Positions 1-42,146 of a stretch of DNA of 42,146 bases are shown here, piece after piece (position 1 is the first letter of the stretch; each line of letters opens with the position of its first letter). The position numbers and the translations under genes are program-made. The notes beneath the pieces were generated by a model. It was given only the letters and a program-made list of their open reading frames with translations. It had not been told where the DNA came from and made no database searches. The stretch comes from Candidatus Poseidonia sp. (lineage in GTDB: Archaea; Thermoplasmatota; Poseidoniia; Poseidoniales; Poseidoniaceae), in the NCBI GenBank assembly GCA_030827745.1, contig JAURDW010000011.1, forward strand, positions 1-42,146, given 5' to 3'.

Positions 1-672
1 TGGAACGCCGCCGGTCTGTTCACCGGGTGGGTCGACGTTCCGCTCTCGCCAAAGGGGATTGACGAAGCCCGAGAAGGCGGTCGCGCCATCGCCCACCTCC
101 CGATTGAGGAAGTCCACGTTTCCACCCTCATCCGCGCTCAGATGACGGCGATGATCGCCCTTTCCGAACACGGCAGCGGCAAAACCCCCGTCTTCCAGTA
201 CCCCACCGAGGTGGAGGACGGGATGTCGGAGAACGAAACCCGCATGCGAGAATGGGCGCAAATCCGTGGTGAAGCGGGTCGGGAAGGCATTCTGCCCGTC
301 CACGTCGCTTGGCAGCTCAACGAGCGCATGTACGGTGACCTTCAGGGTCTCAACAAAGACGCCACTCGGGCCAAATACGGCGCCGACCAGGTGCACGTTT
401 GGCGACGCTCCTACGACGTGCCCCCACCAAACGGCGAATCCCTCGAACTGACGGCCGCTCGCACGATTCCCTACTTGGAGTCCACGCTGATTCCCGCCAT
501 TGATTCCGGCAAGAACATCTTCGTCGCCGCCCACGGCAATTCGCTTCGCAGCATCATCATGCATCTGGACGGCCTCTCGAAAGACGAGGTCCTCGGCTTG
601 GAAGTCCCGACGGGCGTGCCCATCGTCTACGAGCGCACCGAAAGCGGTTGGCGGCGAAAAACCGAAGCCTGA
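1..672 (+). CDS. gpmA: 2,3-bisphosphoglycerate-dependent phosphoglycerate mutase, 5'-truncated
   Basis: The reading frame is open from the first base, so the gene starts upstream of the window; 223 codons are visible. Recognisable dPGM/GpmA blocks are FTGWVDVPLS near the visible N-terminus, the substrate-binding LNERMYGDLQGLNK segment, YDVPPP, and the second catalytic histidine in AAHGNSLRSI followed by VPTGVPIVYE. The N-terminal RHG phosphohistidine motif lies off the edge, probably about 10-25 residues away. The enzyme interconverts 3- and 2-phosphoglycerate in cytosolic glycolysis/gluconeogenesis. The ORF-track start at 142 is an internal methionine and should not be used. This cofactor-dependent type is bacterial in style, so transfer into archaea is possible but is not shown by this sequence alone. 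Identity is confident. Confidence 0.93.
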   Translation, partial: WNAAGLFTGWVDVPLSPKGIDEAREGGRAIAHLPIEEVHVSTLIRAQMTAMIALSEHGSGKTPVFQYPTEVEDGMSENETRMREWAQIRGEAGREGILPVHVAWQLNERMYGDLQGLNKDATRAKYGADQVHVWRRSYDVPPPNGESLELTAARTIPYLESTLIPAIDSGKNIFVAAHGNSLRSIIMHLDGLSKDEVLGLEVPTGVPIVYERTESGWRRKTEA

Positions 673-692
673 CCCTCGTTGAGCAGGCAAGC

Positions 693-700
693 CCATAACG
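693..700 (+). promoter_or_regulatory. weak TATA-like element for the small membrane gene at 721
   Basis: CCATAACG, centred about 25 nt before ATG 721. It decides 721 over the TTG at 679. Confidence 0.35.
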
Positions 701-720
701 GGGCTCACCAAGCCAACCTC

Positions 721-1113
721 ATGGACGCTCTGCGAACCGGGACCCTCGCCATGCAGGTCAACCTCTGGGCTTCGCTGGCGTACGGCGGGATGTTGCTGCT
801 GGCCCCGGACCTCTTTTGCGACCTGTTGAAGGCCGAAGCGGTCAACACCGCTTGGCTGCGCACCATCGGTGCGGCGCTCATCGGAACCAACGTGGTGGGC
901 TCGTGGCTGTGGCTCAAGTCACCGTCCGTCGATATGGGCAAGGTCCAGTTTGCCACGGCTGCCCTCGAGGCTGCAGCCATGGCGACCTCGCTGATGCTGG
1001 AGGAGTTCACCGCGCAGAACCTCTGGATGGTCCAAGTCTCGGTCGTCCTCGCTGTTGCCGTGGCGGCCGGCCTGTACCCTGCCGCCCAAGACGAGACCTA
1101 CGCCGCCGCCTGA
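721..1113 (+). CDS. small multi-TM membrane protein, unknown function
   Basis: This is a 130-aa protein with about four hydrophobic segments (NLWASLAYGGMLLLAP, the AALIGTNVVGSWLWL region, a third around AALEAAAMATSLML, and VSVVLAVAVAAGLYP), so an inner-membrane location is likely. I do not recognise a named family. The ORF track starts at a TTG (679), 6 nt after the mutase stop. I prefer ATG 721 because a TATA-like CCATAACG lies about 25 nt upstream, matching the leaderless pattern of other genes here. It follows gpmA in the same direction and could also be co-transcribed with it. No catalytic motif is visible. Confidence 0.75.
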   Translation: MDALRTGTLAMQVNLWASLAYGGMLLLAPDLFCDLLKAEAVNTAWLRTIGAALIGTNVVGSWLWLKSPSVDMGKVQFATAALEAAAMATSLMLEEFTAQNLWMVQVSVVLAVAVAAGLYPAAQDETYAAA

Positions 1114-1154
1114 GCCTGCGGTGGCTTTTTCGTGGTCCTCGTGGACCCATCACC

Positions 1155-3218
1155 ATGACCCAACCGTGGCGCTTTGACGGCTTTCCCGGGAGGGTGCTTT
1201 GGGTGGACTTGACGGCAGGCACCTGCGAAGCACGGGACGTTCCCCACGAATGGTGCATCAACCACATGGGCGGCAAAGCCCTCGCCACCAAATTGCTCGT
1301 CGAATGGGACACGACCGACTACGACGCCGCTTGCCTCAACCAGCACCCCATCACGGGCCGCATGGACGCTGCCTCCCATCCCAGCACCCCGCTTTTGTTC
1401 ATGACCGGACCGTACCAGGGCACGAAGGTCGGCTCCTCGGGGCGCGCTGTGGTTGTCACCCGTTCACCCCTTACCGAATGCTACATCGACACCTACATCG
1501 GCGGCAACATCGGTCACGACCTGCGCAAAGCGGGGTGGGACGGCCTCTTCATCACCGGCGCCAGCGAGTCGTGGGTGCGCCTCGAAATCAACGACGCTAC
1601 CGCCACCCTCCATCCCGCCGACGACCTGGTGGGCAAGACGACATGGGCGGTCGAACAAGCACTTGAGGGCCTTGGGGAATGCCTTTCCATCGGCCCAGCC
1701 GGCGAGAACGGCGTGCGCTTCGCCTCCCCCATCACCGCCGGTCGTCGCTCGGCCGGGCGGGGCGGCACCGGGGCCTCGTTTGGCTTCAAGCGCCTCAAGG
1801 CGGTCACGGTCAAGGCCAGCAAGGATGCCGCCGCCGCGATGCGCTACGCTGAAGACTTCTCCTTGGCCGAGGCCATCAAAGAACAACGCAAGGAAATGGG
1901 GACCCGACGGAAGTTCGGCGACCCGTTCTACGCCTTCGGCACCAGCCGTGGCCCGCTCTATGCGGCAGAAAACGGGCGCATGCCCACGGCCAATTATTCC
2001 TCAACCGACGCCCAAATCCCCGACCTCAACGCCCTCAAAGTGGGCGGAGGTGCGGGCGGCCAAACACCGCAAGCGGTGGCCGACGGGGCGAAGGCGGTCG
2101 AGGTCGTGTCGAGCATGTCCACCCACGAATTGTCGGGAGAACACTGGCATGCATCGCTGCCCGATGCCAAGCAGTCCGGCTGTTGCGCTCCCTGCCCCAT
2201 CGCTTGCGAAGCGGCCGACCGACCGACCGTGGACGGCGTCAAGGTGCGAGGCCGGCCGGTTCACATGGACCGTGTTGACCGTCCCGAATACGAGACCCTC
2301 GCCATGCTGGGCTCCAACCTCGGCATCGGCTCCAGCCTTGACGTGATGGACGGCAACGATGCGTGCAACCGCCTCGGTATCGACACGATTTCGGGCGGTG
2401 CGGCGCTTTCGCTGATGTGCGAGGTGGCTCAACGAGGGTGGCTGCCCGGAACATGGTCGGACCACTTCCATGCGCCTTTTGCCTTCGGCTCCTTTGCTGA
2501 AGGGGATGTTGTTCCGTGGGCATTTGGCCTTCCTGAACTGCCCCCCTTGGCCTTGCACCTTCTCGCCCACGCCACCCCGGGCGACGGGACCCTGTTTGGC
2601 ACGTTGGCTGCGGGAGCGGTGGCGGCGAGCGAACACATCGAAGCCTTGACAGGCCACCCAACGACACGCCTCACGGCTCACTGCAAGGGCTTGGATTTGC
2701 CAGCGTGGGACCCGCGCGGCAAGCGAGGCAACGCCATGGCCTACATGACGGCCAACGTCGGCGCTTCGCACATGCGTGCTGGCTACAAGGAACCGACCGG
2801 TTTGCCCAACCGTTCAGCCGTGGATTTGATGGAGGAGTTGGTGGAAAGCCAGCACAGCATCGTCATCCGAGACAGCATGATCCTCTGCGCTTTTGCCAAA
2901 GGGGCCACTCCCAACGAGGTGATGGTGCAGGCGTGGACGGCGACCACCGGCGAGTCGTGCACGTGGGAGGACCTGATGGACCGGGCTCGTGTGCAATGGG
3001 ACCAAGCACGGCAATGGAACGTGGAGCATTGGGCACGTCAGGACAAAACGGCGGCCGAGGAAGACCTCCTGTCTTGGCGACTTCGCAAAGAACCGATTCC
3101 CAGCGGGATTGCGTCGGGTATGGTCTCCTTTGTCGATGATGACGACGAGGCGGCTTGCATGACGACGTACTACCAGCTCCGAGGTTGGAGCGCCGAGGGC
3201 TTACCGGCGGTCGGTTGA
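1155..3218 (+). CDS. aor: aldehyde:ferredoxin oxidoreductase family protein (tungstopterin, 4Fe-4S)
   Basis: A 687-aa AOR-family protein. The start is ATG 1155; the track start at 816 runs through the preceding gene in another frame and is rejected. The N-terminus has the typical GRVLWVDLTAG segment, then GRAVVVTRSPLTE and a Gly-rich GWDGLFITGAS. The [4Fe-4S] ligands are present: C344, C347 and C351 in CAPCPIACE and the fourth at C578 in SMILCAF, as in Pyrococcus AOR. The family uses a tungsten bis-pterin to oxidise aldehydes to carboxylic acids, passing electrons to ferredoxin. The substrate cannot be told from sequence. Length is somewhat above the usual 600-620 aa. The CTTTTT element at about 1123-1132 suggests its own leaderless promoter. 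No ferredoxin or pterin gene is adjacent. Confidence 0.9.
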   Translation: MTQPWRFDGFPGRVLWVDLTAGTCEARDVPHEWCINHMGGKALATKLLVEWDTTDYDAACLNQHPITGRMDAASHPSTPLLFMTGPYQGTKVGSSGRAVVVTRSPLTECYIDTYIGGNIGHDLRKAGWDGLFITGASESWVRLEINDATATLHPADDLVGKTTWAVEQALEGLGECLSIGPAGENGVRFASPITAGRRSAGRGGTGASFGFKRLKAVTVKASKDAAAAMRYAEDFSLAEAIKEQRKEMGTRRKFGDPFYAFGTSRGPLYAAENGRMPTANYSSTDAQIPDLNALKVGGGAGGQTPQAVADGAKAVEVVSSMSTHELSGEHWHASLPDAKQSGCCAPCPIACEAADRPTVDGVKVRGRPVHMDRVDRPEYETLAMLGSNLGIGSSLDVMDGNDACNRLGIDTISGGAALSLMCEVAQRGWLPGTWSDHFHAPFAFGSFAEGDVVPWAFGLPELPPLALHLLAHATPGDGTLFGTLAAGAVAASEHIEALTGHPTTRLTAHCKGLDLPAWDPRGKRGNAMAYMTANVGASHMRAGYKEPTGLPNRSAVDLMEELVESQHSIVIRDSMILCAFAKGATPNEVMVQAWTATTGESCTWEDLMDRARVQWDQARQWNVEHWARQDKTAAEEDLLSWRLRKEPIPSGIASGMVSFVDDDDEAACMTTYYQLRGWSAEGLPAVG

Positions 3219-3234
3219 CGGTGGACAAACGGAT

Positions 3235-3243
3235 GTTCAAAAG
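3235..3243 (+). promoter_or_regulatory. core promoter element of the DUF1499 gene
   Basis: GTTCAAAAG, centred 26 nt before ATG 3265. No Shine-Dalgarno between it and the start, consistent with a leaderless transcript. Confidence 0.5.
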
Positions 3244-3264
3244 CCACCTTGCCCCGCTGAATGC

Positions 3265-3765
3265 ATGGCCGAGCGAAGCCGCCGCAAAACGCTCGCTTTG
3301 ACCGCCTTGTTGGTGCTTTCACCGTGGTTGCTGGTGCAGGGATGGATTCTCGTTGATGCTCGGCCCGTCACCCACACGAGCATGCCGACGTGCCCGGACA
3401 ACATGATGAACTGCGCCTCCCTTTCTCCTTCGGGCACCTACCGCATGGACGCCGCCTTGCTGACCACCATCGAAGCCAACATTTCGGAGGTGTGGGCCGC
3501 ATGGACGACGTGGGTCGAAGAGGAAGGCCTTGACGAGGTGCTTGAAGAGGTTGATGACGACGGCCCTCGCTTCGGTCATGCTGTGGCCGTCACGCCCTTC
3601 TGGCGCTTCCCCGACGACATCGTGGTGCAGTTCGAACCGGTGGGCGAGGACACGACCATCGCCTTGTATTCGTCCTCACGCTTGGGTTACAGCGACTTGG
3701 GCGTGAACCCCGAACGCCTCGAAGATTTGCACTCGGCCTTGGTCAGCGTTCAAGCCACCAGTTGA
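3265..3765 (+). CDS. DUF1499 family protein, membrane-anchored
   Basis: A 166-aa protein. An N-terminal hydrophobic segment (ALTALLVLSPWLLVQGWIL) acts as a signal anchor. The rest resembles DUF1499: the NCASLSPSG start, the TPFWRFPDD middle, and a C-terminal SRLGYSDLGVNPERLEDL block that is the family signature. Function is not established for the family. A GTTCAAAAG element at 3235-3243, centred 26 nt before the ATG, supports this start and leaderless transcription. Its 3' end overlaps the convergent JAMM gene by 16 nt. Confidence 0.8.
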   Translation: MAERSRRKTLALTALLVLSPWLLVQGWILVDARPVTHTSMPTCPDNMMNCASLSPSGTYRMDAALLTTIEANISEVWAAWTTWVEEEGLDEVLEEVDDDGPRFGHAVAVTPFWRFPDDIVVQFEPVGEDTTIALYSSSRLGYSDLGVNPERLEDLHSALVSVQATS

Positions 3766-4496
3766 GCCGTTTGGCGGTCCCATCCAAACGGGTAGCCTTC
3801 TTCGTCCACGAACACGATGTTGACGCCCACGCCGGATTTGTGGAACCCGATGAGTTGGATTTCATGGATGGCGTGACCGGTGGGTGCACGTCCAAGAATG
3901 GGAAGGGCATGGCGAGCGAAAAACGAACGTTTCCGAGGTTTGGCTTCCACCTCCACCGAAAGTTTGCGGCGGGTGCCTTCAACGTCGTCAAACCACGGCA
4001 GCGGGCCCTCCGGGGTGAAACGCAGCCCCAAGATCATGTCAATGCCGGGTGTTTCCTGCGCGGCGTCGGCGTCCGCACCGCTGGGGATGGCGGGAGCGTT
4101 GGGGTGCGTGTGAAGCCAATGCGTAAAGCGGCCGGCCCTTGAGCCTCGGTCGGCCGAAAACATGTCGTCGGTCCAATCCTCGGGCAGGTGATGCACCGAA
4201 TAGGAATCGCCTCGGTTGACGATGCGTGCTTCCTTGACGACGTAACCCTGACCTTGGAACAGGCGTTCGTGCACCTCATCCCCCTCAAAGTAGGCCTCGA
4301 CATCTTGGCGGTGCGGCTGCTCGGGGTTCACGTCCATCCCAACAAGGATTTCATCGGGCAAGGATTGCAAACCCCACCACACCAAGGATTGGAACACCTC
4401 GCCCGGCATGTGCAATTGGGCGAGGTAGCCGTCGCGCTGGCTTCGAGAGTCGCGATTGTAGGCGGTCATCAACTCGACCAGCCACGCCTCCACCAT
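3750..4496 (-). CDS. JAMM/MPN (JAB1) domain putative metalloprotease
   Basis: A 248-aa protein. It contains a complete JAMM zinc motif: H129-T-H131-P, then S139 and D142 in HTHPNAPAIPSGAD (HxH-x7-S-x2-D). The acidic residue upstream is probably E49 in SLPDEILVGM, placed like the family E..G.L.G segment. Known archaeal JAMM enzymes remove ubiquitin-like SAMP modifiers; others cleave different isopeptide or ester bonds. The substrate here is unknown. I start at ATG 4496 rather than the track GTG 4619 or ATG 4574. A GGCTTTTGACG element is centred 26 nt upstream of 4496, and the longer versions would overlap the start of the divergent gene. The C-terminal 90 residues (KSGVGVNIVFVDEEGYPFGW end) are conserved-looking but unassigned. 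Confidence 0.8.
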   Translation of the reverse strand: MVEAWLVELMTAYNRDSRSQRDGYLAQLHMPGEVFQSLVWWGLQSLPDEILVGMDVNPEQPHRQDVEAYFEGDEVHERLFQGQGYVVKEARIVNRGDSYSVHHLPEDWTDDMFSADRGSRAGRFTHWLHTHPNAPAIPSGADADAAQETPGIDMILGLRFTPEGPLPWFDDVEGTRRKLSVEVEAKPRKRSFFARHALPILGRAPTGHAIHEIQLIGFHKSGVGVNIVFVDEEGYPFGWDRQTAQLVA

Positions 4497-4516
4497 GCCC
4501 GTTCCATGCAATCGCC

Positions 4517-4527
4517 CGTCAAAAGCC
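4517..4527 (-). promoter_or_regulatory. core promoter element of the JAMM gene
   Basis: GGCTTTTGACG on the minus strand, centred about 26 nt before ATG 4496. It supports the shortened start and resembles the uvrC element CCTTTTGACC. Confidence 0.5.
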
Positions 4528-4540
4528 CCACGCAGGACAA

Positions 4541-4550
4541 TCTTTGAAGA
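4541..4550 (+). promoter_or_regulatory. core promoter element of the acidic Trp-tail gene
   Basis: TCTTTGAAGA, centred about 27 nt before ATG 4573; the CTTTGAAG type also found at 18524 and 24186. Confidence 0.5.
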
Positions 4551-4572
4551 AGTGTCAGCGAAACGCAGGTTC

Positions 4573-5301
4573 ATGGCGAAGAAAAAAGGCGGCTTTGGCC
4601 GGTTCCTTGGGGCCATCACGGGAACGCCCTACGAGCGCTTGCTGAAGCAAGTTGAGAAGCTCTCGGACCAGTTCGAGGACGACGAGGACGAACTCGCCGC
4701 CCAACTCGATGCCATGGTTGACGCAGTGGGCGATGCCTACGAGGAGGAAACCATTGACGGCGAAGAGCACGATTTGGTCATCGAAGCCATTGAGGAAGCC
4801 GACCCAGAAGGGCGTGTTTTTGGCAAGGTGGGCGGTGAAGAAGACGCCTTTTACGCCGGTGACATCCCCGATGCTCCCGAATTAAAACTCGAAAAACGAG
4901 CGAACTTGGACGATTTGATGCGCGCCAAGGGCGACGAATTCATCGGCAGTTTCGGCCGTGAAGAGTTTGACGAATTCCGCGAACGGATGACGGAAGAATT
5001 CTACGAAGAGTCCGACAACGCCATCCGCCAAGGCGACCACCAAGCGGAGATTCGCACTTCAAACCGCGTCTTTGGCGGTGCCGAAAGCGACGTCGACGAC
5101 GCCAAGCGCCGCATCGCTGAGGAAAGCGGCATCGCAGACCCCAACGCAGCGGCCGAGGTCGAAGCGGAGGAAGAGGAAGCGTACGACGACGACAGTTACT
5201 CCATCGACGAAAACGGCGTGGAGTGGTTCGAAGACGAGGACGGCTACTGGTGGTACCGGGAAGAAGGTCAAACCGAGTGGCAGCCCTACGATGAAGAATA
5301 G
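4573..5301 (+). CDS. acidic protein with Trp-rich C-terminal tail, unknown function
   Basis: A 242-aa, strongly acidic protein. A basic start (MAKKKGGFGRFLG) is followed by a helical Glu/Asp-rich body (probable coiled coil at KQVEKLSDQFEDDEDE). The C-terminus is unusual: DENGVEWFEDEDGYWWYREE ending in EWQPYDEE. No membrane segment or enzyme motif is visible. The start is ATG 4573, preceded by TCTTTGAAGA (4541-4550), centred about 27 nt upstream; the track start at 4495 is upstream of this element. It is divergent from the JAMM gene. The tail is similar to that of the membrane protein at 39708-41006, suggesting a shared small domain or binding motif. I do not recognise the family. Confidence 0.8.
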   Translation: MAKKKGGFGRFLGAITGTPYERLLKQVEKLSDQFEDDEDELAAQLDAMVDAVGDAYEEETIDGEEHDLVIEAIEEADPEGRVFGKVGGEEDAFYAGDIPDAPELKLEKRANLDDLMRAKGDEFIGSFGREEFDEFRERMTEEFYEESDNAIRQGDHQAEIRTSNRVFGGAESDVDDAKRRIAEESGIADPNAAAEVEAEEEEAYDDDSYSIDENGVEWFEDEDGYWWYREEGQTEWQPYDEE

Positions 5302-5359
5302 GCCCTTCAAGGGCCGTCCGCTCCTTGAGCCGAGAAGCGGGCCTCCGTCACCCAAACGG

Positions 5360-5369
5360 TTTCATAATC
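5360..5369 (+). promoter_or_regulatory. TATA-like element of the five-TM gene
   Basis: TTTCATAATC, centred about 24 nt before GTG 5388; an AT-rich island in otherwise GC-rich sequence. Confidence 0.55.
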
Positions 5370-5387
5370 AACCATCGTAAAACGGCC

Positions 5388-6032
5388 GTGAACAGGGATC
5401 TGGCACGAGCCATCGGCGATGTGTTCGATGTGGTCGTCGACAACTGGATGCTCTTCACCGTCCTCGCCGCCGCTGGCTACCTCCTTGGGCCGAGTTTGTT
5501 GGTGTACCTCGAGCGAACGAACCGTCTGCCAAGAGGCTTGACCTGGATGTATTCCGTGGTCTTCGTTCCGCTCATCGTTCTGTTCATGGTCACCGTCGCC
5601 TCTTCACCGGGGTACTGCAACGATCCCCTTCCCCATGCTGCCTTTCGCCTCTTCTACCTCTTGGTCCTCCCCCTTCTTCCGCTCTACCTCCACTACTTTC
5701 GAAGCGAGACCTTGCAACATCCCGTCCAGTACGGTCTCGTTCTCACCTTGCTCTCGCTGGGCGTGTACAGCCTCACCGTCGCCAACGAAGTGTTCCATTT
5801 CGCCTACCAATCGGTGCAAGGTCACGGGGTGATTTACAGCGGTGCACGAGCGTGGGAATGTGCGTACCTCAACCCCGAATCCGAACGCCATGCGCGCAGC
5901 GTGGTCGGCACATTCACGTTGGTGTTCTTGGCGGTTCATGTCTTGGTGATGGTTCTGGTCAGAAGGCGAAGAACATCGTTCAGCGAACCCACGGAACGCG
6001 CCGATTCAGTTGAACCACAGGTCGAGGGTTGA
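5388..6032 (+). CDS. five-TM integral membrane protein, unknown function
   Basis: A 214-aa protein with about five transmembrane helices (WMLFTVLAAAGYLLGPSLLVYL, TWMYSVVFVPLIVLFMV, LFYLLVLPLLPLYL, GLVLTLLSLGVYSLTV, TFTLVFLAVHVLVMVLV) and an Arg-rich cytoplasmic end (RRRRTSF). Start chosen at GTG 5388: TTTCATAATC at 5360-5369 is a good TATA-like element about 24 nt upstream. The track start at 5325 would place that element inside the gene. No recognised domain. The 3' end overlaps the convergent receiver-domain gene by 27 nt. Confidence 0.75.
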   Translation: MNRDLARAIGDVFDVVVDNWMLFTVLAAAGYLLGPSLLVYLERTNRLPRGLTWMYSVVFVPLIVLFMVTVASSPGYCNDPLPHAAFRLFYLLVLPLLPLYLHYFRSETLQHPVQYGLVLTLLSLGVYSLTVANEVFHFAYQSVQGHGVIYSGARAWECAYLNPESERHARSVVGTFTLVFLAVHVLVMVLVRRRRTSFSEPTERADSVEPQVEG

Positions 6033-6347
6033 GAGTTCGAACTTGACGACGCCCACGTTAGCCCCCAACTTCACCATCGCCTCGTTCTTTGCCGAATCGC
6101 TGGACATCGCCACGATGGTGGCAGGGCGGTTCACCTCAGAGGCCAGCAAGCGTTCCAGGACCTCGTATCCGGTCAGGGGCGGCATGTAGTGGTCGAGCAG
6201 CAGCACATCGGGGGCAAACCGTTGCACGTGCTCGAGGGCATCGGTGGAATTCCAGCGTTGCTCAATGGTCCACCCCGTCACGTTAACACCGCCAGCGACG
6301 AGCATCGCCTCGATGTCGTAGTGGTCCTCAAAAGCCAAGACACGCAT
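6006..6347 (-). CDS. stand-alone response-regulator receiver (CheY-like) domain
   Basis: A 113-aa single-domain receiver protein. The acidic pair is E7-D8 (AFEDHYD), the phospho-acceptor is D52 in LLLDHYMPP, the switch Ser is in MSSDS (S82/S83) and the conserved Lys is K102 in VVKFE. It has no output domain, so it probably works by protein-protein contact or phosphorelay after phosphorylation by a histidine kinase that is not in this window. It lies 9 nt after the S15 hydrolase gene with a GAGG Shine-Dalgarno about 9 nt before the ATG, so it is the last gene of that operon. A functional link with the hydrolase is not evident. Confidence 0.88.
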   Translation of the reverse strand: MRVLAFEDHYDIEAMLVAGGVNVTGWTIEQRWNSTDALEHVQRFAPDVLLLDHYMPPLTGYEVLERLLASEVNRPATIVAMSSDSAKNEAMVKLGANVGVVKFELSTLDLWFN

Positions 6348-6356
6348 GGGGCGGCC

Positions 6357-8222
6357 TCAGGATGGAATCGGTTGTTGTTCCCACCACGGCGGGGCGAGGA
6401 ACCATCGGTCATCGTCGGCAGGACGGTCAATCAGCGGCAGGCTCAGGGTTGAGGATGCATCGAAGTTCACGTTCATTCCAATGGCAGCGCACGGGCTGGG
6501 CAAGTAATCCTCGCCCGATTCGGTCAGGACGACCTCGATGATGGCGCCGGCTTGCAGGTCCACGTCCATCGGGTTGAATTCCATCAGCATCGTGTAGGCT
6601 GAGAAGGGGAAGGCGGTTTGGGCGTCGTAGCCGCCGTCTCGGTAGCGGACGTCCATCGTGGCGTGGCCGATGCGCAAGCCGTCGGCGTACATGGTGGCGA
6701 AGATTTGGCCGCCTTGACACGCTAAGGTGTTCACCGAGAGGTGCAGGGTCGGCATCCCGGAGATGTGGACGGCTTCTTCGAGGGCCGGGAGCGTGAACGT
6801 TCGCTGATTGTTGGCGTTCACCGTACCGCCTGCGCCTTCGGTGCTGTCCAGCGAAACGGGCCACCAGGTCATGTCCTCAGGCGGCCACGTTTCCTCGACG
6901 TGCCACTTCCCGTCGTGGGTTTGGATCTGAACCATCGGTTCGGGTTCTTCGCCGATGTCCTTGAGGTAGTAATTGAACCACCCAAAGAGTTCGACCGCCC
7001 AATCCATTCGGCTCATGTTTGGATAGGCTTCGGCGCCGTATCCGCTCGTCATTTCGCTGTGGCGGTCCGGCTGGTCGGGATAGTTGTGCGCCCACTGACC
7101 GGCGATGGCTCGGGCGTTGATGCCGGCGTCTCGCATCAACTGGTAGGTGGGGAAGGCATGGTAGGGGTCGACGTTCCAGTCTTGCAGACCCCACACCAAG
7201 TAGACGCTGCCTTGGTAGTTCGCCAAGACGTCGGGAAGGTGGCGTCGCTCGTCCCAGTAGTCGTTCCACTCCGCTCCGCCGACTTCAGCGCCCGCCCACG
7301 TGCTGAGCGGGTTGAGAGGTCCAATGACGTCGTCGCTGCACATGCGCAGGTCGTCGGTCGTAGCGTCGGTGGTGGCTCCCTCGTAGAGCGCGTCGTAGAG
7401 CATGGCTCGGCTTTCCGACGAGCCGTTTCGGTAGAACATCTCCTGAACGCCGATGGAACCCGAGATGGGAACGATGGTCTTCAGGTAGGGCGAGGGTTGC
7501 TGGGCCGCTTCCCAATTGGTCGTCCCGGCGTAGGACTTCCCCATCAGGCCCACGTTGCCGTTGGACCACGCCTGCTCGCCTAACCAATCCACGACCGCTT
7601 GGATGCCGGTTTGCTCCCCCAAGCCTTTCACATCTTGGCAGTGGGTCGATTCGCCGGTCCCGAAGGTGGAGGCTTGCGCCAGCGCATAGCCATGAGGGAC
7701 GAAGGTGTCGTACACCCACTTGCCCACACCGCCGTCCGGAACGGTGTTGGGAGCGGAGTCGGCCCCAGCGATGCCTTCGCCGCCGAAGTCGTAGTACGGG
7801 TGAATGGTCATGATGACGGGGACTTTCGTGCCTTCGGGCACATCCGGCAACCACAGGGCGACATGCATCAAGGCTGGGCCAGGGAAGCCAGCGTCCTGCT
7901 CGCTTGCAGGCAAGTCCACCTCGACAAAATGCTCCTCGTAGGGCAGAACGTCGTAGGTGCCGTTCACGGGCAATTGCGCCCGCATCGTGTCCATGGGCAA
8001 GTCCATCGTGTGGCGAAGTTGAAGCGGGGTGTTCCACCATTCCTCAGCGTAATCGGCGGCGGTTTCGGCGGTGTTGGTGGCCGTAGGCCCCACGGTCATC
8101 GCCAACAGCAGGAAAGCGATCGCAACCGCCACGGTGGCGCCTGCCGAGAGGTTCAATTGCCGCTGAGCATGGCCCTCGGAGGGCTTTTGTTCGCCCTCGG
8201 GGGGCGTCGTTGCCTCGGCCAT
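6357..8222 (-). CDS. CocE/NonD or X-Pro dipeptidyl-peptidase (S15) family hydrolase, membrane-anchored
   Basis: A 621-aa protein with an N-terminal transmembrane segment (ATVAVAIAFLLLAMTVG), so the enzyme probably faces outside. An alpha/beta-hydrolase domain follows with nucleophile S230 in MGKSYAG, probable D348 in GLQDWNVDP and H379 in GQWAHNYPDQ. The C-terminal half is the jelly-roll domain typical of S15/CocE proteins. The family cleaves X-Pro dipeptides or acyl/ester bonds (for example CocE); the substrate here is not predictable. I chose ATG 8222 because GGGGTGA lies 8 nt upstream; the track GTG 8234 abuts the same Shine-Dalgarno. It is the second gene of an apparent operon (123-aa membrane protein, hydrolase, receiver). 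It could supply amino acids from proline-rich peptides, an inference. Confidence 0.87.
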   Translation of the reverse strand: MAEATTPPEGEQKPSEGHAQRQLNLSAGATVAVAIAFLLLAMTVGPTATNTAETAADYAEEWWNTPLQLRHTMDLPMDTMRAQLPVNGTYDVLPYEEHFVEVDLPASEQDAGFPGPALMHVALWLPDVPEGTKVPVIMTIHPYYDFGGEGIAGADSAPNTVPDGGVGKWVYDTFVPHGYALAQASTFGTGESTHCQDVKGLGEQTGIQAVVDWLGEQAWSNGNVGLMGKSYAGTTNWEAAQQPSPYLKTIVPISGSIGVQEMFYRNGSSESRAMLYDALYEGATTDATTDDLRMCSDDVIGPLNPLSTWAGAEVGGAEWNDYWDERRHLPDVLANYQGSVYLVWGLQDWNVDPYHAFPTYQLMRDAGINARAIAGQWAHNYPDQPDRHSEMTSGYGAEAYPNMSRMDWAVELFGWFNYYLKDIGEEPEPMVQIQTHDGKWHVEETWPPEDMTWWPVSLDSTEGAGGTVNANNQRTFTLPALEEAVHISGMPTLHLSVNTLACQGGQIFATMYADGLRIGHATMDVRYRDGGYDAQTAFPFSAYTMLMEFNPMDVDLQAGAIIEVVLTESGEDYLPSPCAAIGMNVNFDASSTLSLPLIDRPADDDRWFLAPPWWEQQPIPS

Positions 8223-8261
8223 GAAGCCTTTCACCCCTCACACCATCATGAGGCTGACGCT

Positions 8262-8633
8262 TCATTGCGTTGCTTTGCGAGCCTGGATGAAGGAGCGAAC
8301 GCAGAGCGCCGTGTAGGCCGAACCGGTGAGGAAGAGCATCAACATGGAGCCGCTGGCGTAGTCAAGGCCATCCCCCATCACCATGAAGAAACGGGTGCCG
8401 CCCAAAGCGCACAACAAACCGAAGGTCACGGCGATGTGCATCCATAATTTGCGCTTTTCAGGATTGGATTTCGCCATCCACCCCGAAGCGGCCAGCGGGG
8501 CGCCGAGGAAACTCGGGAAGTAGGACGTCACGGAATCGGAGGCGGAGATCACGGAGACGGCGATGCCCCAGATCACCAGAAAGAGTCCGTAGCCAAGCGT
8601 CAGGTCGGGCAGAAAGGTCGATTCTTCGTCCAT
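8262..8633 (-). CDS. small multi-TM membrane protein, unknown function
   Basis: A 123-aa protein with about three to four hydrophobic helices (LTLGYGLFLVIWGIAVSVIS, SFLGAPLAASGWM, MHIAVTFGLLCALGG, ASGSMLMLFLTGSAYTAL) and a basic C-terminus. The 401-aa track ORF in this frame continues upstream through the antisense of the cyclophilin gene; the Met at MDEESTFLPD is the credible start. It is the first gene of the operon with the S15 hydrolase (39 nt gap to ATG 8222). I do not recognise the family. Confidence 0.72.
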   Translation of the reverse strand: MDEESTFLPDLTLGYGLFLVIWGIAVSVISASDSVTSYFPSFLGAPLAASGWMAKSNPEKRKLWMHIAVTFGLLCALGGTRFFMVMGDGLDYASGSMLMLFLTGSAYTALCVRSFIQARKATQ

Positions 8634-8723
8634 GGGGGGGACCTCGTGTTCTCCCTTTTGGTGTTGATGTTTTGTTGCCCTTCTCGCCGTAGTTTTCATG
8701 GGGGTGAGGGCATTGCCCAAACC

Positions 8724-9752
8724 ATGCCTCGCCACCACCGAAGTGCTTTGTTCTTGGTGGGCCTCTTGCTGCTTCCACTTGCGGCCTCCGTTTCCGTGGT
8801 CGCCGAGGACGAGCAGCCGGCTTGGCGCTCGGTGGGTCTCGACCCGGAGTTGTGGACCGACCGACCCGAAAGCGAGGATTCGCCGATGATGCCTTCCTAT
8901 ACCGGCAACGCCGTCATCGAGATGAACGTCTCCTATGTGGAAGCCCATTTTTCGCAGCGAACAGAGGGGACGGTCGTCATTGAGTTGTTCGAGCAATGGG
9001 CACCCATCACCACGGCGAACATGATCGACCACGTGGAATCGGGCTTGTACGACGGCATCTTCTTTCATCGCGTGATCGATGATTTCGTCACCCAGTCGGG
9101 CGACCCCACCTGCCGCGAAATCGGGGCCTATCCCGCCACGAGCCCGCAGTGCGGAAGCGGCGGGACCGGGGAGACGATTCCCTTGGAGCACAACGAAAAC
9201 CTCTCCCATGTGGACGGTGCCATCGGTATGGCTCGCAGCGCTGACCCTGATTCTGCCGACTCGCAATGGTACATCGCCGAGACCGAAGCTCACGGTTTGG
9301 ACCCCGAAAACCGGGACGACGAGGGCTACGCAACCTTTGGCATCGTGCGGGACGGTATGGCGCACATTCGGGCCATTGCCCTGACCCCGACCACGGATGA
9401 CCTCACCGGCCTTGAGGAAGTGCAGAACCCCGCCTCCTCTGCCGGACGACCTGTTTATCAGGCACAAATCCTCTCAATGCGGATGATCGGGGTGGCCGAC
9501 CCCGACGGCAGCATTCGCAACCCTGTGGCGGAGGCGCAAAGCGAATCCACCTTCCTTCGTGACGCGGTCCTCGTTGTCGGTCTTCCGTTGGTTCTCGTTC
9601 TCGCAGGAGCAGGTGTCGTGTATGCGGTTTACACCGGTCGCGTTGGACCCAAGCAACTGGATTTGACCGCCGGCACCGCCACCGCTGTTGAAGCCGAATT
9701 GGTGATGGATGCCGAAATGGTCGGGGACGTCAAGGCACCGGCTGAACCCTGA
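8724..9752 (+). CDS. secreted, membrane-anchored cyclophilin-type peptidyl-prolyl isomerase
   Basis: A 342-aa protein. An N-terminal signal sequence (LFLVGLLLLPLAASVSVVA) precedes a cyclophilin domain: VVIELFEQWAPITTANM, then GIFFHRVIDDFVTQSGDP (the FHRvi..F..QgGdp signature), HVDGAIGMARSADPDSADSQ and YATFGIVRDGM. An insert carries two Cys (CREIG...PQCGSG) that could form a disulfide. A C-terminal TM (AVLVVGLPLVLVLAGAGVV) and an acidic tail follow. The isomerase domain would face the outside and may assist folding of the large exported proteins in this window (inference). Start ATG 8724 is supported by the signal peptide and by AGTTTTCATG about 28 nt upstream; the track start at 8646 adds an implausible leader. 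The 3' end overlaps taw2 by 23 nt. Confidence 0.9.
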   Translation: MPRHHRSALFLVGLLLLPLAASVSVVAEDEQPAWRSVGLDPELWTDRPESEDSPMMPSYTGNAVIEMNVSYVEAHFSQRTEGTVVIELFEQWAPITTANMIDHVESGLYDGIFFHRVIDDFVTQSGDPTCREIGAYPATSPQCGSGGTGETIPLEHNENLSHVDGAIGMARSADPDSADSQWYIAETEAHGLDPENRDDEGYATFGIVRDGMAHIRAIALTPTTDDLTGLEEVQNPASSAGRPVYQAQILSMRMIGVADPDGSIRNPVAEAQSESTFLRDAVLVVGLPLVLVLAGAGVVYAVYTGRVGPKQLDLTAGTATAVEAELVMDAEMVGDVKAPAEP

Positions 9753-10866
9753 CATCCAGCACCACGTGACGCACGCGAGGGGCGAACCACTTGACCTTCT
9801 CGAGGTGGTCGACGGTCACCACAGCCCGGCGTCCTTGGATTTCAGCGAGGTGTTGGAAGCGTTCTACCGTGCCGTTTTTCCACGCTTCGAGGTGTTCCTC
9901 CTCGACGTTCATGTGCACGTGCAACACACCACCCGTGGGCTTCAGAGCCGCTAAGCAGGCCGCCCAAACGGGCTCTGAAGACGGCAAGAGGCCGAGATGG
10001 CATCGGTCTGCGACGCCCTTCAAGGCCTGCAAGGTCTCAGCGTTGTCGCCTTCATGAACGGTGAGGCGCTGTTCGACCCCGTTGAGTTTGGCGGCGGTTC
10101 GCAGGCCGGTGATGGAGGCCGGGTTGATTTCGCAGGCGTGAACATGACGGGCATTCCCGTGGACGAGCATGGGCAGCGTGTAGTAGCCCACGCCCGCATA
10201 CGCATCGATCACGGTTTCCCCTGTCATGTCCAACCCTCCGATGCGACGGCGCTCGGTCACGTTGCCCGAGGAGAACATCACTTTCGAAGCGTCAAAAGCA
10301 TAGGTGATGCCGTGGTCAAGAAAGCAAACCGAAGGCGTTCCCAACAACATCTCGACTTGGGACGAGCGATAGGTGTCGTTTGCAATCGGGTTCTGGATGC
10401 CCAACGAGGTGGCTTGCAGGGACGAGGCCATGGCCATCCAAAGCGCTTGAACATCGGGATGGCGACGAACACCGAGCCATGCAGGCGTTGAAGTCGCTCC
10501 AGCGGGCAACAGGACGAGGTCACCGAGTCGCTCCCATTTTTTGGGGAGGTGTTCCAGCAGGCCTTCCGCTTCCATCCCGTGCTCGGAAAGCCAAGCGCTC
10601 ACCGCGTTCTGCAGTCTGGCGTGCGGGTCAACGGGGTCACGATGCATCGCCTCTTGGACGAGCAACCGAGTCGGTACGCCCAGCACGGCTTCGAGGCGTT
10701 CCTCTTCAGCGGCCTCGGTCAAAGGAAACCCCACGTGGTCCGGCTCAACGGTCACGGTTTCGATGCGCGACGCCAGCCATCCTTGGGTTTTCAACGAACG
10801 ATGAACACGCCCCCCGTTTGTTCGTTGAACGACCGCAAACCTCGCTACGGGAGGGTGAGGGTCCAT
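9730..10866 (-). CDS. taw2: tRNA wybutosine-pathway aminocarboxypropyltransferase Taw2/TYW2-like (class I SAM fold)
   Basis: A 378-aa class I SAM-dependent enzyme of the Trm5/TYW2 group. Motif I is VIDAYAGVGYYTLP, followed by HVHACEINPASI and HEGDNAETL. The LGLLPSSEPVW segment and HVHMNVEE are typical of TYW2/Taw2 rather than of the Trm5 methyltransferase. Taw2 transfers the 3-amino-3-carboxypropyl group of SAM to the tricyclic base at G37 of tRNA-Phe (yW-86 step). Start ATG 10866 is chosen because the upstream part of the track ORF is antisense to the neighbouring gene and a CTTGAAAG element is centred 26 nt upstream. That element is shared with the divergent surface-protein gene. Trm5 remains a less likely alternative. 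Confidence 0.85.
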   Translation of the reverse strand: MDPHPPVARFAVVQRTNGGRVHRSLKTQGWLASRIETVTVEPDHVGFPLTEAAEEERLEAVLGVPTRLLVQEAMHRDPVDPHARLQNAVSAWLSEHGMEAEGLLEHLPKKWERLGDLVLLPAGATSTPAWLGVRRHPDVQALWMAMASSLQATSLGIQNPIANDTYRSSQVEMLLGTPSVCFLDHGITYAFDASKVMFSSGNVTERRRIGGLDMTGETVIDAYAGVGYYTLPMLVHGNARHVHACEINPASITGLRTAAKLNGVEQRLTVHEGDNAETLQALKGVADRCHLGLLPSSEPVWAACLAALKPTGGVLHVHMNVEEEHLEAWKNGTVERFQHLAEIQGRRAVVTVDHLEKVKWFAPRVRHVVLDVRVQPVP

Positions 10867-10888
10867 GGAGGGGCCACGGGGGGAAGTG

Positions 10889-10896
10889 CTTTCAAG
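10889..10896. promoter_or_regulatory. single shared element between divergent taw2 and the 1014-aa surface gene
   Basis: CTTTCAAG (CTTGAAAG on the minus strand) is centred at 10892.5. This is 26.5 nt from the taw2 ATG (10866) and 25.5 nt from the GTG at 10918. It is the only A/T-rich candidate in the 51-bp intergenic space, so one near-symmetrical site may serve both directions. Confidence 0.55.
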
Positions 10897-10917
10897 TTCC
10901 CCACCCAGCAACAAACT

Positions 10918-13900
10918 GTGACGAATCCACCGCCGTCCTCCACCATCACCCGCCGAATGTCGTTGACCTTGGTGGCCATCTTCACCCTCCACTTGCTTGC
11001 GCCCATCGTCAGCGCCACCGGCATGCAGGCCTGCAGCAACACCGGCGGGACGTGCGACACGTACGACCACGCCGACGACATGACCCCCGAACGCCAAGAT
11101 TGGGTTGAAGGCAGTTACGAGTTTGACCTCGTCTCCACCTCAAGCATTGATTTGGAACTCACCTGGGCGGTCCGAGAGTTTGACCGAGATTCCCTCGGTC
11201 TTGGCTCGGGCACGCTGGTTGGCGATGCGCTTGAACAAACCGATGGGTTGGATGCCAACGACGGTGCACCTGCCGATTTGATCCGTCATTCCTTCAACCA
11301 AGAAACCGCAGGCCCGGGCTCACCAACGGTCGGCCAGAAACTGAAATCTGAGGTCAACAACGCCATTCAGTCGGCGCTTGAATCCGGCTTTGGTACCGTC
11401 ACCAGCCTCTCCACCGACTACACCACCTCCTTCACGGTGGGTGCCGAACCCCCTGTCGCATGTTCAACCGACGACACGACCGATGCCTTCGCTGAGGGGG
11501 CAAGCGTGGACAACGTGTTTGAACCGCCGTTGTGCTTTACGGCCTCGGCTTCGGTTCAACTTGCGGCCAGCAACTTCAACCTCGTTGGTGGTAGCGATTT
11601 GGACCTCGAGCGGACCTATCGGGGGCTCTTGACGATGGGTGCCGAAATCAACACCTCGTTTGACTTGACCGCTCAACCCGGGCACAAGGCAAGTTTTGTC
11701 ATCAACCCGCCCTCGTATTCCACGGTTCTTGCCGTTGACGGCAGCGGGTCGCTCGCCGCTTCTGTCGGCTCTCCCGGCTCCATGTCGGCAGCATGGTCGA
11801 TGAACCACCTCAACGCCACCGAAACGGACGGTGATTTGCAGCAGACGGTTGACCTTCGCATGGGTCACCGGAACACCTCGGCCACCCCAACGGTGTGGAT
11901 TGAGGACGGCACGAAGGCTCTGGACATCCACCTCGTTTTGGATTTGAGCGACGAATACGCAGCGACCGTGAACTTCGCCGCCGGCCTGCACTACCTCGAC
12001 GCTGAGACCTTGGATGAGTGGGGCATCAACATGTTTGACGTCGCTTCAATGGCCACCATTCCGCTCATCACCTCCGACGGCATTCGCTTGGCGTACCACA
12101 ACGGCATCGTTGACTTGAGCCAATTCACCGACCAGTTCCCCGTGGGCGACATCGTCTCGGGTCTGGGCGACACGGTGGCTGGTGTGGGTGAAATCACGAT
12201 GAGCGATTTGGAATGGGTGCCTTCAACCGACGGGACCGGTATATTCGAAACGGCGGGCGGTCTCAATTACAGCCACAGCACGGGGTGCACCGAACCTGTC
12301 AGCGCAGGGCAGGTCCTGCATTACTGCTTGGAAGGCACCGAAGCCATGGGCTCGACCTATCCGATCTACTTGCAGACCATCAGCGACCCGTTTTCGATGA
12401 ACCTCATCGATATCCTGCAGGCCTACAACACCAACGGCATGATCGACGATTTCCTTGACGGGGTTCAAACCAGCGATTTGGAGCGATTGATGAATTCGGG
12501 GATTTCGTTGGAGACCGTGCTGGATTCGAGCTACCTTGACACCATCATCCCCGCCAACTTGCCCCCTTCGGAACTGACCGTGGAAATCATCCTCCCCAAC
12601 TGGGTCACCACGATTGACGGCACCTCGACCATCGTCCTTGAAAAAACCGTTGAGGGGACGCAGGCCACCGATATTTCCTTCACCGGAACCGACCCCTACA
12701 GTTGGGAGCACGAGATTCTGGACGAGGACGACAACGTCGTTTGCTTTGCAAACCAGAGTTCGTGCGTTCGCTCAGAAGTGGACTTCGACCTCTCTTCAAT
12801 CAATTTCAACGAATGGAGTGCCTCGGTGTCGTTCACGTTGGCTTTGGACGCTGAACTGAGCGTTTACCGCATCGGCATTCCCACCGACGACCTCCCCGAA
12901 CAAGGCGACACGAAGGTGTCGATGGAAGCGATTCCTTCCGACCTCATCCGCCTGATCATCGACCTCTCCAGCCGCATGGAAGAGCCGCTGTCCTCTGGTG
13001 AAATCGAGTTGTGCGACCCGACCGAATACGATATGCAGATCTGCGACGAGCCAGTCGAACTGACGGCCACCCGACAGGGGATGAAGGACTTCACGAAACT
13101 CATCGGGGATTCGGTCACCGACCTTCTGCACCAGGCGGGCACCTTGGCGGAAGAAGACGGCTCGGTCACGGACATGGACCTCTCGTCCTTTGAAATCCGG
13201 ACCGCCATCTCCGGCATTGAGGCCCCCGATGAAACCGTCAGCGACGACGAACCGATCACCCTCACCGTGTCCATCCCTGAGGTGACGTTCACCATCGGAA
13301 CGGGTCTTGGGTGGTTTGAACTGGCCGAAACCGACCCCAACGACATCAAGTTGAGCGTGGTCACCAGCGCCATCCAGTCGGTCTTCAATCAACCGTTGAA
13401 AATGGCGGCTGATGCCTTCACCACCGGCCTCCAATCCTCCATCGTCAGCGGCAGCGGCGTCATGTACCCGCCCCAAGAGCAAGAGACCATTCGGCTGGAA
13501 ACCGGGACCGTCAACACCACGATTCTCGAGGAAAACGGCCTGGCTTACACGGGCCCGATTTCGTTCACCCTCCCGCGGGGCATCCAACTCGTTGACGCTT
13601 CCTCTTCGGCCGGCAACCTCTTCCTGAGCGAGGACGACGGGCGCCAAGTGGTCACCTACGTGGTGCCGCCCGGCGAATTTTCGGACGAACTGTCCTACCG
13701 CATCGAGGTGGGTTGGATTTACTTCCTCATCCAGTTCTGGGTGTACCCGACCATCGTTCTCATCCTGTTGGTGTTGTTCATCCGCCGCCGCCGTCGCAAG
13801 AAGCGGGCCAAGAAGGCAGCGCTGGCCAACCGAGAATCGAGCATCAACAAGGCCCAAATCGGGGACAGTGAATTTTCAGACTTGACCGGGTTCTCAAGCC

Positions 13901-13962
13901 CTGCCCTGCGTCACGGTGAGAGCATTGAGGACATGGCGTTTATCGATGAACTCTCCCGTTAG
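10918..13962 (+). CDS. giant secreted protein with C-terminal membrane anchor, unknown function
   Basis: A 1014-aa protein. A signal sequence (MSLTLVAIFTLHLLAPIVSA) is followed by a roughly 890-residue Thr/Ser/Asp-rich ectodomain, a C-terminal TM (YFLIQFWVYPTIVLILLVLFI) and a basic cytoplasmic tail starting RRRRRKKRAKK. Few cysteines are present, some in close pairs (NTGGTCDTY, DEPVE/ELCDPTEYDMQICDE), which may form disulfides. No catalytic domain is recognised. I start at GTG 10918, 25.5 nt after the centre of CTTTCAAG; ATG 10957 is the alternative and would remove part of the n-region of the signal. The 1137-aa track start (10549) overlaps taw2 and is rejected. The gene overlaps uvrC tail-to-tail by 4 nt. 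A surface role is inferred from topology only. Confidence 0.85.
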   Translation: MTNPPPSSTITRRMSLTLVAIFTLHLLAPIVSATGMQACSNTGGTCDTYDHADDMTPERQDWVEGSYEFDLVSTSSIDLELTWAVREFDRDSLGLGSGTLVGDALEQTDGLDANDGAPADLIRHSFNQETAGPGSPTVGQKLKSEVNNAIQSALESGFGTVTSLSTDYTTSFTVGAEPPVACSTDDTTDAFAEGASVDNVFEPPLCFTASASVQLAASNFNLVGGSDLDLERTYRGLLTMGAEINTSFDLTAQPGHKASFVINPPSYSTVLAVDGSGSLAASVGSPGSMSAAWSMNHLNATETDGDLQQTVDLRMGHRNTSATPTVWIEDGTKALDIHLVLDLSDEYAATVNFAAGLHYLDAETLDEWGINMFDVASMATIPLITSDGIRLAYHNGIVDLSQFTDQFPVGDIVSGLGDTVAGVGEITMSDLEWVPSTDGTGIFETAGGLNYSHSTGCTEPVSAGQVLHYCLEGTEAMGSTYPIYLQTISDPFSMNLIDILQAYNTNGMIDDFLDGVQTSDLERLMNSGISLETVLDSSYLDTIIPANLPPSELTVEIILPNWVTTIDGTSTIVLEKTVEGTQATDISFTGTDPYSWEHEILDEDDNVVCFANQSSCVRSEVDFDLSSINFNEWSASVSFTLALDAELSVYRIGIPTDDLPEQGDTKVSMEAIPSDLIRLIIDLSSRMEEPLSSGEIELCDPTEYDMQICDEPVELTATRQGMKDFTKLIGDSVTDLLHQAGTLAEEDGSVTDMDLSSFEIRTAISGIEAPDETVSDDEPITLTVSIPEVTFTIGTGLGWFELAETDPNDIKLSVVTSAIQSVFNQPLKMAADAFTTGLQSSIVSGSGVMYPPQEQETIRLETGTVNTTILEENGLAYTGPISFTLPRGIQLVDASSSAGNLFLSEDDGRQVVTYVVPPGEFSDELSYRIEVGWIYFLIQFWVYPTIVLILLVLFIRRRRRKKRAKKAALANRESSINKAQIGDSEFSDLTGFSSPALRHGESIEDMAFIDELSR

Positions 13963-15683
13963 CGGAGGGCTGCATAAATCCTGCTTGCGAGGGCGGGACC
14001 GATGCCGGGAACCGTGGTGAGTTCGCTCTCTGAGGCGTGCTCAATGCCTTTTCGTCCACCAAAATGACGAAGCAAGGTCTGCAATTTCTTCGCCCCCAAA
14101 CCCTCCACTTCTTCGAGCGGGTCGGCCAATCGCGAACGGCTTCTTCGCCGGCGGTGGAAGGTGTTCACAAAGCGGTGGGCTTCGTCCCGTGCGTGGACCA
14201 AAACCCGCCCCGTTCGGTCGAGCACCAGCGGTTCCATGTCGGTGCGAAAGATGGTCTCCTCCTTTTTGGCGAGGGCTGCCAACGGAAAGCGGTCCTGCCA
14301 TCCGTGCTCTTCAAGCGCTTGGCGGATGGTGCTCAAATGGGTCTCACCGCCGTCGATGAGAAGCAAATCCGGCCATTCCTCCTGCCGTTTGGCCCAACGG
14401 ACCACGACTTCCTTCATCATGCGCAGATCGTCCATCGCTTCGCCCTTGACCACGTATTTGCGGTATTCGTCCTTTGCCGGTCGGCCGTGACGCATCACCA
14501 CGCTGGCGCCCACCCGTTCGTCCCCGAGCAACTGCGCCATGTCAAAACACACGATGTGGTCCAAGGACGTCATCCCCAGGGCTTTAGCCCCGTCTTCGGC
14601 CGCCCGTTGTTCCAGCGAACCGCTGGATTTGTTGACCATCCTCTGGAGTTGAATCGAGGCATTTTGGCGGGCCAGCGTGGCGAGGTTCTCGAGGTCGCCG
14701 CGTTGCGGGGTGCGGACTTCGACCGAGGCGCCTCGCCGCTCGTCCAACCACGACTGGAGACCGTCAAAAATCGGTACGGGCGACAAGAGCAGGCGGGGCG
14801 GTGTTCGGTGAGCATAATGCTCGGCGATGAACATCGAGACGGTTTCGCCGATGTCCCCTCGGTGCACCGCTGGCCACGCCTCTTGGCCCTGCACCATGCC
14901 GTCGTCGGCGTGCAGCACCACGAGCGCGGCCAAATCACCCTCAGCATCAAAACCGATGGCGTCGCAATCGCGGTAAACTTTGCTCGAGACGACGTGTTGG
15001 CTGGTCGTGGCCCGAACAGCTCGGATCATGTCGCGATGTTGGGCGGCTGTTTCGTAAGCCTCCGCTTCGGAGGCGGCTTCCATGCGGTCCACCAATTCTT
15101 CGAGCAGCGGCGCCGCATCCCCGTTGAGCACGCGGCGCACCGTTTTGACGCGGTCCTCGTACCCCTCGCCGTTGATGCAAGGGCCAGCGCACAGTCCGAT
15201 GTGCATCGAGAGGCATCCTTGTGGGAGCAATTCCTTGCAGTCTCGGATGCCGAATTGGCGGCGCAGCAGCTGCATCACTTGCTTCGCGGCACCGGCGTTT
15301 GGAAACGGCCCCCACTGTTGACTCGACTTTGGCGGGTGACGGGTGTACAGAATGCGCGGATAGGCATCGTTGGTCAACGCCAGGTACGGAAAGGACTTGC
15401 CGTCCTTCAACATTGAATTGAACCGAGGCATGTGTTCGCGAATCAATTGCCGCTCCAGCACCAGGGCCGCTTGCGGGGTTTGCGTGACGATGCATTCGAT
15501 GTCGTCGGCCCGCTCCACCAGTTCGGGAATCATCACGCGGTCGGGGTTGGTGGCGAAATAGGAGCGTATCCGCTCGTTTAGGCGGGTCGCTTTCCCGACA
15601 TAGAGCACCCGTCCTTTGGCGGTTTTGAACAGGTAAACCCCCGGCTCGCTTGGCAAATCAGCCGAGGCGAGGTCAACGGGCAT
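13959..15683 (-). CDS. uvrC: UvrABC excinuclease subunit C
   Basis: A 574-aa UvrC. It has an N-terminal GIY-YIG nuclease (EPGVYLFKTAKGRVLYVGKA), the central cysteine region (GLCAGPCINGEGY), the UvrB-binding UVR motif (AYETAAQHRDMIRAV), a C-terminal RNase H-like nuclease (DLLLIDGGETHLS) and a final double helix-hairpin-helix (GLGAKKLQTLL and VPGIGPALASRIYAAL). It makes the 3' and 5' incisions in nucleotide excision repair with UvrA and UvrB, which are not in this window. The start is ATG 15683, giving MPVDLASADLPSEPGVYLF; the extra 73 residues of the track ORF are antisense to the divergent gene. A CCTTTTGACC element is centred about 27 nt upstream. Bacterial-type UvrABC in archaea is usually explained by transfer. 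Confidence 0.96.
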   Translation of the reverse strand: MPVDLASADLPSEPGVYLFKTAKGRVLYVGKATRLNERIRSYFATNPDRVMIPELVERADDIECIVTQTPQAALVLERQLIREHMPRFNSMLKDGKSFPYLALTNDAYPRILYTRHPPKSSQQWGPFPNAGAAKQVMQLLRRQFGIRDCKELLPQGCLSMHIGLCAGPCINGEGYEDRVKTVRRVLNGDAAPLLEELVDRMEAASEAEAYETAAQHRDMIRAVRATTSQHVVSSKVYRDCDAIGFDAEGDLAALVVLHADDGMVQGQEAWPAVHRGDIGETVSMFIAEHYAHRTPPRLLLSPVPIFDGLQSWLDERRGASVEVRTPQRGDLENLATLARQNASIQLQRMVNKSSGSLEQRAAEDGAKALGMTSLDHIVCFDMAQLLGDERVGASVVMRHGRPAKDEYRKYVVKGEAMDDLRMMKEVVVRWAKRQEEWPDLLLIDGGETHLSTIRQALEEHGWQDRFPLAALAKKEETIFRTDMEPLVLDRTGRVLVHARDEAHRFVNTFHRRRRSRSRLADPLEEVEGLGAKKLQTLLRHFGGRKGIEHASESELTTVPGIGPALASRIYAALR

Positions 15684-15705
15684 GCAGGATGCACGAAGGC
15701 CGTGG

Positions 15706-15718
15706 GTCAAAAGGTCAA
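15706..15718. promoter_or_regulatory. promoter element(s) between divergent uvrC and the HTH-STAND gene
   Basis: GTCAAAAGGTCAA on plus; reads CCTTTTGACC for uvrC, about 26-27 nt before its ATG 15683, and lies about 26-32 nt before GTG 15739/ATG 15745 on plus. It contains a GGTCAA repeat (GGTCAAAAGGTCAA). Confidence 0.45.
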
Positions 15719-15744
15719 CCCACCCAAAAGAAGCAGCCGTGGGG

Positions 15745-17982
15745 ATGATTGATGAAGGAGGCGCTCGACCTTCTTGGCGGGTGCTCATGCTCAGCCGTTC
15801 ACAAGCGAAGTTGCTGAGGTTTCTCGGAACCTTTCCTGAGCGTCTTGAGGAGGCATGGGATGTCCCCCGAGACCTTTCGCTTCCCGGACTGGCCGATGCC
15901 ATGGGCGTGGTGCGTTCGGGGTTGAATCAACCGCTCAACGCCTTGAGTGAACTCGACTTCATCACCGTTCGTGTGGCGCATGTGCTCGGCGGCGGAAGCC
16001 GACGGAGGCAAGTTTACCACATCACCAAAGCAGGTCGTGCTTGGCTTGAGGAACACTCCGAAACCACCGAAGACCTGCCACGTTCATCATTTCAACCACC
16101 GGTGGAGACCACGTTCCTTGTGGGCCGGTCGGCCACGCTCGAGGAAATGCATGAACGCCTTGAGGCAGAACGAACCCTCGTCATCGGTGGCTTATCGGGC
16201 GTCGGAAAGACCGTCTTGTTGGACGCTTTTTCCGAACAACTCGTCGCCAACAAACGTCGTGTCCGACGAGCGAAGGTGGACGAATTTTCGGATGCACATG
16301 CGCTCTTTGCGTCGTGGTATCCCGATGAAGGGCCAGCTCCAAACGAAGCGGCTTCCATGGGAGAGCGTTTGGCTGATGAAGACCCCAGCACCGTGTTTCT
16401 TGTTGACGATGTTGACCGTTTGGACCCACGACATCGGGAAGGTGTTTTGGCGCTCTTGCAGTCTGTTCCCGACGCTGGATGCTCGGCCCTGCTCGCTGCA
16501 CGTCTTCCGCTGCTCGAAGGTTTGGCCTGGCCGTTGCTTCGAATCGGTACGCTTGAGCCGGAAACGGCGGCCAGCCTGCTCGGCGACCACCTCGAGGATT
16601 CCCAACGGCTCGCCATCGCCAAAGCTCTCGGCGGTCACCCAACGGCCCTGCAATTGTACCAAGAAGGGGACCCGTTGCCCGAAGCGGGAGCCGATGTGCA
16701 AGCCTTCGTTGAACACACGATGCTCCACGCGCTTGCCGAGGATGAACGTTCAGGGCTCGACCTGATGGTGCTGCTTCCCCGCCCTCTCCCTCCCGAGGAC
16801 GCCCCTGGGGGTGAAACGGTCCCAGCGTTGGATGACCGTGCGCTGTTGCGCTGGTCGTCACGTTCCTCGACGGTAGAGGTTCAGCATTTGGTTCGCAACG
16901 TCCGGCGAGCGATGCTTTCCGATGACGACCTTCACCATCTTCACAGCCAATCCCTCGCCCACTGGCAAGGTCGTCAGGACCGGCCTCAAGCCGGGCTTCT
17001 CCGTTTGTACCACGCCATGGCCCTCAACAGCGAACACCTCGATGCTTGGATTGACGAAGATTTTGAACGCCTCGTCAGCGCTGATGCCGCTGCTCTCGCC
17101 GTGTTGTTTGACCGGGCCACCCAACAGCATCCGGAAAAGGAGCGGCTTCATTACTGGGCAGGGCGGGTCGCCGTCCAGCGAAACGAAACCGACATGGCCC
17201 GGACCCACCTTGAACAGGTTCACGACGAAGCCCTCAGCGATGACTTGGCCCACTCGCTTGCTTTGCTAGAAGGCGACGAAACCAGTGCCCAACGTTTGCT
17301 GCAACGCCAGCTTGAGCGAGCACCTTCCGTTGAGCGCACCCGACTGGTTCTCCGCACCGCCGTTCAACGGCTGGACGATCGCTTGTTTGACGAAGAGCCT
17401 GTCGCCGATGCTCAAGCGGTTCACGCCCTGTTAAGCGATGTTGAACTTCCCGAGGGGGGACCGGTGCGGGCGACGGTGACCGTGAGCATGGGTTTGATTC
17501 GTCACGCCCTTGCCCTACAGGAGGGCGACGATGCACGTGCCTCTGCTTTGGCGGACCAGTTGGCCGGCTTGAGTCACGATGCGGACCCGCTCGTCCAACA
17601 CATGAACCTCAAAACAGAACTGCACCGACGTGCGAGGTCCGGGGTGGACGTTGCCGACTTGAGCGGTCAAGTCCGTGAGGTGATGGAAGCCCAGCCTTCG
17701 CCGCTTCACCGGGCAGCGGTGGGGATGACGTTTAGCGAACACCTCGCCGCTCAGGCCTCCGAGCAGGCTGCTGCCTTTTTCGCCACCTTGCCGGCCCCCG
17801 ACCGTCTCGAGGGCGCTGGCGCCCCTTCCTTGCGCTACGCCGCCCGGTGGTGGTACCTCGCTGGACGAACGGGACTCCGGCCCGCCGCCACGGCTTTGCG
17901 TGAGGCGGCCAGATGCTTTCGTCAAGCAGGCTGCTTGCGGGCGGCAAAGGCCGTGACCCGTCGGCTTCACCGGGTGCTTTGA
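15745..17982 (+). CDS. HTH-STAND ATPase regulator-like protein (winged helix + P-loop NTPase + helical repeats)
   Basis: A 745-aa protein. It begins with a winged-helix-like domain (residues about 15-100; MGVVRSGLNQPLNALSELDF and RRRQVYHITKAGRAWLEEH resemble MarR/PadR-type DNA binding). A P-loop NTPase follows: Walker A GGLSGVGKT with K155, and Walker B VFLVDDVDRLD with D221/D222. The arrangement resembles STAND/NB-ARC switches. The C-terminal half is helical and probably repeat-rich (TPR-like; YWAGRVAVQRNETDMARTHL). Such proteins integrate a signal through the repeats and use ATP to switch DNA binding; target and ligand are unknown. The start is uncertain: ATG 15745 (used here), GTG 15739 or ATG 15787. 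The region 26 nt before 15787 is GC-only, which disfavours it. Divergent from uvrC. Confidence 0.82.
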   Translation: MIDEGGARPSWRVLMLSRSQAKLLRFLGTFPERLEEAWDVPRDLSLPGLADAMGVVRSGLNQPLNALSELDFITVRVAHVLGGGSRRRQVYHITKAGRAWLEEHSETTEDLPRSSFQPPVETTFLVGRSATLEEMHERLEAERTLVIGGLSGVGKTVLLDAFSEQLVANKRRVRRAKVDEFSDAHALFASWYPDEGPAPNEAASMGERLADEDPSTVFLVDDVDRLDPRHREGVLALLQSVPDAGCSALLAARLPLLEGLAWPLLRIGTLEPETAASLLGDHLEDSQRLAIAKALGGHPTALQLYQEGDPLPEAGADVQAFVEHTMLHALAEDERSGLDLMVLLPRPLPPEDAPGGETVPALDDRALLRWSSRSSTVEVQHLVRNVRRAMLSDDDLHHLHSQSLAHWQGRQDRPQAGLLRLYHAMALNSEHLDAWIDEDFERLVSADAAALAVLFDRATQQHPEKERLHYWAGRVAVQRNETDMARTHLEQVHDEALSDDLAHSLALLEGDETSAQRLLQRQLERAPSVERTRLVLRTAVQRLDDRLFDEEPVADAQAVHALLSDVELPEGGPVRATVTVSMGLIRHALALQEGDDARASALADQLAGLSHDADPLVQHMNLKTELHRRARSGVDVADLSGQVREVMEAQPSPLHRAAVGMTFSEHLAAQASEQAAAFFATLPAPDRLEGAGAPSLRYAARWWYLAGRTGLRPAATALREAARCFRQAGCLRAAKAVTRRLHRVL

Positions 17983-18216
17983 TCAGAGTTCTGCGCCGAT
18001 GAGGGTCTTGGTCTCTTGAATGCCCGGAAGTTGACGAATCTCTTCAACAATGCAGCGGGTCAACTCGTATTCTTCGTCGGCTTGGACGCGAGCGATGAGA
18101 TCGTACTGTCCGAAGAGCATCCAGTGGTTGGTAACGAGGTCAATGTCCTCAAGGGCCGCTCGAACGGTGGCTTCCTGGCCGGGTTTGGTGGTCATCAAGA
18201 CAAATCCAATCGCCAT
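17983..18216 (-). CDS. stand-alone Lrp/AsnC effector-binding (RAM) domain protein, copy 2
   Basis: A 77-aa protein consisting only of the AsnC/Lrp C-terminal RAM domain (FVLMTTKPGQEATVRAAL, FGQYDLIARVQAD, PGIQETKTLIGAEL). It has no HTH. RAM domains bind amino acids and assemble as dimers/octamers; stand-alone versions may modulate full-length Lrp proteins. The start is ATG 18216, not the track GTG 18222, because GGAGGGG lies 7 nt upstream. That Shine-Dalgarno sits around the TGA of the preceding copy, indicating tight coupling. It abuts the convergent STAND gene with no gap. Confidence 0.88.
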   Translation of the reverse strand: MAIGFVLMTTKPGQEATVRAALEDIDLVTNHWMLFGQYDLIARVQADEEYELTRCIVEEIRQLPGIQETKTLIGAEL

Positions 18217-18218
18217 AT

Positions 18219-18452
18219 TCACCCCTCCACCGCGATCAGCGTTTGCGTTTCCTTCACTCCAGCAATTCGTCGGAAGGTGCCCATCAACAAGCCGGAAAGT
18301 TCCTTGGAATCGGGTGCGCTGATGCGCACCAAGAGGTCAAACTCACCGTAGAGGGCGTGGACTTCAGCGACCCCCTCGTGGTCGGCGAGTGCGAGGTAGA
18401 CTTCCCGTTCGTGGGTGGGCTCGGTCTTGAACAAAACGAAGGCTTCGGGCAT
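18219..18452 (-). CDS. stand-alone Lrp/AsnC effector-binding (RAM) domain protein, copy 1
   Basis: A 77-aa RAM domain (AFVLFKTEPTHEREVYLALA, YGEFDLLVRISAPD, GVKETQTLIAVEG), the same length as and clearly related to the downstream copy, with no HTH. The 183-aa track ORF is unlikely upstream of residue 103. ATG 18452 is chosen over ATG 18464 because GGTGA lies 5 nt upstream and a TATA-like GCTAAATCC is centred 26 nt upstream. The two copies form a two-gene operon and may hetero-oligomerise (inference). The effector is unknown. Confidence 0.86.
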   Translation of the reverse strand: MPEAFVLFKTEPTHEREVYLALADHEGVAEVHALYGEFDLLVRISAPDSKELSGLLMGTFRRIAGVKETQTLIAVEG

Positions 18453-18473
18453 CAGCCTCACCATTTGAAATCG

Positions 18474-18482
18474 GGATTTAGC
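18474..18482 (-). promoter_or_regulatory. TATA-like element of the tandem RAM operon
   Basis: GCTAAATCC on minus, centred 26 nt before ATG 18452; supports that start over 18464. Confidence 0.5.
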
Positions 18483-18523
18483 GCTTCCTGCCCGTCGCGA
18501 AGGGCCTTCACACGGGAGGGAAC

Positions 18524-18531
18524 CTTTGAAG
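18524..18531 (+). promoter_or_regulatory. core promoter element of the beta-helix surface gene
   Basis: CTTTGAAG, centred about 28 nt before ATG 18556. Confidence 0.45.
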
Positions 18532-18555
18532 AGGGATTGCAACAGGTTCCAATTG

Positions 18556-21500
18556 ATGCAGCGAGGGCCATCGTCGTTCTTGCTTGTCCTGTGGACGCTG
18601 GCCTTGTTCTTGGCCCCCATGGCCTCGACGTTGGTCGCTCCTGAACCGTTGCCTTCCTCCTCGCCTTCCGCCGACCCGATGCAAAGCGCCTCGGGCCGGG
18701 CACAAATCACCTGGTCGGGCACCCAAACCCTCTCCGAAACGTACACGATTGGTGTGGCCGACGAGGTCATCGTTCAGCCCTGCACGGTGATTCAGTTGGC
18801 GGCAGGTGAACGCATCGTTGTCGACGGGCGTCTCACGGTGTTGGGAACGGCGTCTTGCCCCGTCATGTTGCAGGCCAGCGGCGTAAGTGACCACGAAGGC
18901 ATTCAATTCAACAGCACTTCGGCGGGCCGAGGTTCCTTGATTCAGAACCTCACGATTGAAGACGCCGTCTACGGCATCACCGTCTTCGGTGCCAATCCCG
19001 TGATTGAGAACTTGACCGTCGTGAACCCCGACCGCGTGGCGGTGGATTTGTTCAACTCCGCCTCCCCTCGGATCACCGACTTGTTTGTTGACCAAGCGGG
19101 TCGAAACGTGCCCTTCCAAGGGGATTGGCGGTACGGGCTTGGGCTCTCCATCGGGGCTGGCTCAACCCCAGTGGTCAAGCGGGCCGTCTTCTCGGATGTC
19201 CTGACTCGAGCGATCAACATCTGGGGCGGTTCGGGCGGCCTGATCGACGGCATCACCGTGGACAACTGCAGCGGCTCTTCATGGGTGACGGCCGCCGGTG
19301 TTTGGGTGGAAGACAGCCAACCCTTGCTCACCAACATCAGCATCGACCGGTCGGACACAGGAATTGTCATACGCCACATCGACGACGGCGGCTACACGCA
19401 CGGAGTGGTCCGCAACGCCCTCATCAGCAACTCGATGTATCGAGGGGTGTACGTGGACAAGAACAACCACACCAACTACACCAATTACGAGACGGCGGAT
19501 TTCACCAATTTGACCGTGCTCGGCACGGGCGGTCCAGACGCCAAAACTGCGAACATCGGTTTCGCCGCTATCGAAGTCAACGCCACCGGTGCTTGGTTTG
19601 AAGACACCCTGGTCGAGGATTCCACCACCGTCGGTGTACGCTTGTATTTCGTGGACAGCTCAACGACCTTCCGAAACCTGACCGTCCGAGATTCCGGCGA
19701 TCCGGGGCAAGGCCCACATGAAGCCGGTTTGGCCGTACGGTCGTCGTTTTTTGCACCGAGGTTTGAGGGCTTGGAGGTGAGCGGTTCGGTGGGCCCAGGC
19801 GTCTATTCTTCGTCAGGCGGCGCCATGCAGGGCTTTGATTGGAATCTTCACAACAACACCGACCACGGTTTGTACGTCAATCGGGCGACCCTCCAAGTGA
19901 ACGGCCTCTCCTTGGACGACAACGGCCAATCGGGTGCTCAGGTCTGGGATGCCCGCAACGTGGTTTTTGAAAACCTCACCGCCCGCAACAACGGAGGGGA
20001 CGCCGCCTCAAACCCGCTGGAGCGAAACCAAGCGGGCCTGTATTACGAAGACGCCAACGACATTGAATCAGCATCGGGCGATGTGCGGTGCACCAACTGT
20101 TCGGTCTCCGGTTCCACCGGTGCAGGCCTCCTTGCGGTCAATTCCGTTGACCTGTGGCTTGAGGCCCTCTCCCTTCACGACAACAACCCCGCCCTTCCGG
20201 CGCTGGAAATCGACAACAACGACCTCTTGCCCGCAGGGTCGTCCGGTCGAGTGACCATCAGCGATGCGACCGTGCTGGCCGAAAGCCCCTTGGTTCCCGC
20301 CGTTCAGTTTGGCCGCGTAGCGGCCGACGTTGACGGGTTGGTCATGCAAGGCAACCATTCCGGCCTCGAGTGGGACGGCAGCAACAACGGCAACTTCCCT
20401 TCATCTCTCTCCAACGCCACGCTTTCTGGTTCGGCGTGTGCGGTCTTCTCCAACCACCTCGCCTTGAGCGGGACGGACAACGTGCTGGCCTCCACCTGCA
20501 CCGGCACGTTGGAGTTGCAAAACAGCGCCGTGAACTGGTCGGGCCTGACCGACCAGGACGGTTCCACGGGGCTTCCCCATGTGCTGCAATTGGATGCCAC
20601 CTCCTCGCTTCATCTTCATCGCCCTGTGGACGTTGGCCTTTCGACCGCCATCTTGGCAAACGGAGCGGTCATCGATGTTGCGTGGGACCTCAAGGTGTGG
20701 GTCGTCAACAATTTCTCCAACGGTGTGCCCAACGCCAACGTGAACGTGACGTTTTCAGATTTCGAGCCCTCGGTTCAACTCGGAACCAACGATTTGGGTT
20801 ACGTTTCGCTTCCTGATTTCATCGGTCAACGGTGGACTGCATCCGGTGCAAGTGCCTTCAACACCGCCTCAATTTCCTGCGGGTACGACAGCACAGCAAA
20901 CAGCACGTCGGCCATCCTTGACCAGGACCGCATTGTCCCCTGTTTACTTCCGCTCTCCAACCAAGCACCGTTTTTACGGTGGAGTTCACCGGAGGACAGC
21001 AGCGTTTTCCCATCCCAAGCAGAGGTGGCGTTTGACGCCTCGGCATCGTGGGACCTCGACAACGACACCCTCACGTATGCCTGGACGTCATCCATTGACG
21101 GGGTCTTTGCGACCCAAACCGACGCCTTCGTGGCCAACGACCCGAACACCGGCTTTTCCCTCAGCGACGGCATTCACCAAATCACGCTGGAACTTTGCGA
21201 CCCCAGCCGTTGCGTGTCCGAGACTCGAACCCTTGAACTGGTCAATCTTGCACCAGTGTTGGTTGTGGATTTCCAACCTGCGTTGAGCCCTTGGAGCGAA
21301 CTCATCATGCCCCAAACGGGCACCGTCACCATCAACACGACAGGCACCTTTGACCCCGAAGGCGACGACTTTGCTTGCCTCATCAAGTTCAGCGGCTACA
21401 ACCGTCAGGGCTCCGGTTGGGGCAACCAATGGGGGTGCCCCGAGGAACTCACCTACACCTTCGATCACATCGACGATGACCCTCCCGCCTCCTTCACCCT

Positions 21501-23322
21501 GACCGTCTTGGCTTGGGACGAGGTCGGCAACAACGTGTCCTACAGCGTCCCCGTCATGCTGTATAACGAAATCCCCGACCCCGTGTTCACCGTCGAGCGA
21601 GCCGACAACACCAGCGCCGCTGCGGTCACCCTCGACGGGTCCGCCACCGTAGACCCCGAAGGCGACGCCTTGACCGTGACCTACACGTCCTCCTTGGACG
21701 GCGTGCTCGTAACGAACGCTGTGGTCAGTGAAGGCGACGCGGTTTGGGAAGGCCACCTTTCTCGTGGCGTCCACACCATCACCATGGAGGTGACCGATGA
21801 TCGGGCCGAACACGTCAACCAGTCCAAGTCCACGTCCATCCTCATCACGGTGGAAAACTCCGTGCCCGTCAGCGTCCTTGCCAGCCCGCAATCTCAAACC
21901 TTTGAGAGCGCGGAGTTGATTTGGTTCTCGGCCAACGGGTCGGGTGACTTTGATGCCGCTTGCGATTCCTTCCCCACTCTTGGAGAGTACATCTGTGCGC
22001 CGTTTGAACCCGCAGGTGGGACGGAATACCTCGTTGTGACCTGGACGAGCGACCTCGACGGTCGGCTCACGCCCGAAGGAGAGGACTGGCTGTACTTCGA
22101 GGGGCGATTGAGCGCTGGTACTCATGCCATCACATTGAGCGTCGACGACGGTATTCACGAACCGGTGACGGCCACCCAGACGGTGACCGTAACCGCTTCA
22201 GCCCCCGTTCTTGGTTTGCTTTCACCCGAAGTCGGCTCGGTTCATCCCTCCTCGGCCGCTCTGGTTTTCGACGCTTCGGACAGCATGGATTACGACGGGG
22301 ACGACTTCACCGTGACCCTGCGCTCGTCGTTGGAAAACGAACCGCTGCTGGTGGACGTGGACCCTATGGAAGCCCACGGGTTCAGTTTGAACGCCGGGGA
22401 ACACCTCATGACCGTCACGTTGACCGACGACAGCGGCATGTCTCGCGACGAGACCTTCACCCTGAGCGTCACGGAATCGGGGCCCGTGCTCGTGCTGACC
22501 TCACCGACCAACCGCCAGTCCTTTGAAGCCGGCATGCCGCTGCTGTTGGAGGAAGCCTCGTACGATGCGGACAACGACCTGACCGTCCGAGAATGGCGTT
22601 GGTGGGCGCCCGATAAGAGCAACCCTGAGGTGATTTCCACCGCCTCCAAGGAGGAACTCTCGGACCTGCTTCCCGGCGAATATCACCTGTCGTTGTACGT
22701 TGAAGACGCTCGTGGGAATTGGGCTGAAGAACACGTCAACATCACGATGCAATCCAGCTTGCCCGAACTTGACCGCGATTCCTTGGTGTTGAGTTCTGAA
22801 ACCTTTGTTGAAAACGAACTTTCGTTCTTGACGGTTCAGATTTCCTTAAGCGATCCCGACGGAACCACGCAGGACGTGCGTGTGAACATCACGCACAACA
22901 TCCAGCAGTGGGAGGTGAACCTCTCGGACGCCGACGGTGACGGCGTTTGGGAAGGCGTGGTTGAATGGCGACCGGAATCAACCGGACGACCGTTGCTCAA
23001 GGTCATCGCAAAAGACGGCGTCGGCGAACGTGCGAACATCGATTTTGTCTCAAGAAACCTTGTCGTTGAGGAAGCCGAAGAAGACGGACGCATCGCTGCG
23101 TTTGCGGTCGGTGCTGCGGGCCTGCTTGGTCTCGCATTGCTTCTCGGCTTCGTTGTTCAACGTCGCCGCCGCTCCGCCGAAGAACTCGACCTGCTGACTT
23201 CCTGGGACGCGTTCAAAGGCCCTGCATCAAACGACGCTGGTCCGAAGAACGTCCCGTCACTTGAGGCGAACGTCATCGACGGCACAAACGAGGTGGAGGC
23301 CACCCTCGAAGAAGGACTCTGA
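18556..23322 (+). CDS. giant surface protein: parallel beta-helix plus PKD-like repeats, C-terminal anchor
   Basis: A 1588-aa protein. A signal sequence (SFLLVLWTLALFLAPMAS) leads to a right-handed parallel beta-helix region (about residues 60-560) built of short rungs such as GSLIQNLTIEDAVYGITV and RNLTVRDSGDPG. From about residue 800 there are roughly seven beta-sandwich modules spaced about 90 residues, each opening with a Pro-Val/Leu strand (NQAPFLRW, NLAPVLVV, NEIPDPVF, NSVPVSVL, SAPVLGLL, SGPVLVLT) and several with a DLDNDTLTYAWTSSIDG-type core, like PKD/cadherin-like domains. A TM follows (about 1511-1537, FAVGAAGLLGLALLLGFVV) with an RRRR tail. Beta-helices of this type often bind or cleave polysaccharide, but no catalytic residues can be assigned. 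Start ATG 18556 follows CTTTGAAG by about 28 nt. Many N-x-S/T sites suggest glycosylation. Confidence 0.92.
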   Translation: MQRGPSSFLLVLWTLALFLAPMASTLVAPEPLPSSSPSADPMQSASGRAQITWSGTQTLSETYTIGVADEVIVQPCTVIQLAAGERIVVDGRLTVLGTASCPVMLQASGVSDHEGIQFNSTSAGRGSLIQNLTIEDAVYGITVFGANPVIENLTVVNPDRVAVDLFNSASPRITDLFVDQAGRNVPFQGDWRYGLGLSIGAGSTPVVKRAVFSDVLTRAINIWGGSGGLIDGITVDNCSGSSWVTAAGVWVEDSQPLLTNISIDRSDTGIVIRHIDDGGYTHGVVRNALISNSMYRGVYVDKNNHTNYTNYETADFTNLTVLGTGGPDAKTANIGFAAIEVNATGAWFEDTLVEDSTTVGVRLYFVDSSTTFRNLTVRDSGDPGQGPHEAGLAVRSSFFAPRFEGLEVSGSVGPGVYSSSGGAMQGFDWNLHNNTDHGLYVNRATLQVNGLSLDDNGQSGAQVWDARNVVFENLTARNNGGDAASNPLERNQAGLYYEDANDIESASGDVRCTNCSVSGSTGAGLLAVNSVDLWLEALSLHDNNPALPALEIDNNDLLPAGSSGRVTISDATVLAESPLVPAVQFGRVAADVDGLVMQGNHSGLEWDGSNNGNFPSSLSNATLSGSACAVFSNHLALSGTDNVLASTCTGTLELQNSAVNWSGLTDQDGSTGLPHVLQLDATSSLHLHRPVDVGLSTAILANGAVIDVAWDLKVWVVNNFSNGVPNANVNVTFSDFEPSVQLGTNDLGYVSLPDFIGQRWTASGASAFNTASISCGYDSTANSTSAILDQDRIVPCLLPLSNQAPFLRWSSPEDSSVFPSQAEVAFDASASWDLDNDTLTYAWTSSIDGVFATQTDAFVANDPNTGFSLSDGIHQITLELCDPSRCVSETRTLELVNLAPVLVVDFQPALSPWSELIMPQTGTVTINTTGTFDPEGDDFACLIKFSGYNRQGSGWGNQWGCPEELTYTFDHIDDDPPASFTLTVLAWDEVGNNVSYSVPVMLYNEIPDPVFTVERADNTSAAAVTLDGSATVDPEGDALTVTYTSSLDGVLVTNAVVSEGDAVWEGHLSRGVHTITMEVTDDRAEHVNQSKSTSILITVENSVPVSVLASPQSQTFESAELIWFSANGSGDFDAACDSFPTLGEYICAPFEPAGGTEYLVVTWTSDLDGRLTPEGEDWLYFEGRLSAGTHAITLSVDDGIHEPVTATQTVTVTASAPVLGLLSPEVGSVHPSSAALVFDASDSMDYDGDDFTVTLRSSLENEPLLVDVDPMEAHGFSLNAGEHLMTVTLTDDSGMSRDETFTLSVTESGPVLVLTSPTNRQSFEAGMPLLLEEASYDADNDLTVREWRWWAPDKSNPEVISTASKEELSDLLPGEYHLSLYVEDARGNWAEEHVNITMQSSLPELDRDSLVLSSETFVENELSFLTVQISLSDPDGTTQDVRVNITHNIQQWEVNLSDADGDGVWEGVVEWRPESTGRPLLKVIAKDGVGERANIDFVSRNLVVEEAEEDGRIAAFAVGAAGLLGLALLLGFVVQRRRRSAEELDLLTSWDAFKGPASNDAGPKNVPSLEANVIDGTNEVEATLEEGL

Positions 23323-23389
23323 ACTTCACCTGCGCGTTCACGTCGTACGGGCAGTCACACAAGCCTACAGCGATGGCCGAATCAACGGT
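23323..23389. other. 67-bp convergent intergenic gap
   Basis: Between the beta-helix gene and GT2. I see no T-run, hairpin or ORF of note. Confidence 0.5.
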
Positions 23390-24163
23390 TCATCCCTGTT
23401 CGGGCAAATCACCGTTCAACGAATCCGGGTTGTTGGGCAGCCCTCCCCAAGGCGTTCGGGTCCGATTCAAACCGAGGCGTCGCAAAAAGAGGAACTTGAA
23501 GTTCTTCCAACCGTCGCCCCACGTGTGAATCTCGGCATCACCCACGCGAGGTCGGTAGGGGACGGATATTTCGATGGCTTTTTTCTTGCCGAGGTGGCGA
23601 CGAGCAAGAATTTTGATTTCCTCGCTCAACGGCATGCCGTCGTTGGTGGGTCGCATCTTTTCGTTTTCAAAGATGGACTTGCGGAAGACCCACATGCCGG
23701 TTTGTGAATCCTTGATGCCGTACCAGAAGAGCATTCGGGCGGTGAAGGAGAGCGCCCAGTTGCCGAATCCGTGAAGGCCCGACATGGACCCGTCCTCTGC
23801 AAGCGAAAGTCGGTCGCAGGTGATGAAGTCAAGGTCATCGTCAAGCAGCCGCTTCACAAGTTCGGGGACGAGTTCAGCGGGGTAGGTGCAGTCGGCATCC
23901 ATCGTGACGATGATGTCGTTTTTGGCCACCTCAAAGCCCGTCCGATAGGCTCGGCCGTAACCCTTGCGAGGCTCCAAGTGCACCCGAATGTCTTTCTCAA
24001 GCGCAATTTCCCGGGTGCGGTCGGAGGAGTTCCCGTCCACGATCATGATTTCGAGGTCTTTGCACCAGCCTCGCGGGATGGCGTCGATGGTGGGGCCCAA
24101 AGCCTCCTCTTCGTTACGCGTGGGTAAAATCACCGTGACGGACACGGGAAGCACTTCGCCCAT
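23390..24163 (-). CDS. family 2 glycosyltransferase (dolichol-phosphate hexosyltransferase type)
   Basis: A 257-aa GT-A fold enzyme without transmembrane helices. It starts with the nucleotide-sugar site SVTVILPTRNEEEALGPTID, then MIVDGNSSDRT and the metal-binding MDADCTYPAELV (DxD). The RKGYGRAYRTGF segment is typical of DPM1/AglD-like enzymes. It probably loads a sugar from UDP- or GDP-hexose onto a dolichyl-phosphate carrier for N-glycosylation of surface proteins; the sugar is unknown. Start ATG 24163 is preceded by CCTTTGAAGG centred 27 nt upstream. It is divergent from a GT4 enzyme and convergent with the giant, probably glycosylated surface protein. Confidence 0.9.
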   Translation of the reverse strand: MGEVLPVSVTVILPTRNEEEALGPTIDAIPRGWCKDLEIMIVDGNSSDRTREIALEKDIRVHLEPRKGYGRAYRTGFEVAKNDIIVTMDADCTYPAELVPELVKRLLDDDLDFITCDRLSLAEDGSMSGLHGFGNWALSFTARMLFWYGIKDSQTGMWVFRKSIFENEKMRPTNDGMPLSEEIKILARRHLGKKKAIEISVPYRPRVGDAEIHTWGDGWKNFKFLFLRRLGLNRTRTPWGGLPNNPDSLNGDLPEQG

Positions 24164-24185
24164 GCTTCACGCACTCAAGCCTCGT

Positions 24186-24195
24186 CCTTCAAAGG
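24186..24195 (-). promoter_or_regulatory. core promoter element of the GT2 gene
   Basis: CCTTTGAAGG on minus, centred about 27 nt before ATG 24163. The divergent GT4 gene has its own CCTTCAAATG at 24239-24248. Confidence 0.5.
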
Positions 24196-24238
24196 TTTGG
24201 CTTCCCGCCGGGGCTTGCATGATGTCCGGTTTCAATGA

Positions 24239-24248
24239 CCTTCAAATG
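24239..24248 (+). promoter_or_regulatory. core promoter element of the GT4 gene
   Basis: CCTTCAAATG, centred about 27 nt before ATG 24271; decides that start over 24235. Confidence 0.45.
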
Positions 24249-24270
24249 CGGAAGCGGCTTCGTCTTCTTG

Positions 24271-25533
24271 ATGCACATCGCCATGGTGTCCGGTGAATAT
24301 CCACCCCGGTGGGGAGGAATCGGCTCGGTCGTGTATCACCTCGCCGGGCACTTGGCCGCCCGTGGCCATGACGTCACCGTCATCACCCGAACCCACGCGC
24401 AGGCCACGCCTCAACAGCCTGGCGTCAGCGTGCTTCAAGTCCCGTGGCTGAAAGCGCCGATGATGTTCACGCGTTCCTACGGCAAGCATGCGCTCGTTGA
24501 ACTGCGCCGCCTCCATCAGGTCAAACCGGTGGACGTGGTTCACACCTTGCTGCCGTTGGTGAGTTGGACGCTCAAGGAATACCGCTGGGTAGAGGAACAC
24601 ATCGCTCCGGTGGTTTCCGCCCTCAACGGCAGTTGGGTTGGCGAGCGGGAGGGCATGAAATTGGCCGCTCAGCACAAGGAAGCGGCCACCTGGAAAAACC
24701 CCAACGACCTCGCCATCCTGTTGACTGGAGGCTATTACGCTCGCTACGAACAAGCGGGCGTTGAAGGGTCCACGGCCTGCGTCGCCATTTCCGATTCAAC
24801 CAAAGCCGAGTTTGAACGTTGGTATCGACCTCCCGAAGATTGGTGGTGCGAAACGGTGCTCTACGGCGTTGATCACAAAGTGTTTCGTCCGATGAACCAC
24901 GACCACGAAGAGGAACAACTTGCGTACGAAGAACTTCGCAAATCGTACGACGCTGCCGATGAAGCGGCCTTGAACGGTGAGGCGGCGACCAAAACCCCGC
25001 TCCTTTTGGCGGTGGGTCGTTTGGTCGCCAGGAAAGGCCATCGCACCTTGCTTCGAGCCATGCCCGGTGTGCTCAAGCAGCATCCGGGTGCCCGCTTGGT
25101 GATCATCGGACGCGGGCACATGCGTCGGACCCTGATGCGTCAAGCAAAACGCTTGGGTATTGCTCACGCCGTTCACATTCAACCCGGGATGAGTTTTGAC
25201 CGGCTGGCGCTGCATTTCCGCGCCGCCGATGCCGTCGTTTACCCCTCGTACTACGAGGGCCAAGGGCTCATCCCTCTCGAAGCCTTGGCGAGCGGCACGC
25301 CGGTCGTAACGGTAAACCAAGCCCCGCTAACCGAGATGATTGACGACGAGGTTGGCGAACTTTTTACGTGCGGGGACCACGATGACCTGGCTCGAGCGGT
25401 GAACCGATGCCTCGCTGAGCCTCAAGAGCGAACCCAACGGATGGTGCGTGGGCGGGAGCGGGTGCTGGAACGCTACACCTACGAGCACAACGCTGCGGCC
25501 TACGAAGCGATATACGAAAGCATGCTTTCATGA
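24271..25533 (+). CDS. family 4 glycosyltransferase (GT-B fold)
   Basis: A 420-aa GT-B enzyme. The N-terminal acceptor domain begins MHIAMVSGEYPPRWGGIGSV. The C-terminal donor domain has LLAVGRLVARKGHRTLLRA and the donor-binding E-x7-E motif EGQGLIPLEALASGTPVV. It transfers a sugar from a nucleotide donor to a lipid or glycan, most likely in the same surface glycan pathway as the neighbouring GT2 (inference). Start ATG 24271 rather than track 24235: CCTTCAAATG is centred 27 nt upstream and the family N-terminus starts there. Its stop overlaps the track start of the following lipoprotein, but that gene probably has its own promoter. Confidence 0.92.
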   Translation: MHIAMVSGEYPPRWGGIGSVVYHLAGHLAARGHDVTVITRTHAQATPQQPGVSVLQVPWLKAPMMFTRSYGKHALVELRRLHQVKPVDVVHTLLPLVSWTLKEYRWVEEHIAPVVSALNGSWVGEREGMKLAAQHKEAATWKNPNDLAILLTGGYYARYEQAGVEGSTACVAISDSTKAEFERWYRPPEDWWCETVLYGVDHKVFRPMNHDHEEEQLAYEELRKSYDAADEAALNGEAATKTPLLLAVGRLVARKGHRTLLRAMPGVLKQHPGARLVIIGRGHMRRTLMRQAKRLGIAHAVHIQPGMSFDRLALHFRAADAVVYPSYYEGQGLIPLEALASGTPVVTVNQAPLTEMIDDEVGELFTCGDHDDLARAVNRCLAEPQERTQRMVRGRERVLERYTYEHNAAAYEAIYESMLS

Positions 25534-25554
25534 GCAGAACCTCCCATCGGAAGG

Positions 25555-25563
25555 TCATTATTG
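25555..25563 (+). promoter_or_regulatory. TATA-like element of the BNR lipoprotein gene
   Basis: TCATTATTG, centred 25 nt before ATG 25584, just downstream of the GT4 stop. It indicates a separate promoter. Confidence 0.55.
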
Positions 25564-25583
25564 GGAAAGCCGCTCGGAGGGCC

Positions 25584-27065
25584 ATGAAATCCAACGCCGT
25601 CCTACTTTCTTTGATGGTGGTCATGATGTCTCTGTCGGGTTGCTTCGGCGAGGACGAATCGGTGGCGCCTACGGTTGTGGAGGACGCCGAGGAACGGCGG
25701 GTGTTTGTGACCGACAAAACCGGTCAGCTCATCGAAGTGGAGGTGGAACCCATGACCTTCCAGTTCAGCGATGTGGGCGAGACGGGCAAGGAGCCCAGCA
25801 TCGGTATCACCTCGAGCGGATGCATCTTTTTCATCGCTATGGAGAAGGTCATGCGCTCATGCGATTACGGCGCATCGTGGGTGGAATCCCAAGACCCCGT
25901 CATGTGCTCGCCCACCACCAGCGACCCCTACGGGTGGGTGGACCCCATCACCGACCGTGTCTTTGGCGTGCAGATGATCGGGCTTGAAACATCTTGGATT
26001 TGTTGGAGCGACGACGATGGCGAGACCTGGATGGGCAACCCGCACGATTCAGGTACAACGCCGATCAACGACCACATCAAACTGGCCAGCGGTCCGTGGA
26101 CGGACAGCGGTTACGGTGCCCTGGGTCAAATCACAAGCAACTTCTACGAAACCGCAGTGTACTACTGCTACAACAAACTCGCAGGTATTTTCTGCTTCAC
26201 GAGTGTGGACGGCGGAGCGACCTTTGAGTTGGGTGGCCAAATCATCGGCCTCGCCACGACCAACGGCGGTCTGCACGGAGCCATTTCCACGGCACCCGAC
26301 GGTACGGTCTACGTGACGCCTCGTGTGGCCACGCCCACCGTCATCGTCTCGAAAGACAACGGCTTTTCGTGGTTTGAACGTACGATGGGTGAAGACACCG
26401 GAACCCCCAACCCCCGCAAGAACTCCGAAGTTTCTGCAGATACGGATTCCAACGCTTACCACGTGTGGACGGGCGGTGACGAAGGCGTCTACATGTCCCG
26501 CTCCTTTGACTCGGGCGAAACATGGGACCAAGAGAGCATTCGCATCTCCCCAGTGAATGTCATCTCCTCGGTCTTTCCGCAAACCGATGCAGGCGATGCT
26601 GGCCGTATCGCCGTGACCTACCTGGGCAGCGAGAATGAAGAAATGCTCAACCAGTCCGACATCGACGGCAACCCGTGGAACGGCAACGCCCACTATGCGC
26701 CAAACAACGCCACCTACCACCTCTACATCACGTTCAGCCTCAACGCCTTGGATGAAAACCCCACCTTCCACACCTACCGGGTCACCGACGACCCCGTTCA
26801 GGTGGGCTCCATCTGTTTGAATTCGGGCGACTGCCGTGACATCGGCGGTTCCAACCGCAACCTGCTTGATTTCAACGACCTTCACATCGACCGTGAGGGG
26901 CGCGTCTACGTCGCCTTTGCCGACGGGTGCACTGGAGAATGCGCCACCAACGAGAACGCTACTGCTCAGGATTCACGAGACGGGCGCGGTTCGGTGTATT
27001 ACTTGGCAAGCGGTCCCAGCCTCTACGAAGACTTTGGCTCGTTGATTCCCTTGCTCGACGAGTGA
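25584..27065 (+). CDS. exported lipoprotein with BNR/Asp-box beta-propeller
   Basis: A 493-aa protein. A signal peptide ends in the lipobox LSGC (C20), so it should be lipid-anchored on the outer face. Five Asp-box-like motifs (S-x-D-x-G-x-T/S-W) are visible: SCDYGASW, SDDDGETW, SVDGGATF, SKDNGFSW and SFDSGETW, indicating a sialidase-like or exo-alpha beta-propeller. I see no convincing sialidase catalytic Arg triad, so a binding role is equally possible. Start ATG 25584 is preferred over ATG 25530 (4-nt overlap with the GT4 stop), because it places the signal peptide at the N-terminus and TCATTATTG is centred 25-26 nt upstream. Confidence 0.87.
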   Translation: MKSNAVLLSLMVVMMSLSGCFGEDESVAPTVVEDAEERRVFVTDKTGQLIEVEVEPMTFQFSDVGETGKEPSIGITSSGCIFFIAMEKVMRSCDYGASWVESQDPVMCSPTTSDPYGWVDPITDRVFGVQMIGLETSWICWSDDDGETWMGNPHDSGTTPINDHIKLASGPWTDSGYGALGQITSNFYETAVYYCYNKLAGIFCFTSVDGGATFELGGQIIGLATTNGGLHGAISTAPDGTVYVTPRVATPTVIVSKDNGFSWFERTMGEDTGTPNPRKNSEVSADTDSNAYHVWTGGDEGVYMSRSFDSGETWDQESIRISPVNVISSVFPQTDAGDAGRIAVTYLGSENEEMLNQSDIDGNPWNGNAHYAPNNATYHLYITFSLNALDENPTFHTYRVTDDPVQVGSICLNSGDCRDIGGSNRNLLDFNDLHIDREGRVYVAFADGCTGECATNENATAQDSRDGRGSVYYLASGPSLYEDFGSLIPLLDE

Positions 27066-27164
27066 TGTCGCCCACCAGCGCAGTGCGACTCCATCAAGAC
27101 ATGGCGCTGCGGACGAGAAGCAAGTCAGTCCCCTCCCTTGGAGGGGCGGGTGTCCGTGAAGAGG
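27066..27164. other. 99-bp convergent intergenic gap
   Basis: Between the BNR lipoprotein and crtB stops. It contains GC-rich CCCCTCCCTTGGAGGGGCGGG, which could form a stem (CCCCTCC / GGAGGGG), but no adjacent T-run, so a terminator is not firmly supported. Confidence 0.4.
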
Positions 27165-28157
27165 TCAAGCAAAGTATCGCGCTCGGAGTTTTCGCAGGCT
27201 GAGGCGGAGCGCAAACATCGCTTTGCGCCACGTTGACAAACGGACCGGTTGGCTGAAGACGTCGCCCGACCTTCGAACGATTTCGCTGAGAATTGAGGCG
27301 TATGCATCGGCCATGATTTCCGGCTGAACGCGTGCCCGAGCATCGAGGTAACCGAAAAGGAGGGACGCTGAGGATTGGTGGCGCTTGATGACCTCGAGGT
27401 ATTCGACCATGAAGCTGCGCCAAGCGAGGGATTGAGCGATGTTTTCCTGCTTGAGCATTTCCACCGAGATGTTGTGGGATTCCAGAACTTCTTCGGGCAG
27501 GTAGACGCGGCCCCGTTCCATGTCTTCGTTGATGTCCCGCAAGACGTTGATCAGTTGCATTTGGATGCCGAGGTCGATGGCGTGAAGTCGAGCAGCGCGG
27601 TCTTCGTATCCGTAAATTTCGATGAGGATGAGGCCGACGGCTGAGGCCACTTTGTAGCAATACGAGCGAAGTTCGTCCCAAGATTGGTTTTGAACCGGAT
27701 AGAGGTCGTCTTCCATGCCTTCCAGCACGGTTTCAAAATCGTTGAGTTTGATGGGATAGCGAGCGACAACATCCTGAAGGGCGATGAAAATCGGATGATC
27801 GTTGGCCGTGATGGTTTGCTCGTAGACTTGCCCCAACTTCATTCGAATCTCGGTCAGGGCCATCAGCCGTTGCCGGTGTTCTTCTGCCGGCAACACCGGC
27901 GTCTTTCCGACGTGAATCTCTTCCACGAGTGCTTGTCGTTGGTTGGTTGCGGCCTCCAGGAAGGGGGTGTGGTTGACGTTTGGCTCTTCGTCGCCGTCAA
28001 CGATATCGTCCACCCAACGGCACAAGGCGTAGACGGCGTGGACCGCCTTTCGCTTCTCGATTTGAAGGGCGCTAAAGGATGAGTAAAACGTCGTTGATGC
28101 CTCTCTGCAAACGGCCTCGCAATAGGCGTATGCGTTGTTGAGAAGCAAGGTCTTCAC
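27165..28157 (-). CDS. crtB: phytoene synthase
   Basis: A 330-aa squalene/phytoene synthase. The first Asp-rich site is RWVDDIVDGDEE and the second is NVLRDINEDMERGRVYLP. It condenses two geranylgeranyl diphosphates to phytoene, the entry step to carotenoids. Start GTG 28157 (MKTLLLNNAYAYCEAV): the Shine-Dalgarno GAGGGTGAT lies 3 nt upstream; the extra 38 residues of the track ORF overlap crtI. The gene sits 10 nt after crtI on the same strand, a crtI-crtB operon. Products likely feed C40 carotenoids or retinal; no lycopene cyclase, blh or rhodopsin is in this window. Confidence 0.95.
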   Translation of the reverse strand: MKTLLLNNAYAYCEAVCREASTTFYSSFSALQIEKRKAVHAVYALCRWVDDIVDGDEEPNVNHTPFLEAATNQRQALVEEIHVGKTPVLPAEEHRQRLMALTEIRMKLGQVYEQTITANDHPIFIALQDVVARYPIKLNDFETVLEGMEDDLYPVQNQSWDELRSYCYKVASAVGLILIEIYGYEDRAARLHAIDLGIQMQLINVLRDINEDMERGRVYLPEEVLESHNISVEMLKQENIAQSLAWRSFMVEYLEVIKRHQSSASLLFGYLDARARVQPEIMADAYASILSEIVRRSGDVFSQPVRLSTWRKAMFALRLSLRKLRARYFA

Positions 28158-28167
28158 GGTATCACCC

Positions 28168-29781
28168 TCAAGCAGATGTTGGTGTTCCGGTGGAAGGCTC
28201 TTTTGAGGTTTTGTTGAGCGCCGCACGGCCTTGCTTGCTTCGCTTCCTGCTCTCAAACCATGTGTCCACACCGTTCCAGTCGGGGATAATCCCCAAACTG
28301 TCCAACAAGAGTTTGCTGCTGATGCGGGCCGACTCGTAGATCACGGGAAGGCCACTGCCGGGGTGGGTGCCTCCACCGACGAGGTAGAGGTTGTTGATTT
28401 CGTCGAATTGATTCTTTGGACGTCGCCAAAGCATCTGGTCAAGGCCGTGAGCGAGGTTAAACACGGCTCCACGGTAGCAGTGGTCGCCCCAGTCTTCAGG
28501 GGTGATGACCATTTCAGTCACGATGTGGTCTTTGAGGTTCTCAAAGCCCAATTTGGCTTCGATCTGTTCCAAAATACGGTCGCGGTACGCGTCCTTTTCT
28601 TTGGACCAGTCAATGTTTTCGTGAACATGGGAAACGGGGACGAGTGCATACACGGTGGAACACCCTTCCGGAGCGAGGCTCGGGTCGGTCACCGAGGCGT
28701 TTTGGACGTACACTGAGGGGTCGTCCCACGTCAAACGGTGATGCTTCTCAATGTCCTCGAGGTTGTTCTCGTAGGTGGCTGAAGCGTAGATTTGGTGGTG
28801 AGGAAGTTCATCGTACGTTCGGTCAACGCCGAGGTAGAGCATGAAGGTTGAACAGGAGTATTTCTTGTTGTCCAGTTTCTTGTTGGACCACTTTTTGCGA
28901 ACCTTGTCGGGGAAAAGTTGTGTCATACCGTTGGCAAAGTCAGCGTTCATGACCACGCGGTCGGCCATAAATTCGCCTTTCGCTGTGCGCACACCGGTGA
29001 TGGTTTTCCCATCCATGATGACCGAATCAACCGCTTCGTTCATGCGAAAGGTCACGCCGAGGTCCCTGGCGATGGCCGCCATACGCTCGCTCACGCTTCC
29101 GAGACCACCGAGCGGGTGGAAGATACCGTACTCATATTCGAGGAAGGCCAACATCGTGAACAGGCTGGGGCAGTTGAAAGGCGACATGCCGAGGTATTTT
29201 GTCTGGAAGGACATCGCCAACATCAAACGGTCGTCGTCAAAGAGCTTCATCAGGTCCTTCGCCACGGAACGCTGAGGTCGCAGCACGCCAGCGACCCGCA
29301 TCGCTCGCTTCGAGAGCAAGTCCGATGGTCCGTACCAAGGTTCCTGGAGGCAGGCCTTGGATTTCGCCAATTTCATTCGGTTGTCCGTGACGTAGCGCTG
29401 GAAGGCCGTGGCGTTTCGGTCCCCAGACAACGTTCGGATGCGCTCGGTCATCTCATCGAGGTCACTGGTGCAGTCCAAACGGCCCCCTTTTCCGAAAATG
29501 AGTCGATAATTCAAGTCCAGTTTGTGAAGGTTGAGTTCTTCATGCGCATCCATGCCAATGGCTTTGAAGATGTCTTCAATGACTTCGGGGTAGTGAAAGA
29601 ACGTCGGACCGAGGTCAAATTTGAAACCATCCCGGTCGAACACTTTGTTCCTGCCACCGACTGCAGAAGACCGTTCAAAGACCGTCACATCAACGCCCGC
29701 CTTCGCAAGGAGAAGAGCAGAGGCGAGACCTCCGGGACCTGCTCCAATAATCGCAACGGAAGGCGTAGCGGTGGCTGACAT
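28168..29781 (-). CDS. crtI: phytoene desaturase (CrtI-type)
   Basis: A 537-aa FAD amine-oxidase-like desaturase. The N-terminal dinucleotide fold is AIIGAGPGGLASALLLAKAG with VFERSSAVGGRNKV. The C-terminal signature is LYLVGGGTHPGSGLPVIYES. It introduces double bonds into phytoene to give lycopene or a less desaturated product; the number of steps is not predictable. Start ATG 29781 is well supported by a TATA box (CCTTTATATGG) 27 nt upstream. A perfect inverted repeat between TATA and start suggests repression at this promoter. It is first in the crtI-crtB operon. Confidence 0.95.
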   Translation of the reverse strand: MSATATPSVAIIGAGPGGLASALLLAKAGVDVTVFERSSAVGGRNKVFDRDGFKFDLGPTFFHYPEVIEDIFKAIGMDAHEELNLHKLDLNYRLIFGKGGRLDCTSDLDEMTERIRTLSGDRNATAFQRYVTDNRMKLAKSKACLQEPWYGPSDLLSKRAMRVAGVLRPQRSVAKDLMKLFDDDRLMLAMSFQTKYLGMSPFNCPSLFTMLAFLEYEYGIFHPLGGLGSVSERMAAIARDLGVTFRMNEAVDSVIMDGKTITGVRTAKGEFMADRVVMNADFANGMTQLFPDKVRKKWSNKKLDNKKYSCSTFMLYLGVDRTYDELPHHQIYASATYENNLEDIEKHHRLTWDDPSVYVQNASVTDPSLAPEGCSTVYALVPVSHVHENIDWSKEKDAYRDRILEQIEAKLGFENLKDHIVTEMVITPEDWGDHCYRGAVFNLAHGLDQMLWRRPKNQFDEINNLYLVGGGTHPGSGLPVIYESARISSKLLLDSLGIIPDWNGVDTWFESRKRSKQGRAALNKTSKEPSTGTPTSA

Positions 29782-29786
29782 AACAT

Positions 29787-29803
29787 GACCACTTCGGGTG
29801 GTC
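29787..29803. promoter_or_regulatory. operator-like inverted repeat in the crtI promoter
   Basis: A perfect 6-bp dyad GACCAC-TTCGG-GTGGTC fills the space between the TATA box and the crtI start. A protein bound here would block polymerase recruitment or initiation. If the transcript began upstream it could also form a small hairpin. Confidence 0.5.
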
Positions 29804-29813
29804 CATATAAAGG
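29803..29813 (-). promoter_or_regulatory. TATA box of the crtI-crtB operon
   Basis: CCTTTATATGG on minus, centred 27 nt before ATG 29781; one of the strongest TATA boxes in the window. Confidence 0.75.
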
Positions 29814-29828
29814 CGGGTTTTTGTTCGT

Positions 29829-29845
29829 AAAAAAAACGCCAAAAA
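29829..29845 (-). terminator. T-rich archaeal terminator after the ABC1 kinase gene
   Basis: On the minus strand TTTTTGGCGTTTTTTTT (a T5 and a T8 run) begins 8 nt after the TAA of the ABC1 gene. Oligo-T tracts terminate archaeal RNA polymerase. It separates the ribA operon from the crtI promoter 16 nt further on. Confidence 0.65.
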
Positions 29846-29852
29846 TAACACT

Positions 29853-31091
29853 TTAAGCCGACGGATTGAGAATGGCGTGCGGGTCAATCAGCACCGAAAA
29901 TTCATCCAAATACGGGCCCATTGAACTGATCAAATCCACTTCAGGATGTCCTTTCAGGACCATGCCGTCCATGTACATGAGCGAGCGAATGATGGGAAAG
30001 GCTTCCTCGCCAAACGCACATCCTGCGAGAACCGCCGCCTTCACCGTCTTCATCATTTGCTCGGTTAACGAAACCTCACTCACCGACGTACCAACAAAAC
30101 CGTCGTAGAGTTCACCCATCGAGCGATAATAGGTCTCAAGGGTTGCCCCTGTAGGTTGGACAGCGGCCATGGTCAACATGGCGTCGAAAGCGTTCTTGAG
30201 TTCTCCTCTCGCCAGGAAATAGAAGAAACCAAACAGAGCGTTCCGCACATGTTCGGGTGCATGGCAGATGGCTCCAGTATCGATGAAGAAGAAGTTCCCG
30301 TTTTCGTCCATCATGGCGTTGCCGGGGTGCAGGTCCCCGTGAAAGGTTCCAAGACCAAACATGAAGGCTCCGTGGATGCGGAACAACTCGAGCATGTCCT
30401 CCCACGCCATGTTTCCACCTTCCAGGTGGTCTTCAAGGGTTGGCGAGGTAACTTCTTCCATGACGAGGACGCGTTGGTTGGAAATCTCCTCCCACATGAC
30501 GGGAAATTTGAGCTTGGGCATCGGGAAATGTTTCTCCACCTCGGCGGCTTTCGCCAAGAGATTGTTCCTGCCAACGATTTCGTTTGTGAGGTCAAGTTCC
30601 CGAAGGGTGTAATCCTCGATGTGGGCCAACAAGCCAATGGGGTTGCCGACCTTGCGAAGCCGTGGGTTGAAGAACAAGCCCAAGCGAATCCACCGTTTCA
30701 TTCGACGGACATCACGCCGGAACGAAGCCTCAAAATCGGCCTTGATGATCTTCACCACGACCTTCGTCCCGTCCTTGAGGACCGCACGGTGAATTTGACC
30801 GATGCTGGCCGCAGCAAACGGGGTTGTTTCGATGTGGGTAAAATGGTCGGTGAAGCCGGGGGGTGCGAACTTTGCAAGCAAAGCCTGTGAATCTTCTTCG
30901 GGAATCGTGGCGGCTCTGCTGTACAAGCGCTGAAGTTCAATGCAACGCTGCGGTTCGATGAGATCGGGTCGAAGAGCAAAAATTTGGCCGAGCTTGACCG
31001 CAAGCAGTCCCATGGACTGAATCCGCTCGATATCCACCGGTTTTTTGCCCTTCAATTGGCGAAAGAAGCGGATAAATGTCAACAGTTTCAT
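29853..31091 (-). CDS. ABC1/UbiB/AarF family atypical kinase
   Basis: A 412-aa ABC1-family protein. Family blocks: KLGQIFALRPDLI (KxGQ motif), AAASIGQIHRAVL (Ala-rich loop), VVVKI (VAIK-like Lys), FHGDLHPGNAMM (catalytic loop) and FFIDTGAI in the place of the metal-binding DFG. Family members are linked to isoprenoid quinone biosynthesis and, in plants, to plastoglobule and photo-oxidative stress responses; they are ATPases/kinases of uncertain substrate. The Phe of DFG is Thr here but Asp is kept. The gene lies 12 nt after the TrmB-like regulator with GAGGGTG overlapping its stop, so it is co-transcribed with it. A T-rich terminator follows before crtI. Confidence 0.92.
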   Translation of the reverse strand: MKLLTFIRFFRQLKGKKPVDIERIQSMGLLAVKLGQIFALRPDLIEPQRCIELQRLYSRAATIPEEDSQALLAKFAPPGFTDHFTHIETTPFAAASIGQIHRAVLKDGTKVVVKIIKADFEASFRRDVRRMKRWIRLGLFFNPRLRKVGNPIGLLAHIEDYTLRELDLTNEIVGRNNLLAKAAEVEKHFPMPKLKFPVMWEEISNQRVLVMEEVTSPTLEDHLEGGNMAWEDMLELFRIHGAFMFGLGTFHGDLHPGNAMMDENGNFFFIDTGAICHAPEHVRNALFGFFYFLARGELKNAFDAMLTMAAVQPTGATLETYYRSMGELYDGFVGTSVSEVSLTEQMMKTVKAAVLAGCAFGEEAFPIIRSLMYMDGMVLKGHPEVDLISSMGPYLDEFSVLIDPHAILNPSA

Positions 31092-31103
31092 GCATCAGCA
31101 CCC

Positions 31104-32504
31104 TCAGTCGCTCAGCTCAATGGTGTTCAATTCGTGGCGATGAATCAGGTAGTGCCAGAGGTCGTCTTTCGAGCCGCTTCCGTCAACCCGTTGGATGACC
31201 ACATTGGCGTCTTTGGCAAACCGATTGGAAAGGGCGCCTTCGATGATGCCGTCGTCCATCTGCCACATGGGGAGAGCGTCAGGGTCGTCCACCGGAGGAT
31301 GGTTCAAGCCGACGACGACGTGGAACTGCGGGTCAACATCGTATTGAAGCAAGCCCAAGCCAGCGTGCTCCCACCAGTCCATCATCTCGTCGAGGAACTC
31401 GATGTCATTTTCTATAGAGCGGAGGGAGAAGGCAATTTCTTGCCCAACACGGTTGCCGATTTGACGCAACATTCGGCCGATGTCAATGCCGAGGACTTTG
31501 AGGTTGGACAATTTTCCTTCGGTCAGGCGCATGCGGGCCTCATTGACCTCGTTGCCTGCCGCGAAGAACGCCTCAGGGTCAAACGGTGTGTCTTCGTCTG
31601 GCAGTTCTCCGTCAAAGCCGAGAGCCACGGAGACGTTCTTGAGAAACGAGCCTTCGCCGATGGTCAATCGAAGCGGGTCGTTGATCTGGTTTTCCGTGAA
31701 GCGGGCTCGGGCCGTGTCAAGCGAGACCGCTCCTTCCCAAATCGCGTCGATGAGGTGAAGGTGGGCTTGGGAAAAAGGTCCGGACTCAATGATGAGGGCC
31801 GCATCTTCTTTGCCTCGGCCAACGGGGTTGTCCTCGATGTTGAGGTATTGGATGACCTCTGACTGGTCCTGGACGAACCCGAGGGAATCCAATTCATCGG
31901 AGTGGCGAACTTCAATGCTCTTGTTCAACTGGTCAAAAAAGCGCAAGGTGCGGCCGTCGAGGTGGGTGATGACTTGCACCACAACGCCACGAACGGCGGC
32001 AGTGTTCACGGCTTCCAACGCCTCCGGGTTTCGGCACAGGTGGAGGATGCCGAATTGACCGAGAAGAAGAATGAGGCGTTCTTCGGCGTCGTTGGCCATT
32101 TTTTGCAGCCGGTTGTAGATGTGGTTGCGTTCCTTGAGCACGGCGAACCGAGGATCGTCGATGTCGCGCCGTTGCTTCTCGTAGGAGGCGTCGGTTTCCG
32201 TGATGCCTTTGGAAAGGTCTTCGAACCCTTCCACGAGGCGGTCAAGTTGCTGTTTTCTTGACTGAATGATGTGTTCCATGGCCTCGTTAATCCGCAGGCT
32301 GGAGAACAACATCGGTCGGTCCGCAGTGGCGGTGACGATGCCCATTTCTTGAAGTCGCGATAAGCTGTTGTAGGCGTCAAGACGCGTTGTGTTCAGTTCC
32401 TTAGCCAGTTCGGAGGCTTTCATCTTCGGGCGAGAACCGAGAATCATGATCGAGCGGACCTCACGTTCGTTCAAGCCCGCTTCCAAGAGCAATTCGTCCC
32501 ACAC
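31104..32504 (-). CDS. TrmB-like transcriptional regulator
   Basis: A 466-aa protein. The N-terminal winged HTH (GLNEREVRSIMILGSRPKMK, ELAKELNTTRLDAYNSLSRL, GIVTATADRP) fits the TrmB family. A coiled linker (residues about 75-115) follows, then a PLD-like effector domain (LILLLGQFGILHLCRN, VVVQVITHLDGRTLRFF) and a long C-terminal extension of about 200 residues without an assigned domain. Canonical TrmB is about 340 aa and senses sugars. Start GTG 32504 abuts the peroxiredoxin TGA with no gap, so translation is probably coupled. Its position between ribA-bcp and the ABC1/crt genes makes it a candidate regulator of this block, possibly through the crtI dyad (inference). Confidence 0.82.
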   Translation of the reverse strand: MWDELLLEAGLNEREVRSIMILGSRPKMKASELAKELNTTRLDAYNSLSRLQEMGIVTATADRPMLFSSLRINEAMEHIIQSRKQQLDRLVEGFEDLSKGITETDASYEKQRRDIDDPRFAVLKERNHIYNRLQKMANDAEERLILLLGQFGILHLCRNPEALEAVNTAAVRGVVVQVITHLDGRTLRFFDQLNKSIEVRHSDELDSLGFVQDQSEVIQYLNIEDNPVGRGKEDAALIIESGPFSQAHLHLIDAIWEGAVSLDTARARFTENQINDPLRLTIGEGSFLKNVSVALGFDGELPDEDTPFDPEAFFAAGNEVNEARMRLTEGKLSNLKVLGIDIGRMLRQIGNRVGQEIAFSLRSIENDIEFLDEMMDWWEHAGLGLLQYDVDPQFHVVVGLNHPPVDDPDALPMWQMDDGIIEGALSNRFAKDANVVIQRVDGSGSKDDLWHYLIHRHELNTIELSD

Positions 32505-32972
32505 TCACGCGTCCCCCGTGACTTTGGAAATGTCGGCTAAGATTTTGGCAACGTGGCGTCGTGGACGGAAGAGCCAGTCGTAGATGTAACGGATGGTGTC
32601 GTCAGGTCCGATGAGGAAGGAGGATTTTGCCGGGAATTGGCCCACGTGAAGGGGGACATTGAAGCGCTTTCCAACTTCGCGCTCGGGGTCGGCAAGCAGG
32701 GGGAACGGGAGGTCGCCCAATTCGGCCTTGAACGAGGCCAACCCCTCAACCGAACCAGGGCCGATGCCCACAATGGAACAACCGGCCGAGGCAAACAAAT
32801 CGTGTTGCTCTTTGAAGGTCAAGCATCCCCGCTTGCATGTTGGGGAGTTGTGCCTGGAGTAGAAGAAAACAATGCGCCAAGTACCGTTCAGCGATTCGCT
32901 GTCAAAAGTCGTTCCTTGGTCGTCTTCGAGGAGAAAATTTGGCGCTTTTTGGCCCACGAGCGTTGCTTTCAT
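32505..32972 (-). CDS. bcp: peroxiredoxin, Bcp/PrxQ type
   Basis: A 155-aa thioredoxin-fold peroxidase: VGQKAPNFLLEDDQG start, then the active site SPTCKRGCLTFKEQHDLF. C46 would be peroxidatic and C50 resolving, spaced C-x3-C rather than the usual C-x4-C of Bcp. IVGIGPGSVEGLASFKAE and the C-terminal Arg-containing segment match AhpC/TSA. It reduces hydrogen peroxide and lipid hydroperoxides in the cytosol using thioredoxin-like donors. Start ATG 32972; the long track ORF upstream is antisense/other-frame ribA. It lies 10 nt after ribA and abuts the TrmB-like gene. Confidence 0.92.
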   Translation of the reverse strand: MKATLVGQKAPNFLLEDDQGTTFDSESLNGTWRIVFFYSRHNSPTCKRGCLTFKEQHDLFASAGCSIVGIGPGSVEGLASFKAELGDLPFPLLADPEREVGKRFNVPLHVGQFPAKSSFLIGPDDTIRYIYDWLFRPRRHVAKILADISKVTGDA

Positions 32973-32982
32973 CTTGGCGGCC

Positions 32983-33594
32983 TCAGAAGGGGAGAATGTG
33001 GCCCATTCGTGCCGCTTTCGTGGAAAGATAGGAACGGTTGTGGGCGCACTGCCCGACGATGATGGGGACGCGATTGACGACGTTGATGCCGTTGTCGAGC
33101 AACTGCTGTCGCTTGTCCGGGTTGTTGGTTGCCAACTCGATGTCCGTAACGCCCATGGCGTACAGCATTTCGGCGGCGAAGTCGTACCGGCGAGCATCAG
33201 CCGGGAGGCCGAGGGCGAGGTTGGCATCCAGCGTGTCGTACCCCTCGTCCTGGAGGGCATAGGCTTGCATCTTGGCGTACAAACCGATGCCTCGGCCTTC
33301 TTGTCGCATGTAGACCACAGCACCGTGACCCGCCTCTTGAATCGCTTTCATGGAGGCTTCGAGTTGGGGTCCGCAATCGCATCGCTGGGATCCAAACGCA
33401 TCTCCGGTCAGGCATTCCGAGTGAATTCGAACCAAGGGGGTGCCCTCGGAGAGTTCTCCAACATAGAGCACGCAGTGCTCCTGAAGGCTGCTGGGGTCAC
33501 GGAAGGCACGGATTTTGAATTCACCGTGCTTGGTGGGCAGAAGGGCTTCCGCTTCAGGCTGGAGTGTCTTTGATGGATGTGGCGTCCCGAGCAT
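32983..33594 (-). CDS. ribA: GTP cyclohydrolase II
   Basis: A 203-aa stand-alone GTP cyclohydrolase II. Zinc ligands are C61, C72 and C74 in SECLTGDAFGSQRCDCGPQLE, followed by the catalytic RQEGRGIGL segment and ATNNPDKRQQL. It converts GTP to 2,5-diamino-6-ribosylamino-pyrimidinone phosphate, the first step of riboflavin/FAD synthesis. It is the bacterial-type enzyme; most archaea use GTP cyclohydrolase III, so this is noteworthy. Start ATG 33594 is well supported by TTTTATATAC centred about 26 nt upstream. It is the first gene of the ribA-bcp-trmB-ABC1 operon and divergent from the photolyase operon, whose enzyme needs FAD. Confidence 0.95.
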   Translation of the reverse strand: MLGTPHPSKTLQPEAEALLPTKHGEFKIRAFRDPSSLQEHCVLYVGELSEGTPLVRIHSECLTGDAFGSQRCDCGPQLEASMKAIQEAGHGAVVYMRQEGRGIGLYAKMQAYALQDEGYDTLDANLALGLPADARRYDFAAEMLYAMGVTDIELATNNPDKRQQLLDNGINVVNRVPIIVGQCAHNRSYLSTKAARMGHILPF

Positions 33595-33615
33595 GTTAGA
33601 AAATCTGTTCAATTT

Positions 33616-33625
33616 GTATATAAAA
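33616..33625 (-). promoter_or_regulatory. TATA box of the ribA-bcp-trmB-ABC1 operon
   Basis: TTTTATATAC on minus, centred about 26 nt before ATG 33594. Confidence 0.75.
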
Positions 33626-33660
33626 CATCGTCTTTTTCCTCTACTGGGACGAAACCGTTC

Positions 33661-33671
33661 TTCATATACGG
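33661..33671 (+). promoter_or_regulatory. TATA box of the Nudix-photolyase-SDR operon
   Basis: TTCATATACGG, centred 26 nt before ATG 33692. It is 36 bp from the divergent ribA TATA box. Confidence 0.75.
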
Positions 33672-33691
33672 TATGCGACAGATGAAGGGCA

Positions 33692-34186
33692 ATGGCCCAT
33701 CTGCTGTGTGACCTTGGCGTTGCCGCTCGTGTTGTACGAGAAGGCAAGGTCTTGCTGGTCCAAGAAGCCAACGGGCGGCACCGTGGCCGGTGGGGGTTGC
33801 CAAAGGGTCACGTTGAGGCCAACGAAAGTCCAGAAGCCGCTGCCGTTCGGGAACTTGATGAGGAAACGGGGCTGAGTGGGACCGTCGTCGGTCTTGCCGG
33901 CGTTCGCACGGCGTTGCGCAAGGACGGGCCCGCAGTTTTCCTTTGCTACGAGGTCGAAGCCAACCACGGAACACTTCGAGGTGACGCAGATGAAATCTCC
34001 TCGGTTGCTTGGTTCTCTCTCAACGAACTCACAACCGTTGAATGGGTCTCTGAAACGATGCATCAACTCGCCATCGACGGCCTCACGCAGCATGCCGTTA
34101 CCCTTCATCAAGACGGCTTGACGCCACGGAGCGGTCCTTACGCCGTCTACCGGTCGGGCCACACCAGACAACGGGAGCATCGGTGA
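33692..34186 (+). CDS. Nudix hydrolase
   Basis: A 164-aa Nudix protein. The Nudix box G39-L61 (GHVEANESPEAAAVRELDEETGL) matches G-x5-E-x7-REUxEExGU. It hydrolyses a nucleoside diphosphate linked to another moiety; the closest general resemblance is to Ap4A or oxidised-nucleotide type enzymes, but the substrate cannot be told. Start ATG 33692 is preceded by TTCATATACGG centred 26 nt upstream, a strong leaderless promoter. It heads an operon with photolyase (start codons at or near its stop) and the SDR fusion. Nucleotide-pool cleaning would fit a UV/oxidative setting (inference). Confidence 0.93.
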   Translation: MAHLLCDLGVAARVVREGKVLLVQEANGRHRGRWGLPKGHVEANESPEAAAVRELDEETGLSGTVVGLAGVRTALRKDGPAVFLCYEVEANHGTLRGDADEISSVAWFSLNELTTVEWVSETMHQLAIDGLTQHAVTLHQDGLTPRSGPYAVYRSGHTRQREHR

Positions 34187-34191
34187 GCACC

Positions 34192-35736
34192 ATGATCCCA
34201 TCCACCCGGCTTCAAATTCACGGCGAGCCAAACCCTGATGGCGATGTGGTCGTTTACTGGATGACGGCTGCCAGGCGACCGCACTGGAACCATGCTCTCG
34301 ATCATGCCATCAACCTCGCCCGGGACCATGATCTCCCGCTCTTGGTTGTGGAGTGTTTGGCTCTTCAACACCGATGGGCGAACGACCGCATCTCAACCTT
34401 CGTGCTTCAAGGAATGATAGACAACCGCGACAGTTTCAGCAACTCGGGCGTCACCTATGTCCCCTACGTTGAAACCAAACGCAAAGAGGCCTCTGGGCTA
34501 CTCAAAGGCTGGCTCCAGCGGGCTCGTGCATGCGTGATCGATGATTACCCAACGTATTACCCCAAGCACGTGCTGAACACGGCGATCGCCGTTAAGCCGT
34601 GTGAGGTCCACGTGGTCGATTCCAACGGTTTCATGGCCATGCGGGCACAAGGCCGAGATTTCTCAACGGCTTACTCGCTGCGGCGACACCTCCACAAGAC
34701 CATTCGGGAACACATGCATGAGTTTCCCGAGGCGAAACCCCTTCGGTCAACGGGAGACTTGCCCGCTCTTCCTCCAGAAATTGTCCAAGCTGTGTTTTCC
34801 GAAACCAACACGCCACCGACCCCCTACGAGTTTTTGTGGAGGGTCGCCGAAGGCGGCGATGTCGGGAGGGTTGCCCTTTCAACGCTGAGCATCGACCATG
34901 AGGTCGAACCCGTCATTGGAAAACGGGGTGGCCACCTCGAGGGTCGTCGTCGCTGGAAAGAATTCTTTTCCAGTCGCCTTGCGGCATACCACGAAATGCG
35001 AAACCACCCTCAAGAGCGAGGAGCGAGCGGGCTCTCGCCTTGGTTGCATTTTGGCCACATCAGCGTCCACGCCATCCTTCACGACCTCTTCACCCACCAT
35101 CAATGGGATGTCAGCCTCGTCAACCCGCCCAACGACGGGCGCCGAAACGGATGGTGGGGACTTCCCGAACCGGTGGAGGCCTTCCTCGATCAAATCATCA
35201 CCTGGCGGGACATCGGTTTCATCCACTGTGCCATGATCGAGAATCACACGGCATACGAATCTCTTCCTCAATGGGCGCAAACGACCCTCGCCGAACATGC
35301 TGCTGACGACCGCCCCTACCTGTATTCGTTTGAGGAATTGGAATCCGCCAGAACGCATGACCCGCTGTGGAACGCAGCACAAAACCAACTTCGGCAGGAG
35401 GGCATCATCCACAATTACCTCCGAATGCTCTGGGGGAAGAAAATTCTCGAGTGGTCGCCCTCGCCCCAAGTTGCGATGGAATGGATGATTGCGTTGAACG
35501 ACCGGTGGGCATTGGACGGCCGCGACCCCAACTCGTACACGGGCATCGGCTGGGTGTTAGGGAAGTTTGACCGCGGCTGGACCGAACGTGCGGTTTACGG
35601 CAAAATCCGTTGCATGACCAGCGCATCAACCGCTCGCAAGTTCAAAACCAAAGCCTACGTTGAAAGGTACAACGGCGATGCTCGTCAATCCACGCTGCTG
35701 GGTTCGGGCCCGGGGTTCTATTCCACCCATCAATGA
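34192..35736 (+). CDS. phr: class II CPD deoxyribodipyrimidine photolyase
   Basis: A 514-aa class II photolyase. The N-terminal antenna domain has VVVYWMTAARRPHWNHALDH (YWM...R..WN). The FAD domain has ERGASGLSPWLHFGHIS, LRMLWGKKILEWSPSP and the C-terminal class II signature DPNSYTGIGWVLGKFDRGW followed by VYGKIRCM. It repairs UV cyclobutane pyrimidine dimers with blue light, using FAD and, in many archaea, 8-HDF. The start could be GTG 34183 (4-nt overlap with the Nudix stop) or ATG 34192; I favour 34192 because GGTGA lies 5 nt upstream. Confidence 0.95.
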   Translation: MIPSTRLQIHGEPNPDGDVVVYWMTAARRPHWNHALDHAINLARDHDLPLLVVECLALQHRWANDRISTFVLQGMIDNRDSFSNSGVTYVPYVETKRKEASGLLKGWLQRARACVIDDYPTYYPKHVLNTAIAVKPCEVHVVDSNGFMAMRAQGRDFSTAYSLRRHLHKTIREHMHEFPEAKPLRSTGDLPALPPEIVQAVFSETNTPPTPYEFLWRVAEGGDVGRVALSTLSIDHEVEPVIGKRGGHLEGRRRWKEFFSSRLAAYHEMRNHPQERGASGLSPWLHFGHISVHAILHDLFTHHQWDVSLVNPPNDGRRNGWWGLPEPVEAFLDQIITWRDIGFIHCAMIENHTAYESLPQWAQTTLAEHAADDRPYLYSFEELESARTHDPLWNAAQNQLRQEGIIHNYLRMLWGKKILEWSPSPQVAMEWMIALNDRWALDGRDPNSYTGIGWVLGKFDRGWTERAVYGKIRCMTSASTARKFKTKAYVERYNGDARQSTLLGSGPGFYSTHQ

Positions 35737-35745
35737 GGTTTCGCC

Positions 35746-37137
35746 ATGCCCGTTTACCAACACACCGCCCGTTTTGAGGTCCCCGTTGAGGACCTTTGGG
35801 CATGGTACGACAGCCCGGGGGCGTTCCGACGTATCATGCCGGAATGGGAAGGGATTCAACCGGTTGAAGCCGGGGCCCTCGTGGACGACGCTCGCACCCG
35901 TTTTCGCATTCGCCTTGGCCCTCTGCGACCCATGTGGGTGGCCCGTCACCACGGCGTCAAGCCGGGCGAAGTGTTCAACGATGTTATGGAAAAAGGACCC
36001 TTTGGTGCGTGGGACCACGAGCACCGTTTCAAGCCAATTGACGCTTCGTCAAGCGAACTTTGCGACTCCGTCCAGTGGCGTTTGCCCTTTCATCCGCTGA
36101 CGTTTTGGACCGCGCCTTTCACTGTAAAAGGGCGTCTGAACCAAATGTTTGCCTACCGCACAGACCGCGTGCAAAGCGACTTACGTCGCATCAAGGCCTT
36201 TGCCCATCTGCCGCGTCAGAAGGTTTTGGTGAGCGGTTCAACGGGCCTCATCGGCCTGCAGTTGTGCGCCTTCTTGGCTGCTGCTGGCCATTCGGTCACC
36301 CGCTTGGTCCGGCCTTCAACCGTTTTGCCAGACGATGCCAAAAACGACGACGTGGTCGTGTGGAACGACCGCACCGGTGAGGTTCTGGAAGGTGATTTGA
36401 ACGGGTTTGACACCGTGATTCACCTCGCTGGTGCTGGCATCGGGGACAAGCGCTGGAACGCCAAACGCAAAGACCTCATCGTCAGCAGTCGAACCGTTCC
36501 GACCGCACATCTTGCACAATCTTTAGCCTCCCTTGAGCAGCCACCGGGTGCCTTCCTTTGCGGGTCTGCCATCGGCTATTACGGCAACCGAGGGGATGAG
36601 GCGCTGAGCGAATCCTCATCTCCCGGAGAGAACTTCTTGGCGGAAACCTGCGTGGCCTGGGAAGCGGCAGCCCAGCCTGCTGTCGATGCAGGCATCCGAA
36701 CCGTCTTCCTTCGAACAGGCATCGTCACCACGCCGATGGGCGGTGCCCTTCAGAAACTGCTGCTGCCCACCAAACTCGGCGGTGGCGGGCCTGCTGGAGG
36801 GGGAAAACAGTACTATTCGTGGATTTCCCTTGCGGACCAGATTTACGCCACGCATCACCTGATGATGACGTCATCGTGCGACGGTGTGTACAACCTCACC
36901 GCTCCTTCGCCTGTGACGCAAAAAACATACGCAAAAACGCTGGGACGGGTGCTGCGACGTCCTGCTTTTGCCCCTGCACCCGGTTTCGCCCTACGTCTGT
37001 TGCTGGGGGAAATGGCCCAAGCTTTGGTGCTGGACGGCCAACGGGTTTTGCCCAACCGTTTGTTGGAAAGTGGCTACATCTTCGAACACGAAGAGCTCGA
37101 AACCTGTCTTCGGCAATGCCTCGGCCGCCAGAAATGA
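35746..37137 (+). CDS. SRPBCC (START-like) domain fused to TIGR01777/SDR39U1 NAD(P)-binding protein
   Basis: A 463-aa two-domain protein. Residues about 1-150 look like a ligand-binding SRPBCC domain (YQHTARFEVPVEDLWAWYDS, FGAWDHEHRFKPID). Residues about 160-463 are an atypical short-chain dehydrogenase of the YfcH/SDR39U1 group: LVSGSTGLIGLQLCAFLAAA (Rossmann Gly motif), VIHLAGAGIGDKRW, GSAIGYYGNRGDEALSE and a WISLADQI C-terminal block. Homologues are linked to photosystem or cell-division phenotypes but without a known substrate. It follows photolyase by 9 nt with a TGAGG Shine-Dalgarno, so it is in the same operon. Ligand and reaction are unknown. Confidence 0.9.
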   Translation: MPVYQHTARFEVPVEDLWAWYDSPGAFRRIMPEWEGIQPVEAGALVDDARTRFRIRLGPLRPMWVARHHGVKPGEVFNDVMEKGPFGAWDHEHRFKPIDASSSELCDSVQWRLPFHPLTFWTAPFTVKGRLNQMFAYRTDRVQSDLRRIKAFAHLPRQKVLVSGSTGLIGLQLCAFLAAAGHSVTRLVRPSTVLPDDAKNDDVVVWNDRTGEVLEGDLNGFDTVIHLAGAGIGDKRWNAKRKDLIVSSRTVPTAHLAQSLASLEQPPGAFLCGSAIGYYGNRGDEALSESSSPGENFLAETCVAWEAAAQPAVDAGIRTVFLRTGIVTTPMGGALQKLLLPTKLGGGGPAGGGKQYYSWISLADQIYATHHLMMTSSCDGVYNLTAPSPVTQKTYAKTLGRVLRRPAFAPAPGFALRLLLGEMAQALVLDGQRVLPNRLLESGYIFEHEELETCLRQCLGRQK

Positions 37138-37168
37138 ACCGCTTCATCCCAAACTTTTGCAGGGGTGG

Positions 37169-37180
37169 TTTTGATAATCC
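37169..37180 (+). promoter_or_regulatory. TATA-like element of the Ca-repeat protein operon
   Basis: TTTTGATAATCC, centred about 26 nt before ATG 37199. Confidence 0.65.
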
Positions 37181-37198
37181 AAGAGGCCATCAGCAACC

Positions 37199-39715
37199 AT
37201 GCGTCGCACCCTCGTGGTGGCCCTTCTCGCGGCGTTTCTCTTGAGCATCCTTCCCACCGCAGCAGCCGACAACTCCCCAACGAGCGCGAACGGTCTGACC
37301 GACGGTGTTTCCTCCAGCGGGTATGTCTGCGACCCAGACGGTTGCTCACCCAACGACAAGACGGACTACTGGAAGATTCAGGGGAAGAAGGGCGATATCG
37401 TCCGAGTTTCCTTTTCCGGTAGCATGAACAACGCCGCTTGGTGGTGCCCCGGTGACGGGTGGATTGGAACGTTTACGATGGGTTCGGTGACCTCCAATGT
37501 TGACGACACCAACCCGACAGCCTCGCTTTCAACCACCCTTGCCACGGCAGGCGAAATTTTGCTCAAGGTGGAGGGTGGGGATTCGTGGTGCAACGACGGA
37601 TTTGACTACACACTCACCCCAAGCATCGACAAGACCAACCGAGACACGGACGAGGACGGTTTCGTTGACACCGAAGACGATTGTGTCGTGTTGGTGGGGA
37701 CCTCCACCAACGACCGAAAAGGATGCACAGATGACGACGGGGACGGTTGGTCCAACCCCGACGGGGGATGGGGTGTGCAGAACGGCGCTGATGCTTTTTC
37801 CAACGATGCCTCGCAATGGTTGGACTCCGACAACGACGGGTACGGTGACAACCTCGAAGGCTTTCAGGGCGACCATTGCACCTACAGCCGCGGCTATTCC
37901 TCAGCGGATCGATTCGGATGCATTGACACGGACGGCGACGGGTTTTCTGACCCTGACCCCGCCGGCTTGAACGGTTTCGTTCCATGGTTCGCCCACCCGG
38001 TGGGTCATGCCGACGCTTTCGCAAACGACATGACGCAGTGGAACGACACCGACGATGACGGCTACGGTGACAACTGGGCCGATGCAACGCTCAATGCGAC
38101 GCGTCACGAGTGGGGTATCGGCCTCTTCGTTGACAACGCCACCACCCCAGACGCTTGCCCGTTTGTCCGAGGTGGCTCTTTTGCCGACCGTTTTGGTTGC
38201 CCCGACGCTGACGGGGACGCTTACTCCGACGGGGATGAAAACTGGACACAAGAGAACGGGTCCGATGCCTTCCCGACCGAGCCCACGCAGTGGTTGGATA
38301 CCGACCGTGACGGTTGGGGAGACAATCAAACCCTCGGAGCGAAGCGGATTGATGATTTCCCCTTCAACCCGACCCAATGGCGCGACACGGACCGCGACGG
38401 TTGGGGGGACAACCAAACCTACGGGGCAACACAAATCGATGATTTTCCCTTTGTTCCATCCCAATTCCGGGACACCGATGGCGACGGCTACGGGGATAAC
38501 CTGACCGGATTTGAAGGCGATGTCTGCCCCGAATCCACGCCAGAAGAGGTCGATTCTGGATGGATCAGCCGCTTTGACCGCTTGGGCTGTCGTGATGTGG
38601 ACAGCGACGGCTATTCCGACCCAACTGAATTGTGGGCGTCCCATCCGACGGGATTTGCCGACGCTTTTCCCGAAGACGCTTCGCAATGGCACGACACGGA
38701 CGACGATGGTTTCGGTGACAATACCGAGTATTTTGACGGCCAGACCTGGCGCCCATCGTACCGACCCGACGGTTGCCGTACCACGCTCGGAAACTCGACC
38801 TTTGATCGCTGGGGGTGCCCCGATGCCGATGGAGATGGATGGTCGGACCCCACCGCTTCCTGGCTGGCAAGCCCGGGAGGCTCCGGCGATGCATGGCCTC
38901 AAGACCCGACCCAATGGCACGACGGCGACGGTGACGGCCGGGGGGACAACCCGCGAGGCACCACTGCCGATGTCTGTCCTGACATCGCTGGCACCTCCGT
39001 CGGCCCTTCATCAGGCGGTGACCGCTGGGGCTGCAAGGACACCGACGGCGACGGCTGGTCCGACCTTGGGGATGCCTTCATCCACGAACCCTCTCAATGG
39101 CGCGACTCCGACGGGGACGGTTATGGCGACCGCCTTGCGGGGCATCAAGGCGACGCCTGTCCCGAAACACGAGGGACATCCTTGCTTGATCGCCTCGGTT
39201 GCAGGGACACCGACGGCGACGGCTGGTCCGACCCTTCGCCCTCCTGGCCTGCGCACCCCTACGGGAGTGGCGATGCTTTTCCCACCGAAGCCTTGCAGTG
39301 GCGAGATTCCGACCAAGACGGTTTTGGAGACCTTCCTCTCGGAGCGTTTCGCGACGATTGTCCCGATGAGCCAGGCACCTCGAAACGGGACGTCCAAGGT
39401 TGCCCAGACGACAACGGTGACGGCTGGTCCAACGAATACGGAGAATTGGCCGCAGCCATTGCCATCATGGGCGAGGACCCGGCAGCATCCTGGCTGACCT
39501 ATGCCGTCATCGGGACCGGATTTCTCCTCGGTGCCTTGGGTGCACTGATCGTTCGAGGCTCTCGCCGCCGTGCGGCCTACATGGAGCAAATCATGGCCAC
39601 GAAGGAAATGGATTTGCTGATGTCAGCAGAGGTTCCTCAACCTGTTCCTCAACTGATTCCTATTGACGAACTTCCGCCGCTGCCGCTCTTGCCGGGGGGT
39701 GATGGTCATGCGTAG
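37199..39715 (+). CDS. secreted calcium-binding thrombospondin type-3-like repeat protein, C-terminal anchor
   Basis: An 838-aa protein. A signal peptide (LVVALLAAFLLSILPTAAA) precedes an N-terminal beta domain (about 25-145, pre-peptidase C-terminal-like). About 18 Asp-rich calcium loops follow (DTDEDGF, DSDNDGY, DTDGDGW, DTDRDGW and similar). They alternate between a Cys form (RxGCxDxDGDGWSDP) and an AFPxDxxQWxDxDxDGxGD form, with Cys pairs per unit, as in TSP3/OmpA-linker repeats. A TM at about 764-785 (YAVIGTGFLLGALGALIV), an RRR tail and a Pro-rich end complete it. It should be a stiff, Ca-stabilised surface rod. Start ATG 37199 has TTTTGATAATCC centred 26 nt upstream. First gene of a three-gene operon. 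Confidence 0.93.
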   Translation: MRRTLVVALLAAFLLSILPTAAADNSPTSANGLTDGVSSSGYVCDPDGCSPNDKTDYWKIQGKKGDIVRVSFSGSMNNAAWWCPGDGWIGTFTMGSVTSNVDDTNPTASLSTTLATAGEILLKVEGGDSWCNDGFDYTLTPSIDKTNRDTDEDGFVDTEDDCVVLVGTSTNDRKGCTDDDGDGWSNPDGGWGVQNGADAFSNDASQWLDSDNDGYGDNLEGFQGDHCTYSRGYSSADRFGCIDTDGDGFSDPDPAGLNGFVPWFAHPVGHADAFANDMTQWNDTDDDGYGDNWADATLNATRHEWGIGLFVDNATTPDACPFVRGGSFADRFGCPDADGDAYSDGDENWTQENGSDAFPTEPTQWLDTDRDGWGDNQTLGAKRIDDFPFNPTQWRDTDRDGWGDNQTYGATQIDDFPFVPSQFRDTDGDGYGDNLTGFEGDVCPESTPEEVDSGWISRFDRLGCRDVDSDGYSDPTELWASHPTGFADAFPEDASQWHDTDDDGFGDNTEYFDGQTWRPSYRPDGCRTTLGNSTFDRWGCPDADGDGWSDPTASWLASPGGSGDAWPQDPTQWHDGDGDGRGDNPRGTTADVCPDIAGTSVGPSSGGDRWGCKDTDGDGWSDLGDAFIHEPSQWRDSDGDGYGDRLAGHQGDACPETRGTSLLDRLGCRDTDGDGWSDPSPSWPAHPYGSGDAFPTEALQWRDSDQDGFGDLPLGAFRDDCPDEPGTSKRDVQGCPDDNGDGWSNEYGELAAAIAIMGEDPAASWLTYAVIGTGFLLGALGALIVRGSRRRAAYMEQIMATKEMDLLMSAEVPQPVPQLIPIDELPPLPLLPGGDGHA
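37643..39427 (+). repeat. tandem coding repeats encoding about 18 Ca-binding DxDxDG loops
   Basis: In-frame repeats from DTDEDGF to DDNGDGW inside the 838-aa gene. Short GACACGGACGGCGACGG-like units recur at uneven spacing, and two neighbouring units (TQWxDTDRDGWGDNQT) are almost identical, suggesting recent duplication. Confidence 0.85.
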
Positions 39716-41006
39716 CACGGCGTGGGCCGCCGTTGTCCTCTTCCTGCTCACCCTTTGCGGGCCGTTGGCTACGGTGGCGGGTGAATTGACGACCGAAGAG
39801 CGTCTTGCGGAACAGGGTCTCACCGTCCTCGCCTTGCGCAACGACACCATTGACACCGACCAAGACGGCGACATCGATGCGATTCGCGTCGTGGTTGTCC
39901 TCAACTCAACGGCATCCCAAAACGACCTGATTGTCAAACTGCGCGGACTCCACAAGGAGCGGGAAGTCCTTGAGGTCGCTGAAGTCTCTTTTTCGGGTCA
40001 AACGAACCTCTCCTTGGTCTACGATGCTTGGTCCAAAGGTGAACACCGGTTGCGGTTGGACTTCTTTGATGAAAATGGAGAGTTCATCGCATCCAACCCG
40101 TTGCCCACGTTCGTTCTCACGCCAGCGCTCAGCGTCCCGACCGTTCAGCTGAACCTGCTGGCGAACGAAGCGATTCAGACCGGCGAGGCGTGCCAAATCG
40201 AACGGGTCTTCCTCGATGAAACGGGGCCGAGGTACGGGGCATCGGGTGTGCGGACGTTCTCCGGTGCGCCTTTTAGCGTGCTTGATGGTCACGAAACACT
40301 GGACTGCTCCTCGTGGCCAGCAGGGTCCTATGCACTGAAGGAAACGTACCGAAACGGTCTGGGCCAAACTGCGGAATCAACGCTCAATTTCACCATCACC
40401 AACCGCCCCGCACCTGAATTTTCCCTGGCCCTCCTCGGCCATGAAAACACCACGAATCTGCCTTGCAAAGTCACGATGGTCGCCGAGTCAACCTCCGACA
40501 CCTCGACATGGACCAAACACTGGACCATCAAAGGCAAGCACGTCGAGGGCGCAAACACCACATCGTTGGATTGCTCTCAACTTCCGGCTGGGGCATACCT
40601 CATCGGGCTTGAGGTCATGAACGACAAGATGATCACCTCAAAGCAGGGGGTGAATCTGATTCGTCTTCCTTCCGCAGACATGTCTGGAAACGAGACGGCG
40701 AACGCGCCCTCCGCATCCTTGGGTGAAGACACCCCCACCGAATCCGTAGGCTGGCTTTCCATCGGCATCCTCGCGCTTATCGTGACGGTTGTGGTCTTCA
40801 TGGCCTTTGTCCGAGAACGCCGGTTGGAGCCGCTTGAGTTGCCTCATCTTGGCCCTGCTCCGCAGGTGTTGCCGGACGGGACACCGGATGCCGGAGGCCT
40901 TCCTGCCATCACCGACGACCAAGGTGTCCTTTGGCGCCAGCACCCCGACGGGGCATTGGATTGGTGGGATGCAACCTGGCAAATCTGGCAGGGGTGGGAA
41001 GAATGA
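39708..41006 (+). CDS. secreted single-TM protein with cytoplasmic Trp-rich tail, unknown function
   Basis: A 432-aa protein. It has a signal peptide (TAWAAVVLFLLTLCGPLATVAG), a calcium-loop-like DTDQDGDIDA early on, and a beta-rich ectodomain with Cys-containing repeats (ESTSDTSTW.., SLDCSQLPAGAYLIGLEV versus TLDCSSWPAGSYALKET, an internal duplication). A TM follows at about 346-367 (LSIGILALIVTVVVFMAF), then a cytoplasmic tail ending DDQGVLWRQHPDGALDWWDA, QIWQGWEE. The tail resembles that of the protein at 4573-5301. Start ATG 39708: GGGGTGAT lies 4 nt upstream. It overlaps the previous stop by 8 nt, so translation is coupled. Family not recognised. Confidence 0.87.
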   Translation: MRSTAWAAVVLFLLTLCGPLATVAGELTTEERLAEQGLTVLALRNDTIDTDQDGDIDAIRVVVVLNSTASQNDLIVKLRGLHKEREVLEVAEVSFSGQTNLSLVYDAWSKGEHRLRLDFFDENGEFIASNPLPTFVLTPALSVPTVQLNLLANEAIQTGEACQIERVFLDETGPRYGASGVRTFSGAPFSVLDGHETLDCSSWPAGSYALKETYRNGLGQTAESTLNFTITNRPAPEFSLALLGHENTTNLPCKVTMVAESTSDTSTWTKHWTIKGKHVEGANTTSLDCSQLPAGAYLIGLEVMNDKMITSKQGVNLIRLPSADMSGNETANAPSASLGEDTPTESVGWLSIGILALIVTVVVFMAFVRERRLEPLELPHLGPAPQVLPDGTPDAGGLPAITDDQGVLWRQHPDGALDWWDATWQIWQGWEE

Positions 41007-41866
41007 CGCCACTTGAAACGGCTGGACTTGCCGGTGCAGCGTTCATTGCGGCCTTCGTCCTTCGTCTGGTCTATGTTTGGCGTACTCGGATTCGTCCCTT
41101 GCAACCCTCATTGGACTTGGTTTGGGCGGCCGATTGTGAACACCTAACCACCGCAACGGTTGTGGACAACGACATCACTTTCCGCATGGTGCGGGATTTT
41201 ACTTGGCGAACGACCCGAGACCGTGATGAGCGTTGGGAGCCCGAAGTGAAGGTGAGGTTGGATGAACTCAAAGACATCTGGTTCATGGTTGACCATTTCC
41301 ATTCCTTGAAAGGCTTGGCCCACACGTACTTGACGTTTGAATTTGAAAACGGGACATGCCTTTCGTTCTCGTTTGAAACGCGCCGGGAACAAGGCGAGCG
41401 CTACCATCCATGGGACGGCATGTGGCGTGCTTACGAACTCTATCTGCTCGTTGGCTTTGAGCGGGATGTCACCGGATTACGAACCCACGCTCGTAAAAAC
41501 AAGGATTACATGTTTCGGGCCGTGACACCTCCGGGGAAAGACAAGGCTCTCTTGCTTGGCTTGATTGCGAAGCTGAACCAACTTGCTGAGCATCCCGAGT
41601 GGTATCACTCGTTGCTGACCACGTGCAACACGTCCATCGTCCGTATCGTCAACCAAGTCACCCCGGGACGTATTCCATTTCTTTGGCGAAACTTCCTGCC
41701 GGGATACACACCCAAGGCTGCACACAGGCTCAAGTTGATCGAGGATTGGGGCGGGCTTGAGCAGACCCTTGAAGCCGCACGCATCGACGAAAAGGCTCAG
41801 GCCTGGGACGGCGAAAGTGATTACTCCGCCATGCTTCGCTCGTTTCTCCCTCAGTCCCCGAGGTAA
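41003..41866 (+). CDS. DUF4105 (Lnb N-terminal-like) membrane-anchored protein
   Basis: A 287-aa protein with an N-terminal TM (AGLAGAAFIAAFVLRLVYVW). The domain after it matches DUF4105: HTYLTFEFENGTCLSFSFETRRE, a central YELYLLVGFERDVTGLR, and LNQLAEHPEWYHSLLTTCNTSI with the conserved Cys/Asn-Thr of the family's NCT motif. In Bifidobacterium LnbX-type and related proteins this domain is periplasmic, and a Cys-His hydrolase activity has been suspected; activity here is unproven. Start ATG 41003 overlaps the previous TGA (ATGA), so it is coupled to the Trp-tail gene. The 3' end overlaps the convergent partial gene by 16 nt. Confidence 0.85.
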   Translation: MTPLETAGLAGAAFIAAFVLRLVYVWRTRIRPLQPSLDLVWAADCEHLTTATVVDNDITFRMVRDFTWRTTRDRDERWEPEVKVRLDELKDIWFMVDHFHSLKGLAHTYLTFEFENGTCLSFSFETRREQGERYHPWDGMWRAYELYLLVGFERDVTGLRTHARKNKDYMFRAVTPPGKDKALLLGLIAKLNQLAEHPEWYHSLLTTCNTSIVRIVNQVTPGRIPFLWRNFLPGYTPKAAHRLKLIEDWGGLEQTLEAARIDEKAQAWDGESDYSAMLRSFLPQSPR

Positions 41867-42146
41867 CCGTGCAGGATCAACAACTTGCCGGATTCAAAGC
41901 TCACCTCAATCACATCCTTTGTGGCTTGATTGTGCACGCCCTGTGATCCCGCTTGAAGAACAGCACCGTCAAGTTCCCACGTCGCCCCTCGGAGGGAAAC
42001 ACCGCGGGCTTCGCTCGGCGTAAATACGGAGAAAATCCCCTGATGGCCTACTTCTATAGAGGATGGAGCCCCCGGTTGGAGGAAGCGATGAACATGCTCG
42101 GGACCCAGGCAGACGACCTCCAACGTTGCTCGGCTGCACTCCAAAA
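41851..42146 (-). CDS. unidentified protein, truncated by the window edge (C-terminal part)
   Basis: A minus-strand frame remains open from the window end to a stop at 41851, giving about 98 residues (ends KLLILHGYLGD). No plausible ATG or GTG start with an upstream signal is inside the window, so the N-terminus is missing. Moderately mixed hydrophobic/beta-type composition, no recognised motif. I call it real because the convergent gene ends within 16 nt of its stop, as is common here, and no better ORF covers the interval; a spurious frame is possible. Confidence 0.45.
   Translation of the reverse strand, partial: LECSRATLEVVCLGPEHVHRFLQPGAPSSIEVGHQGIFSVFTPSEARGVSLRGATWELDGAVLQAGSQGVHNQATKDVIEVSFESGKLLILHGYLGD

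Follow-up and report, generated by a model that had tools for sequence, protein, structure and literature searches.

A conserved nine-gene block with a shared promoter element and a TrmB-family candidate regulator: probable core of a light-linked regulon in Ca. Poseidoniales

Do the nine neighboring genes for carotenoid synthesis, flavin supply, peroxide removal and photolyase found in a Candidatus Poseidonia contig belong together in function, and if so, by what might they be controlled? In surface seawater the Ca. Poseidoniales rank among the most abundant archaea; no member is in culture (PMC6461757, PMC9723583). The sequence analyzed, referred to as the window, is a whole stretch of 42,146 nt (contig C20 of the genome designated G000, which is 1.74 Mb and 81.5% complete). 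A sequence-only reading of it had proposed that nine genes at 27165-37137 act jointly in light and reactive oxygen species (ROS) defense. The genes themselves and their order were borne out: all nine ORFs (9/9) are present and match the named families.

27165..28157, minus strand: crtB, phytoene/squalene synthase family (PF00494, SQS_PSY, 215 bits); order kept in relatives
28168..29781, minus strand: crtI, phytoene desaturase family (TIGR02734, 492 bits; cut-off 238)
29853..31091, minus strand: ABC1/UbiB-type atypical kinase (PF03109, 129 bits)
31104..32504, minus strand: TrmB-family regulator with a winged HTH, a PLD-like middle and a C-terminal domain with weak similarity to that of MsvR (PF01978; NF053755; fold model)
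32505..32972, minus strand: bcp, AhpC/TSA peroxiredoxin (PF00578, 87 bits; start read from the sequence)
32983..33594, minus strand: ribA, a block-specific second GTP cyclohydrolase II (TIGR00505, above cut-off; start read from the sequence)
33692..34186, plus strand: Nudix hydrolase (PF00293, 84 bits)
34183..35736, plus strand: phr2, class II-type CPD photolyase (TIGR00591; best PDB matches 8oet and 2xry)
35746..37137, plus strand: SDR39U1 with an SRPBCC-like N-terminal extension (TIGR01777, 302 bits, above cut-off; PF08338, DUF1731)

Some of these assignments are approximate. The crtB ORF is open to 28271, with a probable start near 28157; among curated family models it scores higher with HpnD than with the CrtB models, all below cut-off, and it may be a presqualene diphosphate synthase instead. 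The phr2 product scores 345 bits with TIGR00591, below the curated cut-off of 550; its top PDB matches are 8oet, 2xry and their relatives (E ≤ 1e-65). These nearest solved relatives are class II CPD photolyases. A phr2 match interrupted by one in-frame stop codon occurs in G010, G012, G041, G093, G100, G106, G115, G119, G123, G129, and G144. The N-terminal extension of SDR39U1 has no Pfam match, and the name SRPBCC is that of the sequence-only reading.

Comparison of gene order in relatives, suggested earlier as a check, shows that it holds across the Poseidoniaceae, with a core in the Thalassarchaeaceae. A set of 79 crtI loci was compared; of those from Poseidoniaceae that are long enough to judge, nearly all keep SDR39U1-phr2-Nudix facing ribA-bcp-trmB-ABC1-crtI-crtB, down to ~50-60% protein identity, while the genes outside the block (a TSP3 protein, a lipoprotein, glycosyltransferases) vary. 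In the Thalassarchaeaceae a ribA-bcp-trmB-ABC1 / phr2-SDR39U1 core persists, often with crtI-crtB a few kb away. There are exceptions: locus L070 has no detected Nudix gene; crtI is ~75 kb from the block in G002; and in some genomes of genus g13 phr2 is gone and a rhodopsin gene lies directly before ribA, with bcp and trmB behind this rhodopsin-ribA pair in G042 and G140.

The genes also tend to be present or absent together. In a presence table for 146 genomes, from which paralogue-level matches were removed by hand, all seven markers (trmB, phr2, rhodopsin, crtI, ABC1, SDR39U1, and a second ribA) are found in 77 genomes and none in 24, and agreement exceeds that in within-genus shuffles for every pair. 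Because physical linkage and incomplete genomes inflate the agreement of neighbors, the unlinked rhodopsin weighs most here: its presence agrees with that of trmB in 129/146 genomes, against 106 +/- 4 in the shuffles. In the 33 genomes with a completeness of 90% or more, all markers are present in 18 and none in 9; the trmB-rhodopsin pair gives p = 7e-6, a nominal value since the genomes are not independent. Most lineages that lost rhodopsin and photolyase have lost the block too. RibA itself is present in 144/146 genomes; block-bearing genomes mostly have a second copy, in the block, and block-less ones usually have one. The ribA of the window is not the only copy in the cell. Five genomes keep crtI, ABC1, and SDR39U1 alone (pattern “---CAS-”), without phr2, trmB, or rhodopsin. 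There are therefore probably two sub-modules, and this distribution suggests that the carotenoid one is separable from the rest of the block.

The remark that each unit has a strong TATA box was correct, and can be sharpened: the leading gene of each unit carries an element of the form AAAC-N5-TTNATA or a variant of it, its box ~30 bases ahead of the start codon. The sequences preceding ribA, Nudix, and crtI in relatives have this element in common. In the window, the box lies 30-31 bases 5' of the start codon:

29806..29820, minus strand: promoter element of crtI-crtB, AAACCCGCCTTTATA; box to ATG 30 bases
33652..33666, plus strand: promoter element of Nudix-phr2-SDR39U1, AAACCGTTCTTCATA; box to ATG 31 bases
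33619..33633, minus strand: variant promoter element of ribA-bcp-trmB-ABC1, AGACGATGTTTTATA; box to ATG 30 bases

The ribA variant reads AGAC-N5-TTTATA in the window, and the exact AAAC form is found at the same place in other genera. Two copies of the exact pattern, AAACNNNNNTTNATA, are present in the 42 kb (at the crtI and Nudix promoters only) against 0.04 expected, and none of 100 shuffles of the window had two.

At the corresponding loci in relatives, the exact element precedes crtI in 39/75 cases, ABC1 in 25/68, Nudix in 23/55, and ribA in 17/65; ABC1 has its own element-bearing promoter in other genera. A relaxed form, of a kind devised after inspection of the same sequences, is found before ribA at 59/65 loci. 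SDR39U1 has the exact element at 1/63 loci and a relaxed one at 7/63, and the exact element was found before none of bcp, trmB, crtB, phr2, or four flanking genes. Reversed-pattern controls at the block genes are near zero. Genome-wide, the bare 15-base pattern is uninformative (eight copies in G000, against five of the reversed control), and position relative to the ATG is the only thing that separates the signal from background. When an ATG is required at the expected spacing, the element has 274 sites and its reversed control 124 in 44 genomes (43 with a TrmB orthologue, plus G014, which has the rest of the block but in which no TrmB orthologue was found), and 44 against 68 in 24 block-negative genomes; element counts differ between block-bearing and block-negative genomes with p = 2e-6 (Mann-Whitney). 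The possibility that this is simply the general promoter of the group was considered and is unsupported, since generic promoters of G002 do not have the element: of 314 ORFs in 400 kb, 14 have a box spaced as for a leaderless transcript, but AAAC at the defined spacing precedes none, and AAAC is not enriched in 172 upstream regions of the same genome.

The element is not confined to the block. In relatives it also precedes genes for rhodopsin, a Nei-type glycosylase, RudS, DUF2237, and MsrA, and families recurring behind it across genera include a 76-aa membrane protein, an MMPL-like exporter (a name assigned by eye), RudS (TudS-DUF1722), a PKD protein, an Fpg/Nei-type glycosylase, SurE, a cupredoxin, a CoA-binding protein, and an ABC ATPase; as only chosen sites were fetched, the counts of such targets are not frequencies. 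SurE, MMPL, and PKD proteins have no obvious role in light. Rhodopsin was considered as an always-controlled target, and qualifies only in part: the exact element is at 2/17 sampled promoters, and a looser variant at 9/17. The second rhodopsin-family gene of G000 (C26:12826-13536) has no promoter element.

The 76-aa membrane protein (G000:C23:15521-15787; also at L164, L209-L212, and L225) has no Pfam match and is present in 113/146 genomes; its gene is often behind the element, and adjoins SDR39U1 or crtI in several genomes. At its promoter, 12 of 20 block-positive genomes carry the relaxed element, compared with 3 of 20 block-negative ones (p = 0.008); for the exact element the figures are 8/20 and 3/20 (p = 0.16). 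These were chosen genomes, examined motif-blind except for G018, G025, G037, and G045-like cases, which had been partly seen before.

With gene order kept across an order, a common element, and joint loss, the block therefore looks like one light-linked regulon. Of the joint light/ROS function originally proposed, the behavior of the genes as one unit stands, in order, in joint presence and loss, and in the element at unit leaders; what changes is the membership, which is wider than nine genes and probably falls into the two sub-modules. Common control of the block is likely from these comparisons, and so is a connection to light, which has outside support: in MGIIb-O1, a genus related to that of the window, 24 h of dark incubation lowered transcripts for phytoene desaturase (crtI/crtD), uvrA, uvrC, and cofH (Damashek et al., PMC9723583), and every proteorhodopsin-bearing genus has a photolyase, deep genera having lost phototrophy (Rinke et al., PMC6461757). 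We put at roughly 0.6 the probability that Ca. Poseidoniales have a light-linked regulon, photo-oxidative and phototrophic, with this block at its core and the TrmB-family protein as its most likely reader. Against this stand the proteorhodopsin transcripts, which did not change in the same dark incubation (PMC9723583), the scarcity of the exact element at rhodopsin promoters, and the predicted targets that have no obvious role in light.

The block may be aimed at defense, at phototrophy (retinal or carotenoid supply for rhodopsin), or at both. That it serves mainly phototrophy rather than stress defense, providing rhodopsin with carotenoid or retinal and with membrane support while photolyase and peroxiredoxin play an accessory part, is compatible with a regulon but somewhat unlikely. 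It would account for the co-occurrence of rhodopsin with the block, its position beside ribA in one genus, and the element at some of its promoters. It fits less well with the 12 genomes in which phr2 occurs and no rhodopsin was detected, every one of which has trmB, with the five that hold crtI, ABC1, and SDR39U1 and no rhodopsin, or with the repair genes (Nei, RudS, MsrA) among predicted targets.

At the protein level, the TrmB-family assignment combines a winged HTH, found in 27/27 orthologues (PF01978, 33 bits against a cut-off of 25.6), with a PLD-like middle matched by Foldseek to TrmBL2 (5bpd, E 4e-13), TrmB, and PLD proteins, from a fold model of moderate confidence (pLDDT 79, pTM 0.49). 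Within the phylum as sampled, only Poseidoniales gave matches to the full-length architecture. A paralogue with ~35% identity is found outside the block in G002 (C1:1294681-1296012) and in ~25 other genomes. A V4R domain is absent from the best 25 of 33 Pfam families (E ≤ 0.5) matched by the 27 orthologues. The methanogen redox regulator MsvR is weakly similar over residues 335-439, but the score (NF053755, 30.3 bits) is far below the family cut-off of 220, and no cysteine is invariant or nearly so among the 27 orthologues. This argues against a thiol redox switch, and redox sensing through cysteines was ruled out on this ground. The Thermococcales proteins TrmB, TrmBL1, and TrmBL2 share the winged HTH and PLD-like domain and are the best PDB fold matches, but lack the extra C-terminal domain of the block protein and have a different DNA element and targets.

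That this candidate reads the element is a reasonable inference. In the scheme this would imply, there are three predicted transcripts, Nudix-phr2-SDR39U1, ribA-bcp-trmB-ABC1, and crtI-crtB, led by promoters that share AAAC-N5-TTNATA, in which roughly one turn of the helix separates AAAC from the strong TATA-like box that follows it; the spacing from box to start codon suggests leaderless transcripts. The TrmB-family protein would most likely bind at AAAC, activate the set when light or photo-oxidants are present, and control its own operon. For TrmB-like factors of the Thermococcales, a site upstream of TATA/BRE goes with activation, and by analogy the placement of AAAC suggests activation here as well. 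Judging by family functions, the products would provide flavin for CPD repair, nucleotide sanitation, peroxide removal, and carotenoid for protection or retinal.

The regulon could also be real and the element be read by another factor, such as an alternative TFB or an unlinked regulator, with TrmB otherwise employed in its operon. The AAAC part is close to BRE/TATA at a fixed spacing, the logo has no dyad, and the element persists in some genomes without TrmB: G018, G079, and G082 have no TrmB orthologue yet keep it at the 76-aa-gene promoter, and G121 keeps several; these genomes count against TrmB as reader. On the other hand, the block encodes no DNA-binding regulator other than TrmB, which stays in it in both families, and most block-negative lineages have lost the element. 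The pattern of retention fits TrmB as reader with recent losses, and fits another reader too; taken with the rest, a different reader seems fairly unlikely. Lastly, the order might reflect linkage handed down by descent, with no common control. The genes lie on one contig, and the loss of that contig from an assembly would remove them together in genomes mostly 75-95% complete; but the unlinked rhodopsin shows the same pattern even at 90% completeness and above, the flanks change while the block stays, and the element marks unit leaders, so that this is very improbable.

Returning to the light-linked regulon with TrmB as candidate reader, such sets of repair and carotenoid genes are of a kind known from bacteria; literature searches turned up no archaeal counterpart with a TrmB-type candidate and this element. 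RudS genes frequently share light-responsive operons with genes for photolyase or carotenoids, and under class II LitR/CarH (MerR family, adenosyl-B12) bacteria place photolyase, carotenoid genes, and RudS under one light-linked regulator (PMC11417400). The candidate here differs in being archaeal and TrmB-family, with a TATA-linked element and no B12 domain; Pfam and curated family scans found neither a MerR nor a B12 domain among the nine block proteins. The blue-light response of Vibrio cholerae, through sigma-E/ChrR and MerR, also includes photolyase-containing operons, induced there by blue light and ROS (PMC5241685). It differs in using a bacterial sigma factor and anti-sigma factor. To our knowledge, archaeal transcription has no sigma factors. 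The distribution of photolyase and proteorhodopsin in Poseidoniales has already been reported (PMC6461757); in the literature searches, no mention was met of the conserved block, of the second ribA, of the TrmB gene, or of the promoter element, nor of any promoter-level regulatory circuit for Ca. Poseidoniales.

A broader proposal, tentative and falling a little short of even odds, is that a TrmB-type regulator and AAAC-N5-TTNATA constitute an archaeal light/photo-oxidative circuit joining photolyase, carotenoid, a dedicated flavin supply, RudS, Nei, and rhodopsin, with a regulator of a different kind from LitR/CarH and sigma-E/ChrR, and repeatedly discarded along with rhodopsin. If so, archaea would have met the problem addressed by those systems with another kind of regulator. 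The element and its candidate reader yield a concrete gene list that can be checked in existing day/night metatranscriptomes, and single DNA sites for binding assays.

Other genes are found in or near the block in some relatives. Behind ABC1 in G002 (L122:2827-6533) are a flavin amine oxidase gene and a photolyase-related PF04244 (DPRP) gene, with an Fpg/Nei-type glycosylase gene beside them. In genus g3, a DUF1295 gene (PF06966, scanned for L073) lies between trmB and ABC1 (L073:7816-8631, and L125:10426-11244, which looks alike). Small membrane proteins are encoded near crtI/crtB at L113, L114, L088, L119, L125, L115, and L079; the L113 protein is a match to ABA4-like (PF14108), which in plants is a carotenoid-linked family; the other six look alike.
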